A DNA stretch of 64,000 nucleotides from Alcaligenaceae bacterium (GTDB lineage: Bacteria; Pseudomonadota; Gammaproteobacteria; Burkholderiales; Burkholderiaceae_B), in NCBI GenBank assembly GCA_013416435.1, contig JACCEN010000009.1, positions 62,001-126,000 of the forward strand. The letters run 5' to 3'. The notes under the pieces were generated by a model. The model ran no database searches. It saw nothing but the letters and a program-made list of their open reading frames with translations, and had not been told where the DNA came from. Positions within the stretch are counted from its first letter, which is position 1; every line of letters begins with the position of its first letter. A program made the position numbers and the translations under genes. Positions 1 to 64,000 of the stretch are shown here, piece after piece.

Positions 1-1224
1 GCGGCGCTGGTGCCGATCTATCTGCGGCAGAGACATGTCGAAGACGTGAAGTCGGTGCTGACGCTTCACAACATTGCCTTCCAAGGCATCTTCCCGATGT
101 CGCTCGCTTCACAGTTAGGCATCGAGGAAGCCTATTGCTCTTCCGACGGCCTCGAGTACTGGGGACAGTTGAACTTCCTGAAAGGCGGCATTCGCTATGC
201 CGACTTGATCACCGTGGTCAGCAGCAATTATGCGCGCGAGATACTGACGCCGCGTTTCGGCTGCGGCCTGGAACAGTTATTGGCGCAAAGGCGCGCCGAC
301 CTTATTTCCATACCGAACGGAATCGATACCGTTCTTTGGAACCCGCAGGCGGACGAATTCCTGAGCGGAGAGGGCTTCAGCGTCGAATGCCTTGAGAAGA
401 AACGCCGATACAAAGCGGCCTTGCAAAAGTCCTTCGGCCTGGACGTCATGCCCGGCTCGACGCTGATGGCCATGGGAAGCCGCCTGACGACGCAGAAAAT
501 GGCCGATGTGGCCATGGCGGCGATTCCACGCGCCCTGGACGCACACGCGGATCTGCAAGTATGCGTCATGGGGCAAGGCGAGAAAGGCTTGGAGCAAGGT
601 CTGCTGCAAGTCGCCGAACGCTACCCCGGGCGGTGCAGCGTACATGTTGGCTTCGATGAGCCGCAAGCGCACCTTCTCCATGCCGGCGCCGACGTGCTCT
701 TGCATGGCAGCCGCTTCGAACCCTTCGGCCTTACGCCGCTTTATGCCATGCGCTACGGGTCGGTGCCGATAGGGTCGCGGGTGGGGGGGATGGCCGACAC
801 CATCATCGATCCAGGCAGCGGAGCATCGGGCGCTGCGATGCGTGGCGCCAACGGCATCCTGTTTGACGGCGAGCGGGCGGAAGACATGCTGGGCGCGATA
901 CACAGAGTCATGGCACTGCGCCGCACACCGGACCTTTGGCGTGCGGTGCAGGTGAACGGCATGAAAACGGACTACAGCTGGGAAAGGTCCGCGCCGGCCT
1001 ATCTCAGTGCTTATCAAGCATTGCGCCCGGATGTCATGCTGGGCCGCATTCCAGAGCGCCGCAACGCCATGGCGGGGGCGCGTGGCTGGAAACCCGTGCT
1101 GCCGGCTTCGCTGCGTGCAGCGCCGGTCGCGGGACCGTCCACGGGCGCGGTCATGGGGCGCGCCAAGCGCAAAGGACTGGAGGTCGGAAGCGCAATCTCG
1201 GCGCGTGAACCATCTGCGGCCTGA
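1..1224 (+). CDS. glgA: Glycogen synthase (ADP-glucose type), 3' part
   Basis: Family GT5 enzyme that extends alpha-1,4-glucan from ADP-glucose in the cytoplasm. The frame is open to the first base, so the start codon and the N-terminal ADP-glucose-binding part lie outside the window. About 407 residues remain. Visible GT5 marks are the segment SIPNGIDTVLWNP, the C-terminal Rossmann half with SRLTTQK, and the donor-binding stretch SRFEPFGLTPLYAMRYG followed by VGGMADT. The last 60 or so residues (after the WERSAPAY helix) form a basic, low-conservation tail. The stop is two bases before glgE, so this is the upstream gene of the glg/tre operon. Confidence 0.95.
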   Translation, partial: AALVPIYLRQRHVEDVKSVLTLHNIAFQGIFPMSLASQLGIEEAYCSSDGLEYWGQLNFLKGGIRYADLITVVSSNYAREILTPRFGCGLEQLLAQRRADLISIPNGIDTVLWNPQADEFLSGEGFSVECLEKKRRYKAALQKSFGLDVMPGSTLMAMGSRLTTQKMADVAMAAIPRALDAHADLQVCVMGQGEKGLEQGLLQVAERYPGRCSVHVGFDEPQAHLLHAGADVLLHGSRFEPFGLTPLYAMRYGSVPIGSRVGGMADTIIDPGSGASGAAMRGANGILFDGERAEDMLGAIHRVMALRRTPDLWRAVQVNGMKTDYSWERSAPAYLSAYQALRPDVMLGRIPERRNAMAGARGWKPVLPASLRAAPVAGPSTGAVMGRAKRKGLEVGSAISAREPSAA

Positions 1225-1226
1225 TC

Positions 1227-4200
1227 ATGCGTATTTATCACTTGCGCAGTGCGACCGCTCCTTCCGGATGGGGGGCGGTATGCAATCATGCGAAAGGCTT
1301 GGGCTTCGACCATCTTCTGGTTTCGCTGCCCTTCCACGAATGGGAGCAGGCATGCAGCCCGTTGGCGCAGGAATGCGAACGGGCCGGCTTGATTCTGCTG
1401 ACCGATCTCGATCTTTCCGAGGGCATGGCCGAAGGGCCGGACGCCTGGGCCGAGCCGTTGATGGCGTCGCTGCGTGCAGGTGTGGCCGGATTCCGTGTCC
1501 TGCAGCCCTCGCGGCTTGGCGGAGACGCCTGGGCCGCCATGATTGCCCGGGTGCACGAGCATCATCCGGACGCGATGTTCCTGGCATGGACACCGGGCCT
1601 GACTCGGCATCAATTGAGGGACCTGCCGGAGTCAGGGTTCGACTACGTCTTTTCGTCCTTGCCATGGTGGGATTTCCGCTCGGACTGGCTGGTCGAGGAA
1701 CGCGCTCGCCTGCGGGAAGTGGCTCCCGTCATTGCGCCCGTCTACATGCCGGATGGGCAGGCGCAGCAGGAAGATCAGCAACGCGCACGGCGCTGGCTGT
1801 GGACGGCGGCCTTCCTGGGAGACGGTTTTCTGGTGCAGGAAGGGCTGGAAGATCTGGCGGGCGGCGAAGTCATGCAAGAGGTGAACCGCTGGGCATCCCG
1901 GGACGATGCCGGAACCGCGCGCATCCGGGGACTGACAGGCCCATTGTCGCCAACGACGGCGCTGGCGCGGCTGGACGCCAAGCCGTCCGTTCTGCTGATC
2001 AATCCCCGGGACGATGTAGAGGTGCCCATAGACGTGCTGCAGTTGAGCGCCCGCTTGCCCGGAAGCTACGCATTGGCTGAAGTAGCGGCTGGTTCTGTGC
2101 CGGGCGGATTGGCTCCCGGCGGCTGGATGCTGCTGCCGTTGGAAGAAGCCAAGCCGGTGCTGATGCCGACCGGCGTAAAAGCCTGGCGTCGCAAAGGCGT
2201 CACGGAGGCAATGGCATCGCCCCGTATTGCAATCGAGCGGATCACGCCCCTGGTGGACGACGGCATGTTTGCCGTCAAGCGCACCGTGGGCGAGCCCGTG
2301 GAAGTGCAGGCGGACATCTTCATGGACGGCCATGCCAAGCTTTCGGCCAGCCTGCTCTGGCGCGCAGCCGACGAGCCGAACTGGCGCCGCGTTCCCATGA
2401 GGTTAGTGGATAACCACCGATGGAGCGCCACCTTTCATCCGCGCCGGCTGGGCATGCATTGCTACGCGATCCAGGCCTGGCGCGACGATTGGCTGAGCTA
2501 CCGGGACGGCCTGGCCAAGCGTGTGGCCGCCGGGCAGGACGTGGCGCTTGATGTGGAAGAGGGGCGCATGCTGATCGGGCGCTATCGCGACCGCATTCAG
2601 GATGAGCTGCCCGAAATGGCCAACACGCTGGCGTCCATGGTGCGCAAGATCGGAAATCCGCGCTCCACTACGGCGCCCGTCCCCAAGAAGAAATCCCTGC
2701 TTACGGGTGCCGCGCCGGAAACGGGTGCGCGGGACCTGCCCGCTGCGCTGGATGAGCACATCGACTTGCTGTTGTCGGAATTGTGGTCGAGCATCATGCA
2801 TGAGGTGCCGGTTCGCCCGTTCGAGACGACGACGCCCAATTATCCATTGATGGTGGAAAGGCGCGAGGCGGGGTACGCGTCCTGGTATGAATTGTTTCCC
2901 CGCTCGCAGGCGCCGGAGCCCGATCGGCACGGGAGCTTCCAGGACGTCATTGCGCGCCTGCCGTATATCCGGATGATGGGGTTCGATGTGCTGTACATGC
3001 CCCCCATACATCCGATCGGGCTGGCGAACCGCAAGGGCAGGAACAACGCCCTGCGGGCCGAGCCCGGCGACCCGGGCAGCCCGTATGCCATCGGCTCCGA
3101 AGAGGGCGGGCACGATGCCGTGCATCCCGAGCTCGGCACCATAGAAGACTTCCAGGAACTGGTGAGCGCCGCGCAAGCCCAGCACCTGGAAGTGGCGCTG
3201 GACTTCGCGATCCAGTGCTCGCCGGATCACCCGTGGCTGAAGGCGCATCCCGAATGGTTCGATTGGCGCCCGGACGGCACATTGCGCTATGCGGAGAACC
3301 CGCCCAAGCGATACGAGGACATCGTCAACCCCGAGTTCTATGCAAGTTCCGACGTTGCACCGGGCAAGGCCGGGTTGTGGAGGGCCTTGCGCGACGTTAT
3401 CTTGTTCTGGGCAAGCCAGGGCGTACGCACCTTCCGCGTCGACAATCCGCACACCAAGCCGCTGCCGTTCTGGCAATGGCTCATTGCGGAAGTGCAGGGC
3501 GCGCACCCCGACGTCATTTTTCTTTCCGAGGCATTCACGCATCCAAAGCTGATGTATCGCCTGGGCAAGCTGGGCTTCTCGCAGTCCTATACCTACTTCA
3601 CATGGCGGCACGGCAAGCAGGAGCTGACCGATTATCTGCTCGAGGTATCACGGCCGCCCGTGTCGGATTATTTCCGGCCGCATTTCTTCGTCAATACCCC
3701 GGACATCAATCCCTACTTCCTGCAGGAGTCGGGCCGAGCCGGTTTCCTGATCCGGGCCGCGCTGGCGGCCACGACGTCGGGCTTATGGGGCATGTACAGC
3801 GGCTTCGAGCTCTGCGAGGCCAGGCCCGTTCCCGGTAAAGAGGAATATCTGGACTCGGAGAAATACCAATTACGCCATTGGGATTGGGGCCGGCCCGGCA
3901 ACATCGTGCAGGCCATCGCGCGGCTCAATCATATCCGGCGGATCAATCCCGCCTTGCAGATGCAGCAGGGGCTCGCGTTTCACTCCGTCGACAACGAGCA
4001 GATACTGTTTTTCACGCGGAGCACTCCCGACCGGGATAACGTCGTACTGGTCGCGATCAGTCTGGATCCTCATGCGCGGCAAACCGGGAGGCTGGAGCTG
4101 CCCCTGGAAGCCTGGGGGCTGAGCGGGCGTCCGGTGCCGCTGCACGACCTGCTCAGCGATCAACACTTCACCGCTTATGACCCCTGGCGCCACGTCGAAT

Positions 4201-4253
4201 TGACGCCTGAGCAGCCCTTCCTTATCTGGCGGCTTTCTTCCGCGGAGGCATGA
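1227..4253 (+). CDS. glgE: Alpha-1,4-glucan:maltose-1-phosphate maltosyltransferase with N-terminal extension
   Basis: GH13_3 enzyme that moves maltose from maltose 1-phosphate to the non-reducing end of an alpha-glucan. The canonical enzyme fits residues from about 328 to 1008: an N-terminal beta domain, then the barrel with PPIHPIG and KGRNN, nucleophile D739 in FRVDNPHTKP, acid/base E768 in FLSEAF and D826 in NTPDIN, then EYLDSEKYQ. At 1008 residues it is about 330 longer than the actinobacterial enzyme. The extra N-terminal part aligns with the protein's own barrel but lacks the catalytic acids (see findings). It starts two bases after glgA and its stop overlaps the ATG of treS. Its substrate would come from the TreS-maltokinase encoded next. 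Confidence 0.93.
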   Translation: MRIYHLRSATAPSGWGAVCNHAKGLGFDHLLVSLPFHEWEQACSPLAQECERAGLILLTDLDLSEGMAEGPDAWAEPLMASLRAGVAGFRVLQPSRLGGDAWAAMIARVHEHHPDAMFLAWTPGLTRHQLRDLPESGFDYVFSSLPWWDFRSDWLVEERARLREVAPVIAPVYMPDGQAQQEDQQRARRWLWTAAFLGDGFLVQEGLEDLAGGEVMQEVNRWASRDDAGTARIRGLTGPLSPTTALARLDAKPSVLLINPRDDVEVPIDVLQLSARLPGSYALAEVAAGSVPGGLAPGGWMLLPLEEAKPVLMPTGVKAWRRKGVTEAMASPRIAIERITPLVDDGMFAVKRTVGEPVEVQADIFMDGHAKLSASLLWRAADEPNWRRVPMRLVDNHRWSATFHPRRLGMHCYAIQAWRDDWLSYRDGLAKRVAAGQDVALDVEEGRMLIGRYRDRIQDELPEMANTLASMVRKIGNPRSTTAPVPKKKSLLTGAAPETGARDLPAALDEHIDLLLSELWSSIMHEVPVRPFETTTPNYPLMVERREAGYASWYELFPRSQAPEPDRHGSFQDVIARLPYIRMMGFDVLYMPPIHPIGLANRKGRNNALRAEPGDPGSPYAIGSEEGGHDAVHPELGTIEDFQELVSAAQAQHLEVALDFAIQCSPDHPWLKAHPEWFDWRPDGTLRYAENPPKRYEDIVNPEFYASSDVAPGKAGLWRALRDVILFWASQGVRTFRVDNPHTKPLPFWQWLIAEVQGAHPDVIFLSEAFTHPKLMYRLGKLGFSQSYTYFTWRHGKQELTDYLLEVSRPPVSDYFRPHFFVNTPDINPYFLQESGRAGFLIRAALAATTSGLWGMYSGFELCEARPVPGKEEYLDSEKYQLRHWDWGRPGNIVQAIARLNHIRRINPALQMQQGLAFHSVDNEQILFFTRSTPDRDNVVLVAISLDPHARQTGRLELPLEAWGLSGRPVPLHDLLSDQHFTAYDPWRHVELTPEQPFLIWRLSSAEA

Positions 4254-7200
4254 TGGAGACCCAGTGGTACAAGGATGCGGTCATTTATCAGTTGCATGTC
4301 AAGTCGTTTTTCGACGCGAACAATGACGGCCAGGGAGATTTTGCGGGCCTGATCGAGAAACTGGATTACATCGCCGGCCTGGGCGTCAACACGGTCTGGC
4401 TTTTGCCCTTCTATCCTTCGCCCCGTCTGGACGACGGCTACGATATTGCCGAATATCGCGGCGTGCATGAGGATTACGGGTCGCTGGCGGACGTGCGCAG
4501 GTTCATCCGTGCGGCGCATGAACGCGGCTTGCGAGTGATCACCGAGCTGGTGGTCAACCACACGTCCGATCAGCATGCCTGGTTCCAGCGCGCCCGCCGG
4601 GCCAAGCCGGGATCCGCGGCCCGCAACTTTTACGTCTGGTCGGATAACGACCAGGCCTACAGCGGGACCCGAATCATTTTCTGCGATACGGAGAAGTCCA
4701 ACTGGACCTGGGATCCGGTCGCCGGCGCCTATTTCTGGCACCGCTTCTATTCACACCAGCCGGATCTCAACTACGACAACCCGCGTGTCCTGAAGGCAGT
4801 CATCGGCATCATGCGCTTCTGGCTGGACATGGGAGTCGACGGCCTGCGGCTGGACGCGGTGCCGTATCTGGTGGAGCGCGAGGGAACGAACAACGAGAAT
4901 CTGCCGGAGACACATGCCGTCCTCAAGCAGATACGCGCGGCGCTCGATCGCGATTACCCCGACCGCATGCTGCTGGCCGAGGCGAACCAGTGGCCGGAAG
5001 ACGCGCAGGAGTATTTCGGGGAGGGAGACGAATGCCATATGTCCTTCCATTTTCCGCTCATGCCGCGCATGTATATGGCCATTGCGCGCGAGGACCGCTT
5101 GCCCATCGTGGACATCATGCAGCAGACGCCCGAAATCCCCGAGCCATGCCAATGGGCCATCTTTCTGCGCAATCACGATGAGCTGACGCTCGAAATGGTG
5201 TCGAGCAGCGAGCGGGATTATCTATGGGACGTCTATGCGGCCGATCGTCGTGCGCGTATCAACCTGGGCATACGCAGGCGTCTCGCTCCCTTGCTGGAGC
5301 GGGATCGCCGGCGCATCGAATTGATGAACAGCCTGTTGCTTTCCATGCCGGGAACACCGGTGCTCTACTACGGCGACGAAATCGGGATGGGGGACAATAT
5401 CCACCTGGGGGACCGCGACGGAGTCCGGACACCCATGCAATGGAGTCCAGACAGGAACGGCGGGTTTTCCAGGGCGGATGCGGAGCAATTGTCGTTGCCG
5501 GTGCTCATGGGATCGTTGTATGGCTATGAGGCGGTCAACGTCGAATCCCAGTTGCGCGACCCGCATTCGCTGTTGAACTGGACGCGGCGCATGCTTGCCA
5601 AGCGCCAGCAGACCCATGTCTTCGGACGGGGCAGCCTGCGTTTCCTGTATCCCGGCAATCGCAAGATCCTGGCCTATGTCCGCGAGTACGAAGGGACGGT
5701 GCTGCTGTGTGTCGTCAATCTGTCGAATGCATCTCAACCCGTCGAGCTCGATCTATCGGCCATGGCAGGGCGCGTGCCGATCGAAATGCTGGGCGGAACG
5801 CCGTTCCCCACCATAGGCACGCTTCCTTACCTGCTGACGTTGCCTCCCTACGGGTTCTACTGGTTCGAACTGAGCGAAGACGCCGCACCGCCGGCCTGGC
5901 ATGCGAGCGGCCCGCAGCAGATGCCCGAATACTTGACGCTGGTGCTGAGGCGAAGAGGGGCCTTGCTTCTGATGGAAGGCTCCCGCAGGGCACTGAGCCG
6001 GGAGGTGCTGCCGCTATACCTGGAAAGACAGCGCTGGTTTGCCGGTGCCCAGCCACAGGAGGGCGTGGGTGTCGCATACGTCGTTCCGCTTGCGGCGGCA
6101 GGCGATGCCCAGGGCGTGGAGTTCTTCCTCGCGGAATTCGAGGTCGGCGCCGGCAAGGACGCCGAGCCGGCGAACTATTTCTTGCCCGTGGGGCTGCGTT
6201 GGGAGGAAGAGCTGTCCGGCATGGCGGCGCAGTACGCGCTGGCCCGCGTCCGGCGCGCCGCCGAGGTGGGTTGGGCAACCGATGCACTGACCTTGCCGGA
6301 GTTCACGCGGGCGCTGCTGGCAAGCTGGGAAGCAGGTCGGGAAATCGACGTTGAAACCGCATCGGGCCGCTCACGCCTGATTTTCAGGACCGAACCGGGA
6401 TTCGCCGATTATGACTGGGGCGAAGAACTGAATCTGGATTGGTTTCCCGGCGAGCAGTCCAACAGCTCGGTGTCCATCTCGGACAAGGCCGTCCTCAAGC
6501 TGTTGCGCCGGGTGGTGGCGGGAGAGCATCCCGAAGCCGAGATGACACGCCGCCTTACTTCGATCGGGTATGCGAACTCCGCCGCGCTCCTGGGCGAGCT
6601 GCAGCGGGTTGACGAAGCCGGGCGGCCGCATACGCTGGCCTTGCTCCATGCGCGGATACCGAACCAGGGAGACGCCTGGGCATGGACCAGGGATTATTTG
6701 CAGCGTACGTTGGAGAATGCCGCATTGACGGGCGAAAGCCGGGCGGACTTCGAAGAGGATCTGCGCGGCTACACCACGGTGGCGGGCATCATGGGCGAAA
6801 GGCTGGCGCAGCTGCATGCGGCGCTGTCGCTGCCTACGGACGATCCTGCCTTCCAGCCGGACCCCGCAAGCGCGCGCGATGCGCAATCCTGGGCCGCCCA
6901 GGTCGGCGGCATGTTCGATGACGCCCTGGCGGCCGCGGATGGATGCGCGCTGCCCGACTCGTCCGCCCAGCAGTTGAAGGCCCTCCGGAATGCCCGGAAG
7001 GCCTTGCGCAAGCGCATCGACGCGCTGGCCGCCGAAATGCGCGGGACCGAGCGCACGCGCATTCATGGCGACTTCCACCTGGGCCAGATCCTGATCGCGC
7101 AGAACGACGTATACCTCATCGACTTTGAGGGCGAACCGGTGCGTTCGCTGGAGGAGCGCCGAGCCAAGAGCACGCGCTGGCGCGACGTTGCGGGATTGCT

Positions 7201-7621
7201 GCGCTCTTTCGATTATGCCTGCGCGGTATTCGCTTCATCTTCCACGCCCGTTGCGCGGCCCGAGGCGGGCGATGTGGACGCGTCCGGCGCTTCGGCGGCG
7301 GCGGTCATGGCACAGCAGCGGCAGGCACTGCTCGATCAATTTTGTGAAAGCGCTTCGCATGCATTTCTCCGAGCCTATCGCTCGACTTATGAAAGTGCAA
7401 TGCGCGCAGACCGGGAGAGCCCCGACGCGGTGGAAGAGCCCGCCGCGGAAGACAGCGGGAACGAACCCTTGCTGGAACTTGCGTTGCTGGAAAAGGCGGC
7501 TTACGAAATCCGCTACGAGGCCGCGCACAGGCCGGATTGGGTGCCCATACCCCTGGGCGGACTCTACAGGGTTGCGCGGCGCTTGCTGCAAAGCGACGAT
7601 CTGGAAGAAGGAGCATCATGA
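4250..7621 (+). CDS. treS: Trehalose synthase / maltokinase fusion
   Basis: Two enzymes in one 1123-residue chain. Residues 1 to about 550 are a GH13 trehalose synthase that interconverts trehalose and maltose: WYKDAVIYQ at the start, nucleophile D202 (LRLDAVPYL), acid/base E244 (LLAEANQW) and D310 (LRNHDE). Residues from about 570 to the end are a maltokinase of the aminoglycoside-phosphotransferase fold, which makes maltose 1-phosphate from maltose and [14 protein letters not shown], the catalytic-loop HGDFHLGQ (D941) and the metal-binding LIDFEGEP (D958). Together they turn trehalose into the GlgE substrate. ATGA overlaps link it to glgE before and glgB after. An ATG one codon later (4253) is an equally good start. 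Confidence 0.94.
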
Positions 7622-9573
7622 AGCCCACGGACGCCAAGGCGAGGACACCTGACCAGGAGGGAGGACACCGCCTTCTGCTCGGCGAACTGGACGTCCACCT
7701 GATGGCCGAGGGACGGCACTGGCAGTTGGCCGACTGCCTGGGCGCGCAGGCCATGATGGTGGACGGCGTCGAAGGAGTGCGTTTCGCGGTATGGGCGCCC
7801 AATGCCAGGAAAGTGTCCGTCGTCGGCGATTTCAATGACTGGGATGGGCGGCGCGATCCCATGTTCCTGAGACGCGAGTGCGGTGTCTGGGAATGTTTCG
7901 TGCCGGGCGTAGGGGCCGGCGCGCTTTACAAGTACGAGCTGCAAGCGCCCAATGGCGACATGCTGGCCTTGAAGGCGGACCCGATGGCGCGGCAAAGCGA
8001 ACTGCCTCCCGCCACGGCGTCGGTGGTGGCGGAGCGCGAGGCCTTTCACTGGACGGACGAAGCATGGATGGCGGAGCGGGGGCGGCACCATCGTATCGAT
8101 GCCCCAATAGCGATCTACGAGGCGCATCTGGATTCCTGGGCACGCGATGCGGCACCGGGGCGCGTCTGGAAAGAAACGGGGCCGCGGCTGATCGCCTATG
8201 TCCGCGAAATGGGCTTCACCCACCTGGAGCTGCTCCCCATCATGGAACACCCTTTCGGCGGTTCGTGGGGCTATCAGCCGTTGGGCATGTTCGCGCCGTC
8301 GGCGCGATATGGCTCCCCGGCGGAATTCGCCGCATTCGTCAACGACTGCCATGCGGCGGGGCTGGGGCTTATCCTGGATTGGGTGCCGGCGCATTTCCCG
8401 TCCGATCCGCATGGGCTCGCCTGGTTCGACGGCACAGCGCTCTATGAGCATGCCGATCCGCGACAGGGGTTCCATCCGGACTGGAATACCCTGATCTATA
8501 ACTTCGGCCGTACCGAAGTCCGCAATTTCCTGATGGCGAGCGCCCTGGAATGGCTGCAGCGCTTTCACGTCGACGGCTTGAGAGTGGACGCGGTTGCATC
8601 GATGCTGTACCTGGACTACAGCCGGGAGCCCGGGCAATGGACGCCGAATCGCTACGGCGGCCGGGAGAACCTCGAGGCGGTTTCATTCTTGCAGCAATTG
8701 AATGGGCTCGTGGCCGAGCGCTGCCCGGGCGCCATCATGATCGCGGAAGAATCGACGGCATGGCCTGGCGTCACGGCGCCCGTCAGCAGCGGCGGATTGG
8801 GCTTCCATTACAAATGGAACATGGGCTGGATGCACGATACGCTGAGCTACATGGCGCGTGATCCCATACATCGAACCTATCACCATCACGAAATGACGTT
8901 CGGCATGGTCTATGCCTATTCCGAAAACTTCATCCTGCCGCTCTCGCACGACGAGGTGGTGCACGGAAAAGGGTCGTTGTACGGCAAGATGCCGGGGGAC
9001 GCGTGGCAGCGCCATGCCAATCTCAGGGCCTACCTGGGCTTCATGTGGGGTCATCCCGGAAAAAAGCTGCTGTTCATGGGGGGAGAGCTGGCGCAGCCCG
9101 CCGAATGGAACCATGAGGCGCCGCTGGACTGGTCCGGCCTCGAACCGGACCATCCCGACGCCGGCATGCGCTTGGGCATGCAAAAGCTGGTGCGCGAGCT
9201 GAATGCCTTGTACCGGCGCCTGCCCGCCCTGCATGGCGGAGACTCGGATCCCACCGGCTTTGCGTGGGCGGTCGGCGACGATGCCCGAAACAGCGTCTAT
9301 GCCTATACCCGGTGGTATGCCGGGCAGTGCGTGCTCGTGGTGTCGAACATGACGCCGGTGCCGCGAGAGGGTTATCGGCTGGGCGTGCCCGTCCCGGGCC
9401 GCTGGTGCGAGCTATTGAATACGGACGCTGCGGCTTATGGCGGGTCCAATGTTGGCAACGGCGGCGAGGCATGGACTTCCCCCGTTTCGGCGCACGGGCA
9501 CGAGCATTCGCTTTCCCTTCGAATTCCGCCTTTGGCAACGTTGATGTTTGTACCGCAGGAGTGTCTCACATGA
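7618..9573 (+). CDS. glgB: 1,4-alpha-glucan branching enzyme
   Basis: Introduces alpha-1,6 branches into glucan. A CBM48-type N-terminal domain ([18 protein letters not shown]) is followed by a GH13_9 barrel with nucleophile D324 ([15 protein letters not shown]), acid/base E377 (IAEESTAWP) and D445 (LSHDEVVHG), then a C-terminal beta domain. I chose the ATG that overlaps the treS stop (ATGA). The frame is open 27 codons further upstream, but those residues run inside treS and look unlike GlgB. At 651 residues it is shorter than the 728-residue E. coli enzyme because it lacks the extra N-terminal module. Its stop overlaps the ATG of glgX. Confidence 0.95.
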
Positions 9574-11684
9574 TGACTTTGCCCGACCGGCTGGACGCCG
9601 GCCTTCCTTATCCGTTGGGGCCGACCAATGACGGCCTTGGCGTCAACTTCGCGGTGTTCTCGGCCAACGCCACGAAAATCGAGCTATGTATCTTCGACGA
9701 GCGAGGGCGCAGGGAATTGAAAAGGCTGCCCATGCCCGAATGCACGGATGAAATCTGGCACGGATATCTTCCCGACGCGGGGCCCGGGCTGGTCTATGGA
9801 TACCGCGCTTACGGGCCCTATGATCCCAAGCGGGGCCACCGCTTCAACCCTCAGAAGCTGCTGATCGATCCCTACGCACGCAAGCTGCAGGGCGAGTTGC
9901 GGTGGTCGGACGCGCTGTTCGGATACCGGGTGCAGCATCCCCGGGCCGATCTCAGTCTGGACCGGAGGGATTCGGCACCCTTGGTGCCGAAGTGCATTGT
10001 CACGGACACGCGCTTCAAGCCTGGTGAGCTGAACAAACCGGTTGCTCCTTGGGCGGAGACGGTCATCTATGAAGCCCACGTGCGCGGAATTTCGATGATG
10101 CGCGACGACATCCGCAAAGAGCTGCGGGGAACGAGCGGCGCGCTCGCCGACCCCAGGCTGATCGACCACTTGCTGAAGATCGGCGTGACGGCGATAGAGC
10201 TGCTTCCCGTGCATGCCCACCTGCAGGACCACTTCCTGTTCGAACGGGGGCTGCGCAACTACTGGGGCTACAACAGTCTTTCCTTCTTTGCGCCGCAGGC
10301 GACGTATCTTCAGAGTGGAATGAACAACGACCTGCGCATGGCGATCCGCCGGTTGCGCAGCGCAGGCATCGAAGTCCTGCTCGACGTGGTGTACAACCAT
10401 ACCTGCGAAGGCAACGAGCTGGGCCCGACGCTGTCCTGGAAGGGGCTGGACAATGCCAGCTATTATCGCCTTGTGCCGGGCGACGAGCGCTACTACATCA
10501 ACGATACGGGTTGTGGCAACACGGTGAACCTTTCGCATCCCCGCGTGCTGCAGATGGTGATGGATTCCTTGCGCTATTGGGTCGAAAGCTATGGGGTCGA
10601 CGGCTTCCGCTTCGACCTGGGCGTCACCTTGGGGCGCGAAGGAACGGGCTTCGATCCCGGATCCGGATTCTTCGACGCCATCCTGCAGGACCCGGTGCTG
10701 TCCCGGCTCAAGCTCATTTCCGAACCCTGGGACATTGGACCCGACGGCTATCAATTGGGAAACCATCCTCCCGGCTTCGCCGAATGGAACGGCCATTTCC
10801 GCGATGGCGTCAGGCGCTTCTGGGCGGGCGAGGAAGGCATGCGGGGCGAGGCCGCGGGCCTGTTGATGGGATCGCCGCAGCTCTTCGACAGCCGGCATCG
10901 CCGTCCGTGGGCGTCCGTCAACTTCCTGGCTTCGCACGACGGCTTTACCGGGAATGATCTCGTCACGTATGCGGAAAAGCATAACGAAGCGAACGGCGAC
11001 GATAACCAGGATGGGCACGGCGACAACTTCAGCGGCAACTGGGGCCATGAAGGCCCCATCGACGATCCCGCCATCCAGGCCTTGCGCCAACGTGTGCTGC
11101 GTTCGATGCTTGCGACGGTATTCGTGTCGCATGGCACGCCGATGCTGCTTGCCGGAGACGAGTTCGGCAACAGCCAGCAGGGCAACAACAACGCCTATTG
11201 CCAGGACAATGAAATTTCCTGGCTGGACTGGTCCCGCGCCGCTACGGCCGAGGGACGCGAGCTGACGGCGTTCGTGGCGAAGCTTGCCGCCTTGCGCCGC
11301 GCGCATCCGTCGCTGCGCTTTGCGCGATACGTGGATGGCAACCATGAGCTGCTTCCCGGCCTGACGCGGGTGAGCTGGTTCGATCTGGACGGCGGCCCCA
11401 TGAGCCCCGAAGCTTGGGATTACGCACCCGGCAGGGTGTTGGGCCTGCGCCGTGCCGCCGAAACGGCGGAAGGGCTCGTCGACCTGAGCCTGCTGCTTCT
11501 GAATGGTGGCGGCGACGACGTGCGCTTCCAGCTGCCCGAACCCGCATTCGACTGGACGCTGCGGCTGGACACCGCGAACCCTGGATCCGCTGCCGAGCCT
11601 CATGGCGGCGAGGCCTTGAAATTGCGCGCTCATTCCCTCATGGTGCTGACCGCCACCCATGAACCGAGGGCCGGCCATGGCTGA
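9570..11684 (+). CDS. glgX: Glycogen debranching enzyme GlgX
   Basis: Isoamylase-type GH13_11 enzyme that cleaves alpha-1,6 branches. An N-terminal CBM48 domain ([34 protein letters not shown]) precedes the barrel: nucleophile D349 ([12 protein letters not shown]), acid/base E385 ([15 protein letters not shown]) and D457 ([11 protein letters not shown]). It is 704 residues, normal for the family. The chosen ATG overlaps the stop of glgB. Longer upstream reading is glgB in another frame and is rejected. Here the enzyme should release linear malto-oligosaccharides that MalQ and TreY can use. Confidence 0.95.
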
Positions 11685-13524
11685 GCGGCGTGGGTTTATC
11701 GCCGAAGACAGCGCATACGCCTACGGATTCGGCGCGGTGCCGGTCAACGAGAGCCATACCCGTTTCCGCTTATGGGCGCCGGATGCTCGTCAGGTCCGAC
11801 TGGAGCTGGAGGGGCAGGTATCCATGCTGATGGGCACGGCGGCCGATGGTTTCCATGAGCTGACGTGCCCCTGCGCTGCGGGTACGCGGTATTGTTTCCG
11901 CATCGACGAGAACCTGTGCGTGCCGGATCCGGCCTCGCGCCGCCAGGATGGCGACGTCCACGACCAGAGCATCGTGGTGGATCCCACCGCCTATGAATGG
12001 CAGACCCGGGATTGGCGCGGCCTGCCATGGTCAGAAAGCGTGATCTACGAGATTCATGCCGGCTTGGCCGGCGGCTTCCGCGGGGTGCTGGAGAAGCTGG
12101 CGGAACTGAAGGACCTGGGCGTCACGGCCATCGAACTCATGCCTGTGGCCGATTTTCCGGGGCCCCGCAATTGGGGCTACGACGGTGTGCTGCCGTACGC
12201 GCCCGACAGCGCCTACGGTACGCCCGATGATCTCAGGTCGCTGGTCGACACCGCGCACGGGATGGGCATGCAGGTCTTTCTGGATGTGGTCTACAACCAT
12301 TTCGGGCCGGACGGCAATTATCTTGGCGAATATGCTTCCGATTTTTTCCGGAGCGATGTGAAGACGCCCTGGGGATCGGCCATCGATTTTCGCAAGACTC
12401 AGGTCAGGCGCTTCTTTTCCGAAAACGCTTTGTACTGGCTGGAGGAGTACCGCATGGACGGTTTGCGTTTCGACGCCGTGCATGCCATCCAGGCGGAGGG
12501 CTGGCTGCCGGAAATGGCGCGCTTCCTGCGGGACCGGATCGGACCTGACCGGCATGTGCACCTGATTCTGGAGAATGACGATAACAGCGCCGCTTTGCTG
12601 GGGCAGGGATTCGACGCCCAATGGAACGACGACGCCCACCATGTGCTGCACCATATCCTGACCGGAGAGGCGGAAGGGTATTACTCGGATTATTCGGAAG
12701 ATGCCACGGCGGATCTCGTCAAGCTGCTGGCCGAGGGCTTTGTCTACCAGGGACAGGCCAGTCGGTGGCGCAAGGGCGCCAGGCGCGGCCAGCCCAGCGC
12801 TGGTCTTTCGCCCCTGTCCTTCGTGTTCTTCCTTCAGAACCATGATCAGACCGGCAACCGGGCCATGGGAGAGCGTTTGAGCAGCCTGTGCGCCGACAGG
12901 CCGGAGGCGCTGCGCGCCGCCATTGCGCTGCAATTGCTGACGCCGCATATTCCGCTGCTTTTCATGGGAGAGGAATGCGGTTCGCGGGAGCCCTTTCTGT
13001 ATTTCACGAGCTTCCTCGACCGGGCGCTGGCGACCGCGGTGCGGGAGGGGCGGCGCGCCGAGTTCGCGGGCTTCTCCGCGTTCTCCGATGAGGAGGAACG
13101 GGCGCGCATTCCGGATCCGAACGATGTGCAGACCTGGGAGATGTCGCGTCCCGGCTCGCTGCATTGCGCGGATTCGGTTGCCAAGGGCTGGCGCGCCTAC
13201 TACCGCGGCTTGCTGCAAATCCGCAAGCAGTTCTTGACGCCGCAGCTGGAAGGCGTTCGATCCATTGGTGTGCGGAAATTGGGCAAGTTTGCCGTGGTGG
13301 CGGCCTGGAGGCTGGGCAACGGCAGCGTACTGAGGCTGTATTGCAATTTATCCCGAGAGGACGCGCCGACGCCTGACGATGTTTCCGCCAACGAAGTCAT
13401 CGTGTTTGCCAGCGCCAAGCAATCGGACGCCGCGCTGCGCAAAGGGCGGCTGCCGGCGGAGAGCACCGTCGCCACGATCGAGTCGATGTCTTCCATGCCC
13501 GTCCGGACTCGGAGAAGGCGATGA
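11677..13524 (+). CDS. treZ: Malto-oligosyltrehalose trehalohydrolase
   Basis: Second step of the TreY/TreZ route: cleaves maltooligosyl-trehalose to free trehalose. GH13_10 layout: N-terminal CBM48-like domain (FRLWAPDARQV), barrel with VIYEIHAG, NWGYDGVLPYAPDSAYG, nucleophile D266 (LRFDAVHAI), acid/base E299 (LILENDDN) and D390 (LQNHDQTGNR). I chose the ATG at 11677 because a GAGGG ribosome-binding site lies about eight bases before it. An in-frame ATG 18 bases earlier would add MNRGPA. The start overlaps the end of glgX and the stop overlaps the ATG of malQ. The treZ-malQ-treY order keeps the trehalose-forming pair in one transcript. Confidence 0.94.
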   Translation: MAERRGFIAEDSAYAYGFGAVPVNESHTRFRLWAPDARQVRLELEGQVSMLMGTAADGFHELTCPCAAGTRYCFRIDENLCVPDPASRRQDGDVHDQSIVVDPTAYEWQTRDWRGLPWSESVIYEIHAGLAGGFRGVLEKLAELKDLGVTAIELMPVADFPGPRNWGYDGVLPYAPDSAYGTPDDLRSLVDTAHGMGMQVFLDVVYNHFGPDGNYLGEYASDFFRSDVKTPWGSAIDFRKTQVRRFFSENALYWLEEYRMDGLRFDAVHAIQAEGWLPEMARFLRDRIGPDRHVHLILENDDNSAALLGQGFDAQWNDDAHHVLHHILTGEAEGYYSDYSEDATADLVKLLAEGFVYQGQASRWRKGARRGQPSAGLSPLSFVFFLQNHDQTGNRAMGERLSSLCADRPEALRAAIALQLLTPHIPLLFMGEECGSREPFLYFTSFLDRALATAVREGRRAEFAGFSAFSDEEERARIPDPNDVQTWEMSRPGSLHCADSVAKGWRAYYRGLLQIRKQFLTPQLEGVRSIGVRKLGKFAVVAAWRLGNGSVLRLYCNLSREDAPTPDDVSANEVIVFASAKQSDAALRKGRLPAESTVATIESMSSMPVRTRRRR

Positions 13525-15644
13525 GCCGCCCGGAGGCGGAGGCGCTGCATGGCCTTGCGCGGGCTGCGGGCTTGCTGCCTGAATGGCGGGATGCCTTCGG
13601 CGCGCCGCGTACGGTTGCGCCGGAGGTCCTGGCAGGCATGCTGGAGCGCATGGGTTTTCCTTGTGGCACCACGGACGATCTGCGGGAAAGCCTGCACAAG
13701 CTCGAATCCAAGGCGGACACGGCGCGCCGGCCGCTGGTGGTCGCGGATGCCGGAAGGTCCATCGAACTGCGCGGCGTGACGGGGCTGAAGTACAAGGTGG
13801 AGCTGGAGTCCGGCGAGATGCTGTTCGGCACGGCGAATCCCGGCGCGGACGGGTCGGTCGCCATCCCCGCCATCCGCAGGCCCGGATACCACCGCCTGCT
13901 GATCGGAGAGCGGCGGCTGACGCTCGCGGTCTGTCCCTTGCGCTGCCCGACGGTCGAAGACAGGAAGGCGGGACACGGCATACGGCCATGGGGCATCGGC
14001 GCGCAGCTTTACAGCTTGTCCGGCCTGGGCGCTTATGCGCAACTGGCAGGCCTGGCCGGACAGGCTGCGAAGAACGGCGCCAGCGCGTTGGCGATCAGTC
14101 CCGCACATGCCATGTTCAGTGCCGACCCGTCGCGCTTCAGCCCTTATTCGCCCTCCAGCCGCCTGTTCTTGAATGTGGCGCATATCGAGCCCTCCCGTGT
14201 CCTGGGGCCGGATGCCGCAGCCGAAGCACGTGATGCGCCGGCGGCCGATGGGCGCGGTGCCATGGCGGCGGATTCCCGGTATGTGCATTGGGAGCGTGTC
14301 CTGCCCGCGCGGTTGAGCATCTTGAGGCGGCTGTTCGGTCTATTCCGGAACCGGGCGACTGAAGAACAAAGGCGGGCGCTGGCGGAGTTTTGCCGTCAGG
14401 GCGGGCACGCGCTCAGGCATCATGCCTGCTACGAGGCGTTGCACGCGCACTATTCGGCGTCATTGGGTGCAGGCTGCGGATGGCGGGATTGGCCGGCCGA
14501 GCTTCATGATCCAGAGGGGCGGGCGGCACAGGATTTCGCCCGTGAAAATGCGCTCGACGTGGATTTCCATATGTTCCTGCAGTGGCAGGCTTCCCGCGGC
14601 CTGGCAGGCGCGCAGCGCGCTGCGAAGGATGCCGGAATGGATATCGGCCTGATCGCCGACCTGGCAATCGGCGTCGACGCGCGCGGCAGCCAGGTCTGGA
14701 GCCGGCAGTCCGAAATGCTCGTTGGCGCCTCGGTTGGAGCTCCGCCGGATATCTATCAGCCGTTGGGGCAGAATTGGGGACTTTCGACGTTTTCGCCCTG
14801 GTCGCTTGCCGATGAGTCCTATGCGGGCTTCCTGGAAACCCTGCGTGCCGGTTTCGCTCATGCGGGGGGGCTGCGCATCGACCACATACTCGGTTACGGC
14901 AGGATGTGGCTGATCGAAGAGGGCGCCGATTCAAGGGACGGGGTTTACCTGCGCTATCCGCTGGATGACATGCTGCGCCTGCTCACGCTGGAAGCGTGGC
15001 GTAGCGGAGCCGTCGTCATCGGCGAAAATCTGGGCACGGTCCCGGAAGACTTCAACGACAAGCTGGAACGCCGGGGCATCATGGGCACCAGCGTTCTTTG
15101 GTTCGAGCGGTCGAACGGTGAACATTCCGAGGATGGGGCGCCCGGTTTTACCCCCGCCGATCAATGGCCCGACTGGACCATGGCCACCAGCACCACGCAC
15201 GATCTTCCCACTGTGGCGGGCTGGTGGAAGGGCAGAGATCTTCATTGGCGCCGCCTTCTGTTCCCGCCGGAAGGCGTGGAAGACGTCCATGCCGACGCCG
15301 CGGGCGCTAGTGAAAGCGAGACGAATACAAGGGCGCTGGAGCGCGTCCAGCTGTGGCGGCAAGTCTCGCCGTTGACCGGGAAGCCGCCCCCTTCGGAGCC
15401 GCCGCTGGCGGAAATACTGGCCTTTGTGGCAAAGGCGCCGTCGCCGCTTTTCATGTTGCCCCTGGAGGATCTGCTGGGCGTCGAGGAGCAGCCCAATATT
15501 CCCGGAAGCCGGGCCGGGCTGGAGGCCGGGCGCTACCCCAGCTGGATGCAGGCATTGGGCGAAGATATCGAGGCCATGTGGTCGAGCGAACGCGTCCGGA
15601 AAACAATCGAAGCCGTCAATAAAGCCAGGGCGCGCCAACCATGA
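13521..15644 (+). CDS. malQ: 4-alpha-glucanotransferase (amylomaltase)
   Basis: GH77 enzyme that disproportionates malto-oligosaccharides. It has an N-terminal extension of about 150 residues before the barrel (IGAQLYSLSG, FSPYSPSSRLFLN), as in the longer proteobacterial MalQ group. Catalytic positions are nucleophile D454 (LRIDHILGYGRMW), acid/base E502 (IGENLGTVPEDF) and D561 (STTHDLPTVAGWW). The ATG overlaps the treZ stop (ATGA). A 16-base gap with a clear ribosome-binding site leads to treY. Its likely job is to recycle the short glucans left by GlgX and TreY. Confidence 0.94.
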   Translation: MSRPEAEALHGLARAAGLLPEWRDAFGAPRTVAPEVLAGMLERMGFPCGTTDDLRESLHKLESKADTARRPLVVADAGRSIELRGVTGLKYKVELESGEMLFGTANPGADGSVAIPAIRRPGYHRLLIGERRLTLAVCPLRCPTVEDRKAGHGIRPWGIGAQLYSLSGLGAYAQLAGLAGQAAKNGASALAISPAHAMFSADPSRFSPYSPSSRLFLNVAHIEPSRVLGPDAAAEARDAPAADGRGAMAADSRYVHWERVLPARLSILRRLFGLFRNRATEEQRRALAEFCRQGGHALRHHACYEALHAHYSASLGAGCGWRDWPAELHDPEGRAAQDFARENALDVDFHMFLQWQASRGLAGAQRAAKDAGMDIGLIADLAIGVDARGSQVWSRQSEMLVGASVGAPPDIYQPLGQNWGLSTFSPWSLADESYAGFLETLRAGFAHAGGLRIDHILGYGRMWLIEEGADSRDGVYLRYPLDDMLRLLTLEAWRSGAVVIGENLGTVPEDFNDKLERRGIMGTSVLWFERSNGEHSEDGAPGFTPADQWPDWTMATSTTHDLPTVAGWWKGRDLHWRRLLFPPEGVEDVHADAAGASESETNTRALERVQLWRQVSPLTGKPPPSEPPLAEILAFVAKAPSPLFMLPLEDLLGVEEQPNIPGSRAGLEAGRYPSWMQALGEDIEAMWSSERVRKTIEAVNKARARQP

Positions 15645-15660
15645 TCAGGAGAGTCTTTCC

Positions 15661-18327
15661 ATGACACCGTTGTCCACCGTCCGCCTGCAATTGCATTCCG
15701 AGTTCGGTTTCGACGCGGCGCGCGAGCAGGTGCCTTATTACTCCCGCCTGGGCGTCTCGCATTTCTACCTGTCGCCCGTCACCCGGGCGCGCCCCGGCTC
15801 CCGCCATGGCTATGACGTGGTCGATCCTACACGCGTGAGCGGGGAGCTGGGCGGGGAAGAAGGCCTGATCGGGCTGGCGGAGCGCCTGCATGAGCACGAC
15901 ATGGGCCTGATCCTGGACATCGTGCCCAACCACATGGCGGTCCATGCCGACAATGCCTGGTGGTGGAGCGTGCTTGAGCTCGGCGTGAAAAGTCCTTACG
16001 CGGCATGGTTCGACATCAACTGGCAGGCGGCGGATCCGCAACTGCGCGGCAAGGTCATGGCTCCCTTTCTTGCGCGCCCTTACGCGGAAAGCCTTGCAAA
16101 CGGCGACATCCGGCTCGCCTACGATGGCCAGGCCGCAGCCTGGCGCATAGAAGCCTGCGGCAATCCCTATCCCATTGCCGAAGGCACGATGCCGGGCCTG
16201 GGACTGGATCCGGCCCAGTCCCAGAGCCTCTTCAGCGGCGATCATGCAGACGGCCGCCAGCGCCTGCACGATCTGCTCGAGCGCCAGCATTACCGGCTTT
16301 CCTGGTGGCGCAGCGCGGCCGACGGCATCAACTGGCGCCGGTTCTTCGACATCACCGAACTGATCGGCGTGCGCGTTGAGATGGAAGAAACCTTCGAGGC
16401 GGTGCACGCTTTGCCTTTGAGCCTGTATGAGGACGGCTTGATCGATGGTCTTCGGATCGATCATGTGGACGGGCTTGCCGATCCGTTGGGATACTGCCGC
16501 CGATTGCGCACCGCACTTGACGAGCGCGCTTCGCGCCGCCCGGCGGGCCCAGGCTCTGACCGCGCCTGGATCGTCGTCGAGAAGATCCTCGCGCCCAGTG
16601 AAACGCTGGATGGCGATTGGCAGGCGGATGGGACGACGGGATATGACTTCATGGACCAAGTGGGCGCCGTGCTGCACGATCCGGGAGGCAAGGCCGCACT
16701 GACATCCGCATGGAGCGCCGTGGCACAGGATGGCCGCGACGTCCGCGAGCATGTGCGCCAGGCGCGGGCGCTGATGTTGCAGCGCTATTTCGTGGCAGAA
16801 CGGAAGGCATTGCTGGAAGCATTGCGCGACGTGGCGCAGCGTGGGCTGGAAGGCCGGGACTGGAGCATTGAAGCCATCGGCCGCGTCATGGACGAGCTGT
16901 TGATCGATTTTTCGGTGTATCGCACCTATGCTGACGGAAGCGGGCGCCGGCAGGCTGATGCCGACTTGTTCAAGCGCTTGCTGCCGGTAGTGGCCGAACG
17001 TTTGGAGCTGGAGCGCTACGAGGGCGGGCAATTGCTGGCCTGCCTGGACGGCTGGCTGGGCGGCAAGCCTTGCGGAAGCGTCGCCATTCCGGATGCGCCG
17101 GGCGGCGGCGATGCACGGAAAGCCGCGCTGAACCGCTTCCAGCAGTTGACGCCCCCGCTTGCGGCAAAGTCTCTGGAGGACACCGTATTCTATCGATACG
17201 GGCGCCTGCTGTCGCGCAATGAGGTGGGGTCCGACCCTGCGGTGTTTTCTTTATCGGTGGATGATTTTCACCAGCAAAATGCCTGGCGGGCCCGTTACGG
17301 CAATATGTCGATGCTCGCGACGGCCACTCATGATCACAAGCGCGGAGAGGACGTCCGGGCCCGTCTGGCGGTGCTCAGCGAGATACCGCTGCAGTGGGGG
17401 CGCAAGGCGGGTGGATGGCTGCGTGATGCCGAGCATGAATATCCAGTGGGCAGCGCCCGCCGGGCGGGAGAGCGCTATATGCTGTTCCAGATGCTGGTTG
17501 GCGCATGGCCGCTGGACTTGGCGCCGGATGCGGCATCCGGCCGGCAGGCCTATCTGGACAGGATAGCCACATGGCAGCTCAAGGCGCTGCGCGAGGCCAA
17601 GCAGGGCAGCAGCTGGATGGCGCCGGACCAGGCCTACGAAGCGCGGGCCGCCGAGTTCATCGACAGCCTGCGTGTCGGCGGACCCAACCATGCGCTGCTG
17701 ACGGAGATCGGTGAATTCGCTCACGATGTGGCGCCCGCCGGCGTCGTCAACAGCCTGGCGCAACTGATGCTGAGGCTGATGTCGCCCGGCATCCCCGATC
17801 TGTACCAAGGCACGGAATTATGGGACTTCAGCCTGGTGGATCCGGACAACCGGCGCGCAGTGGCTTACGAGCCGCGTTCTCGCCTGCTGGAAGAGCTCGA
17901 TGGAAAGGACTCGTCCGCGCTGCTACGGGACTGGAGGTCGGGGGCGGTCAAGCAGTCGGTGCTGACTCGATCGCTGGCGCTGCGGCGCAGCATGCCGGAG
18001 CTGTTCCGCAAGGGCGAATATGTGCCGTTAAGGATCGACGGGCCGCGGTCCGGACACGTGCTGGCCTTCATGCGTGTGCTGGGCGAGCAGCATGCAATCG
18101 TCGTGGTTCCGCGCTTGTGTGCGCAGGCGATAGGCCTGGGCGCTTCCACCCCCATGCTGCCCGCCACCTACTGGCGGGGCACCAGGCTGGTGCTGCCGTC
18201 GCGGTATGCGGGCGCTGCCTTGAGCGATGCGCTGACCGGCGAACGATTGGGCGGCGGGACGGGCGGCGTGCTCGATGTCGCCGGCCTGCTGGCAGGCTTG
18301 CCCGTGGCGCTGCTGGTCGAGGCTTGA
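15661..18327 (+). CDS. treY: Maltooligosyl trehalose synthase
   Basis: Converts the reducing end of a malto-oligosaccharide into a trehalose unit by intramolecular transglycosylation (GH13_26). Seen: TVRLQLH at the start, YLSPVTRARPGSRHGYDVVDP, DIVPNHMA, nucleophile D267 (LRIDHVDGLADP), acid/base E307 (IVVEKIL), D558 (ATATHDHKRGEDVRARL) and PGIPDLYQGTELWDFSLVDPDNRR near the end. 888 residues is normal for the family. The ATG is preceded by AGGAGAG with good spacing. Upstream in-frame codons run through malQ and are not used. It is the last gene of the cluster and is followed directly by palindromic repeats that probably end the transcript. Confidence 0.95.
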   Translation: MTPLSTVRLQLHSEFGFDAAREQVPYYSRLGVSHFYLSPVTRARPGSRHGYDVVDPTRVSGELGGEEGLIGLAERLHEHDMGLILDIVPNHMAVHADNAWWWSVLELGVKSPYAAWFDINWQAADPQLRGKVMAPFLARPYAESLANGDIRLAYDGQAAAWRIEACGNPYPIAEGTMPGLGLDPAQSQSLFSGDHADGRQRLHDLLERQHYRLSWWRSAADGINWRRFFDITELIGVRVEMEETFEAVHALPLSLYEDGLIDGLRIDHVDGLADPLGYCRRLRTALDERASRRPAGPGSDRAWIVVEKILAPSETLDGDWQADGTTGYDFMDQVGAVLHDPGGKAALTSAWSAVAQDGRDVREHVRQARALMLQRYFVAERKALLEALRDVAQRGLEGRDWSIEAIGRVMDELLIDFSVYRTYADGSGRRQADADLFKRLLPVVAERLELERYEGGQLLACLDGWLGGKPCGSVAIPDAPGGGDARKAALNRFQQLTPPLAAKSLEDTVFYRYGRLLSRNEVGSDPAVFSLSVDDFHQQNAWRARYGNMSMLATATHDHKRGEDVRARLAVLSEIPLQWGRKAGGWLRDAEHEYPVGSARRAGERYMLFQMLVGAWPLDLAPDAASGRQAYLDRIATWQLKALREAKQGSSWMAPDQAYEARAAEFIDSLRVGGPNHALLTEIGEFAHDVAPAGVVNSLAQLMLRLMSPGIPDLYQGTELWDFSLVDPDNRRAVAYEPRSRLLEELDGKDSSALLRDWRSGAVKQSVLTRSLALRRSMPELFRKGEYVPLRIDGPRSGHVLAFMRVLGEQHAIVVVPRLCAQAIGLGASTPMLPATYWRGTRLVLPSRYAGAALSDALTGERLGGGTGGVLDVAGLLAGLPVALLVEA

Positions 18328-18332
18328 AGGAT

Positions 18333-18417
18333 GGGGTCAGACCCGGGCGGGGTCAGACCCATGGGTCTGACCCCTCTGGGATGTTGGGGGGTCAGACCCC
18401 GTACGGGGTCTGACCCC
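18333..18417. repeat. Palindromic repeat cluster between treY and gdhA
   Basis: One half arm (18333-18344), a shortened 26-base copy (18349-18374, arms joined through CATG) and a perfect 30-base copy (18388-18417, centre GTAC). It fills the convergent gap. On RNA from either strand each full copy folds into a strong hairpin, so a bidirectional terminator role is likely, though there is no U-run. Confidence 0.85.
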
Positions 18418-18427
18418 ATGACTCCGG

Positions 18428-19717
18428 TCAGGGATAAAGGCCGCGCAGTTCGCGTGCTTCCAGAATGCGCGTGCACGCGGTGATGAAGGCCGCGGTACGC
18501 TGGCTGACCCGGTGCTCTTTGGCCACGGCGGATACGGAGCTGTAGGCGCTGCGCATCATGGCTTCGAGGCGATGGTTGATTTCGGGTTCGGTCCAGTAGA
18601 AGCTGGAGAAGTCCTGGACCCACTCGAAATAGCTGACCGTTACGCCGCCCGCATTGGCCAGCACGTCGGGAACGATCAAGGTACCCTTGGAAGTGAGGAT
18701 GTCGTCCGCCTCGGGCGTGGTGGGGCCGTTGGCGCCTTCGATCACGATTTTCGCGCGGATGCTGTCCGCGTTCTTCTCGTTGATCTGGCCTTCCAGGGCT
18801 GCGGGAATCAGGAGTTCGGTTTCAAGCGACCAGAATTCGGCGGGGGAAAGCGGTTCGGTGCCCGGGCAGCCCGCGATGCCGCCGTGCTCTTCGGCGTGCT
18901 TGGTCAGGCCGAGCACGTCGAGCCCGCCGGCGTGGTGGACGCAGCCGGTATGGTCCTGGACGGCAATGACCTTCGCGCCTGCTTCGTAGAAGAGGCGGGC
19001 GGCCGTGCCGCCCACGTTGCCGAAGCCTTGTATGACGACGCGCGCGCCTTCGATGGGAATGCCGGCATCGTGGGCGGCCTCGGTGCCCACCACGAAGACG
19101 CCTCGGCCCGTGGCTTCGACCCGACCCAGGCTGCCTCCGAGGGCGACCGGCTTGCCGGTGACCACGCCGGTGGTGGTGGCGCCTTCGTTCATGGAATAGG
19201 TGTCCATCATCCAGGCCATGGTCTGGGCATTGGTGTTGACGTCGGGTGCGGGGATGTCTTTGTTGGGCCCGATGATGGAGCCGATTTCACTGGTATAGCG
19301 CCGGGTGATGCGTTCGAGTTCGGCGCGGGAATAATTGCGCGGATCGATGCGCACACCGCCTTTGGCGCCGCCGAACGGCAGATTGACGGCCGCCGATTTG
19401 ACCGACATCCAGGCCGCCAGCGCCATGACTTCCGACAGCGTGACGTCTTGGTGGAAGCGCACGCCGCCTTTGCCCGGGCCGCGGCTGGTATTGTGCTGCA
19501 CGCGATACCCTTCGAAGTGGGCAATGGTCCCGTTGTCGAGCTCGACGGGGATGTCCACGATCAGGGTGCGCTTGGGACGCTTCAAGGTTTCTACCCATTT
19601 GGACAGCTTGCCCAAGTATGGCGTAACGCGCTCTACCTGCTCAAGGTATATGCCCCAGGGGCCAAGGTCGTCTGCGTGCAGGTACGAAGGGAGCGGGTGC
19701 GTCGGATTTTCTGACAT
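18428..19717 (-). CDS. gdhA: Glutamate dehydrogenase
   Basis: Oxidative deamination of glutamate to 2-oxoglutarate, or the reverse. ELFV dehydrogenase of 429 residues, the hexameric small class. Dimerisation domain first, with GKGGVRFH and the signature [10 protein letters not shown] carrying catalytic K119. Then comes a Rossmann domain with IQGFGNVGG and, at the end of the second strand, VQDHTG. The acidic residue there suggests NAD rather than NADP (inference). The C-terminus ([13 protein letters not shown]) is typical. The gene is single, convergent with treY and divergent from the Bug-family gene. No strong ribosome-binding site precedes the chosen ATG, but it matches the usual N-terminus ([16 protein letters not shown]). 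Confidence 0.93.
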
Positions 19718-20011
19718 GTGAAAGAGGCCTTAAACGTGAGGGTGTAGCGCCCGCCGGCGCGGGCGGTGTATTGGGAATGCGGATATTTTAGTGCCTTGCC
19801 AGGGTAGCGTCCCTTTTTTTCGTCGGTGGGCACTAAAAAGGGGACGGAACGCGAGGGCATGCCGGGGCAACGAGGCGGATGCGGCCCCGCCCGACCGGGG
19901 CTGCGTATGCCCTGATGACGAGGGCCGGCCCGGATTTCATTATCGGATATTTGAATGCATAATCAAGCGCGGGAAATATTCAAATTTATAAATTCAATGA
20001 GGCAAAGTTCC
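19718..20011. other. Divergent intergenic region, gdhA / Bug-family gene
   Basis: 294 bases without a gene. The gdhA side carries a GC-rich near-palindrome (around 19747-19766, GCGCCCG and CGGGCGG). The other side turns AT-rich. There an 8-base dyad, ATTTGAAT at 19949-19956 and ATTCAAAT at 19978-19985, lies 27 bases before the binding-protein ATG. It could be an operator, but this is inference from symmetry alone. I see no RNA gene or known riboswitch here. Confidence 0.4.
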
Positions 20012-20977
20012 ATGTCTAAACTTTTGAAGTCCATAGCGGCCGCATCGCTCCTGAGTGTTGCCGGCCTTAGTCAAGCCGCCGCGTGGCCCGAGCGGGCCGT
20101 GCAGTGGGTCATTCCCTATCCCGCGGGCGGCGGTTCCGACGTCATCGGGCGTGTGGTGGCGTCCAGCCTTGAAAAAAGGCTGGGGCAGACCATCGTGGTG
20201 GAAAACAAGCCCGGTGCGGCCACGATCGTGGGCGCCACATACATACAGGGCGCCAAAGCCGACGGCTACGTGGTGGGCACGGCCGATTCCGGAACGCTGG
20301 CCTTCAACCCTTCCTTGTATTCCTCTTTGCAGTACGATCCGGCCAAGTTCACCTATATCGGCGGTCTGGCGCGTTTTCCGCTGATGCTGGCGGTCAAGGA
20401 AGACTCCCCGTTCAAGTCGGTTGGCGATGTCCTGGAAGCGGCGCGCAAGGAACCCGGGCAGCTTACTTCCGCGTCGGCCGGGGCGGGCTCGCCCCACCAC
20501 ATGGCCCTGGAGATGTTCAAGCAGCGCGCCAAGGTGCAGATCCAGCACGTGCCCTATAAGGGCGCAGCCCCCGCCTTGCAGGATATTCTGGGCGGCCAGG
20601 TGAGCCTGGGGTTCGTCGATTCCGCGTCTGCGCTGGCCAATATCAAGGCGGGCAAGCTGCGGGTGCTGGCCGTCGCCACGCCCGAGCGCATCGCCTTGCT
20701 GCCGCAGGTGCCCACCATGGCGGAAGCGGGTGTCCAGAACTTCACCGCGTATGCATGGCAAGGGCTCGTCGGCCCCGCCGACCTCCCCGGCGAAGTCGTG
20801 GACAAGCTCAGCACCGAGCTCCAGGCATCGTTGAAGTCCGAAGAGGTCGATTCCAAGATCCGGAGCATGGGCGTCGAACCTCTGCCCATGCCGGCCGCCG
20901 AATTCAAGAGCTATTCGGATGCGCAGCGGGCCGAATGGGCCGAGGTCATCAAGAACGCCGGCATCAAGCTGGATTAG
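20012..20977 (+). CDS. Bug/TctC-family tripartite tricarboxylate-type binding protein
   Basis: Periplasmic solute-binding protein of the large Bug family, which expanded in Alcaligenaceae. Members bind carboxylates such as citrate, glutamate or nicotinate, so the ligand cannot be read from the sequence. A Sec signal peptide (residues 1 to about 23, ending SQAAA) precedes the two-lobe fold with WVIPYPAGGGSDVIGR, VVENKPGAATIVGA and VPYKGAAPALQDILGG. The start was set at the ATG before the signal peptide (MSKLLKS), with GAGG upstream. An earlier in-frame ATG would put a polar stretch before the signal. No TctA/TctB membrane genes are adjacent, as is usual for orphan Bug genes. 321 residues. Confidence 0.88.
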   Translation: MSKLLKSIAAASLLSVAGLSQAAAWPERAVQWVIPYPAGGGSDVIGRVVASSLEKRLGQTIVVENKPGAATIVGATYIQGAKADGYVVGTADSGTLAFNPSLYSSLQYDPAKFTYIGGLARFPLMLAVKEDSPFKSVGDVLEAARKEPGQLTSASAGAGSPHHMALEMFKQRAKVQIQHVPYKGAAPALQDILGGQVSLGFVDSASALANIKAGKLRVLAVATPERIALLPQVPTMAEAGVQNFTAYAWQGLVGPADLPGEVVDKLSTELQASLKSEEVDSKIRSMGVEPLPMPAAEFKSYSDAQRAEWAEVIKNAGIKLD

Positions 20978-20989
20978 TAGGTAGGGGCG

Positions 20990-21077
20990 GGGGTCAGACC
21001 CCGTGTGGGGTCTGACCCCATTACATCTGAGGCCAGCCAGTCGGTGAGGGGTCGGACCCCGTACGGGGTCCGACCCC
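20990..21077. repeat. Palindromic repeat pair, Bug gene / crp-like junction
   Basis: Copies at 20990-21019 (centre GTGT) and 21048-21077. The second carries compensating changes in both arms (TCGGA paired with TCCGA), so the stem is kept. The spacer includes CAGCCAGTCGGTGAGGGG, close to the end of the large hairpin at 31677. Confidence 0.85.
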
Positions 21078-21103
21078 TGGCTTTTGCGGCCATGGCGCGT
21101 TCA

Positions 21104-21778
21104 TCACTGGCCGTAGCGCTTCAGGCCTTCCAGGTCCAGGACCTGCAAAGCGCCGTACTCGACCTTCAATAACTGGGCGGATTCCAGCTTGCTTAGAGCC
21201 TGATTGGCGCGCTGGCGCGATATGCGCGCCAGATATCCGACTTCTTCCTGTGTGATGTCCAGGCGCATGTTGCGGCTGGGGTACAGCAGGGGATTGAAGA
21301 GCTCCGCCAGGCACCGGGCGACCCGCGCATCGGGCGCCAGCAGGCGATCGGATTCGGCCTTGCCCACGAACTGCCCCACGCGCTCGTTCAGTTGATGCAG
21401 CAGATAGCGATTGAACGGAATGCTGCGATCGAGCAGCCAATTGAATGTCTGGTCCGGGAGCCGGGCGATGCTGGTGTTGCGCAAGGCGACGACGTCGTAC
21501 TTGCGCGCTTCATTTTTCAGGAGCGAGCCCTCGCCCAGCCAGCCGCCCGCGGGCACGCCCATCAAAGACGCAACCTTGCCGTCGGAGTTTCCCACCGAGA
21601 CCTTGATCAGGCCGCTGACGACGCCCAGCCACGCATGGGCATGCTCGCCCTTGCGTTCAATCATGGCGCCGGCCGGATAGTGCGTGATGGAAACGTCTCG
21701 CTGTACGCGCTCCTGTTGTTCGCCGTCCAGCAGCTTGAACCAGGCGGCTGCGTCTTGCAGGGAGTCTTTCATGAGCAT
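21104..21778 (-). CDS. Crp/Fnr-family transcriptional regulator
   Basis: 224 residues with an N-terminal cyclic-nucleotide-binding-type beta roll (ITHYPAGAMIERKGEHAHAW, then VPAGGWLGEGSLL), a dimer helix, and a C-terminal winged helix (ITQEEVGYLARISRQRANQAL). It lacks the N-terminal cysteine cluster of FNR, so it is not an iron-sulfur oxygen sensor of that type. The ligand is unknown. Two ATGs lie two codons apart; I use the first, with AGGG nine bases upstream. It is divergent from the acyl-CoA synthetase and liv operon and only 142 bases away, with a CRP-like dyad between them, so local and possibly autogenous control is likely (inference). Confidence 0.88.
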   Translation of the reverse strand: MLMKDSLQDAAAWFKLLDGEQQERVQRDVSITHYPAGAMIERKGEHAHAWLGVVSGLIKVSVGNSDGKVASLMGVPAGGWLGEGSLLKNEARKYDVVALRNTSIARLPDQTFNWLLDRSIPFNRYLLHQLNERVGQFVGKAESDRLLAPDARVARCLAELFNPLLYPSRNMRLDITQEEVGYLARISRQRANQALSKLESAQLLKVEYGALQVLDLEGLKRYGQ

Positions 21779-21805
21779 GAGGATTAACCCTAGAATAAGC
21801 AGGAA

Positions 21806-21821
21806 TGTCACATTCGTGACA
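21806..21821. promoter_or_regulatory. Candidate Crp/Fnr-type operator
   Basis: Perfect 6-base dyad with a 4-base spacer, TGTCACATTCGTGACA. It resembles the TGTGA-N6-TCACA half-site pattern of Crp-type sites. Its centre lies about 46 bases before the start point implied by the promoter listed next, a position suited to activation. Confidence 0.5.
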
Positions 21822-21822
21822 G

Positions 21823-21852
21823 TTGGCGCGATGACGAGTCTATAACTTATAC
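21823..21852 (+). promoter_or_regulatory. Candidate promoter of the acyl-CoA synthetase/liv operon
   Basis: TTGGCG (21823-21828) and TTATAC (21847-21852), 18 bases apart, form a plausible sigma-70-type pair immediately after the dyad. This was read by eye and is not tested. Confidence 0.4.
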
Positions 21853-21920
21853 ACAGCTCAATAATAAAACGTTCGGAAGGTGCGCAAGCACTAGGAAATC
21901 TACCGACCGGAGGAGACAAC

Positions 21921-23894
21921 GTGGCGAAAAACCTCGCTTCGCCGAACGCCGAAGCAGGGATGACATTCCCTGCGCTGGTGTCGCACCATGCCAAAGTGCG
22001 TGGCGCACGCCCCGCCATGCGCGAGAAGGACCTTGGCATCTGGCAAACCATTACCTGGGCCGAAGTTGCGCAACAGGCACGCGAGCTTGCCCATGGGCTG
22101 GCCGCGCTGGGACTGCGCGCCGGGCAGCACGTGGCCATTGTAGGCGAGAACCGTCCGCGCCTATATCTGGCGATGATGGCCGCGCAGTGCGTAGGCGCTA
22201 TCCCGGTTCCTTTGTACCAGGATGCCGTGGCGCAGGAAATGCTGTACGTGCTGCAGGATGCGGAAATCAGCGTGGCCGTCGTCGAAGACCAGGAGCAGGT
22301 CGACAAGCTGCTGGAAGCCAGCGACCAGTACCCCGGGCTTACGCGCATCGTGTACGACGACCCGCGCGGCCTGCGCAACTATAAAGACGACAGGCTGATG
22401 GAGTTTAGCCGCGTTCTCGAGCTTGGGCGCGAGCACGCCGCCGCGCATCCCGACTATGTCGACCACGCCATCGCCGCCATCGATCCTCACGATGCGGCCG
22501 CCATGTTCTATACCTCGGGCACCACCGGCAAGCCCAAAGGGGTCATGCTGAGCCATCACGCCCTGATCGACCGGGCGCTGGCCATACAGGAATTCGAGCA
22601 ACTGACCGATCGCGAAGACGTGCTGGCCTACCTGCCGCCCGCATGGATAGGCCAGAACATGTTCTCGTACACGCAGTTCCTGGTCACGGGCTTCACCGTC
22701 AATCATCCCGAATCCCCTGACACCGTGGCGATCGACATGCGCGACGTCGGTCCCACCTATTATTTCGCCCCGCCGCGCGTCCTCGAAGGCTTGCTGACGC
22801 ACGTCATGATCCGCATGGAAGACGCCAGCGCCATCAAGCGCAAGCTGTTTCACGCATGCATGAAGCTTGCGCGCCGCGTCGGAGTCCGCATCCTGGACCG
22901 GGACACCACAGTGGGCAATTGGGACCGCTTCAAATATGCCCTGGGAAACCTGCTGGTTTACGGACCCTTGCGCAACGCCCTGGGCATGAGCCGTGTACGT
23001 GTCGCGTATACCGCGGGCGAAGCCATCGGGCCCGACCTGTTCATCTTCTACCGGTCCATCGGGATCAACCTCAAGCAGCTTTATGGCTCCACCGAAACCT
23101 CGGTGTTCGTCTGCGTGCAGGCGAACGGGCAGGTCCGGTCCGACACCGTCGGGCCGCCCGTGAAGGGCGTGGAGATCCGGGTGGCCGACAGCGGCGAGAT
23201 CCAGGTCAAGAGCCCCGGCCTGTTTAAAGGCTATTACCGAAACCCGGCCGCTACGGCCGAGTCCTATACGGAAGACGGCTGGTATCACACGGGCGACGCG
23301 GGCTATCTGGACACCGACGGGCAGCTCAAGATCATCGACCGCGCCAAAGATGTCGGCAAGCTGGCGGACGGCAGCTTGTTCGCTCCGAAATATATCGAGA
23401 ACAAGCTCAAGTTCTTTCAGTACGTCAAAGAAGCAGTGGCGTTCGGCGCGGGGCGCTCCGAAGTCTGCGCCTTCGTCAATATCGATCTGGAAGCGGTGGG
23501 CAACTGGGCCGAGCGCCGCGGTCTTCCTTATGCGGGCTACACAGACCTGGCCGGCAAGCCTCAGGTCGCGGAGCTGATCCGCGAATGCGTGGACCAGGTC
23601 AATGCGGACCTGGCCACCGACCCTCAGCTTGCCGGATCGCAGGTCGCGCGTTTCCTGATCCTGCATAAAGAGCTCGATCCCGACGACGACGAACTCACCC
23701 GTACGCGCAAAGTCAGGCGGGCGTTCATCGCCGAGAAATACCAGATACTGGTCGACGCGATGTTCAACGGCAAGGCCAGCCAGTTCATCGAGACCGAAGT
23801 CAAATTCGAGGACGGCCGCAGCGGCAGGATTTCAGCCGACCTGCAAATCATTCCGGCAAAGACCTACCCCGTCAATTCCAGGAAGGCCGCATAA
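21921..23894 (+). CDS. AMP-dependent acyl-CoA synthetase (long-chain type)
   Basis: ANL-family enzyme that activates a carboxylic acid to its acyl-CoA through an acyl-adenylate. 657 residues with the P-loop-like YTSGTTGKPKG at about 197-207, YGSTETS, the hinge region DGWYHTGDAGYLD and KIIDRAKD, and a C-terminal lid. GTG start, supported by a GGAGG six bases upstream. The overall form matches the FAA1/FadD15-like group, but the acid used is not readable. The stop abuts the ATG of livG (TAAATG), so CoA activation is coupled to a branched-chain-type ABC importer, which suggests the importer's ligand is the acid activated here (inference). Confidence 0.9.
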   Translation: MAKNLASPNAEAGMTFPALVSHHAKVRGARPAMREKDLGIWQTITWAEVAQQARELAHGLAALGLRAGQHVAIVGENRPRLYLAMMAAQCVGAIPVPLYQDAVAQEMLYVLQDAEISVAVVEDQEQVDKLLEASDQYPGLTRIVYDDPRGLRNYKDDRLMEFSRVLELGREHAAAHPDYVDHAIAAIDPHDAAAMFYTSGTTGKPKGVMLSHHALIDRALAIQEFEQLTDREDVLAYLPPAWIGQNMFSYTQFLVTGFTVNHPESPDTVAIDMRDVGPTYYFAPPRVLEGLLTHVMIRMEDASAIKRKLFHACMKLARRVGVRILDRDTTVGNWDRFKYALGNLLVYGPLRNALGMSRVRVAYTAGEAIGPDLFIFYRSIGINLKQLYGSTETSVFVCVQANGQVRSDTVGPPVKGVEIRVADSGEIQVKSPGLFKGYYRNPAATAESYTEDGWYHTGDAGYLDTDGQLKIIDRAKDVGKLADGSLFAPKYIENKLKFFQYVKEAVAFGAGRSEVCAFVNIDLEAVGNWAERRGLPYAGYTDLAGKPQVAELIRECVDQVNADLATDPQLAGSQVARFLILHKELDPDDDELTRTRKVRRAFIAEKYQILVDAMFNGKASQFIETEVKFEDGRSGRISADLQIIPAKTYPVNSRKAA

Positions 23895-24800
23895 ATGACC
23901 CAGGGCATGCAGAACCGTCAGATAGGCGAAGTCGTCCTCGACTTGCGGAACATTTCCCTGTCCTTCGGAGGCGTCAAGGCACTGACCGATATTTCCTTCG
24001 ATATCCGCGAACACGAGATCCGCGCCATCATCGGGCCCAACGGCGCGGGCAAGAGCTCCATGCTGAACGTCATCAATGGCGTCTATACCCCGCAGAAGGG
24101 CGAGATCCTGCTCGACGGCGCCCGGTTTTCCAGGATGAATTCGCGCCGCGCGGCGGAAATGGGCATTGCACGCACTTTCCAGAACCTGGCGCTGTTCAAG
24201 GGCATGAGCGTGCTGGACAACATCATGACCGGCCGCAACCTGCGCATGAAAAGCGGCATCCTTGCCCAGGCCCTGCGTCTGGGGTCGGCGGAGCGCGAAG
24301 AAATCGCGCACCGTGAATTCGTCGAGAACATCATCGATTTTCTCGAAATCCAGGCGCACAGGAAAACCCCGGTCGGCCGGCTGCCTTATGGATTGCAGAA
24401 GCGGGTGGACCTGGGCCGTGCCCTGGCCATGGAACCACGCATCCTGCTGCTCGATGAACCCATGGCGGGCATGAACATCGAAGAAAAGCAGGACATGAGC
24501 CGCTTCATCCTCGATGTGAACGACGAATACGGAACCACCATCGTCCTGATCGAACACGACATGGGCGTGGTCATGGATATTTCCGATCGCGTGGTGGTCC
24601 TCGACTACGGGCGAAAAATCGGCGACGGAACGCCGGACGACGTCCGCCAAAGTCCCGAGGTGATCCAGGCATATCTCGGGGCGGGTGAAACGGCAAGCCA
24701 GGGGTCTGACCCCGTGCGGGGTCCGACCCCAACTCCGGCTTCGATCCAGAGGTCAGAAGCCCCGGGGTCAGACCCCGTACGGGGTCTGACCCCACCCTAG
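23895..24800 (+). CDS. livG: Branched-chain-type ABC transporter ATPase LivG, with repeat-encoded tail
   Basis: ATP-binding subunit of a HAAT-family importer. Walker A GPNGAGKSS (residues 47-55), Q-loop FQNLALF, a signature of the relaxed LivG type (LPYGLQKRVDLGRAL), Walker B LLLDEPMAGM and H-loop IEHDMG. A normal LivG ends near residue 268 (VIQAYLGAGE). The last 33 or so residues here are translated from two copies of the palindromic repeat and their spacer, giving GSDPVRG twice. The insertion therefore removed the original stop or replaced the 3' end, yet kept an open frame. It lies between the synthetase and livH, 15 bases before the latter. Confidence 0.92.
   Translation: MTQGMQNRQIGEVVLDLRNISLSFGGVKALTDISFDIREHEIRAIIGPNGAGKSSMLNVINGVYTPQKGEILLDGARFSRMNSRRAAEMGIARTFQNLALFKGMSVLDNIMTGRNLRMKSGILAQALRLGSAEREEIAHREFVENIIDFLEIQAHRKTPVGRLPYGLQKRVDLGRALAMEPRILLLDEPMAGMNIEEKQDMSRFILDVNDEYGTTIVLIEHDMGVVMDISDRVVVLDYGRKIGDGTPDDVRQSPEVIQAYLGAGETASQGSDPVRGPTPTPASIQRSEAPGSDPVRGLTPP
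24701..24793. repeat. Palindromic repeat pair inside the 3' end of livG
   Basis: Copies at 24701-24730 (mixed arms, TCTGA with TCCGA, centre GTGC) and 24764-24793 (perfect, centre GTAC). This is the only pair that lies inside an operon between co-directional, functionally linked genes, and it is translated. Confidence 0.87.
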
Positions 24801-24815
24801 AAAAGGACCGCAAGC

Positions 24816-25745
24816 ATGGCATTTTTCCTGGAAACACTGTTTGGCGGCTTGATGACGGGAATGCTGTATTCCCTCGTGGCGCTGGGCTTCGTACTGATCT
24901 TCAAGGCCTCGGGCGTCTTCAATTTCGCGCAGGGCGCCATGGTGCTGATCGCCGCCTTGTCCATGGCCCGGTTCTCCGAATGGATACCGCGGTGGCTGGG
25001 CATCGAAAGCATGATTCTCGGCAATCTCCTGGCCTTCGTCGTCAGCGCGCTGTTCATGTGGCTGATTGCGGTGATCATCGAGCGCTGGGTGCTGCGCTAC
25101 CTAGTCAACCAGGAAGGCACGACACTGCTGATGGCCACCATAGGCATCAGCTATTTCCTCGACGGCATGGGCCAGATCATGTTCGGCAGCAGCGTGTATT
25201 CCATCAACGTCGGCATGCCCAAGGATCCGGCCTTCATCCTGGACGGCGTCTTCGAAGGCGGCCTGCTGATCAGCCTGGAAGACCTTACCGCGGCGGTCAT
25301 CGCAGCCTTGCTGGTGGCCACGCTGGCTTTCTTCTTCCAGTACACCAGCGTGGGCCGCGCCTTGCGGGCCGTGGCCGACGACCACCAGGCGGCGCAGTCC
25401 ATCGGCATACCCCTGAACCGGATATGGGTGGTGGTCTGGACCGTCGCCGGGCTGGTCGCACTGGTGGCCGGCATCATCTGGGGCTCGAAGTTCGGCGTTC
25501 AGTTCACATTGTCCACCGCTGCGCTGCGGGCCTTGCCGGTCGTGATCCTGGGCGGGCTGACCTCGGTGCCGGGGGCGATCATCGGCGGGTTGATCATCGG
25601 GGTGGGTGAAAAACTCTCCGAGGTCTACCTGGGCCCCTTCGTGGGCGGAGGCATCGAAATCTGGTTCGCCTACATGCTGGCTCTGGTGTTCCTGCTGTTC
25701 AGGCCGCAGGGCCTGTTCGGCGAAAAAATCATAGACCGTGTTTAA
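24816..25745 (+). CDS. livH: Branched-chain-type ABC permease LivH
   Basis: Inner-membrane permease of 309 residues with about eight hydrophobic segments. Family marks are GGLMTGMLYSLVALGFVLIF, GVFNFAQGAMV near the start and LGGLTSVPGAIIGGLIIGV near the end. AAAGGA precedes the ATG at suitable spacing. It pairs with LivM to form the transmembrane channel. The ligand is not readable. The synthetase and PaaK-like genes in the same operon point to an organic acid rather than an amino acid (inference). Confidence 0.92.
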   Translation: MAFFLETLFGGLMTGMLYSLVALGFVLIFKASGVFNFAQGAMVLIAALSMARFSEWIPRWLGIESMILGNLLAFVVSALFMWLIAVIIERWVLRYLVNQEGTTLLMATIGISYFLDGMGQIMFGSSVYSINVGMPKDPAFILDGVFEGGLLISLEDLTAAVIAALLVATLAFFFQYTSVGRALRAVADDHQAAQSIGIPLNRIWVVVWTVAGLVALVAGIIWGSKFGVQFTLSTAALRALPVVILGGLTSVPGAIIGGLIIGVGEKLSEVYLGPFVGGGIEIWFAYMLALVFLLFRPQGLFGEKIIDRV

Positions 25746-25774
25746 CAGGCCATAGAGGATGAGGCGGAAAGACT

Positions 25775-26839
25775 ATGTTCTATCGTGAAAACGGCCAGTT
25801 CAAAAGCACGTACCGGGCGGATCAACAGATTTTCCCCATACGCCAGGACCGGGTGTTCGTCCTGGGGATGCTTGCCATCGCCGTCGTGGCGGTCCCCCTG
25901 CTCGCCACGCCGTATTTCCTGCAGGCCATACTCACGCCCTTCCTGATCCTCTCGCTGGCGGCCATCGGCCTGAATATCCTCGTGGGGTATTGCGGGCAGA
26001 TCTCCATCGGGTCGGGAGCCTTCATGGCGGTGGGCGCCTACGCTGCCTGGAATTTCGGCGTGCGGCTGCCCGCGACACCACTGGTGGTGCAGATTCTTCT
26101 GGGCGGCGTCTTCGCAACCCTGGTGGGTGTGGTGTTCGGCGTGCCCAGCTTGCGGATACGGGGCCTGTACCTCGCGGTGACCACGCTGGCGGCGCAGTTC
26201 TTCGTCGACTGGGCCTTCCTGCGCATTCCCTATTTCACCAATTACTCGTCGTCCGGCAACGTGTCGGTGCCGGCGCTGTCCGCTTTCGGCCTGCCGGTCC
26301 AGACGCCGGTGCAGCGCTATCTCTTCGTCCTGGCTTTCGTGGTGGTCTTCGCGCTTCTGGCCAAGAACCTGGTGCGCGGCGCCATCGGCCGGCAATGGAT
26401 GGCCATACGCGACATGGACGTCGCAGCGTCCGTCATCGGCATAAGGCCCGTCTACGCCAAGCTCACGGCTTTCGCGGTCAGCTCGTTCATCATCGGCGTG
26501 GCGGGCGCCCTGTGGGCCTACATCCACCTGGGTTCCTGGGAACCCCTGGCCTTCGACCTGAACCGTTCGCTGCAGCTGCTGTTCATCGTCATCATCGGCG
26601 GCCTGGGTTCCATCATCGGCAGTTTCTTCGGCGCGGCCTTCATGGTGCTGTTGCCGGTGTTCCTCACCAATGTGCCGCATTTCTTCGGCCTTTCCCTGGC
26701 GGTGGACACGGCTTCGCACATCGAACACATGGTCTTCGGCGCCTTGATCGTATTTTTTCTCATTGTCGAGCCACATGGCTTGGCACGGCTTTGGAGCATA
26801 GGCAAGGAAAAACTCAGGATCTGGCCGTTTCCGCATTGA
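25775..26839 (+). CDS. livM: Branched-chain-type ABC permease LivM
   Basis: Second permease of the importer, 354 residues. A polar N-terminus (FYRENGQFKSTY) precedes the membrane helices, with the family motifs LNILVGYCGQISIGSGAFMA, PSLRIRGLYLAVTTLA and IIGGLGSIIGSFFGAAF. The ATG has GAGGCGG upstream. The gap to livK is 162 bases, the longest within this operon, and carries no clear promoter or terminator that I can see. Confidence 0.92.
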   Translation: MFYRENGQFKSTYRADQQIFPIRQDRVFVLGMLAIAVVAVPLLATPYFLQAILTPFLILSLAAIGLNILVGYCGQISIGSGAFMAVGAYAAWNFGVRLPATPLVVQILLGGVFATLVGVVFGVPSLRIRGLYLAVTTLAAQFFVDWAFLRIPYFTNYSSSGNVSVPALSAFGLPVQTPVQRYLFVLAFVVVFALLAKNLVRGAIGRQWMAIRDMDVAASVIGIRPVYAKLTAFAVSSFIIGVAGALWAYIHLGSWEPLAFDLNRSLQLLFIVIIGGLGSIIGSFFGAAFMVLLPVFLTNVPHFFGLSLAVDTASHIEHMVFGALIVFFLIVEPHGLARLWSIGKEKLRIWPFPH

Positions 26840-27001
26840 TCAGAACGGGAAATCGGCTGATTCCGTTTCACCATCCGTCCAGCCTGCGCCGTCAAGGCGG
26901 CAATGCGGGCAAAGGGCGGGAAGCGGAATGACGAGGCGGCTGGCCTGTTTTGGCTACGCTGAAACACAACGGTGCATTCAGACACCACGGAGGAGTAGGA
27001 G

Positions 27002-28324
27002 ATGAAGGTTTCCCTTAAATACGCAGTTGCCATGGCAGCGGTCGCCGGTTCGCTGGCCGCCGCTTCGCTTCCCGCTGCGGCGGCGGAGCAATTCATACCG
27101 TTGCTGGCCTATCGCACGGGTTCGTTCGCGCCCCTGGGCATTCCGTGGGCCGACGGGAAAATGGACTACCTCAAGCTGGTCAATGAGCGCGACGGCGGCA
27201 TCAACGGCGTGAAAATCGTCTACGAGGAATGCGAAACCGCTTATGCGACGGACAAGGGCGTGGAATGCTATGAACGCCTGAAGGCCAAGCATGGCGGCGC
27301 ATCGGGCTTCGATACGCAGTCCACCGGCATCACTTTCGCCCTGACCGATAAGGCGATCGTCGATGGCGTCTCCATTGAAACGGTCGGCTATGGTCTGTCG
27401 CAGTCCGCCGATGGATCCGTGTTCAAGTGGAACTTCCCCTTGCTGGGCACCTACTGGACGGCGGCCGACGTCATGATCCAGGACATCGCAAAGAAAGTCG
27501 GCGGCGAGGACAAGCTCAAGGGCAAGAAGATCGCACTGGTCTATCACGATTCGCCCTACGGCAAGGAGCCAATCGTCCTGCTCCAGTCGCGCGCCAAGGC
27601 CAATGGATTCGAACTGCTGCTGTATCCGGTGACCGCGCCGGGAGTCGAACAGAAGTCCACCTGGCTGCAGATACGCCAGAGCCGTCCGGACTACCTGCTG
27701 CTCTGGAGCGCCGGCATCATGACGCCCACCGCCGTGCGCGAGGCACAGGCCGTGGGGTATCCGCGCGACAAGATGTATGGCATCTGGTGGGCCAGCTCTG
27801 AAACCGACCTCAATGACCTGGGGCAGGTCGCGAAAGGGTATAACGGAATCACCATACACAACAGCGCCGACCATGGCCGCGTGCACGAAGACCTGAAGAA
27901 GCATGTGTACGACAAAGGCCAGGGCTCCGACACCCAGGGCAAGTACGTGGGCAGTATCGCGCATACCCGCGGCATGATGATCTCGATGCTGCAGGTCGAA
28001 GCCATCCGTACCGCGCAGGAAAAATTCGGCAAGGGCAAGCACATGACGCCCGAACAGGTGCAATGGGGCTTCGAGAACCTGAACATCACGCAGGAACGCC
28101 TTGAGGAACTGGGCTTCGCCAAGCTGATGCGCCCGGTCAAGACCAGTTGCAGCAATCACATGGGCGACGACTGGGCGCGCATCATCCAATGGGACGGCGC
28201 GAAGTTCAACATCGTCTCCGACTGGTATCAATCCAACAAGGATTATGTCCAGCCGCTGGTGAAAGAGCTAGGCGCCAAGTACGCCGCCGAGAAGAAGCTG
28301 GAAGTTCGCAACTGCGCGGGCTGA
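27002..28324 (+). CDS. ABC transporter substrate-binding protein (LivK family)
   Basis: Periplasmic binding protein of 440 residues, type I fold. Signal peptide about 1-28 (SLPAAAAEQ). Then LLAYRTGSFAPLGIPWADGKMDYLKLVNERDGGINGVKI, the usual opening of LivK/AmiC-like receptors, and CETAYATDKGVECYERL. The long middle insertion and the IWWASSETD region match receptors found beside CoA ligases rather than the leucine/isoleucine receptor (family impression, not searched). The ATG follows GGAGTAGGAG closely. It is the specificity component of the livGHMF set. Confidence 0.9.
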   Translation: MKVSLKYAVAMAAVAGSLAAASLPAAAAEQFIPLLAYRTGSFAPLGIPWADGKMDYLKLVNERDGGINGVKIVYEECETAYATDKGVECYERLKAKHGGASGFDTQSTGITFALTDKAIVDGVSIETVGYGLSQSADGSVFKWNFPLLGTYWTAADVMIQDIAKKVGGEDKLKGKKIALVYHDSPYGKEPIVLLQSRAKANGFELLLYPVTAPGVEQKSTWLQIRQSRPDYLLLWSAGIMTPTAVREAQAVGYPRDKMYGIWWASSETDLNDLGQVAKGYNGITIHNSADHGRVHEDLKKHVYDKGQGSDTQGKYVGSIAHTRGMMISMLQVEAIRTAQEKFGKGKHMTPEQVQWGFENLNITQERLEELGFAKLMRPVKTSCSNHMGDDWARIIQWDGAKFNIVSDWYQSNKDYVQPLVKELGAKYAAEKKLEVRNCAG

Positions 28325-28370
28325 TTGTGCATCGGGCCGGCAAGGCGTCTGCGCCGGCCCGGCCCCAACC

Positions 28371-29219
28371 ATGGCGGTCATCATGAGTACGAACGAAGCG
28401 GCTACGGCCCAAGTGCCGGACATTCTCCTGAACGTCAACGGCATCGAGGTCATCTACAACCACGTGATCCTGGTCCTGAAGGGCGTATCGCTATGCGTGC
28501 CCCAAGGCCGCATCGTGGCCTTGCTGGGCGCGAACGGCGCAGGCAAGACGACGACGCTGCGTGCGGTGTCCAATTTGTTGAGGGCCGAGCGCGGGGACGT
28601 GACCAAGGGCAGCATCGACTATCGCGGCGAACGCATCGAAAAACTCACGCCGGCCGATCTGGTCAAGCGGGGCGTGGTGCAGGTCATGGAAGGCCGCCAC
28701 TGCTTCGCACACCTGACGATAGAAGAAAACCTGCTGACGGGCGCCTACACGCGATCATTGAGCCGCGGCGATCTCAACGCCGAACTGGAAAAAGTCTACC
28801 AATACTTTCCCCGGCTCAAGCAGCGGCGCGGGAGCCAGGCGGGTTATACATCGGGCGGTGAGCAGCAAATGACGGCCATCGGCCGCGCGCTGATGGCCAA
28901 TCCCACCATGATATTGCTCGACGAGCCTTCCATGGGGCTGGCTCCGCAGATCGTCGAGGAAATCTTCGAGATCGTCCGCGACCTCAATGTGCGGGAGCGC
29001 GTCAGTTTTCTATTGGCCGAGCAGAACACCAATATCGCCCTTCGCTACGCCGACTATGGCTACATTCTGGAGAACGGCCGTGTAATGATGGACGGCCGGG
29101 CATCCGAACTGGCCCAGAACGAAGACGTCAAGGAGTTTTACCTGGGCGTGTCCAGCGGCGAACGCAAGAGCTTCCGAGACACCAAATTCTACCGGCGGCG
29201 CAAGCGCTGGCTGGCTTAG
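28371..29219 (+). CDS. livF: Branched-chain-type ABC transporter ATPase LivF
   Basis: Second ATPase of the importer. Walker A GANGAGKTT, Q-loop VMEGRHCF, signature TSGGEQQMTAIGRALM, Walker B ILLDEPSMGL, H-loop LAEQNT. 282 residues, with about 20 extra basic residues at the C-terminus (FRDTKFYRRRKRW) compared with usual LivF, a feature I have no function for. An ATG 12 bases downstream (MSTNEAA) is an equally possible start; neither has a strong ribosome-binding site. It is followed nine bases later by the PaaK-like gene. Confidence 0.91.
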   Translation: MAVIMSTNEAATAQVPDILLNVNGIEVIYNHVILVLKGVSLCVPQGRIVALLGANGAGKTTTLRAVSNLLRAERGDVTKGSIDYRGERIEKLTPADLVKRGVVQVMEGRHCFAHLTIEENLLTGAYTRSLSRGDLNAELEKVYQYFPRLKQRRGSQAGYTSGGEQQMTAIGRALMANPTMILLDEPSMGLAPQIVEEIFEIVRDLNVRERVSFLLAEQNTNIALRYADYGYILENGRVMMDGRASELAQNEDVKEFYLGVSSGERKSFRDTKFYRRRKRWLA

Positions 29220-29227
29220 GGCCTGTC

Positions 29228-30502
29228 ATGAATCCATACTATCAGGATCGCGAGGCGATCTCCCCCGAGGAACGCGAGCGCGAGCTTTTTTCCCGACTGC
29301 CGGCTCTCCTGGCCCGTGCCCGCTCCCGGGCGCCGGCCATCGCGCAGCAGTTGCAGGGCGTGGATCCGCAGGCGGCCGGCAGCCGCTCCGGCCTGGAACG
29401 CATTCCTGTCATACGCAAGAGCGAGCTGCTGCAGGCGCAGCTGGCCATGAGGCAGCAGGGCGGGCCGGCGGGGCAGCCTTCTTCAAGCCGGGTCTTCGGT
29501 GGGTTTTCCGCCATAGGGTGGGGCGACGCCCTGCGAGTCTTCGCATCGCCCGGCCCCATCTACGAGCCCGAAAGCGCCCGTCCGGACTATTGGGGGTTCG
29601 CCCGCTCGCTCTATGCGGCGGGTTTCCGCAAGGGCGATCTGGTCTACAACTGCTTCTCCTATCATTTCACGCCGGCCGGCTCGATGATGGAGACGGCGGC
29701 CCATGCCTTGGGATGCACGGTGTTTCCGGGTGGCGTGGGGCAGACGGAGCAACAGGTCCAGGCCATCGCCGATCTGGCCCCTTCCGGGTATACGGGTACG
29801 CCGAGCTTTCTCAAGATCATCCTGGAGAAAGCCGATGAGCAAGGCGTCGAGCTGCCCTCCCTCAAGCGCGCGCTGTTTTCCGGCGAGGCCTTTCCGCCAT
29901 CGCTGCGCGACTGGTTCGCGGGTCGCGGAATCGACGGCTACCAGGCCTACGGCAGCGCAGACCTGGGCATGATCGCTTTCGAAACCTCTGCGCGTGAGGG
30001 CCTGGTCGTCAACGAAGACATCATCCTGGAAATCGTCCGGCCGGGCACGAGCCAGCCCGTGCCTGCCGGGGAAGTGGGCGAAGTCGTGGTCACGACGCTG
30101 AATCCCGACTACCCTTTGGTGCGCTTCGGCACGGGCGACCTGTCCGCCTTGATGGCCGGGCAGTCGCCTTGCGGCCGCAGCAATCTGCGCATCAAGGGCT
30201 GGATGGGCCGAGCCGACCAGACCACCAAGGTGCGAGGCATGTTCGTGCATCCCGGGCAGGTGGCTGGTGTGCTCAAGCGGCATCCCGAGGTCGGGCGGCT
30301 AAGGCTGGTGGTCAGCGGTTCGCCGGGCAGCGATGTCATGGTACTGAAAGTCGAACTGCCGGAACCTCGCCAGGAAGTCCTCGATCAACTGGCCGCTTCA
30401 GTCCGTGAGCTTACCAAGCTGCGCGCCGATATCGAGCCGGTCGCACCGGGCACGCTGCCCAATGATGGAAAGGTCATCGACGACATACGCCGTTACGAAT
30501 GA
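29228..30502 (+). CDS. Phenylacetate-CoA ligase-like AMP-binding enzyme
   Basis: Adenylate-forming enzyme of the PaaK group, 424 residues. Seen: YNCFSYHFTPAG, the segment GYTGTPSFLKIILEKA, the acyl-adenylate-binding YGSADLGMIAFE, FGTGDLSAL, and a C-terminal PaaK-type lid (KVRGMFVHPGQVAGVLKRHPE). PaaK-type enzymes activate aromatic acids such as phenylacetate or indoleacetate. The exact acid is unknown. As last gene of the operon it is the second CoA ligase beside one importer, so the system probably takes up and activates aromatic or related acids (inference). Confidence 0.85.
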   Translation: MNPYYQDREAISPEERERELFSRLPALLARARSRAPAIAQQLQGVDPQAAGSRSGLERIPVIRKSELLQAQLAMRQQGGPAGQPSSSRVFGGFSAIGWGDALRVFASPGPIYEPESARPDYWGFARSLYAAGFRKGDLVYNCFSYHFTPAGSMMETAAHALGCTVFPGGVGQTEQQVQAIADLAPSGYTGTPSFLKIILEKADEQGVELPSLKRALFSGEAFPPSLRDWFAGRGIDGYQAYGSADLGMIAFETSAREGLVVNEDIILEIVRPGTSQPVPAGEVGEVVVTTLNPDYPLVRFGTGDLSALMAGQSPCGRSNLRIKGWMGRADQTTKVRGMFVHPGQVAGVLKRHPEVGRLRLVVSGSPGSDVMVLKVELPEPRQEVLDQLAASVRELTKLRADIEPVAPGTLPNDGKVIDDIRRYE

Positions 30503-30587
30503 TCCCATAAGCATATGAGGTGTGGCCCCCATCGGCTTTGCAGTAAGATGCAGCGGAAATCCACGTTGTTTCTTACAGGGGAATGTT

Positions 30588-31604
30588 ATGCGCAAGTTCA
30601 AGTACGCCTTCGGTGTAATGGCGGTGTTCGCCGTGGCGCAAGCCGCGCAGGCCGATACGCTGGACATCGTCAAAAAGCGCGGCGTCGTGCAGTGCGGAGT
30701 GACGACCGGCTTCGCCGGCTTCTCGGCGCCCGATTCGAAGGGCGAATGGCAGGGGCTGGATGTCGACGTCTGCCGCGCGGTGGCGGCGGCTGTTCTCGGT
30801 GATGCGTCCAAATTCAAGGCCGTTCCGCTCAATTCACAGCAGCGCTTCACGGCCTTGCAGTCGGGTGAGATCGACCTGCTGGCCCGCAACACCACCGTCA
30901 CGCAGCAGCGCGATACGGCCTTGGGCGCGATCTCGGCGGGCGTGAACTTCTATGACGGCCAAGGCTTCCTGGTGTCCAAGTCGCTGGGGGTCAAGAGCGC
31001 GAAAGAGCTCGATGGCGCTTCGGTATGCATGCAAACCGGCACCTCCAACGAGAACACGATGGCCGACTGGGCGCGAGCCAACAAGGTTACCTACAAGCCT
31101 GTGGTCATCGAGCAGTTCAACGAGGTCGTCAATGCCTTTGCCGCGGGGCGCTGCGACGTCTTCACGACGGACGCATCCGGCCTGGCCTCCATACGTATTT
31201 CGAAGCTGTCCAATCCGGATGACTACCAAGTGCTGCCCGAGATCATTTCCAAGGAGCCTCTCGGCCCCTTCGTGCGCCAGGGGGACGATGCCTGGCTGAA
31301 CGTCGTCAAATGGACGCTGCACGCGATGGTGGGCGCGGAGGAGCTGGGGGTCAGCTCCAGTAACGTGGATGAGCAGTTGAAGAGCGACAATCCGAACATC
31401 AAGCGCTTGCTGGGTGTGACGGAAGGTTCGGGCAAGAACATGGGCCTGAACGAAAAATGGGCCTACAACATCGTCAAACAGGTAGGCAACTACGGGGAAA
31501 GCTTCGAGCGCAACGTTGGCCAGGGCAGCCCGCTGAAGATCCGGCGCGGGCTGAATGCGCAATGGACCGACGGCGGGCTGATGTATGCGTTACCGATAAG
31601 GTAA
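30588..31604 (+). CDS. Amino-acid ABC transporter substrate-binding protein (AapJ/BztA-like)
   Basis: Periplasmic type II binding protein of 338 residues. Signal peptide about 1-22 (AQAAQA), then DIVKKRGVVQCGVTTGFAGF, GLDVDVCRAVAAAVLGD, FTALQSGEIDLLARNTT and a C-terminal region with YGESFERNVG and GLNAQWTDGGLMYALPIR, the pattern of the general L-amino-acid receptors AapJ/BztA. ATG chosen after AGGGGAA; an earlier in-frame ATG would precede the signal peptide with unrelated sequence. The permease and ATPase partners (AapQMP) are not here. The gene is followed by repeats and two large hairpins, so the rest of the operon may have been lost or moved. Confidence 0.88.
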   Translation: MRKFKYAFGVMAVFAVAQAAQADTLDIVKKRGVVQCGVTTGFAGFSAPDSKGEWQGLDVDVCRAVAAAVLGDASKFKAVPLNSQQRFTALQSGEIDLLARNTTVTQQRDTALGAISAGVNFYDGQGFLVSKSLGVKSAKELDGASVCMQTGTSNENTMADWARANKVTYKPVVIEQFNEVVNAFAAGRCDVFTTDASGLASIRISKLSNPDDYQVLPEIISKEPLGPFVRQGDDAWLNVVKWTLHAMVGAEELGVSSSNVDEQLKSDNPNIKRLLGVTEGSGKNMGLNEKWAYNIVKQVGNYGESFERNVGQGSPLKIRRGLNAQWTDGGLMYALPIR

Positions 31605-31612
31605 GTGTTGGA

Positions 31613-31625
31613 GGGGGCAGACCCC
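31613..31625. repeat. Half palindromic repeat after the AapJ-like gene
   Basis: Single 13-base arm, GGGGGCAGACCCC, one change from the consensus arm, nine bases after the stop. No matching second arm follows. Confidence 0.6.
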
Positions 31626-31676
31626 AATGGCACTACCTTAAGGGTTTTGGGTTGCTTTTAGGTCACTGAACACGGC

Positions 31677-31893
31677 CAGCCAGTCGTATAGGGGCTTCGG
31701 GCTAGACGCCGGCGGTGCTGGCCGTTGGCCATCACTGCCTGGTTTTGTCTGCGATCCAGGGCGGCCGGGAAACTCGAACGCTCGGGCCAGTGGCCCGAAA
31801 GCGCGTTCTCGAACAGTCCCGGCCTATCCTCCCTGGATCTCAGTCAAAACCAGCGCCTGCGAAAACCGCCCTCCACCCCTATACGACTGGCTG
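31677..31893. repeat. Large imperfect inverted repeat (hairpin element A)
   Basis: Outer arms are a perfect 18-base inverted repeat (CAGCCAGTCGTATAGGGG at 31677-31694, its complement at 31876-31893). Inside are further paired blocks: GGTTTTG and GATCCAGGG with their complements on the right, GGCCGGGA with TCCCGGCC, and a centre CGGGCCAGTGGCCCG. The whole can fold into one long interrupted hairpin. It encodes no protein I can support and could be a MITE-like element or structured RNA. Confidence 0.7.
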
Positions 31894-31929
31894 TCCTGCA
31901 TCAATGCTGACTGGGCCGCCCAAGGCCTA

Positions 31930-31959
31930 GGGGTCAGACCCCGCACGGGGTCTGACCCC
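31930..31959. repeat. Palindromic repeat between the two large hairpins
   Basis: Full 30-base copy, centre GCAC. The 30 bases after it share GCCAC-GTCC-GCAA-TG spacing with the spacer at 54803-54830, which suggests a conserved flank. Confidence 0.85.
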
Positions 31960-31992
31960 ACCATCACACCGCCACAGTCCACGCAATTGTGA

Positions 31993-32124
31993 GGCCTGCC
32001 AGCGGCTTATGGGGTGAGGAGGGCGACTTTCGGGCGCCCCGACAGGCTGGCCTTGGCCGGGAAGTCCTGCGTCAGCAGGACCGGCGCACGGGAGTCCGAC
32101 TGCCCCATAAGCCGCTGGCAGGCC
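31993..32124. repeat. Inverted repeat (hairpin element B)
   Basis: Perfect 22-base terminal inverted repeat: left arm 31993-32014 beginning GGCCTGCCAGCGG, right arm 32103-32124. The 88-base interior has its own stem, GTCCTGC and GCAGGAC around GTCA. It shares arm shape (GCCAG, then CG, TAT, GGGG) and the words GGCCGGGAA and CTTTCGGGC with element A, so the two look related. Confidence 0.7.
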
Positions 32125-32173
32125 GCCTTAGATACTAAAAAGCAAATGGGGCAAGCTGTGATCGATCGAGCAG

Positions 32174-32653
32174 CTACCTGCGCCGCCGGTACACCAACGC
32201 AATCCGCGCAAACGCGATCTGGAGTTCGCGGGTACCCGCCTGGAAGACCACCGGCCGGCCGCGGCTGGTGAAGCAGATCAGGCGCTTCGATGCAAGCAGC
32301 GGAACGAACTTGGCGAAGCTGATGTCCTGCCAGTCGACCTCCCGGCGGCCGAGCCAGGTTTGGCGTATGCCTTCGGTGGTGATGGTGGTCACCGACACCA
32401 GCATGTAGCGGGCAAGCACCACCAGGCCGACGAAGCACAGCATGATGCTGCCTGCCACCATGGGACTGATGTTTTGCCCGACGGGCCCTGCCGCGGTGAT
32501 GGCGATTTGCACGCCGATGAACACCAGGACGGCACAGGCAAGCACCTTGATCCATTTAGGCCAGGCCACGCCGCTGAGGGGCAGAGGCCCCAGTTCCTGC
32601 ATCAGTTGGGCATGTTCTTCGGCGCTGGGACATTGGTGGCCCAGCAGATTCAT
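32174..32653 (-). CDS. Small membrane protein with PH-like C-terminal part
   Basis: I do not recognise a named family with certainty. 159 residues: a polar N-terminus (CPSAEEHAQLMQELG), two hydrophobic helices (about 34-53 and 62-82), then a beta-rich region (VTTITTEGIRQTWLGRREVDWQDISFAKF) that resembles bacterial PH-domain membrane proteins, with a basic end. The ATG overlaps the stop of the HMG-CoA lyase-like gene (ATGA), so it is translated with it, though a functional link is not evident. The reading beyond its stop is the hairpin element, not coding. Confidence 0.65.
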   Translation of the reverse strand: MNLLGHQCPSAEEHAQLMQELGPLPLSGVAWPKWIKVLACAVLVFIGVQIAITAAGPVGQNISPMVAGSIMLCFVGLVVLARYMLVSVTTITTEGIRQTWLGRREVDWQDISFAKFVPLLASKRLICFTSRGRPVVFQAGTRELQIAFARIALVYRRRR

Positions 32654-33603
32654 GCGGCCGCCTTGCGGGCCGCCAGGGCCGAGCCGGCACGGCTGGACGA
32701 CTTGCGCCCCAATTGGCCGGAGATCCATTGGCCGATGTCGGCGACGGCGTCGAGGTCGACCCCGGTTTCGATGCCCATGCCATGAAGCATGTACAGCACG
32801 TCTTCGGTTGCGACGTTGCCCGTGGCGCCCTTGGCGTAAGGACAGCCTCCCAGGCCGGCGACCGAGCTGTGGAAAATCGTGATGCCGGCCTGCATGGCGG
32901 CCAATATGTTGGCCAGCGCCTGGCCGTAGGTGTCATGAAAGTGGCCGGAAACGCGCGCCGGGTCGACGACTTCGGTGACCGCGCGCATGACCTCGTCCAC
33001 CCGCCGTGCCGTACCCGTGCCGATGGTGTCCGCCACGTCGATTTCGTCGCAGCCCATGGCGATCAGGCGCTGGGCGACGTTGACGACGGAGGCCACAGGG
33101 GTCTCGCCCTGGTAGGGGCAGCCCAGGGCACAGCTGATGGCGCCTCGCAGGAGCACGCCCGCGGACTTTGCCGCCTGCGCGACCGGTTCGAACCGGATCA
33201 GGGATTCGTCGATGCTGCAATTGATGTTGCGCTGGGAAAAGGCTTCGCTGGCCGCGCCGAAGATGACCACTTCGTCGACGCCGGCGGCAAGCGCCGCCTC
33301 GAAGCCGCGCATATTGGGCGTGAGCGCCGAGTAGATGGTGGACGGCCTGCGCTGTATGCCTTGCATGACTTCTGTGCCGTCGGCCATTTGCGGCACCCAT
33401 TTCGGCGATACGAACGAGGCGGATTCGATATTGGGAAAGCCGGCGGCGCTGAGCCGGTCGACCAGTTCGATCTTGACGGCCGTGTCGATGAACTGCTTTT
33501 CATTCTGCAGCCCGTCGCGCGGGCCGACTTCCACGATCTTTACTTTGCTGGGCAGGGACATGGGGGCGTTCGCGATGAATTCATGAGGATTGCCGGTCAT
33601 CAT
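32650..33603 (-). CDS. mvaB: Hydroxymethylglutaryl-CoA lyase
   Basis: HMGL-type TIM-barrel lyase that cleaves 3-hydroxy-3-methylglutaryl-CoA to acetyl-CoA and acetoacetate, last step of leucine breakdown. 317 residues with VEVGPRDGLQNEK, SFVSPKWVPQMAD, CALGCPYQGE, DTIGTGT, GHFHDTYGQALAN and the catalytic-loop region GLGGCPYAKGATGNVATED. The ATG pair at 33603 overlaps the end of dprA by 23 bases; a later ATG (33561, MSLPSK) is possible. The HMGL signature GLGGCPYA is complete. No leucine-degradation genes are adjacent. Confidence 0.9.
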   Translation of the reverse strand: MMTGNPHEFIANAPMSLPSKVKIVEVGPRDGLQNEKQFIDTAVKIELVDRLSAAGFPNIESASFVSPKWVPQMADGTEVMQGIQRRPSTIYSALTPNMRGFEAALAAGVDEVVIFGAASEAFSQRNINCSIDESLIRFEPVAQAAKSAGVLLRGAISCALGCPYQGETPVASVVNVAQRLIAMGCDEIDVADTIGTGTARRVDEVMRAVTEVVDPARVSGHFHDTYGQALANILAAMQAGITIFHSSVAGLGGCPYAKGATGNVATEDVLYMLHGMGIETGVDLDAVADIGQWISGQLGRKSSSRAGSALAARKAAA

Positions 33604-34780
33604 AAAGCCTTTGACCCGCCGGCGCCACTGCGGTCCGACGCCGCTGGAAGCGGCCATCGTCATGCCGGAAAACATGTTCTGACAGTTCGAGTTCCAGCAG
33701 GCAGGCATTGAGCCGGGGCAGGTCCATGCCGCTGCGCGCCGCCAGTTGATCGATGTGTACCGGATCGTAGCCGAGCGTCTCCAGCAGCCGCGCGGCATCG
33801 CCGTCGGGCGGCGCGGATGCCGCACAGGAAGAAGAGGCATTGTTCGATGCCGGCGGCGCCTGCGTGGAGGACGCAAGGCCCGGCGCGCCCAATTCCTCGC
33901 GGATGTCCTGCCCCGATTCGACCAGCTTGGCGCCTTGTCGGATAAGGGCATGACAGCCCCGCGACAGCGGCGAATGGATGGAGCCCGGAATGGCGAAGAC
34001 TTCACGCCCCATTTCCGCGGCGAGCCTTGCGGTAATGAGCGAGCCGCTTTGGCGCGCGGCCTCGACCACGAGGACGCCCCGAGACAGCCCCGCGACCAGC
34101 CGGTTCCGTTTGGGGAATTGATAAGGCAAGGCGCGGGTGCCCAGCGGAAATTCGGAGACCAGCGCGCCTTCCCCCGCAATGCGGTGGGCGAGTTCCCGAT
34201 TGCGTGCCGGATAGACGATATCGATGCCGGTGCCCAGCACCGCAATGGTGCTTCCGCCACGAGCGCCTGCGGCGAGCGCGCCTTCGTGTGCGGCGGCGTC
34301 GATGCCGAGAGCGAGGCCGCTGGCGATGCTCCAGCCTTGTTCAGCAAGATAGCGGGCAAACGCCCGGGCATTGTCCGTGCCGGCCACCGTCGCGCTGCGC
34401 GCGCCCACAATGGCGATGCCCGGGCGGGATAGCAGAGACACGGCGCCATTTACGTACAGCAGCAGGGGCGGATCATGGATGTCCAGCAAAGACCTTGGAT
34501 AGCCGGGGTCGGCGAGCGTCAGGATGTGGTGCTGGGGATGGTCCAGCCATTTCAGGGCGGCGTCGATGGCGCCCCGGACGTCTTCCGTGGGCGCGGCATT
34601 GAGCTGCTGGGCGAGAGGCGGGGGCAGCAGCTTCGTCAGCTGGCTGATCGAAGAGGCATAGACGTCCTGGGGTAGCCCGGCGACGGCCAACAAGCCGCGT
34701 GCTTGCGCCGGGCCGAGGCCGGGCTCGAGCGATAGCCGTATCCAGGAGGAGAGTTCGTCTGTGGGCAGGGTCAGGGGCAT
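33581..34780 (-). CDS. dprA: DNA-processing protein DprA
   Basis: Recombination mediator that loads RecA on incoming single-stranded DNA in natural transformation. 399 residues: an N-terminal SAM-like region, then the Rossmann-like domain (AIVGARSATVAGTDNARAFA, SGLALGIDAAAHEGAL, VLGTGIDIVYPARN, SEFPLGT, NRLVAGLSRGVLVVEA, AIPGSI), and a C-terminal winged helix (DAARLLETLGYDPVHIDQLA). The protein is widespread, so it does not show that the organism is competent. It is divergent from def, the arrangement seen in many beta- and gammaproteobacteria. Confidence 0.94.
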   Translation of the reverse strand: MPLTLPTDELSSWIRLSLEPGLGPAQARGLLAVAGLPQDVYASSISQLTKLLPPPLAQQLNAAPTEDVRGAIDAALKWLDHPQHHILTLADPGYPRSLLDIHDPPLLLYVNGAVSLLSRPGIAIVGARSATVAGTDNARAFARYLAEQGWSIASGLALGIDAAAHEGALAAGARGGSTIAVLGTGIDIVYPARNRELAHRIAGEGALVSEFPLGTRALPYQFPKRNRLVAGLSRGVLVVEAARQSGSLITARLAAEMGREVFAIPGSIHSPLSRGCHALIRQGAKLVESGQDIREELGAPGLASSTQAPPASNNASSSCAASAPPDGDAARLLETLGYDPVHIDQLAARSGMDLPRLNACLLELELSEHVFRHDDGRFQRRRTAVAPAGQRLYDDRQSS

Positions 34781-34829
34781 ATCCTAGTTTGACACAAGGC
34801 CGGGTTCAGCGGGAAGCCGGCGCCTTGAA

Positions 34830-34858
34830 TGGTCATAGTCAAAACTTTGTTTTATCAT
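34830..34858 (+). promoter_or_regulatory. Candidate def promoter
   Basis: TGGTCA (34830-34835) and TATCAT (34853-34858) with a 17-base spacer, in the AT-rich gap between dprA and def. The -35 match is weak. Read by eye only. Confidence 0.35.
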
Positions 34859-34889
34859 AGAGGCTTACACGAATCCCGAGATTTTCTTC

Positions 34890-35402
34890 ATGGCTTTACT
34901 CCCCATTCTTCGCTATCCGGACACCCGCTTGCACAAGGTTGCAAAGCCGGTCCAGGTGGTCGACGACCGCATCCGCCAACTGGTGCGCGACATGGCCGAA
35001 ACCATGTACGCCGCGCCGGGCGTGGGCCTTGCCGCGACCCAGGTCGACGTGCATGAGCGCGTGGTGGTCATCGACGTCTCTGAAGAAGGCAACGAGCTCA
35101 TCGTGCTCATCAACCCGGAAATCATCTGGAAGAGCGATGAAAAGCAAGTCTATGAAGAAGGCTGCCTGTCGGTGCCCGGCGTCTACGACGAGGTCGAGCG
35201 CGCTGCGCGCATACGCGTTCGGGCCTTGAACGAAAAGGGCGAAACCTACGAGTTCGACGCCGAAGGCCTGCTTGCCGTCTGCGTGCAGCATGAGCTCGAC
35301 CATCTGCTGGGCAAGGTCTTCGTGGAATATCTTTCCGTCCTCAAGCAAAACCGCATCAAGACGCGGCTGCGCAAGCAGGAGCGCGAAGCGCTCAGGGCTT
35401 GA
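34890..35402 (+). CDS. def: Peptide deformylase
   Basis: Metalloenzyme that removes the formyl group from the first methionine of new proteins. 170 residues with all three family motifs: [16 protein letters not shown] (metal ligand C92) and [10 protein letters not shown] (ligands H134 and H138, catalytic E135). It stands first in def-fmt, pairing the removal of formyl groups with the enzyme that adds them to initiator tRNA. Confidence 0.97.
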
Positions 35403-35430
35403 TCCCGCTCCCCATCCACTTTTTCATGAT

Positions 35431-35462
35431 GGCCGGTTCGTTTCAGCGCATCGGCCTTTTTT
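35431..35462 (+). terminator. Possible attenuator or terminator between def and fmt
   Basis: GGCCG at 35431-35435 can pair with CGGCC at 35452-35456, and six T follow directly. The stem is short and the loop long (16 bases). The fmt ATG comes five bases after the T-run and has no visible ribosome-binding site, so read-through or a leaderless start would be needed. Confidence 0.3.
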
Positions 35463-35466
35463 CATT

Positions 35467-36492
35467 ATGCGTATCGTATTTGCCGGAACCCCTGAATTCG
35501 CCCGCCTTGCGCTTGATGCCATCCTGGCGGCCGGGCACCAGGTGCCTCTGGTCCTGACCCAGCCCGACCGCCCGTCCGGACGGGGCCTGAAGCTGATGCC
35601 CAGCGCCGTGAAGCAGGGTGCGCTGGCGGCGGGCATTCCCTTTTGCCAGCCGCGCAGTCTTCGGCTCGATGGCAAGTATCCCGAAGATGCCGCTGCTGCG
35701 CGCCAGGCATTGCTCGACGCGCAGCCCGAATTGATGGTCGTGGCCGCATACGGACTCATCCTGCCCGAATGGGTGCTGAATCTTCCGGCCCGCGGCTGCT
35801 TCAATATCCATGCCAGCCTCTTGCCGCGCTGGCGTGGCGCCGCTCCCATACAGCGCGCGATCGAAGCGGGCGACGCGCAGACCGGCGTCACGATCATGCA
35901 GATGGACCAAGGCTTGGACACCGGCGACATGCTGCTGACCCGTGTCGTGCCCATCACGCCGGAGCACACTGCCGCCAGTCTGCACGATGATCTGGCGCGG
36001 GTGGGCGCGAGGGCGATTGTCGAGGCGATCGAAGCCGCCGAGGCAAACGCGTTGCATGCCGAGCCGCAACCGTCCGAGGGCGCGACATACGCCGCCAAGC
36101 TGGAAAAATCGGAATCGCCATTGGATTTTACGCTGCCGGCAGTGCAACTGGCGCGGCGCATACGCGCTTTCGATCCGGTGCCGGGCTCGACCATGCGCCT
36201 GCCCGGCCTGGCCGACCCGGTCAAGGTCTGGCGGGCGGCGGCGCTTCCCGGCAAGCCGGCGGGGCGGCCGGGCGATGTCCTGTCGGTCGGGGTCGAAGGC
36301 GTGGACATTGCGACCGGCGACGGCGTGTTGCGTCTTCTGGAACTGCAAAAGGCCGGCGGGAAGCGCCAGCCCGTGTCGGCCTTCGTGCAGGGCTGGCAAG
36401 CCGGGGGGGGCGGGGGGTCAGACCCCGTACGGGGTCTGACCCCTTGGGCAGAGTTGTTGGGGTCAGACCCCCGTACGGGGTCTGACCCCTAA
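35467..36492 (+). CDS. fmt: Methionyl-tRNA formyltransferase, with repeat-encoded tail
   Basis: Formylates methionyl-initiator tRNA using 10-formyltetrahydrofolate. N-terminal Rossmann domain [22 protein letters not shown], the catalytic [28 protein letters not shown], then the C-terminal OB-like domain. Family members are about 310-315 residues; this one is 341. The normal end is near [11 protein letters not shown]. The last 27 or so residues come from two palindromic repeats and read GSDPVRG then GSDPRTG. The stop overlaps the convergent rimO stop. Upstream in-frame codons within def were not used. Confidence 0.95.
36414..36489. repeat. Palindromic repeat pair in the fmt/rimO junction
   Basis: Copies at 36414-36443 (centre GTAC) and 36459-36489 (31 bases, one extra C at the centre). 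The extra base shifts the frame so that the second copy is read as [10 protein letters not shown]. The last base of this copy is also the first base of the rimO stop triplet on the plus strand. Confidence 0.88.
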
Positions 36493-37805
36493 ACCTGCGT
36501 ACCGTACAGGTCGTATTCGTCCGAGTCGGTGACGCGCACCCGCACGATATCGCCCGGCGCGAGGGTCTTGTCGGTCTCCACGAACACGCTGCCGTCGATT
36601 TCAGGCGCATCGGCGCTGGACCGGCCGATAGGGCCGTCCTCGTCGATCTCGTCGATGATCACGTCGATTTCACGGCCGATCTTCTGCGCGAGGCGCTCTG
36701 AGGAAATCCGCTGCTGATGCTCCATGAAACGGTTCCAGCGGTCTTGCTTGACTTCGTCGGGGACGTGATCGGAAAGCTCGTTGGCCTTGGCGCCTTGCAC
36801 CGGTGAATACTGGAAGCAGCCGACACGGTCGAGTTGCGCTTCGGTCATCCAGTCCAGCAGGTACTGGAAGTCTTCTTCGGTTTCGCCGGGAAACCCTACG
36901 ATGAACGTAGAGCGCAGGGTCAAGTCCGGACAGGCTACGCGCCAGCTTTTGATGCGTGCCAGCGTTTTGTCCTCGAAGGCGGGCCGCTTCATGGCTTTCA
37001 GGACACGAGGACTGGCATGCTGGAAAGGAATGTCCAGATAAGGCAGGATCTTGCCGTCCGCCATTAACGGGATCACTTCATCGACGTGCGGGTAAGGATA
37101 CACATAATGCAAGCGCACCCACGCGCCAAAACCCGAAAGCGCTTCGCTGAGCTGCGTCATGTGGGTCTTGATGGGGCGCCCGTTCCAGAAGCCGCTTCGG
37201 AACTTGACGTCGACGCCGTAGGCGCTGGTGTCCTGCGAGATCACCAGCAGTTCCTTCACGCCTGCCTTGACCAGGCGTTCCGCCTCGCCCATGACGTCGC
37301 CTATGGGGCGGCTGACCAGGTCGCCGCGCATGGACGGGATGATACAGAAGCTGCAGCGGTGGTTGCAGCCTTCGGATATCTTCAGGTAGGCATAATGCCG
37401 CGGCGTCAGCTTGATGCCCTGCGGGGGCACCAGATCGACATACGGGTCATGTTCGATGCTGGGCGGGGCCGCCTCGTGCACGGCGCGCACGACCTGTTCA
37501 TACTGCTGCGGGCCGGTGACGGCCAGCACGGCCGGATGCACTTCCCGGATGAGGTTTTCTTCCACGCCCATGCAGCCCGTCACGATGACTTTGCCGTTCT
37601 CGGCAATGGCTTCGCCGATGGCTTCCAGGGATTCGGCCTTGGCGCTGTCAATGAAGCCGCAGGTATTGACGACAACGACGTCCGCATTGTCGTAGTCCGG
37701 GGTGATGGCATAGCCTTCCGTGCGCAACTGCGTCAGGATGCGCTCGGAGTCGACCAGCGCTTTCGGGCAGCCCAGACTGACGAAGCCGACTTTTGGGGAA
37801 CTCAT
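36489..37805 (-). CDS. rimO: Ribosomal protein S12 methylthiotransferase RimO
   Basis: Radical-SAM enzyme that adds a methylthio group to an aspartate of ribosomal protein S12. 438 residues: N-terminal UPF0004 domain with cluster cysteines in [18 protein letters not shown] and VTGCMG; radical-SAM motif CNHRCSFC; then QDTSAYG, RLHYVYP and a C-terminal TRAM domain ([19 protein letters not shown]). The C-terminal end [10 protein letters not shown] is typical of RimO and is intact despite the repeat that touches its stop. Confidence 0.96.
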
Positions 37806-37868
37806 GAATAACCTCGTGGGGGCCGTGCCCCGGAAAAGAAAAGAATTTTAACGGTTGCCGGCTCCGCC

Positions 37869-39284
37869 ATGGCCCGGCCGCGCCCGTTTTTGATGATAAA
37901 GTCCGATTCAAAGCCACTCATACTGATTTTTGCCGTCGTGCATCTTAATTCTTCCAGGCATCGAAGCATCAGCTTATCCGACACCCTGCTGGCCAGCGCC
38001 CGCAATGTGCGCGACGTGCTGGCCGGCAGGTCGTTGTCGGACAGCCTTGCCGCAACGCCGGCCGAATTGCGGGCGTCGGCGCAGGCGGTGTCATTTCATG
38101 CCATGCGCAAATTGGGGCAGGCCCGCCATGCCAGGCGGATTCTGGTCAGCCGCACGCCGCCCAACCCGCTGTTCGATGCCTTGCTGCTGGTGTCGCTGGC
38201 ACTGCTCGAAACCGCTGTGGAGCACGAGGCACAGAAGGACGAACCCGCTACGCGCCACTTGCCCGTGTATGCCGTGCACACCGTGGTCGACCAGGCCGTG
38301 ACTGCGGTGTCGGCGCAACCGAAAATGCGTGCCTACAAAGCGTTGTTGAATGGAACGCTCAGGAACTACATTCGAGAGCGCGATGCCATTTTAACGCAGG
38401 CGAAGGATTCCCTCGAAGCCCGCTTCAATTTTCCGGACTGGTGGGTCAGGCGCCTGGGCAAGGCCTATCCCGAGCAATGGGAAGCCTTGCTGAAGGCGTC
38501 CGATGAGCCGGGGCCGATGACACTGCGCGTGAATGCGCGGCGGACCACCGTTCAAGGGATGCTGGACGCCCTCGATGCGTCGGGCATGCCGGCTTTTCAT
38601 CGGGGCGGCGACGCCATCACATTGTGCACGCCCCGCCCGGTGCAGGACATTCCCGGCTTTGATCAGGGCTGGTTCTCCGTTCAGGATTACGCCGCGCAGC
38701 AGGCGGGCGTCCTTTTGCCCCTGACGCCGGGCATGCGCGTGCTCGATGCCTGCGCCGCTCCCGGCGGCAAGACCGCGCACTTGCTTGAACGAGCCGACCT
38801 CCGCTTGCTGGCGATCGATGCCGATGCCACCCGGCTCGGGCGCGTGCGGGAAAACCTTGCCAGGCTCGGGCTGGACCGCGGCGACGTTTCCATGAAGCAG
38901 GCCGATGCCGCCGAACTCGAATCATGGTGGGATGGCGTACCCTTCGACGCGATTCTTGCCGATGTTCCCTGCACGGCCTCCGGCGTGGTGCGCCGCCATC
39001 CCGATATCCGCTGGCTTCGCCGCGAGGCCGACATCGCAAAGACCTCGGCCCTGCAGCGCCGCATCATGGATGCACTATGGGGCGCCTTACGGCCGGGCGG
39101 CCATCTTCTGTATGCCACCTGCTCCATTTTTCCGGAAGAGTGCGAAGAGCAGGCACAGCATTTTCAGCACCGCCACGCCGATGCCCTGCGCCTGGAAGCA
39201 CCCGGCCAAATGCTGCCCCTGGCCGAACGGCCCATAATGGCGCACGACGGCTTTTTTTATGCTTTGTTTGCCAAGAAAGCGTGA
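37869..39284 (+). CDS. rsmB: 16S rRNA (cytosine-967-C5) methyltransferase RsmB
   Basis: Methylates C967 of 16S rRNA. N-terminal NusB-like RNA-binding domain (about 35-190: LASARNVRDVLAG, VYAVHTVVDQAV, NGTLRNYIRER), then a SAM-binding domain with DACAAPGGKTAHLL, the catalytic DVPCTASGVVRRHPDIRW and YATCSIFPEE. 471 residues, about 40 longer than E. coli RsmB at the N-terminus. An ATG 24 bases downstream (MIKSDSK) is possible; neither has a good ribosome-binding site. It is first of a run with the DUF4390 gene and a NtrY/NtrX-like pair. Confidence 0.93.
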   Translation: MARPRPFLMIKSDSKPLILIFAVVHLNSSRHRSISLSDTLLASARNVRDVLAGRSLSDSLAATPAELRASAQAVSFHAMRKLGQARHARRILVSRTPPNPLFDALLLVSLALLETAVEHEAQKDEPATRHLPVYAVHTVVDQAVTAVSAQPKMRAYKALLNGTLRNYIRERDAILTQAKDSLEARFNFPDWWVRRLGKAYPEQWEALLKASDEPGPMTLRVNARRTTVQGMLDALDASGMPAFHRGGDAITLCTPRPVQDIPGFDQGWFSVQDYAAQQAGVLLPLTPGMRVLDACAAPGGKTAHLLERADLRLLAIDADATRLGRVRENLARLGLDRGDVSMKQADAAELESWWDGVPFDAILADVPCTASGVVRRHPDIRWLRREADIAKTSALQRRIMDALWGALRPGGHLLYATCSIFPEECEEQAQHFQHRHADALRLEAPGQMLPLAERPIMAHDGFFYALFAKKA

Positions 39285-39364
39285 CTCGTCAAAAATGACG
39301 ATTTCACATCCGCCGATGTGTAATGATCGACCCTATCTTCCTATTGAGCGTTAATAGGCCCTGA

Positions 39365-39946
39365 ATGCTGCGATTGCTGTTTTCCGTTTTCCTTTCCCTG
39401 GCTTTGGCAGGGGCTGCGTGCGCCGAGGTCAGCACGGAGGAGACGAGCGAGCGCGTTTTGCGTGTCGAACCGCAGGTTCGGGAGGGCAAGCTTTATATCG
39501 ATGCCGATGTCCAGCTGGACGTAACGGGAGACTTGCGCAATGCCGCCGAGAAAGGCGTGCCCATTTACTTTACGGCCGATCTCAAGATCGTTTCGAAAAG
39601 ATGGTGGTGGTTCGACAAGGTGGTCGTCGACGAGCAACTGACATGGCGCATCGTGTATAACGCGCTGACCAGGCAATGGCGCGTGGGTACCGGAGAGCTC
39701 TCGCTGCCCGAATCGTCACTGGACAATGCCTTGTCGCTGGTGCGGAACATTCGCGGCTGGGCGGTCGCCGACATCGGCGACCTGGAGCACGATGAGCCAT
39801 ACGAGGGCCGCATCCGGGTGCGTCTCGATACTTCGCTTCTAGCGCGGCCATTTCAGGTCGACGCCTTGAACAGCAGCGCATGGTCGCTTGCTACTCCATG
39901 GAAAAACTTCAATTTTTCAATCTCGGTGGCCGAGCCTCAGCGTTGA
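39365..39946 (+). CDS. DUF4390-family exported protein
   Basis: Function unknown. 193 residues: a signal peptide (about 1-20, ALAGAACAE), then a beta-rich body with LYIDADVQLDVTGDLRNAAEKGVP, FTADLKIVSKRWWWFDK, WRIVYNALTRQWRVG and the ending ATPWKNFNFSISVAEP, the recognised DUF4390 pattern. This family regularly sits between rsmB and a NtrY-like kinase in betaproteobacteria, and the kinase gene overlaps its 3' end here. That may mean it feeds the sensor, but this is only inference from position. Confidence 0.88.
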   Translation: MLRLLFSVFLSLALAGAACAEVSTEETSERVLRVEPQVREGKLYIDADVQLDVTGDLRNAAEKGVPIYFTADLKIVSKRWWWFDKVVVDEQLTWRIVYNALTRQWRVGTGELSLPESSLDNALSLVRNIRGWAVADIGDLEHDEPYEGRIRVRLDTSLLARPFQVDALNSSAWSLATPWKNFNFSISVAEPQR

Positions 39947-42294
39947 TACGCTGGGGCTTGCGGGCAGCGCTGGTCGTGGCGGCGCTCAGCGCGCTGGCGC
40001 TGCTTGCCTTGCTGGTATGGTCCACGGGCAACGCGTCGCGCTATGCGCAGCAGTACGACACGCTGCTGGTGCTCAACGGGATACTTGCCGTCGCGCTGAT
40101 CTTCTGGGTGCTGGCCTTGTCGGCAAGGCTGCTGCGCCAGATCCGGCGCAGGCAATTCGGCGCCAGGCTCACTGCCCGGTTCACCTTGTATTTCGCGCTG
40201 ATCGGCGTGCTGCCGGGGGCGTTGATATACGTGCTCTCGGTCGAGTTCATGTCGCGGTCCATCGAGTCCTGGTTCAACGTGCGTGTCGATACGGCGCTCG
40301 AAGCGGGCTTGAACCTGGGTCGAGCGGCGCTCGATTCCCAGCTCGACGACCTGAATGCCCGCGCCAAGGAAATGTCGGCGAAGCTGGGCAATGCCAATGA
40401 AGCCGAAATGTCGCTGGTCATTTCCCGGCTGCGCGAATCCTCTGGCGTGGCCGAAGCGCTTATCTTCACCGGCAATGGGCGGCTGATCGCCTTCAGTTCT
40501 TCGGCTTACGGGCAATTGCTGCCCGATCTGCCGCCTGCGTCGGTCATCAATCAGCTGAGGGTGGCGCGCTACTATTCGGCGGCCGAGGCCGACGAGGTCG
40601 ACGAAGCGGCGAAAGGCCCGGATGGGGAGGGCGCGGCGCAGGCCGGGCTGCACCTGCGCGTGGTCCTGCCCATCAACACGGTGGAGCGGTTTTCATCCTT
40701 GCTTGGCATGGCGCCCGATGCGCGTTGGCTGCAGGTGATCGAGCCCGTGCCCGAGCAGATCGCGCGCAATGCCAACCAGGTCCAGCAAGGGTTCCGGGAC
40801 TACCAGGAACTGGCCCTGTCGCGCCTGGGGCTGCGCAAGCTGTACGGCATCACACTGACCCTGGCGCTCATCCTGGCGGTTTTCGCGGCCATTGTCTTTG
40901 CGCTGTCGGTGTCGCGCAGGCTCGTTCGGCCGCTGCTGTCGCTGGCTGCCGGCACCCAGGCGGTCGGCGTAGGCGATTATCGGCCCTTGCCCGAGCCGCC
41001 GGAGAAAGACGAGGTGGGACAATTGACCCGCTCTTTCAACGCCATGACGCGCCAGCTCGACGAGGCCCGGCATATGGTCGAGAACAATCGGCAGCAGCTG
41101 GAGCGGTCGAATGTCTATCTCGAGTCGGTCCTGAGCAACCTCTCTTCGGGCGTGCTGGTGTTCGATGAAATGTTCAGGGTGAGCATGTTCAACCAGGGTG
41201 CGCAAAGCATTCTGCGCACCGATCTGCGCTCGGTGAAGGGCAGGCCGCTGGAGACCGCCGATGGTGCCTTCGCGCTGTCCCAGCTCATCCGCCAGGCCTT
41301 TGCCGCCCATGCCGCCGTCGGCTCCGAGCGTCAATACTGGCAACAGCAGTTCGAGCTGGAGCTCGAGGCGGCGGACGACAACGAAAAGAAAAAACACATC
41401 GTCACCCTGTTGGCGCGGGGAACGCACTTGCGGGTCGATGGACGAGGCAACGGCTATCTGGTCGTGTTCGACGACATCAGCGAGGTGATTTCCGCCAATC
41501 GAACGGTTGCCTGGGGCGAAGTTGCGCGCAGGCTCGCGCACGAGATCAAGAATCCGCTGACGCCCATACAGCTGTCGGCCGAACGGCTTGCCATGAAGCT
41601 GGCGGGGAAGCTGAACGATAACGACGCGGCGATGCTCATGCGGTCGACCACCACCATCGTCAATCAAGTGGCTTCGCTGAAGCAGATGGTGGATGATTTC
41701 CGCGAGTATGCGCGCACGCCCCCCGCGCAGATGCAACGCATCGAAATCAATGCGTTGATTGCCGATGTGCTGGCGCTGTACGGATGGGATCCCGCGGGCG
41801 GCATGGTGCGCGACGATAGCCAGAGCGTGCATGTCGATGTCGACTTCGATCGCGACGTACCCGACATCGAGGGGGATCCCACCCAGCTGCGCCAGGTGAT
41901 CCATAATTTGATGGCCAACGCGCGGGACGCGGCCTCGCAGCACCAGCCGTTGGCCGATGCCCGTATCCACGTGCAGACCAAGCTCACGCATTCGGGCACC
42001 GAGGGCGAAAGCCAGCGTTCGGGCGTGCGGCTCACGATCACGGACAATGGCTGCGGGTTCCCTTCGCAGGTGCTGGCGCGGGTTTTCGAGCCCTATGTGA
42101 CGACGAAGGCGAGCGGGACAGGCCTGGGACTTGCTATAGTTAAAAAAATTATCGAAGAACACGGCGGTCGCATCGATATTTCTAACCGTCGCGAAGGGGG
42201 GGCTCGCATATCCATCCTCTTGACGCGCCTTGCCGAACCAGCGTCTTCGCTGGACGAAGAAAGGCAAGGGAACGATAATGCGGAAAAAAGGTAG
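39898..42294 (+). CDS. NtrY-like sensor histidine kinase
   Basis: Membrane sensor kinase of about 798 residues. Three N-terminal hydrophobic helices and a periplasmic loop, a further helix (TLALILAVFAAIVFAL), HAMP (RRLVRPLLSLAAGTQAVGVGDY), a PAS-like region (ESVLSNLSSGVLVFDE), HisKA with phospho-acceptor H548 in LAHEIKNPLTPIQLSAERL, and HATPase motifs HNLMANARDA, DNGCGFP and GTGLGLAIVKKI. This is the NtrY order. The start is uncertain: ATG at 39880 or 39898, or TTG at 39943 overlapping the DUF4390 stop. The ligand is unknown. The partner regulator is encoded ten bases downstream. Confidence 0.9.
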   Translation: MEKLQFFNLGGRASALIRWGLRAALVVAALSALALLALLVWSTGNASRYAQQYDTLLVLNGILAVALIFWVLALSARLLRQIRRRQFGARLTARFTLYFALIGVLPGALIYVLSVEFMSRSIESWFNVRVDTALEAGLNLGRAALDSQLDDLNARAKEMSAKLGNANEAEMSLVISRLRESSGVAEALIFTGNGRLIAFSSSAYGQLLPDLPPASVINQLRVARYYSAAEADEVDEAAKGPDGEGAAQAGLHLRVVLPINTVERFSSLLGMAPDARWLQVIEPVPEQIARNANQVQQGFRDYQELALSRLGLRKLYGITLTLALILAVFAAIVFALSVSRRLVRPLLSLAAGTQAVGVGDYRPLPEPPEKDEVGQLTRSFNAMTRQLDEARHMVENNRQQLERSNVYLESVLSNLSSGVLVFDEMFRVSMFNQGAQSILRTDLRSVKGRPLETADGAFALSQLIRQAFAAHAAVGSERQYWQQQFELELEAADDNEKKKHIVTLLARGTHLRVDGRGNGYLVVFDDISEVISANRTVAWGEVARRLAHEIKNPLTPIQLSAERLAMKLAGKLNDNDAAMLMRSTTTIVNQVASLKQMVDDFREYARTPPAQMQRIEINALIADVLALYGWDPAGGMVRDDSQSVHVDVDFDRDVPDIEGDPTQLRQVIHNLMANARDAASQHQPLADARIHVQTKLTHSGTEGESQRSGVRLTITDNGCGFPSQVLARVFEPYVTTKASGTGLGLAIVKKIIEEHGGRIDISNRREGGARISILLTRLAEPASSLDEERQGNDNAEKR

Positions 42295-42304
42295 GTGACG
42301 CTTT

Positions 42305-43000
42305 ATGGCCAGAATTCTGGTTGTTGACGACGAAATTGGTATCCGTGAGCTTTTGTCCGAAATCCTTTACGACGAAGGACATTCGGTCGAACTCGCAGAG
42401 AACGCCGCGCAGGCGCGTGCGGCGCGGTTGCGGGCGCGGCCCGATCTGGTGCTGCTCGACATCTGGATGCCGGATACGGACGGTGTGAGCCTGCTCAAGG
42501 AATGGGGCTCGCAAGGCCTGCTCGATATGCCCGTCATCATGATGAGCGGGCACGCCACGGTCGATACGGCGGTCGAGGCCACGCGCATCGGCGCAGTCGA
42601 CTTCCTTGAAAAACCCATCACGCTGCAGAAGCTCTTGAAGACCATTGCGGCGGCCTTGGCCAAGCCGGTCGTCACGCCCTCGCCAACCGGCGTCGCGCGG
42701 CTGCCGGAACGCCGCACCGACCATCTTCCGCCGTTGACCACCGAAGCCTTGGCGCCCGTCGCCGAGCCCGCGGCGGAACTCAATAATTCCCTGCTGGGCG
42801 GTATCTCGCTCGATCAGCCGCTGCGCGATGCGCGCGACGAATTCGAGCGGATCTACTTCGAATACCATCTGGGACGCGAAAATCACAGCATGACGCGCGT
42901 ATCCGAAAGGACCGGCCTGGAACGCACTCACTTGTACCGCAAGCTCAAGCAGCTGGGCATCGACTCCTCGCGCAAGAAGCACAGTAGTTCCAACAACTGA
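42305..43000 (+). CDS. NtrX-like response regulator without AAA+ domain
   Basis: 231 residues: an N-terminal receiver with acidic pocket D8/D9, phospho-acceptor D52 (LLDIWMP), MMSGHA and K-loop LEKPI, a linker of about 60 residues rich in proline and alanine, and a C-terminal Fis-type helix-turn-helix (TRVSERTGLERTHLYRKLKQLGI). NtrX and NtrC proteins normally carry a sigma-54-binding AAA+ ATPase between these parts. Here it is missing without a frame break, so activation through sigma-54 is not possible for this protein. The ATG has AGGTAGGTG upstream. The stop overlaps the ATG of the next gene (TGATG). Confidence 0.9.
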   Translation: MARILVVDDEIGIRELLSEILYDEGHSVELAENAAQARAARLRARPDLVLLDIWMPDTDGVSLLKEWGSQGLLDMPVIMMSGHATVDTAVEATRIGAVDFLEKPITLQKLLKTIAAALAKPVVTPSPTGVARLPERRTDHLPPLTTEALAPVAEPAAELNNSLLGGISLDQPLRDARDEFERIYFEYHLGRENHSMTRVSERTGLERTHLYRKLKQLGIDSSRKKHSSSNN

Positions 43001-44118
43001 TGGCTCAACTTTTTGATCCCATTGCCTTGCGCGGGCTGGTTCTGCCGAATCGCGTCATTGTTTCTCCCATGTGTCAGTACTCGGCGCAGGACGGCAATGC
43101 CAATGAATGGCATGTCGCTCATCTCAGCAGCCTTGCCCTGGGCGGCATGGGCCTGTTGTGCCTGGAGGCCACCGCGGTGACGCCCGAAGGCAGGATCTCA
43201 CCGGGCTGCCTGGGGCTTTGGTCCGACGAGAACGAAGCCGCCATGGCGAGGCTGCTGAAGGTCGTCAGGGCGGCGAGCCCGGTGAAGCTCGCCATACAGC
43301 TGGGTCATGCCGGCCGCAAGGCGTCCAGTGCGCCGCCATGGCAAGGGGGCCAGCTTCTGGCGGAGTCCGATGGCGGTTGGCAGCCCATGGGGCCGTCCGC
43401 CGTGCCGCACAAGCCCGGCGAGGCTGTGCCGACGGCAATGGATGCCGGCGACTTGTCGCGCGTCCGCGATGCTTTCGTGGCTTCGGCTCAGCGTTCCATA
43501 CGGCTGGGCTTCGATGCCATCGAGCTGCACGCGGCGCACGGCTATCTATTGCATCAGTTTCTGTCGCCGGTTTCCAACCAGCGCAACGACGAATACGGGG
43601 GCAGCCTCGAAAACCGCATGCGGTTTCCGCTTGAGGTCTTCCATGCGATACGGGCTGCGGTGCCCGGCACGATACCGGTCGGTGTGCGTCTGTCGGGCAC
43701 GGACTGGCTGGACGACGAGCCGGGCTGGACCATAGATCAGACGGTTGAGCTTGGCTTGCGCTTGAAGGAGAGCGGGGTCGATTGGCTGGATATTTCCAGC
43801 GGCGGCGTGTCGCCGCGCCAGAAGATCCCTGTGGGTCCCGGCTACCAGGTTCATCTGGCAGAGGCCGTCAAGAAGCAGGTGGGCGTTCCAACCATGGCCG
43901 TCGGCCTGATCACCGAGCCAATACAGGCCGAAGGCATTGTGGCAGCAGGCCAGGCGGACATGGTCGCGTTGGGGCGGGCAATGCTGTACAACCCCCGCTG
44001 GGTCTGGCATGCCGCCGCCGAGCTGGGCGCGCAGCTGGAAGCCCCGCCGCAATACTGGCGCTCGCTGCCCGCCGGCCGGAACGCCATCTTTTTGAACACG
44101 TCATTCGGCATGCGCTGA
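43000..44118 (+). CDS. Old Yellow Enzyme-family NADH:flavin oxidoreductase (YqjM type)
   Basis: FMN-dependent ene-reductase that reduces activated C=C bonds with NAD(P)H. 372 residues of the thermophilic-like YqjM class: C25 and Y27 in SPMCQYSA, QLGHAGRKAS, the ligand-binding pair in ELHAAHGYLLHQFLSP, NQRNDEYGGSLENRMRFPLEV, and phosphate-binding VALGRAMLYNP. The natural substrate is not readable. The TGATG overlap with the response-regulator gene means coupled translation, an unusual partner for such an enzyme. It is followed eight bases later by the palindromic repeats. Confidence 0.92.
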   Translation: MAQLFDPIALRGLVLPNRVIVSPMCQYSAQDGNANEWHVAHLSSLALGGMGLLCLEATAVTPEGRISPGCLGLWSDENEAAMARLLKVVRAASPVKLAIQLGHAGRKASSAPPWQGGQLLAESDGGWQPMGPSAVPHKPGEAVPTAMDAGDLSRVRDAFVASAQRSIRLGFDAIELHAAHGYLLHQFLSPVSNQRNDEYGGSLENRMRFPLEVFHAIRAAVPGTIPVGVRLSGTDWLDDEPGWTIDQTVELGLRLKESGVDWLDISSGGVSPRQKIPVGPGYQVHLAEAVKKQVGVPTMAVGLITEPIQAEGIVAAGQADMVALGRAMLYNPRWVWHAAAELGAQLEAPPQYWRSLPAGRNAIFLNTSFGMR

Positions 44119-44125
44119 AGGGTAA

Positions 44126-44211
44126 GGGGTCAGACCCACGGGTCTGACCCCGCAAGCGCAGGGAATCATGGGGTCAGACCCCGTACGGGGTCTGACCCCC
44201 CCTCTGACCCC
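44126..44211. repeat. Palindromic repeat pair, ene-reductase / bioC junction
   Basis: A 26-base short copy (44126-44151, centre CACG with a base lost from each arm), a perfect 30-base copy (44170-44199, centre GTAC), and a trailing half arm (CTCTGACCCC ending near 44211). Confidence 0.85.
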
Positions 44212-44219
44212 CTCACTCA

Positions 44220-45173
44220 TTAAAGCTCGTCGGGTTTGCGCGGCCTGACGGTGGGGCGTGGGCTGTTCGCGTCGCTTGCGCGGCCTATGGACGAGGCGGA
44301 AATGCGGGTTTCACCGGCCGGCGTGCGGTGTGCGGCCGAGCGCCAGGCGTGGCCATAGGCGACTTCCAGGCTCAGGTGTATGGTGCCGTCTTGATGGCGC
44401 TGCGACTCGAGCGCCGCGAGCAGCCGTTTCATCCATTGCCTGCCGGGCAGGCCTGCCCGGCGGTCCAGGCTGGGGTTGCCGCCCAGGATGCGCATGTCGT
44501 TCAGCAGTTTTTCGGGTGTGCGATAGGTCAGAGTGATGATTTCCTGATCCATCACGGGATCCAGGAAACCGCGTCCGAGCAGCAGGTCGCCAAAGTCGTG
44601 CATATCGACGAACTGCGGCGTCTGCGTTCCCAGGCCCGCGTCTTCCACGGCGGCGCGCAGTTCTGCCAGGGAACCAGGCCCCAGGCATGAGAACATGGCC
44701 AGCGCGCCTGGCTTCAGGATGCGCCGCCACTCGGCAAGAACGTTGTGGGGTTCCGGGTGCCAGTGCAGCGCCATATTCGACCAGACCAGATCCATGCTTT
44801 CCGAGGGCTGGCCCGAGTCGGCCATGTCGGATTCCAGGAACTGGACCGGCGGCGTCGGCTTGTTGCGCAGCTTTTGCCAGAAGCCGGGCTTGGCGACATA
44901 GCGGTCCCGCGCCACGTTGAGCAAAGTCTTGCAGGCGTCCTGTCCGGAATAGTCCATATCGGGATATTGCGCGCGCAGCGGTTCGAGCGCGTGCCCGGCG
45001 CCGCAACCGGCATCCAGCACCTTTATGGGCTTGATGCGTATGTAGCTCAGGCGCTGCAGCATGCGTTGGGCGATTTCACCGTACAGAAACTGCGCCGCGT
45101 CCAGGGGGCTGCGGCGGGCGAATTGCTGGTTGACATGAGACGCGCTGACGCGCAATCGGGGAGGCTGGGACAT
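44220..45173 (-). CDS. bioC: BioC-like SAM-dependent methyltransferase
   Basis: Likely malonyl-ACP O-methyltransferase, which starts pimelate synthesis for biotin. 317 residues: an N-terminal VNQQFARRSPLDAAQFLYGEIAQRML, close to the BioC opening, SAM motif VLDAGCGAGHALEPL, DLVWSNMALHWHPEP and LKPGALAMFSCLGPGSLAELRAAV. The last 60 residues are longer and poorer in motifs than in E. coli BioC. No other bio genes are nearby, so another small-molecule methyltransferase role remains possible. Divergent from comF. Confidence 0.8.
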   Translation of the reverse strand: MSQPPRLRVSASHVNQQFARRSPLDAAQFLYGEIAQRMLQRLSYIRIKPIKVLDAGCGAGHALEPLRAQYPDMDYSGQDACKTLLNVARDRYVAKPGFWQKLRNKPTPPVQFLESDMADSGQPSESMDLVWSNMALHWHPEPHNVLAEWRRILKPGALAMFSCLGPGSLAELRAAVEDAGLGTQTPQFVDMHDFGDLLLGRGFLDPVMDQEIITLTYRTPEKLLNDMRILGGNPSLDRRAGLPGRQWMKRLLAALESQRHQDGTIHLSLEVAYGHAWRSAAHRTPAGETRISASSIGRASDANSPRPTVRPRKPDEL

Positions 45174-45285
45174 TTATGGCTAGCGGACAATGGCGTTGAA
45201 ACGGGATTCGTGCTCAGATGCGGGACCAAAGGCGTGAGGCCTGTCGGTGCGAACAGGCCTGGTGGCCGCAACGGTAGATATCATT

Positions 45286-46056
45286 ATGGCGTATCTGAAC
45301 TTCCTGCGCGAATCGGCAGCGGCGGGCGGCACGCTTCTACGGCACATGCCGCGCATGCTGTGGCGCCAGCTGCCCGCTATGGCGTCCGGCTTATGTGATC
45401 TATGCCAGGACACCTCGAAGGCGGGCCAACTCTGCGAAGACTGTCGAGCCCTGCTTCTTGCGCCCATGACGGACGGCAGTGCACGTTGCGCGGTCTGCCA
45501 CCTTCGGCTGGATGGCCGCATGCATTGTCCCGACTGCCTGAACGGCGGTTTTGCTTTCGACCGCGTGATCGCCGCCTTCGATTACGCGGCACCGGGCGAT
45601 CTGCTCATTCATTACTTCAAGAGCCGGGGACGATTCATGTGCGCCGGCGTTCTGGCGGGACTGCTGGCCGATGCGGTGGCGGATGCCGAGCCATGCCTTC
45701 CCGAGGCTACAATCCTGGTTTGTGTGCCGTCCAGCCGAGCCGCCGTATTGCGGCGGGGCTTCAACCCCGCCGCCGAGATCGCGCGATCTCTTTCCGGCCG
45801 ATTGCGGCTCGCCTACCGTCCCGAATGGGTGGTCCGGACACGCGACGGCGAAAGCCAGACCCGCCTGAACCGGCGTGAACGCCGCCTGCATGCGCGCTCG
45901 CTGTTCCGCTGCGCGGGCGATGTCTCGGGGCTGCATGTCGCGATCGTGGACGACGTGCTCACCACGGGCAGCACGCTGCACAGCATCGCGCTTACCCTGA
46001 AGGAGGCAGGCGCGGCCTCGGTGTGCGGGCTGGTCGTGGCGCGCACGCCTTATTGA
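45286..46056 (+). CDS. comF: ComF-family phosphoribosyltransferase-like protein
   Basis: 256 residues. N-terminal zinc-ribbon-like cysteine pairs (CDLC, CEDC, CAVC, CPDC), then a type I phosphoribosyltransferase fold with PRPP loop VAIVDDVLTTGSTL and the family marks YFKSRGRF, VPSSRAAVLRRGFNPAAEIA and RTRDGESQTRLNRRER. Family members include ComF (DNA uptake in competence) and GntX. The ATG at 45286 fits the conserved start; a GTG 39 bases earlier is open. Together with dprA this is a second competence-associated gene in the window, though neither proves competence. Confidence 0.88.
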   Translation: MAYLNFLRESAAAGGTLLRHMPRMLWRQLPAMASGLCDLCQDTSKAGQLCEDCRALLLAPMTDGSARCAVCHLRLDGRMHCPDCLNGGFAFDRVIAAFDYAAPGDLLIHYFKSRGRFMCAGVLAGLLADAVADAEPCLPEATILVCVPSSRAAVLRRGFNPAAEIARSLSGRLRLAYRPEWVVRTRDGESQTRLNRRERRLHARSLFRCAGDVSGLHVAIVDDVLTTGSTLHSIALTLKEAGAASVCGLVVARTPY

Positions 46057-46074
46057 TTCTTTGACGGATGGTTC

Positions 46075-46545
46075 ATGTTTCATATCGTTCTGGTATCGCC
46101 CGAGATTCCGCCGAACACCGGCAATGTGATCCGGTTGGCCGCGAATACGGGGGCGGACCTGCATCTGGTTCGTCCTTTGGGCTTCGAGCTCGAGGACAAG
46201 AAGCTCAAGCGGGCGGGCCTGGATTATCACGAATGGGCGCGCGTCCAGGTGCATGACGACTTGCAGGCCGCCTTGAACCGCATCGGCGGGGATCCCATGC
46301 GCTGTTTCGCGATGACGACCAAAGGTTCGCGCCTGATCGGTGCAGTGCCATTGCGACCCGCCGATGTGTTCGTGTTCGGGCGGGAAACGGCCGGTCTGTC
46401 GGCGGAACAACTGGCGCTGTTTCCCGACGGACAGCGCTTGCGGCTGCCCATGATGCCCGCGCAGCGCAGCCTCAACCTGTCCAATGCGGTCGCCGTGACG
46501 GTTTATGAGGCCTGGCGGCAGGCAGGCTACCAGGGCGGCGTTTGA
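46075..46545 (+). CDS. trmL: tRNA (cytidine(34)-2'-O)-methyltransferase
   Basis: SPOUT-class enzyme that methylates the wobble ribose of leucine tRNAs. 156 residues with all three SPOUT motifs: [28 protein letters not shown] and [24 protein letters not shown], which forms the trefoil knot. It starts 19 bases after comF and is probably co-transcribed. Confidence 0.95.
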
Positions 46546-46563
46546 GTGAGCCGGGGTTGAGCC

Positions 46564-46685
46564 GGGGTCAGACCCCGTACGGGGTCTGGCCCCTTGAGGC
46601 GACGGATGTCGGGGTCAGACCCTGCATGGGGTCTGACCCCTTGGGTAGACGGGTGGTGGGGTCAGACCATTCGGGGTCTGACCCC
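46564..46685. repeat. Palindromic repeat triplet, trmL / Bug-family junction
   Basis: Three copies: 46564-46593 (TCTGG in one arm), 46611-46640 (centre CTGCAT) and 46658-46685 (28 bases, centre ATTC). This is the only triplet in the window. The spacers differ in sequence but are similar in length, about 17 bases. Confidence 0.86.
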
Positions 46686-46693
46686 CGACAAGG

Positions 46694-47689
46694 TCAATCC
46701 AAAGACAGGCCCAGTCGGTTGATGACTTCATCCCAGCGTTTCTTTTCATTGACCACCAGCGTGGTCAGTTCTTCGGGCGTGGAGGCCGCGGGCGTGAAAT
46801 ACAGTGCCGCCATCTTTGCCTTGACCTCATCGCGGTCGATGACTTTGCGGATGGCGGAATTGAGCTTCTGGACGATGTCGTCAGGCGTGCCGGCCGGAAC
46901 GAAGATGGCGTCCCAGGAAATCGATTCGAAATCCTTGAAGCCTTGCTCGGCCATGGTCGGCAGGCCCGGCAGCACGTCACTGGCTTGCAGGCTGGTGATG
47001 CCCAGGACCTTCGCCTTGCCTGCCTTGACCTGGCTCATTGCAATGCCGGGCACCATGAAGCCCGCCTGGATGTCGCCTGCGAGGATGGAGGTGATGATCT
47101 GCGGGAAGCCGGTGTAGGGAATCTGTTGCAGCTTGATTCCGGCCTGGTGTTCCAGCATGGCCATTGCCAGGTGCGAGGAGCTGCCCGGACCCACGGTGCC
47201 GTAGTTCAGCTCGCCCGGCTTGCTTTTCGCCATGGCGACGAATTCCTGCGCATTAGTGGCGGGAGAGTTGGCGGGCACCACGAGCACGTTCGGGCTGGTG
47301 CCGACCAGGGTGATGGGCGCAAGGTCCTTCAAAGGGTCGTAGCCCAGTGTCTTCTTGTACAGCGTTGGGGCCGTCACCATGGGGCCGTTGATGGTGAGCA
47401 GAATGGTGTAGCCGTCCGGCTTGGCCTTGCTGGCAAAGCGGGTGCCGATGTTTCCGCCCGCGCCGGGCTTGTTGTCGACGACGATTGCCTGGCCGAGATC
47501 GGCCGACAAGGGCTCGGCGATTGCTCGCGCCAGGATGTCGGGCGAGGATCCGGCCGGGAAGGGAACGATCATCTGGATGGGGCGGTCTGGCCAGGCGGCC
47601 TGGGCGGCGGCGGACAGGGCGAACAGTCCTGCAGCGGCCAGGCCCAGGATGGACGCCCGCAAGCGGCGCGTGGAGGGAGAGCGTGACAT
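46694..47689 (-). CDS. Bug/TctC-family binding protein, second copy
   Basis: Periplasmic carboxylate-type binding protein, 331 residues. Signal peptide about 1-32 (SAAAQAAWPD), then MIVPFPAGSSPDILAR, VVDNKPGAGGNIGTRFA, IPYTGFPQIITSILAGDIQAGF and LPTMAEQGFKDFE. It is about as distant from the Bug gene near 20 kb as unrelated family members are, so recent duplication is unlikely. AAGGA precedes the ATG. Upstream in-frame codons (MGYPMSR and earlier) read through repeats. It lies downstream of gpsA on the same strand, separated by a repeat pair that should end the gpsA transcript. Confidence 0.88.
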   Translation of the reverse strand: MSRSPSTRRLRASILGLAAAGLFALSAAAQAAWPDRPIQMIVPFPAGSSPDILARAIAEPLSADLGQAIVVDNKPGAGGNIGTRFASKAKPDGYTILLTINGPMVTAPTLYKKTLGYDPLKDLAPITLVGTSPNVLVVPANSPATNAQEFVAMAKSKPGELNYGTVGPGSSSHLAMAMLEHQAGIKLQQIPYTGFPQIITSILAGDIQAGFMVPGIAMSQVKAGKAKVLGITSLQASDVLPGLPTMAEQGFKDFESISWDAIFVPAGTPDDIVQKLNSAIRKVIDRDEVKAKMAALYFTPAASTPEELTTLVVNEKKRWDEVINRLGLSLD

Positions 47690-47738
47690 GGGATATCCTT
47701 GTTTCAGAAAAAAGAAGACTACGCTGTAATAAAGGGGA

Positions 47739-47820
47739 GGGGTCAGACCCCGCATGGGGTCTGACCCCAGGTCATTCGCACGGGTGGTGAGGGGTCGGAC
47801 CCCGTACGGGGTCTGACCCC
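47739..47820. repeat. Palindromic repeat pair between gpsA and the Bug-family gene
   Basis: Copies at 47739-47768 (centre GCAT) and 47791-47820 (one arm TCGGA, the other TCTGA, so one mismatch in the stem). It ends five bases from the gpsA stop, marking the 3' end of the yibN-grxC-secB-gpsA operon. Confidence 0.86.
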
Positions 47821-47825
47821 AGGCC

Positions 47826-48884
47826 CTAGCGCGGAGCGAGCGGTGATTCGGATCGGGCAACGCGGGACAGCAGGCCGGTGACCGCCTCCTGCGGCGCGAG
47901 ACCCTCGAATAATACCTGGCACACGATTTCGGTAATGGGCAAATCGACGCCATGGCGCCGGCCGAGGTCCCTGGCGGCCTGCGCGCAGCGCACCCCCTCG
48001 GCAGTCATGCCGCCGGCCAGGACCTCGTCCAGCCTGCGGCCTTGCCCGATGGCCAGCCCGACTTGCCGATTACGAGACAGAGGCCCCGTGGCTGTCAGCA
48101 CCAGGTCGCCCAGGCCGGTAAGCCCGGAAAAGGTTTCCGCCTGGCCACCAAGCGCCACGCCCAGCCGCTGCATTTCTGCCAGCCCGCGCGTGATGAGGGC
48201 GGCACGCGCATTGGTGCCGAGTTCGAGGCCGTCGGCAATGCCGCAAGCGATGGCCATGATGTTCTTGAGGGCGCCGCCGACTTCCACGCCGACGATGTCC
48301 TCGCTGTTGTAGATGCGTGCGCTATTGCCATGCATGGCCGCGGTGACCGCCTGGACTGTGCGCGGTTCAAGGGTGGCGATGGTCAGGGCCACGGGCAGGC
48401 CTCTGGCGACCTCATGCGCGAATGATGGGCCCGAGAGCACACCCAGCCCGACGGCCGGCAGCGCCTTGAAGGCGGCGCGTGCGATCTCATGCGGCAGTTC
48501 GCCTGTTTCGGGCTGGAAGCCCTTGCAGGTCCAGACGATGCTCAGGCCGGCATGGGGCAGATGACGCAATGCGTCGGCCAGGCGAAGACAGGTGTCCCGC
48601 AGGCCGGCCACCGGCACGCCCAGCACGATGAGCCCATGTGTGGGGTCGGCGCAGGCATGCATCAGCGCGTGATTGAAGTCGGAGGTGGCTTCGAGCGTTT
48701 CGGGCAGGCGGATGTCTGGGAGATATCGGCTGTTGCAACGCGCGTTCTGGATGTCCAGCGCCAGCGCCGGATCGCGGGCCCAGAGTACTGCGCCGGCCTG
48801 TTTGCAGGCCAGCGCCGCGAGCGCGGTGCCCCAGCTTCCAGCGCCAATGACGGAAACGCGGACGGGGGGCGGTACGGCGCTCAT
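47826..48884 (-). CDS. gpsA: Glycerol-3-phosphate dehydrogenase [NAD(P)+]
   Basis: Makes sn-glycerol 3-phosphate from dihydroxyacetone phosphate for phospholipid synthesis. 352 residues: Rossmann motif [12 protein letters not shown], then [19 protein letters not shown], the catalytic-lysine segment [36 protein letters not shown] and [20 protein letters not shown]. Last gene of the conserved yibN-grxC-secB-gpsA order, 17 bases after secB. Confidence 0.96.
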
Positions 48885-48901
48885 GAGGCGGCTCTTGGCG
48901 T

Positions 48902-49420
48902 TTACTGGCGTGTTGCGCCGGGGGGCAGGATGATGCCGGAGTCCTGCTGCTGGTTCTGCTCTTCGGCGAGCTGGGCGATGCGCTGTTCGTACAGGGCCTG
49001 GAAGTTGACCTCGGCCAGATGCAGGGCCGGCAGCGAGGTGCGATTGATGGCGTCGGCCACGTTCGCGCGCAGGTAGGGGTAGAGCATGGTGGGGCAGACG
49101 ATGCCGATCAGCGGGTCGAGCTGTTCGGCGGGAATGTTGGCCGCTTCGAAGATGCCTGCCTGCGTGGCCTCGACGAGATACAGGACCTTGTCCTGGATGC
49201 GCGTGGTCACGGTAGCCGTGACGGTGGCTTCGAAGATGGTCTCGGCCAGTCGCTGTCCGCCGACGTTGATCGACACCTCGACGGTGGGACCTTCCTGCTC
49301 CAGGAAGATCTCGGGAGCGTTGGGCATTTCGACCGACAAGTCCTTGATGTAAGTGCGCTGCAGGCTGAAGCTGGGATCGTTGCTGGCTTGCTGGTCGTGG
49401 CTGTTCTGGTTCTCGGCCAT
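48902..49420 (-). CDS. secB: Protein-export chaperone SecB
   Basis: Tetrameric cytoplasmic chaperone that keeps preproteins unfolded and delivers them to SecA. 172 residues with the conserved [19 protein letters not shown], the acidic SecA-contact region, [29 protein letters not shown] and the C-terminal [12 protein letters not shown]. Next to grxC, as in E. coli. Confidence 0.97.
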
Positions 49421-49509
49421 TTTTGTGTCCTGGTTAGAATAAGATGAAACGTGAGTGTAAGCCCGGGGCCTTTCAGCGTTGACCGGCCCCAGGGTGCGAC
49501 GGACGCGGG

Positions 49510-49767
49510 TCAGCCGGCCAGCAAGGGCAGCAGGCCGTTGGCGCGGTCCAGTGCGGCAAGGTCGTCGAAGCCGCCGACATGGGTGTCGCCGATGTAGATC
49601 TGAGGTACGGTGCGGCGACCGGTGCGTTCCATCATGACGGCGCGCTGGCCGGGATCCAGGTCGATGCGGATCTTCTGGATTTCACTGACGCCGCGCTGCT
49701 TCAAGAGCATTTCGGCGCGTACGCAATAAGGGCACACTGCGGTGCAGTACATCGTTACGGTAGCCAT
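49510..49767 (-). CDS. grxC: Glutaredoxin 3
   Basis: Glutathione-dependent thiol oxidoreductase of 85 residues with the classical active site CPYC (C12, C15), the glutathione-binding TVPQIYIG and GGFDDL. Sits between yibN and secB as in E. coli. Confidence 0.97.
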
Positions 49768-49793
49768 GGGATTCCTTTACCGGTACAAAGAGG

Positions 49794-50204
49794 TCAGTTC
49801 TTTTTGGTCAGCGGCAGGCCGGCTTGCAGCCATGCGCGCAGCCCGCCTTCCAGGCTTACGGCGCCGGCGTGGCCTTGCTTGCGTAGCGCGCCCGCAACGC
49901 GCGCCGAGTCGCGGCCTTGGTCGCAGACGACGATGATGGGCTTGTCCTTGGGCAAGGCGGCCTGCTTGGCGGAGATATCCGATGCGGGCATATTGCGTGC
50001 CTGCGGTATGCTGCCGTGTTTGAACGATTCGGCGCTGCGCACATCGATGAACATGCCCTGCTGGTCGTTCGCCAGCTTGACGGCTTCGTTGACGCCTACG
50101 GTTTTCGAGCCGCCTTTCAGCAGGTTCGGCAAGGCCAGCATGACCGCCGCGGCGATGGCGATGAAGACGAGTATGAGGTTGTTCTGGTCAAGAAAAAAGT
50201 CCAC
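49794..50204 (-). CDS. yibN: Membrane-anchored rhodanese-like protein YibN
   Basis: 136 residues: one N-terminal membrane helix (about 9-26) and a rhodanese domain with FIDVRSAESFKHGSIPQARNMP and active-site C94 in VVCDQGRDSA. Likely a sulfurtransferase at the inner membrane; the substrate is unknown. First gene of the operon ending in gpsA, and divergent from gpmA. Confidence 0.92.
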   Translation of the reverse strand: MDFFLDQNNLILVFIAIAAAVMLALPNLLKGGSKTVGVNEAVKLANDQQGMFIDVRSAESFKHGSIPQARNMPASDISAKQAALPKDKPIIVVCDQGRDSARVAGALRKQGHAGAVSLEGGLRAWLQAGLPLTKKN

Positions 50205-50224
50205 GATGTATCCCGAATAGGCCC

Positions 50225-50256
50225 TTGGAAAATGGGCTGAATCCGGGGATTATAAA
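50225..50256 (+). promoter_or_regulatory. Candidate gpmA promoter
   Basis: TTGGAA (50225-50230) with GATTAT 17 bases later, or TATAAA 20 bases later, in the yibN/gpmA divergent gap. Read by eye only. Confidence 0.35.
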
Positions 50257-50293
50257 ATGGACGAAGAATTTCAACTTTTAGGCGATTTTTGTC

Positions 50294-51043
50294 ATGCATA
50301 AACTTGTTCTGATGCGCCACGGCGAAAGCCAGTGGAATCTTGAAAACCGCTTTACGGGCTGGACCGACGTCGACTTGACCGAGGGCGGGCGTGAGCAGGC
50401 GCGCCTGGCCGGCGAGCTGCTCAAGGAGAAGGGATTCGAGTTCGACCTGGCCTATTCGTCCGTTCTGAAGCGGGCCATCCGCACGTTGTGGATCGCGCTC
50501 GATGCCATGGACGCCATGTACACGCCGGTCGGACTCAGCTGGCGGCTGAACGAACGGCATTACGGCGCACTGCAAGGGCTGAACAAGGCCGAGACGGCTG
50601 CCAAGTTCGGCGATGAACAAGTACTGATCTGGCGCCGCGCCTATGCCATCGCACCCGATCCTCTGGAACTCGATGATCCGCGCCATCCCCGCTTCGACCG
50701 GCGCTATGCCAAGATCGGCGCCGACAAGCTGCCGGCCACAGAGTGCCTGAAAGACACCGTGGCGCGCGTCCTGCCTTTCTGGAATGAATCGATCGCACCC
50801 GCCGTACGCGCCGGCCGCCGTGTGCTGATCGCCGCGCACGGCAACAGCCTGCGCGCCCTGATCAAGCACCTGGACGGCATCTCCGACGACGACATCGTTC
50901 ATCTGAACATCCCCACCGGCCAGCCGCTGGTCTACGAGCTGGACGACGATCTGCGCCCCATCCGCCATTATTATCTTGGCGATCCCGCCGAAATCGAAGC
51001 GGCGATGGCGGCTGTCGCCAATCAGGGCAAGGCAGGCAAATAA
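50294..51043 (+). CDS. gpmA: 2,3-bisphosphoglycerate-dependent phosphoglycerate mutase
   Basis: Interconverts 3- and 2-phosphoglycerate in glycolysis through a phosphohistidine. 249 residues: [10 protein letters not shown] with H9 as the phosphorylated residue, [28 protein letters not shown] and the second catalytic histidine in [11 protein letters not shown]. In E. coli the gene at this place, divergent from yibN and before envC, is the unrelated cofactor-independent mutase gpmI. Here the cofactor-dependent enzyme occupies the same slot. Confidence 0.96.
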
Positions 51044-51045
51044 GC

Positions 51046-52437
51046 ATGAGGATTGCGGCCGGCTTGCTGGTGTTCGTCCTGGGAACCGGCGTGGCCATGG
51101 CCGCGGAGCCGACGCTGGCTGAAAAGCAGGCGGCGGCGAAGAAGCAGCAGAACGAGCTGCGAGAGCAGATCGAACTGCTGCAAAAGGAAATAGACAGCCA
51201 GGAGTCTTCGCGCCGCGACGCGGCCGGCGAGCTGAAAGAATCCGAATCGGCCATCTCGGCCATCAATCGCCGGCTGGCGGAACTCTCCGAGCGCCGCCGG
51301 CACGCCGAGAGCGAACTGAAGGCCCTGGCCAGGCAGACGGAAGACCAGAAGCGTCTTTTAGCCAAACGCCAGCACGAGCTGGGCGAGCAGTTGCGCGCCC
51401 AGTACGCCAGCGGCCTCTCTCCCTGGACGGCCCTGCTCTCGGGGGATGACCCGCAGCAGATCGGCCGGGAACTGAGCTACCTGGGCTATGTCACGCAGGC
51501 GCAGGCGGCGGCGGTGCAGGCCGTGCGCGAAGCACTGGCACATCTGGATGCCTTGCAGGCAAGGACCGAGGCCGGACGCAAAGAACTGGCGCTCCTGCTT
51601 GAAGAAACATCCGAGCAGAAGGCTACTCTCGAAAAGCAGAAGGAAGAGCGAAGCAAGGTGTTGGCGCGCATCGAGTCGCGCCTTGCCGAGCAGCGCGGCC
51701 AGGCCCAGCGGCTGGCGCGCAATGACGCCCGCCTGGGCGACCTGGTCGCCGGCCTCGAGAAAGCCATCATCCGCCAGGCCGAAGAGGCACGGATCGCGGA
51801 AGAAAAACGCAAGGCGGAGGCCGCCCGGCGCGCCGCCGAGCTGGCGCGCCAGCGCGAGGCCGCGCGCAAGGCCGAAGAGGAAGCGCGCAACGCCCAGGTG
51901 CGGGCCGAGCGCGAGCGCAAGCGTCAGGAGGCGGAGACGGCCCGGCTGCAAGTGGAAAAGGCCCGGGAACAGGCCAGGCGCGCCGAGCAGGCCGAAACGG
52001 CGCGTGAACAAGCCAGCCGGCAGACCAGGACGGAACCCGCCGGCGGCTTCAAGGGCTTGCGCAAGGGGCTTCCGCATCCCGTGCAGGGCGAAGTGCTCGG
52101 CCGCTTCGGCGCGCAGAGGCCGGAAGGGGGCTTATGGCGCGGCATCGTGCTGCGGTCTCCGGAGGGAACGGCGGTGCGGGCCATCGAGGCAGGGCGAGTG
52201 GTCTATGCGAATTGGCTCAGCGGATTCGGCAACATCATGATCGTCGACCATGGCGCCAAGTTCCTGAGCGTCTATGCTTACAACCAGAGCCTGCTGAAAC
52301 AGGTGGGCGACATCGTCCGTGGCGGTGACACCATTGCGACCGTGGGCGCCACCGGCGGGCAGGTCGACCCGGGTCTATACTTTGAAATTCGGCATCAGGG
52401 TACCCCTGTGAATCCCCTGCTTTGGTTAAGGCCGTAA
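51046..52437 (+). CDS. envC: EnvC-like murein hydrolase activator
   Basis: Periplasmic activator of septal amidases. 463 residues: signal peptide (about 1-20), a long coiled coil (about 25-270), an alanine/arginine/glutamate-rich helical stretch, and a C-terminal LytM fold. The LytM metal ligands are replaced: R where the first histidine is expected (LWRGIVL), Y in SVYAYNQ, and Y in LYFEIR. This is expected for EnvC, which activates amidases but does not cut peptidoglycan itself. It starts two bases after the gpmA stop. Confidence 0.93.
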   Translation: MRIAAGLLVFVLGTGVAMAAEPTLAEKQAAAKKQQNELREQIELLQKEIDSQESSRRDAAGELKESESAISAINRRLAELSERRRHAESELKALARQTEDQKRLLAKRQHELGEQLRAQYASGLSPWTALLSGDDPQQIGRELSYLGYVTQAQAAAVQAVREALAHLDALQARTEAGRKELALLLEETSEQKATLEKQKEERSKVLARIESRLAEQRGQAQRLARNDARLGDLVAGLEKAIIRQAEEARIAEEKRKAEAARRAAELARQREAARKAEEEARNAQVRAERERKRQEAETARLQVEKAREQARRAEQAETAREQASRQTRTEPAGGFKGLRKGLPHPVQGEVLGRFGAQRPEGGLWRGIVLRSPEGTAVRAIEAGRVVYANWLSGFGNIMIVDHGAKFLSVYAYNQSLLKQVGDIVRGGDTIATVGATGGQVDPGLYFEIRHQGTPVNPLLWLRP

Positions 52438-52498
52438 TTTCGGTACTATTTACCTGATGCCGACCGGCATCGGATTTTGTCTTTCATCAGGAACGTGC

Positions 52499-54022
52499 AT
52501 GAGCACTCGCAGGTTACGCGGATTTGGATTGGTGGTTGCGGGCGCGCTAGGCGGCGTGCTCATCAGCCTTGGCATCACGGCAGCCGCCCAGCGGGGCGAG
52601 CCCTTGCCGCTCAAAGAGCTGCAGCAGTTCGCCAATGTCTTTGCGGCTATCAAGGCCAGCTATGTCGAGCCCGTGGCGGACGACAAGCTGATCAATGACG
52701 CCATCAAGGGCATGTTCAGCGACCTGGACCCGCATTCCACCTACCTGGACGCCGAAGCGTTCAAGGAAATGGAAGCCATCACGCAGGGCGGCTTTGGCGG
52801 TCTGGGCATTGAAATCGGCAGCGAAGACGGCATGCCCAAGGTCATTTCGCCCATCGAAGACACGCCCGCCGCCAGGGCGGGCATCCTGTCGGGCGACCTC
52901 ATCACCCACATCGACGGCAAGCCCACCAAGGGCATGACGCTCAATGACGCCATCAAGCTCATGCGCGGCGAGCCCAAGACCTCCATCGTGCTGACCATCA
53001 AGCGCGAAGGGGTCGAAAAACCGCTGGTGATCACCATTGTCCGCGACCTCATCAAGGTGCGCAGCGTGCGCAGCAAAATGCTGGACAACGACATCGGCTA
53101 TGTCCGTATTGCGCAATTCCAGGAAAGGACGGTCGAAGACCTAGCCCGGCAACTGAGCGAACTCGGCGGCAAGAAGCCGCTCAAAGCGCTCGTGCTCGAC
53201 TTGCGCAACGACCCCGGCGGCCTGCTCGACGGCGCGATCGGCGTTTCGTCGGCCTTCCTGCCGCCCGATGTCCTGGTCGTTTCCACGAAAGGCCGCATAC
53301 CGTCGTCCAACCGCGAATATTTCTCCAAGCCCGTCGGCTTCACCCGCAACCCGATCAGCGGCGAACCGGCGAACCGTGTGCGCTTGCCCGAATGGGTCAA
53401 GTCCATCCCCATGGTGGTGCTGGTGAACGTCGGTTCCGCATCGGCTTCGGAGATCGTGGCAGGGGCCCTGCAGGATCACGGCCGCGCCAAGATCCTGGGC
53501 AACCGCACGTTTGGCAAGGGTTCGGTGCAAAGCGTGCTTCCTCTCAGCGAAGACACGGGCATCAAGCTGACCACGGCACGGTATTACACGCCCAAGGGGC
53601 GCTCCATCCAGGTCACCGGCGTCGACCCGGACATCATCGTGGACGACACCGCGCAAGGCAATCTTTTCCGTCTGCCGCGCGAGGTCGACCTGCAGCGCCA
53701 CTTGATCAACAGCGGCGTAATCGAAGATCCGGCCGAGGAATCCGCAGCCGACGACGGCAAGCCGCAGCCCAAGATGTTCGAGTTCGGCGGCGGCGACGAC
53801 TACCAGCTGATGCAGGCCGTCAACTTCCTGGAAGGCCGGCCGGTCAAGAAGAGCGATCCGGAAATGGTCGCCAAGGCCGACAAGCCCGTCGATAAGCCGC
53901 AAGGCAATGCAAAAGGAAATTCAACCGGGGCTGAAAAAAAAACTCCAGTGAAACCCGCTGAAGCGACGGAAGTGCTGCGGTACAGGATCACGCCCCAGGG
54001 TGTGGTGCCTGTCAAGCCATGA
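52499..54022 (+). CDS. ctpA: Carboxyl-terminal processing peptidase (S41)
   Basis: Periplasmic serine protease. 507 residues: N-terminal signal/anchor helix (about 8-28), a region with YVEPVADDKLINDAIKGMFSDLDPHSTYLD, a PDZ domain (about 85-170), and the S41 domain with the Ser-Lys dyad S315 (GSASASEIVAGAL) and K340 (RTFGKGSVQ), 25 residues apart as in plant D1 processing protease. The ATG after AGGAA gives a proper signal peptide; an earlier in-frame ATG is poorer. It follows envC, a common order, so a link to cell-wall turnover is likely. Its stop overlaps the ATG of moeB. Confidence 0.95.
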   Translation: MSTRRLRGFGLVVAGALGGVLISLGITAAAQRGEPLPLKELQQFANVFAAIKASYVEPVADDKLINDAIKGMFSDLDPHSTYLDAEAFKEMEAITQGGFGGLGIEIGSEDGMPKVISPIEDTPAARAGILSGDLITHIDGKPTKGMTLNDAIKLMRGEPKTSIVLTIKREGVEKPLVITIVRDLIKVRSVRSKMLDNDIGYVRIAQFQERTVEDLARQLSELGGKKPLKALVLDLRNDPGGLLDGAIGVSSAFLPPDVLVVSTKGRIPSSNREYFSKPVGFTRNPISGEPANRVRLPEWVKSIPMVVLVNVGSASASEIVAGALQDHGRAKILGNRTFGKGSVQSVLPLSEDTGIKLTTARYYTPKGRSIQVTGVDPDIIVDDTAQGNLFRLPREVDLQRHLINSGVIEDPAEESAADDGKPQPKMFEFGGGDDYQLMQAVNFLEGRPVKKSDPEMVAKADKPVDKPQGNAKGNSTGAEKKTPVKPAEATEVLRYRITPQGVVPVKP

Positions 54023-54771
54023 ACGACGAGCAACTGCTCAGATACGCGCGCCATGTGCTGCTGGACGAGTTCGGAATAGAAGGACAGGAGCGCGTGCTGT
54101 CCTCGCGCGTGCTGATCATCGGCGCCGGGGGACTCGGGTCTCCGGCGGCCCTGTATCTGGCTTCCGCGGGAGTCGGCCACATCGTGCTGGCCGACGACGA
54201 CGATGTCGAGCTCAGCAATCTGCAGCGGCAGATTCTTCATACCACGGCGCGCGTGGGTCAAGCGAAAGCAAGATCGGGCCGGCAAGTCCTGAACGAAATC
54301 AATCCCGGCATCCGTGTCGACGCGGTGGTCGACCGTTTGATGGGCGCATCGCTGGGCGAGCAGGTGGCTCAGGCGGACTTGGTGCTGGACTGCTGCGACA
54401 ACTTCGCCACGCGCCACGCCGTCAATCGAGCCTGCGTCCAGCACCGAAAGCCGCTGGTGTCGGGCGCGGCCATCCGTTTTGCGGGCCAGGTCAGCGTCTT
54501 CGATCTGCGGCGCGCCGACACGCCGTGCTATCACTGCCTGTTTCCCGAAGCCGACGATGTCGAAGAGCTGCGTTGCGCCACGACTGGCGTGCTGGGACCG
54601 CTAGTGGGCATCGTGGGCAGCATGCAGGCGGCGGAGGCGCTGAAAGTGCTTGCCGGCATGGGGGAGCCCCTGATAGGCCGCATGCTGTGCCTGGATGCCC
54701 TGGCGATGCAATGGCAGAGCATACGCTTCAAGCGGGACCCCGAGTGTCCGGTGTGTTCAACGAGGGATTGA
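54019..54771 (+). CDS. moeB: MoeB/ThiF-family adenylyltransferase
   Basis: Adenylates the C-terminus of a ubiquitin-like sulfur carrier (MoaD or ThiS). 250 residues: GAGGLGSPAALYLASAGVG, the acidic ADDDDVELSNLQRQILH, DCCDNFATRHAVNRAC, two zinc CxxC pairs (CYHC and CPVC) and ELRCATTGVLGP. MoeB or ThiF cannot be told apart from sequence alone. ATGA overlap with ctpA. The palindromic repeat begins one base after its stop codon. Confidence 0.92.
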   Translation: MNDEQLLRYARHVLLDEFGIEGQERVLSSRVLIIGAGGLGSPAALYLASAGVGHIVLADDDDVELSNLQRQILHTTARVGQAKARSGRQVLNEINPGIRVDAVVDRLMGASLGEQVAQADLVLDCCDNFATRHAVNRACVQHRKPLVSGAAIRFAGQVSVFDLRRADTPCYHCLFPEADDVEELRCATTGVLGPLVGIVGSMQAAEALKVLAGMGEPLIGRMLCLDALAMQWQSIRFKRDPECPVCSTRD

Positions 54772-54772
54772 A

Positions 54773-54860
54773 GGGGTCAGACCCCGTACGGGGTCTGACC
54801 CCATTACGTCGCCACGGTCCGAGCAACTGCGGGGTCAGACCCCGCATGGGGTCTGACCCC
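54773..54860. repeat. Palindromic repeat pair, moeB / HAD-hydrolase junction
   Basis: Copies at 54773-54802 (centre GTAC) and 54831-54860 (centre GCAT). The second copy lies inside the 3' end of the convergent HAD gene and is translated. Confidence 0.87.
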
Positions 54861-55565
54861 AGCCAGCCTTCCCACCGAATTCACGCGCACGTCCACGTAA
54901 AGCGCACGGCCGGCATGCAGCGCCGAGAACGGCGTTCCGGGATGGTACACATGTACGGTCCGCATGCCCGCCTGTCGTGCGCTTTTCAGGTTTCTGAGCG
55001 TGTCTTCCACCAGGACCACCCGGCGCGCGGGTACGCGCAAGCGGGCCAGCACCTGCTTCATGAGTCCGGGTGAAGGCTTGGGGCGGATGCGGCCCTGCAG
55101 CGCCATGTGCTCGATGGTCCAGATTCCGTCGAAGTGATGCAGTATGCCCAGCGTCTTCAATACCGTGCGCGCGTATTCGGTGGGTGCATTGGTCAAGAGT
55201 ATCTTGTGCCCGTTCAAGCGCCGCAGCTTGCGCGCCAGGCCGTATTCGGAATGAACCAGCGAAGCGACGTCGAAGTCATGGCTAAGGTGCAGGAAAGTGC
55301 CGGCCTTGATGCCGTGATGGCGCACCATGCCGATGACGGTGGCGCCATAGCGCCTCCAGTATTCCTTGCGCAGCACGTCGGCGTCTTGCGCCGACAGCTG
55401 CAGGCTGGAAGCCACGGCACGGGACATCGCACCGTCTATGGCGCTGAAGATGCCCTTGGAGCAATCGTGCAGGGTATTGTCCAGGTCGAACAGCCAGACC
55501 GTTTTCCCGGTGTCCGCGGGCAGGGGCGGACGATGCCGGGCAACGGCATGGCGCAGCGGCCGCAT
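54804..55565 (-). CDS. HAD-family pyrimidine 5'-nucleotidase-like protein, repeat-encoded tail
   Basis: 253 residues. HAD motif I DLDNTLHD, motif II LLTNAPTEYA, motif III lysine in KPSPGLMKQVL, motif IV LVEDTLRNLKSARQAGM. The cap pattern fits the SDT1/YjjG-type pyrimidine 5'-nucleotidases, which remove phosphate from nucleotides. The final 20 or so residues (GVRPHAGSDPAVARTVAT) come from a palindromic repeat and its spacer; the domain itself should end near VDVRVNSVGRL. Four bases separate it from argB on the same strand, so the pair is probably co-transcribed. Confidence 0.88.
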   Translation of the reverse strand: MRPLRHAVARHRPPLPADTGKTVWLFDLDNTLHDCSKGIFSAIDGAMSRAVASSLQLSAQDADVLRKEYWRRYGATVIGMVRHHGIKAGTFLHLSHDFDVASLVHSEYGLARKLRRLNGHKILLTNAPTEYARTVLKTLGILHHFDGIWTIEHMALQGRIRPKPSPGLMKQVLARLRVPARRVVLVEDTLRNLKSARQAGMRTVHVYHPGTPFSALHAGRALYVDVRVNSVGRLAGVRPHAGSDPAVARTVAT

Positions 55566-55569
55566 GGAA

Positions 55570-56965
<1,396 letters not shown>

Positions 56966-56969
<4 letters not shown>

Positions 56970-57673
56970 TGGACTGGTATGGTTTCAGCGCCGCCCATGC
57001 TGGAGTCGGGCGTTGCGGGGGTTGCGCCGGCGGGCGGCGCTTCTTCGACCACAGCGGGCGATTCAGGCGCGGCAATGCTTTCCGGCGAGACGATCTGGAA
57101 CAATTTTACTACTTTGTTGATGCCGCTTACCGAGGCGGTGGCCTTGGCGGCGCGCTGGCCTTCGGGGTCGGTCACCTTGCCGAGCAGGTAGACCACGCCT
57201 CTTTCGGTGGTGACGAGGATGGTGCGGCTGGGGACTTCCTTGGTGTTGATGAGAGTGCTGCGTACCTTGGACGTCAGCCAGGTGTCGTTCGTGCGCACGC
57301 TGACCGGCGTGACGTCGCCGACGCGCAATTCATTCACGACGCGTTTCACTTTTTCGACCTGCTTGGCGGCCTCTTCGGCCTTCTGCTTGTCTTGCGCCGT
57401 GGGGACGTCGCCGGTAAGCAGCAGCAGGCCGGCGTAGGAGGTTGCGTTGACGCGCGCCTTGTCTTCGAAGAGACGGCGCATTTCGGCAGCGGTCTTCATT
57501 TCGATGGCTTGGTCTTCGACTTGCTCGCCGGTCGTGCGCCTGTCGGTTGCGACGACGGCGGTGGTGGCCGCCGCGCCGCCCACGACCAGGGCGCCGCAGC
57601 CCGCCAGGCCGGTGAGCCCGGCCAGGGCAAGGCCGGCCAGCAGGAATCGTTGCGTGTTACGTGGTTTGCGCAT
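56966..57673 (-). CDS. dolP: BON-domain outer-membrane lipoprotein DolP
   Basis: 235-residue lipoprotein with lipobox LAGC (C26), followed by two BON domains (about 60-120 and 140-205; VVNELRVGD and RGVVYLLGKVTDPEGQ) and a proline/alanine-rich tail absent from E. coli DolP. In E. coli the protein supports envelope integrity at division sites. Start chosen at the ATG before the signal peptide, one base overlapping the diaA stop. Upstream in-frame codons run inside diaA. Confidence 0.93.
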
Positions 57674-58266
57674 TACAGGGTGTCTCCCAGGAGCAAGGCG
57701 TCGATTCCGTCGCACAGCGCATGGAGCAGGACGATGTGGACTTCCTGGATGCGCATGGTGCGATCATGGGGGACGCACAGATGGATGTCGGTTTCATGCA
57801 GGAGGCCCGCAATGTTGCCGCCGCCTTTGCCGGTGAGCGCGATGACCGACATTTCGCGATCGTGGGCGGCTTCGATGGCTTTGACGACGTTGGGCGAATT
57901 GCCGCTGGTCGAAATGGCGACCAGGATGTCGCCCGGCTGGCCCAGCGCATTGACCTGGCGCTCGAAGATGGCGTCAAAGCCATAGTCGTTGCCCACGGCC
58001 GTGAGGATGGATGTGTCGGTGTTCAGGGCGATGCCCGCGAGCGGGAGGCGGTCGCGCTCGAAGCGGCCGACGAGTTCGGCAATGAAGTGCTGCGCATCGG
58101 CGGCCGAACCGCCGTTGCCGCAGGCCAGGATCTTGGCATTGTTGGCCAAGGCGCCGAACAGCATGTCGACCGCCACGGACAGCGGTTCGGCCAGTTCGCG
58201 GGAACTGGCTTTCAAGGTGTCGATTGCATCGTCGAAATGCGATGCCATGTGGGAGGTCATATCCAT
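57673..58266 (-). CDS. diaA: SIS-domain protein DiaA/GmhA-like
   Basis: 197 residues with one SIS domain: LACGNGGSAADAQHFIAELVGRF, ISTSGNSPNV and LTGKGGGNIAGL. It is either DiaA, which binds DnaA and times replication, or phosphoheptose isomerase GmhA. The yraN-diaA-dolP context favours DiaA, and the sequence alone does not decide. No good ribosome-binding site is visible before either start candidate (58266 or 58260). Confidence 0.87.
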   Translation of the reverse strand: MDMTSHMASHFDDAIDTLKASSRELAEPLSVAVDMLFGALANNAKILACGNGGSAADAQHFIAELVGRFERDRLPLAGIALNTDTSILTAVGNDYGFDAIFERQVNALGQPGDILVAISTSGNSPNVVKAIEAAHDREMSVIALTGKGGGNIAGLLHETDIHLCVPHDRTMRIQEVHIVLLHALCDGIDALLLGDTL

Positions 58267-58340
58267 GAGGAGGATTATCTCATGTTCGTATTGGAACGAT
58301 GTGAAGAACGTAATACCGCCGTGGCGCCGCGCCGCGCGCT

Positions 58341-58847
58341 TCAGGTCTCGGTGAAAGCATTTTTGATCCATTCCAGCGCGTTTGGTTCCACGCTGACCAC
58401 ATCGAACCGGCAGGCGGGCATGCGTCCGCCGAAATGCCGCCGCACCAGCGTGGGCAGGAAATAGCGGGCGCAGCGCATCAGCTTGGCCTGTTTCAGGCCG
58501 TCTACGCTGCTGAAAGCGCCGCCGTAACGGGATGAACTGCGGTGCCTGACCTCGATGAATACCAGTACAGGACCGTCGCGCGCCACCAGGTCGATCTCGC
58601 CCGCCCTGCAAGCCAGGTTGCGGTCCAGGATCAGGAGCCCGTGCGTCTGCAGATGCCGCATGGCCAGCTCTTCGAAGCGGCGGCCCGTTTTTTGAGTGGG
58701 TGAATAGCGCGCTTGTGCATGGGCGTCCGGAACGGAGCCGGCCGAGGCCGGCCCGGCCGCGGTTCGCGCGGCCCTGCGGCGCCTGGCCTTGACCGCCTGT
58801 TTTTGAGCGCGAGCAGCCAGTGCGTACAGAACGGTTTCGTCTATCAT
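58341..58847 (-). CDS. yraN: UPF0102 nuclease-like protein YraN
   Basis: 168 residues. The C-terminal 115 have the restriction-endonuclease-like fold of UPF0102: GRRFEELAMRHLQTHGLLILDRNLACRAGEIDLVARDG and VFIEVRHRSSSRYGGAFSSVD. The D and E-x-(V)-R positions form the likely catalytic core. About 50 extra basic, low-complexity residues precede it. Function unproven in the family. Divergent from rsmI, the order known from E. coli yraL-yraN-diaA-dolP. Confidence 0.92.
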   Translation of the reverse strand: MIDETVLYALAARAQKQAVKARRRRAARTAAGPASAGSVPDAHAQARYSPTQKTGRRFEELAMRHLQTHGLLILDRNLACRAGEIDLVARDGPVLVFIEVRHRSSSRYGGAFSSVDGLKQAKLMRCARYFLPTLVRRHFGGRMPACRFDVVSVEPNALEWIKNAFTET

Positions 58848-58892
58848 GTTCTTTTGCCTTTCACTTCCGTTGAGCCAGTCTCATTGCCCAGT

Positions 58893-59834
58893 ATGACCGA
58901 AGCCCCCGATCTTTCCGACCCCTTTCCGTCATGGAAACGTCTCGCCGAACGCGTCGACGCGCAGCATTGGCCGGCGTCGACGCTCTACGTGGTGGCCACG
59001 CCCATCGGCAATCTGGGCGACCTCAGCCTGAGGGCCTGGCAGGCATTGCGGCGCTGCGATGTGATTGCCGCCGAAGACACCCGGATCAGCCGGGCCCTGC
59101 TCGAGGCCTGGGGCGTGGAGACGCCGCTGGTCGCCGCGCATCGGCACAACGAGGCACAGGCCGCGCAAACCATTCTGGAACGCTTGGCGCAGGGCCAGCG
59201 CGTGGCGCTGGTTTCCGATGCCGGCGCGCCCGCCGTCAGTGATCCAGGAGCCCGGATCGTCCGCGCCGTACGCGAAGCAGGCTACGGGGTGACCGCCATA
59301 CCCGGGGCGAGCGCCGTGATCACGGCCTTGATGGCCAGCGGTGCAACGTCGGACGAGAATCCGGCGTTCATATTCGCTGGTTTCGTTCCCCCGAAATCGG
59401 GTGCCAGGCAGAAGTGGCTGCAACGCTGGTGCGCGGTGCCGGCCCCGGTGGTGATGTTCGAGTCGCCGCATCGGCTGGCGGCTTCCATCCGCGACATGCT
59501 GGAAGTCTGCGGCGCGGAGCGAAAGCTGACCGTGGCGCGAGAACTGACCAAGCGATTCGAGCAGGTGCATACCGTGGCCCTGGGAGACGCGCTGGCCTGG
59601 CTGGAAGGGGACTCCCATCACGGGCAGGGGGAGTTCGTGCTGATCATCCACGAATCCGAATCCCGTGACACGGACGACGAGATGGATCCTGCCGCCCTGA
59701 CGTTGCTGGACGCTTTGCTGGAAACGGTTTCCGTGCGGGATGCGGCCAGGATAGCCGCGAAGGTGACGGGCCTGCCCCGCGACGTGCTGTATGCACGCGC
59801 CCTGGCCAGGCAGGCGTCAGCGCAGGGCCATTGA
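58893..59834 (+). CDS. rsmI: 16S rRNA (cytidine-1402-2'-O)-methyltransferase RsmI
   Basis: Tetrapyrrole-methylase-fold enzyme that methylates the ribose of C1402. 313 residues with LYVVATPIGNLGDLSLRAWQAL, AEDTRISRALLE, HRHNE, VALVSDAGAPAVSDPG, IPGASAVITAL, FAGFVPPKSGAR and ELTKRFEQV. The ATG at 58893 fits; further upstream codons read through yraN's leader. Its last 18 bases overlap the 3' end of rlpA, a convergent overlap. Confidence 0.95.
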   Translation: MTEAPDLSDPFPSWKRLAERVDAQHWPASTLYVVATPIGNLGDLSLRAWQALRRCDVIAAEDTRISRALLEAWGVETPLVAAHRHNEAQAAQTILERLAQGQRVALVSDAGAPAVSDPGARIVRAVREAGYGVTAIPGASAVITALMASGATSDENPAFIFAGFVPPKSGARQKWLQRWCAVPAPVVMFESPHRLAASIRDMLEVCGAERKLTVARELTKRFEQVHTVALGDALAWLEGDSHHGQGEFVLIIHESESRDTDDEMDPAALTLLDALLETVSVRDAARIAAKVTGLPRDVLYARALARQASAQGH

Positions 59835-60854
59835 AGACTGCAAGCCGGTTTCCTGCTGTATGCGCAAAGAAGCGTTGACGGCGGCCGTGCGCGAAGGATA
59901 AGGGCCGATGCGGACGCGATGCAGGCCGTCTCCTTCCTGGACATAGGCCTGCCGCGGCTCGAAGGGGCCGATCTGCTGGTTCAGCTTGCCGGCAAGGCTG
60001 ACGGCGGTCTGGGCGGCGCTGAATGCGCCGAATTGCAGGAATACTTCGGCGCCCGGCGCCGCGTCGCGCGTTGTCGGCGGTGCGTCTGGGGACTGCAAAG
60101 AGGCCGTCATGGCACCGACGTCGTCGGTGCCGCCGGCCGTATCATGCTTGAGGGCATCCAGGGCGTTGGGGGTGGCGGGGCCGGATTGCCGTGCGATGAG
60201 TATGGGCGCATCGGGTACCGGCGCGGGTTCCAGCGGCGCCGGTGCGGGCGCAGCAGGAGCGGGTGTCTTGGTTGCCGGACGGGTGAACCGGCCGCTGCGT
60301 ATGTCGTCGTTGGTGATCGCTTCCACGATGACCTGGCCGCTGCCCGGCCCGATCAGGCCGAGCTTGGCCGCCGCCACATAAGACAAGTCGATGATGCGTG
60401 CGCTATGGAAAGGCCCGCGGTCGTTGATGCGGACGATGACCGTCCGGCCCGAGCCGGCATGCGTCACGCGCGCATAGCTGGGCAGGGGCAGCGTGGGGTG
60501 CGCAGCGGTCATGCCGTACATGTCGTAGGTTTCGCCGTTGGCCGTTTTCTGGCCGTGGAACTTGCGTCCATACCAAGACGCGGTGCCTTGCTGGCGGAAG
60601 GGGCGGCCGTCGCTCACCGGAACATAACGCTTGCCAAACACCACGTAGGGCCTGAAGTTGGCCGGCGCGTGTCGCTCGACCCTGGGCTGCGCATCGGGAA
60701 TCGCTTCGATGTTGGCCGGGATGTTCGAGCCGGGCCCATCGTCCTTGTAGTAGCCGCCACGCCCGCCACCCGAGCCTCCGGTGCTGGAACAGCCTGCCAG
60801 CACGGCGAACGCGAAACTCAGTAAAAAATAGACGGGTGTGCGGAAACGGGTCAT
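59817..60854 (-). CDS. rlpA: RlpA-family septal lipoprotein
   Basis: 345-residue lipoprotein: signal peptide with lipobox LAGC (C22), a glycine-rich stretch, the RlpA double-psi barrel (TASWYGRKFHGQKTANGETYDMYGMTAAHPTLPLPSYARV, then INDRGPF), an alanine/proline linker, and a C-terminal SPOR domain (about 265-345, FLQFGAFSAAQTAVSLAGKL). RlpA is a lytic transglycosylase for naked glycan strands in some species. The ATG overlaps the rapZ stop (ATGA). Confidence 0.92.
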   Translation of the reverse strand: MTRFRTPVYFLLSFAFAVLAGCSSTGGSGGGRGGYYKDDGPGSNIPANIEAIPDAQPRVERHAPANFRPYVVFGKRYVPVSDGRPFRQQGTASWYGRKFHGQKTANGETYDMYGMTAAHPTLPLPSYARVTHAGSGRTVIVRINDRGPFHSARIIDLSYVAAAKLGLIGPGSGQVIVEAITNDDIRSGRFTRPATKTPAPAAPAPAPLEPAPVPDAPILIARQSGPATPNALDALKHDTAGGTDDVGAMTASLQSPDAPPTTRDAAPGAEVFLQFGAFSAAQTAVSLAGKLNQQIGPFEPRQAYVQEGDGLHRVRIGPYPSRTAAVNASLRIQQETGLQSSMALR

Positions 60855-61723
60855 GGAATATCGGGCGGCGGCTGGTTTCGGTGCCTTATCAACAGGGGTG
60901 AGTGGTCGGCAAAGCGCAGGGCGAGCTGTTCGGTGACATAGACCGAGCGGTGCTTGCCGCCCGTACAGCCGACGGCGACGGTCAGGTAGTTGCGCGTGTC
61001 CTGCATGTACAGCGGCAGCCAGCGGCGGATGAAGCCGGCGATGTCGTCGATCATGGCTTCGACGCTGCCGAACTGCGACAGCCATTCCGCCACCGGGGCG
61101 TCCCGGCCCGTGAGCGGCCTGAGATTCTGGTCATAATGGGGATTGGGCAGGCAGCGCACATCGAAGACGAGGTCGGCGTCTCCGGGGACGCCGCGCTTGT
61201 AGGCGAAAGATTCGAAGGTCAGTACGACGGGCGCGCGGTCGGCCTGAACCAGATCGCGCACCCAGGCGCGCAATTGTCCGGGGGTGAGGTCCGACGTATC
61301 AATGACGTGTTCCTGTTCCCGCAGTGGCGCGAGCAGTTCCCGTTCGGTGTCGATGCACTCCTGCAGGGAAGGGGATTTGCCGTCCTTCTGAAGCCTGTCG
61401 GTAAGAGGATGCCGCCGGCGGGATTCCGAATACCGCTGTTGCAGCGTGTGGTCGTTGGCATCCAGGAAAATGACCCGGAAAGCCATGCCCATGGCCCGCA
61501 GGCTGGTAATGACGCCGGGAAGGTCGTCCAGTTCGCCGGGAGAGCGGACATCAATGGCAACGGCGACACGCTCCAGTCCGCTTTCGCTCGTACTGGCGAT
61601 GAAATCGTGCAGAAATCGCACAGGCAGATTATCGACACAGGTATAGCCCGCATCTTCGAGCAGGCGCAGGGCTACGGATTTGCCCGAGCCGGATATTCCC
61701 GTGATAAGCACAATTTTGAGCAT
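60851..61723 (-). CDS. rapZ: RNase adapter / P-loop protein RapZ
   Basis: 290 residues: P-loop ITGISGSGKSVALRLLEDAGY, the central DNLPVRFLHDF, TLQQRYSESRRRHPL and the C-terminal domain with FAYKRGVP, DLVFDVRCLPNPHY and VGCTGGKHRSVY. In E. coli it delivers small RNA GlmZ to RNase E; in betaproteobacteria the target may differ. Follows hprK on the same strand as part of the nitrogen-PTS cluster. Confidence 0.95.
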   Translation of the reverse strand: MLKIVLITGISGSGKSVALRLLEDAGYTCVDNLPVRFLHDFIASTSESGLERVAVAIDVRSPGELDDLPGVITSLRAMGMAFRVIFLDANDHTLQQRYSESRRRHPLTDRLQKDGKSPSLQECIDTERELLAPLREQEHVIDTSDLTPGQLRAWVRDLVQADRAPVVLTFESFAYKRGVPGDADLVFDVRCLPNPHYDQNLRPLTGRDAPVAEWLSQFGSVEAMIDDIAGFIRRWLPLYMQDTRNYLTVAVGCTGGKHRSVYVTEQLALRFADHSPLLIRHRNQPPPDIP

Positions 61724-61821
61724 GTCGAGAGAGGTTCCACTTGGTGGGAGGACATCCGATGGGCGGCGTGGCTCCCGAAAAACGATAGATGGCCGCGTGG
61801 CGCCGTGGGGCCGACAGGGCG

Positions 61822-62751
61822 TTATTCTTGCCGGCTGCTCTCCATGATGGCCAGCGCCTGGCGCTCGATGAACTCGCCCATGGTGTCGATGCCGCGGAAT
61901 GTCAGGATCGTGTTGCGCACAGCGGCCTCGACGAGCACGGCCAGGTTTCTGCCCGCCGCCACCTGCAGCATGACCCGCTTGATGGGAAGGCCGAGGATTT
62001 CCTCGGTCTGGTCCTGGACGGGAAGCCGTTCGAAGGTGTCGGTATTGGAGCGCACCAGCTGAACCTTGAGCTTCAGGGTCATTTTGCGCCGGACCGAGGT
62101 TTCGCCGAAGATGGTGCGGATGTCGAGCAGGCCCAATCCACGGACTTCGAGCAGGTTCTGCAGCAGGGGCGGGCAATGCCCCTCGATGATGTGGGGAGCG
62201 GTGCGCGAGAGCTCGACCGCGTCATCGGCCACCAGGCCGTGTCCACGGGAAATGAGTTCCAGGGCGAGCTCGCTTTTGCCGAGGCCCGATTCGCCGGTGA
62301 TGAGGACGCCCAGGCCCAGGACGTCCATGAAGACGCCGTGGACGGTGGTTTTCGGTGCAAGGCGCTTGCCCAGATAGATGCGCAGCAGGTCGATGACGCG
62401 CGCGGCATCCATGGGGGTGGACAGCAGCGGTATCTGCTGCTGATTGCAGAACGCCAGGACCTCTTGAGGAATGGGCTGGCCTTCTGCGATCAGGATGGCG
62501 GGCACGTTTCCCGCCAGCAGGTCCTGGAGGAATTGCTGGCGGCGGTCGGCATCGGAACGCCTGTAAAAAGAGAGCTCTTCGGATCCGAAGACTTGAATGC
62601 GGGACGGGTGTATGAGGTTGAAGTGCCCGACGAGGTCGGCACCCGATTCGCCGATATCCGGAATGAGTCTCTGGGCTGCTTCCAGGCCAGCTTCCCATGC
62701 GAATGGGATTTTTTCCGCATTGTCGCTGACGAGGTCTTGGATGGTAAGCAT
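61822..62751 (-). CDS. hprK: HPr kinase/phosphorylase
   Basis: Bifunctional kinase and phosphorylase acting on the seryl site of HPr. 309 residues: an N-terminal MurF-like domain (about 1-130) and a C-terminal kinase domain with P-loop GESGLGKSELALELI and signature EVRGLGLLDIRTIFG. The enzyme marks the betaproteobacterial type of PTS control. Codes between ptsN and rapZ. Confidence 0.95.
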   Translation of the reverse strand: MLTIQDLVSDNAEKIPFAWEAGLEAAQRLIPDIGESGADLVGHFNLIHPSRIQVFGSEELSFYRRSDADRRQQFLQDLLAGNVPAILIAEGQPIPQEVLAFCNQQQIPLLSTPMDAARVIDLLRIYLGKRLAPKTTVHGVFMDVLGLGVLITGESGLGKSELALELISRGHGLVADDAVELSRTAPHIIEGHCPPLLQNLLEVRGLGLLDIRTIFGETSVRRKMTLKLKVQLVRSNTDTFERLPVQDQTEEILGLPIKRVMLQVAAGRNLAVLVEAAVRNTILTFRGIDTMGEFIERQALAIMESSRQE

Positions 62752-62768
62752 GCTGGAACAGGCCCCTA

Positions 62769-63224
62769 CTAGTGTTCGCCGCCGGTCAGGAGCCGGTGTA
62801 TCACCGCCGGGTCGGTTTCTGTGGACAGCGCCTGGCGGAGGCTTGGGTCGGACATCAGGCGGGCGATCTCCGCCAGAAGGTCCAGGTGCAGCTGCGTGGC
62901 GGTTTCCGGAACCAGCAAAATGAACAGCAGGCTGGCCATGCGCCCATCGGTGGCATCGAATCGCACCGGGTCGGCCAAGCGGATGAAGGCGGCGCAAGGT
63001 TCCTTCAAGTCCTTGATGCGGCCGTGGGGCACGGCGACGTGATGCCCCAATGCGGTCGAGCCCAGGCGCTCGCGGGCGATGAGGCTGTGAAAAACCGCCG
63101 TGCGGGCGATACCATGATGATTCTCGAAGAGTAGGCCCGCTTGTTCGAAGGCGCGCTTTTTGCTTGTGGCGGCAAGATCGAGCACGACATTGGACAACGG
63201 CAGGATGCGCGACATTAGGTTCAT
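62769..63224 (-). CDS. ptsN: Nitrogen-PTS EIIA component (EIIA-Ntr)
   Basis: 151 residues of the EIIA mannitol/fructose fold. The phospho-acceptor is H67 in GHHVAVPHGRI, with LLFILLVPE and HLDLLAEIARL following. It takes phosphate from NPr and regulates potassium and nitrogen-linked targets. The start is at MNLMSRIL; an earlier in-frame ATG adds a polar stretch not typical of the family. 18 bases before hprK. Confidence 0.94.
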   Translation of the reverse strand: MNLMSRILPLSNVVLDLAATSKKRAFEQAGLLFENHHGIARTAVFHSLIARERLGSTALGHHVAVPHGRIKDLKEPCAAFIRLADPVRFDATDGRMASLLFILLVPETATQLHLDLLAEIARLMSDPSLRQALSTETDPAVIHRLLTGGEH

Positions 63225-63377
63225 GGGGTAATTATATGAGCTTTGCCTCTTTTGTATCAAAAGGCATAACTAAGGCCCCAATCACGCAGGGCGATTGAGG
63301 CCGGATGCCATCGGCGGCAGCGAAGTTTCAAGCGGGCGTATCAGGCCTGCCGCAACCGGGCGCGATGGGAATGAGTG

Positions 63378-63707
63378 CTACTCGACGGCGGGTACGCTTT
63401 GCCGTTTGACGGGCTCGTGGGAGTGATCCTGAACCTTGGTTTTGTACTTGATGACCTGACGGTCGATTTTATCGGCCAAGAGATCTATGGCGGCGTAGAG
63501 GTTTTCGTCGGAAGCGGCGCAGTGTATGTCTTTGCCGCGAAGACGCATGGTGACTTCAGCCGTATGCTTGAGACGTTCGATCGAGAGTATGACCTGTGTG
63601 TCGATGACGTTGTCGAAATGGCGCGATACCCGCGACATTTTGTTGAGTACGTATTCGCGAATTGCGGGGGTTACTTCGAGGTGACGACCACTAATGCTCA
63701 GGTTCAT
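63378..63707 (-). CDS. hpf: Ribosome hibernation-promoting factor (short HPF)
   Basis: 109 residues with the HPF/YfiA fold: MNLSISGRHLEVTPAIREYV, RHFDNVIDTQVILSIERLKHTAEVTM and AIDLLADKIDRQVIKYK. It lacks the C-terminal dimerisation domain of long HPF, so it is the short kind that works with RMF. AAGGAGAG precedes the ATG. In most proteobacteria rpoN lies directly upstream; here only 261 bases of repeat-bearing, gene-free DNA separate it from the presumed lptB end. Confidence 0.95.
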   Translation of the reverse strand: MNLSISGRHLEVTPAIREYVLNKMSRVSRHFDNVIDTQVILSIERLKHTAEVTMRLRGKDIHCAASDENLYAAIDLLADKIDRQVIKYKTKVQDHSHEPVKRQSVPAVE

Positions 63708-63833
63708 ATTGGGCTCTCCTTGCTAGAAAAAACATGATGCGCGAATGCGCGTTATTGATTTATGGCTGGGCTCCTTTTAAACGAGTTTGTCATGATTCCA
63801 GTGTATAGATTATGTGGACGAAATCAAGTGGCT

Positions 63834-63961
63834 GGGGTCGGGCCCTGCATAGGGTTCGACCCCTACGGGGTGCTAAATGGCCGGGGATTGAGCTAAGTCA
63901 AACGGCCGGAGGGGAGGATCCCGCAAGTGTTGGGGTCAGACCCCGTACGGGGTCTGACCCC
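63834..63961. repeat. Palindromic repeat pair between lptB end and hpf
   Basis: A degenerate copy (63834-63863, several arm changes, centre TGCATA) and a perfect copy (63932-63961, centre GTAC), seven bases from the lptB stop. The pair sits where rpoN is normally found. Confidence 0.83.
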
Positions 63962-63968
63962 TTGGCCG

Positions 63969-64000
63969 CTACATCTTGAAGTTCTTGCCCAGGTAGACCT
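63969..64000 (-). CDS. lptB: LPS export ATPase LptB, last codons only
   Basis: Only the final nine or so residues are visible, ending VYLGKNFKM before a TAG stop. LptB proteins end in a matching VYLGxxF pattern, and lptB is the usual gene upstream of rpoN-hpf-ptsN. The identification is therefore by a short C-terminal match plus context. The rest lies beyond the window. Confidence 0.6.
   Translation of the reverse strand, partial: VYLGKNFKM

Follow-up and report, generated by a model that had tools for sequence, protein, structure and literature searches.

We analysed a window of 64,000 nt from an Alcaligenaceae bacterium (contig JACCEN010000009.1), which opens on glycogen and trehalose genes arranged in the order glgA, glgE, treS–maltokinase fusion, glgB, glgX, treZ, malQ and treY (Table 1). 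glgA ends two bases 5′ of glgE, and the stop codon of glgE overlaps the ATG of the treS–maltokinase gene. Solved GlgEs (Streptomyces coelicolor 3ZSS, Mycobacterium tuberculosis 4U33) have chains of 663–723 residues, whereas the GlgE encoded here has 1008, including an N-terminal extension that we define as residues 1–330 (window 1227–2216). Judged by its sequence, the remainder (residues 331–1008) is an ordinary GlgE, with domain N/S, the catalytic Asp and Glu and GLGE_C all present. It matches a GlgE in the PDB with an E-value of 1.4e-160, whilst a Pfam search of the whole protein places Alpha-amylase at residues 563–739 and GLGE_C at residues 918–996. Moreover, D739 and E768 are kept in 77/77 extended GlgEs, that of the window included (the 77-row tallies used here and below are without six short frames, two of locus L078 and one each of L050, L051, L104 and L106). 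Searches for another named family for the extension gave none: with residues 1–330 alone, no Pfam or NCBIfam family and no phmmer sequence match in the PDB was obtained up to an E-value of 1.

Table 1. Features of the extended glgE and of its neighbours, by position in the window
Feature	Position	Strand	Basis or remark
glgA, 5′ part lost at window edge	10–1224	+	NCBIfam GlgA, E 8.7e-124
Extended glgE, 1008 aa	1227–4253	+	ORF list, Pfam, PDB match; stop 4251–4253
Pseudo-GH13 barrel (domain A), predicted complete (beta/alpha)8, residues 1–212	1227–1862	+	AlphaFold2; end approximate
L92 codon, nucleophile-Asp position	1500–1502	+	Alignments; D in 15/15 intact relatives, 6/95 others
W121 codon, acid/base-Glu position	1587–1589	+	Alignments; E in 15/15 intact relatives, W in 85/95 others
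WWD...W...E patch after strand 6, residues 147–158	1665–1700	+	Conservation tallies
Predicted beta domain, GH13 domain C, residues about 232–311	1920–2159	+	Model strands 232–307; boundary approximate
GlgE domain N/S, residues 332–545	2220–2861	+	PF11896, whole-protein E 3.3e-50
GlgE catalytic domain A/B and domain C, residues 546–1008	2862–4250	+	PF00128, PF21702
D739 codon	3441–3443	+	GlgE nucleophile
E768 codon	3528–3530	+	GlgE acid/base
H989 codon, column of S. coelicolor GlgE Tyr646 (secondary alpha-glucan site)	4191–4193	+	Alignment; site function from PMC5076824
treS–maltokinase fusion	4250–7621	+	NCBIfam TIGR02456/TIGR02457
glgB	about 7591–9573	+	NCBIfam NF003811

An earlier note on this DNA had read the front of this GlgE as a dead copy of the protein's own catalytic barrel, on the basis of an ungapped alignment of residues around 88–145 with residues around 735–790. 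The similarity is real and beyond chance. BLASTP of residues 1–330 against the rest of the same GlgE aligned residues 85–157 with 732–806 (32 % over 78 columns, 29.6 bits, E-value 1e-4 for this single comparison), and hhalign of the extension against the GlgE barrel returned a significant profile match, the absence of which the note had named as refuting (probability 97.3, E-value 1.9e-11, 116 columns, residues 4–120 on 554–767). A profile built from 16 extensions found the GlgE barrel in the genome from which the window comes, with an E-value of 2.1e-9, and the unextended GlgEs of other genomes with values of 5.6e-14 to 3.4e-9. A chance match is ruled out by the profile search and by hhalign. 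As to the ungapped register, it is kept as far as residue 120 by hhalign, but BLASTP inserts a two-residue gap directly after 'FL', so that W121 and E768 are unpaired there. The pairing of L92 with the nucleophile D739 is agreed upon by hhalign and a multiple alignment, in which the L92 column is the nucleophile Asp of 16 GlgE barrels and four other GH13 barrels; that of W121 with the acid/base E768 is borne out by the same alignment, where the column is Glu in 16/16 of the GlgE barrels and in the four others. The aligned stretch, from strand 4 to helix 6, is only the best-conserved part of a full-length domain.

That domain was visible in an AlphaFold2 model of the extension (pLDDT 91.4, pTM 0.88), made from an alignment of 59 sequences that comprised the window and related loci (the alignments used for structure prediction held 59 and 53 sequences). 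In the model, strands and helices alternate eight times before the chain enters a beta domain, and the barrel strands lie at residues 2–6, 29–32, 56–61, 88–91, 117–120, 140–142, 168–172 and 200–204. In a Foldseek search of the PDB, ranks 1–13 were all GlgE (E-values 1.5e-14 to 7.6e-13), and VIA-align superposed 308 residues (model residues 1–311) on GlgE 5CIM with a Z-score of 25.7 and an rmsd of 3.7, the beta domain being aligned with GlgE as far as chain residues 662–692. The extension would therefore be, going by the model, a whole GH13 unit with domains A and C. Its predicted fold is that of domains A and C in the solved GlgEs, from which it differs in having neither domain N/S nor the two catalytic residues. 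Superposition of a predicted structure on GlgE had been proposed in the earlier note as a check on its pseudo-GH13 barrel, and the barrel was recovered with domain C besides. The first match other than GlgE, AmyP, had a Z-score of 24.8, which is a tie with GlgE (within 1), and the comparison of folds therefore cannot choose between families. The full-length GlgE was modelled as a monomer with a pLDDT of 82.5 and a pTM of 0.79.

In order to describe the catalytic positions we compared 110 extensions, a set that excludes loci L122, L124 and L128 as repeats of L184, L185 and L175, that includes partial extensions at contig ends, and whose members are non-independent, many of them coming from Cupriavidus and Achromobacter. 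Fifteen have the full triad (D/E/D) and are referred to as intact; one is N/E/D and one V/E/G, and the Glu is missing in the remainder, two of which have a gap in the acid/base column. The intact extensions come from more distant genomes and carry the motifs GFRCDAAYK, AETLG and FPE(N/S)HD. Among the 95 without a full triad the nucleophile column is R in 44, L in 18, E in seven, D in six, Q in six, H in five and V in two, with others making up the rest; in the 77 near relatives it is R in 40, L in 11, E in six, Q in six, H in five and D in four, again with others, and their acid/base column holds W in 72, D in two, A, Y and F in one each and E in none. The third-carboxylate column, after strand 7, is D in the window with P replacing the preceding His, although this stretch is poorly aligned. 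A Pfam scan of five relatives matched hDGE_amylase and Alpha-amylase in the three that are intact, and nothing above the cut-off in the two that are dead. With L92 and W121 in the places of the Asp nucleophile and the Glu acid/base, the window's extension lacks both residues by which an active GH13 is recognized, and it is almost certainly a dead GH13 domain; the pseudo-GH13 barrel with lost catalysis that the earlier note had proposed is supported by the residue tallies as well as by the predicted fold. It is also short in the loop that joins strand 3 to strand 4, with 32 residues between landmarks vs 82–84 in the intact relatives (84 in 14/15) and a median of 73 in all extensions other than these 15.

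We next surveyed where the extension occurs. Among 61 genomes, GlgE domain N/S was found in 18 and the extension in 17, all of the latter from the window's family. For this family, of which 37 genomes were sampled, the extension was present in 16/16 GlgE-bearing genomes, and one further genome (G033) has a solitary extension relative of 344 aa with no domain N/S. In two GlgE-bearing genomes of other families among the 61 the extension was not found. A phylum-wide sample of 299 genomes contained GlgE in 47, and at least 16 of those 47 also have the domain, which in one (G348) is encoded as a separate gene; the profile search used for this sample took no more than six candidates from each genome and may have missed some extensions. 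Named carriers among the 80 relatives kept of 142 included Bordetella, Achromobacter, Cupriavidus, Pusillimonas, Noviherbaspirillum and Stella, and Rhizobium and Azospirillum carry the extended glgE on plasmids. The intact form is found in Azospirillum and in genomes from a class other than that of the window; these other carriers are taken to be Alphaproteobacteria. In two genomes (G489 and G657) an intact stand-alone gene precedes treZ in the same orientation, with treY next in G489, and glgE is on a contig apart from it; the intact gene of G348 lies directly upstream of a broken glgE.

These intact relatives bear directly on the origin of the extension. The window's extension matches the stand-alone protein of G348 (P0004) with 72.4 bits and a BLASTP E-value of 2e-18, vs 1e-4 for its own barrel, and a profile of dead extensions matches the intact profile end to end over 374 columns with an E-value of 2.7e-54, vs 1.9e-11 for GlgE. 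The claim that the extension is a copy of the GlgE barrel that has died is probably wrong, and the extension probably represents a captured amylase-like GH13 enzyme instead. Although the dead and the intact extensions share a WWD...W block after strand 6, GlgE matches only its first Trp in the BLASTP alignment (W147 opposite W793, whilst W148, D149 and W154 face R, H and Y). A Cys stands directly before the nucleophile position in 14/15 intact and 50/95 other extensions, as opposed to 0/128 GlgE barrels (V in 123, I in five); in the window's extension it is replaced by Val (V91). If the extension had arisen by internal duplication of the GlgE barrel, the intact domains would belong to a lineage of their own that had become attached to GlgE independently, which would require two fusions at one site, and the intact stand-alone genes speak against this too. 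Such a duplication is improbable in our estimation, even though several results agree with it: the matches to the protein's own barrel by BLASTP, hhalign and the 16-extension profile, the first rank of GlgE in the fold searches and in a PDB search with the dead-extension profile (E-value 2.4e-15, ahead of 3DHU at 1.1e-6), and the GlgE counterpart of one patch Trp, W793, which is kept in 128/128 GlgE barrels. For the intact relatives the order of PDB sequence matches was the reverse, with 3DHU (6.3e-27) and 4GKL (4e-26) ahead of GlgE (8.9e-19).

Phylogeny of the N-terminal part was another check suggested at the outset. A quick tree of barrels with SH-aLRT support (75 rows, with 55/110 extensions and 16/109 GlgE barrels; L129 and L130 were among those left out, and the three catalytic columns were removed) placed the extensions without Glu in one group (38 rows, support 99). 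The 16 sampled GlgE barrels formed another (99) with no extension inside, a further point against duplication, and two GH13 proteins without a fusion partner were placed with the intact extensions (a group of 18 rows, support 90). AU tests, however, rejected neither a split that puts the dead extensions together with the GlgE barrels (P = 0.83), as duplication would have it, nor the union of all extensions (P = 0.79); both constrained trees outscored the free quick tree, and the tree searches were therefore incomplete. We nevertheless favour capture, giving more weight to the similarity along the whole domain, to the Cys and the WWD block that are shared with intact relatives, and to the existence of stand-alone genes than to the evidence of trees and PDB ranks.

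A second tree was built from GlgE cores, with the extension unused and seven columns around the Tyr646 site removed (81/128 cores, including 36/83 of those with extensions lacking a full triad). All 34 sampled GlgEs with a Glu-less extension lie inside a 46-row group (99), nested in turn within a 53-row group (99) that adds six GlgEs fused to an intact extension. The GlgEs of the two genomes with stand-alone genes branch just outside this larger group (90), and three other intact-fused GlgEs and two part-way forms are placed elsewhere. Ten unextended GlgEs, from families of the window's class, form a group (99) among the dead-domain GlgEs, which suggests that they have lost the extension. The capture itself is a step that we infer: an amylase-type GH13 module with domains A and C would have been joined to the front of GlgE whilst still an intact enzyme, and the fused module would then have lost its nucleophile and acid/base, in most cases with Glu-to-Trp replacement at the end of strand 5.

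The dead domain does not look like a functionless leftover in decay, a possibility that is disfavoured by its presence in all 16 GlgE-bearing genomes of the family and by a dN/dS of 0.218 in comparison with Parapusillimonas granuli, the nearest of the kept relatives that bear a name (0.101 for the core), a value that rests on a single species pair and a basic counting procedure. With the catalytic residues lost and purifying selection apparently maintained in this pair, the domain is a pseudoenzyme as far as its sequence can tell. It diverges faster than the GlgE core, with a mean pairwise identity of 32 % vs 68 %. Furthermore, as unextended GlgEs exist, some of them nested within the extended ones, the extension is dispensable in some lineages. 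Its conservation is concentrated at residues 120–162, just past the ends of strands 5 and 6 and in the helix that follows, which by strand order in the model would be the old active-site end of the barrel, and W147, W148, W154 and E158 are each present in 77/77 near relatives, the window included.

With regard to function, our first guess, a tentative one, is that docking of glucan is the main role. The dead domain would act without catalysis, keeping hold of the alpha-glucan acceptor or guiding it to the active site of GlgE, and its Trp-rich patch, located where the barrel once had its own active site, would be the docking surface. In PMC5076824, S. coelicolor GlgE is described as having a secondary glucan site on domain C that helps polymer extension. 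A Tyr646-to-Ala change there lowers kcat/Km on alpha-glucan 31-fold and leaves maltohexaose kinetics unchanged, and the matching change in S. venezuelae leaves growth and alpha-glucan normal (PMC5076824). The conserved patch could also be structural, which would count against docking. Our second guess, possible though somewhat doubtful, is that the pseudo-barrel is purely a scaffold, packing on domain N/S or a partner subunit and stabilizing folding or assembly without binding glucan, with the Trp patch as an interface. The conserved helix residues W154, E158 and R161 next to the patch would agree with this. So would the known GlgEs, in which a large part of the dimer interface comes from domain N, and the lid of the neighbouring subunit is influenced by domain S (PMC5076824), and the animal proteins 4F2hc and rBAT, whose GH13-like ectodomains serve transporter stability and trafficking (PMC8537225). 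Much of the conservation, however, falls just after model strands 5 and 6, at the sugar-binding end of GH13 domains, and most of it is shared with the intact enzymes, where it is presumably kept for the active site.

It is very improbable, finally, that the domain is rewired rather than dead, using other carboxylates such as E158 (Gln in the intact relatives) for another activity. Columns 121, 123 and 158 do change together, being E, L and Q in 15/15 intact extensions and W (85), P (84) and E (92) in the 95 others. Position 158, however, lies within model helix 154–162, away from the ends of strands, where the catalytic residues of GH13 enzymes sit, and the nucleophile column varies among the 95. 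On balance, we read the front third of this GlgE as a pseudoenzyme domain, probably a captured amylase-type GH13 that later died and that would now act without catalysis, perhaps by steering glucan.

A replacement of the secondary glucan site by the extension was considered as a finding in its own right and was dropped. The Tyr646 column (numbering counted in the printed PDB chain) is aromatic (Y/W/F) in 5/82 GlgEs with extensions lacking a full triad, 0/7 with an intact extension and 0/3 from genomes with a stand-alone or separate gene. Among unextended GlgEs it was aromatic in 12/14 of a first sample and in 20/33 after enlargement. Once kinship was taken into account, the loss of the aromatic residue in extended GlgEs was not significant: four independent pairs on supported branches gave a median P of 0.5, with on average 0 pairs the same way, 1.9 the other way and 2.1 ties. 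A scenario in which an intact amylase was fused to give a two-enzyme protein (surviving in Azospirillum and others), died in one lineage and became a docking site in place of the Tyr646-type aromatic site is, taken as a whole, unlikely.

By sequence, the closest solved kin of the intact relatives are maltogenic amylases (4GKL, 3DHU) from GH13_48, to which GH13_49 and GH13_38 are related. According to PMC11239784, the amylases 3DHU and 4GKL are grouped in the new subfamily GH13_48, the Cys before the nucleophile is common to GH13_48 and GH13_49, and L-[DN] at the end of CSR-V is a feature of GH13_48. This Cys is the one found in 14/15 intact relatives; the window's extension, with V91, has lost it along with the nucleophile and acid/base, and the WWD...W after strand 6 is a feature of intact and dead extensions alike. 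A GH13-like barrel that has no demonstrated activity and serves another protein, as proposed here, is already known from 4F2hc (GH13_34) and rBAT (GH13_35), described in PMC8537225 as 'fake or orphan' alpha-glucosidases that are subunits of amino acid transporters; human 4F2hc (2DH2) was among the VIA matches of the extension, with a Z-score of 22.9. Those proteins are animal transporter subunits, whereas the dead barrel of the window shares its chain with a bacterial GH13 enzyme that builds glucan. Among the titles and abstract openings listed from the open-licence literature, none describes an extra GH13 domain on GlgE, which may be recorded in subscription papers or in CAZy, and the first 300,000 of 445,374 characters of a 2024 review (PMC11046441) contain none of the terms 'pseudoenzyme', 'catalytically inactive' and 'N-terminal extension'.

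Pseudoenzymes are usually caught only afterwards, whilst here all stages appear to survive: the stand-alone intact enzyme, the intact enzyme fused to GlgE, forms that have lost one or two catalytic residues, the fully dead domain, and nested GlgEs without the extension. With these stages one can ask directly how a carbohydrate enzyme that has died contributes to the protein it is joined to. In addition, many proteobacterial entries named 'GlgE' or 'maltotransferase domain-containing protein' carry a third beyond their annotation. One of the latter, WP_149200961.1 from a plasmid of Azospirillum oryzae (L193), has the same domain order, with the extension before GlgE, but unlike that of the window its extension keeps the full triad (DED), and some such Azospirillum proteins may be two enzymes in one.

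In the window, a run of eight glycogen and trehalose genes encodes GlgA and also the GlgE route, together with glgX, treZ, malQ and treY. Intact, stand-alone relatives of the GlgE extension were also found beside trehalose genes (L176 and L178), where the GH13 gene overlaps treZ by 4 bases in the former and the two frames likewise overlap in the latter. This gene is a putative enzyme gene within a trehalose gene cluster. At L175, the glgE downstream of the intact gene is split over several frames, representing either a pseudogene or an assembly error. In the barrel tree, two further unfused GH13 proteins that keep D and E (L190 in G509 and L191 in G394) branch within the group of intact extensions, with a support of 90.

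Locations of the genes discussed
Locus	Genome	Position	Feature
L175	G348	contig C62:14834-18051	intact stand-alone extension gene, immediately upstream of glgE
L176	G489	5608-11727	intact stand-alone GH13 gene, then treZ, then treY; GH13 gene and treZ on same strand
L178	G657	2948-6192	intact stand-alone GH13 gene, then treZ; same strand
L034	G033	7066-8100	dead-extension relative, 344 aa, encoded alone
Window		10-18327	glycogen and trehalose gene run

The solitary relative of the dead extension (L034) no longer has the WWD block conserved after strand 6, and no GlgE domain N/S was found in its genome; it is either a remnant or a domain living independently.

Additionally, three unextended GlgE-like proteins (L203, L204 and L205, in G095, G170 and G218) carry K in the acid/base column and A in place of the conserved Arg two residues ahead of the nucleophile, and possibly represent another, independently arisen GlgE pseudoenzyme.
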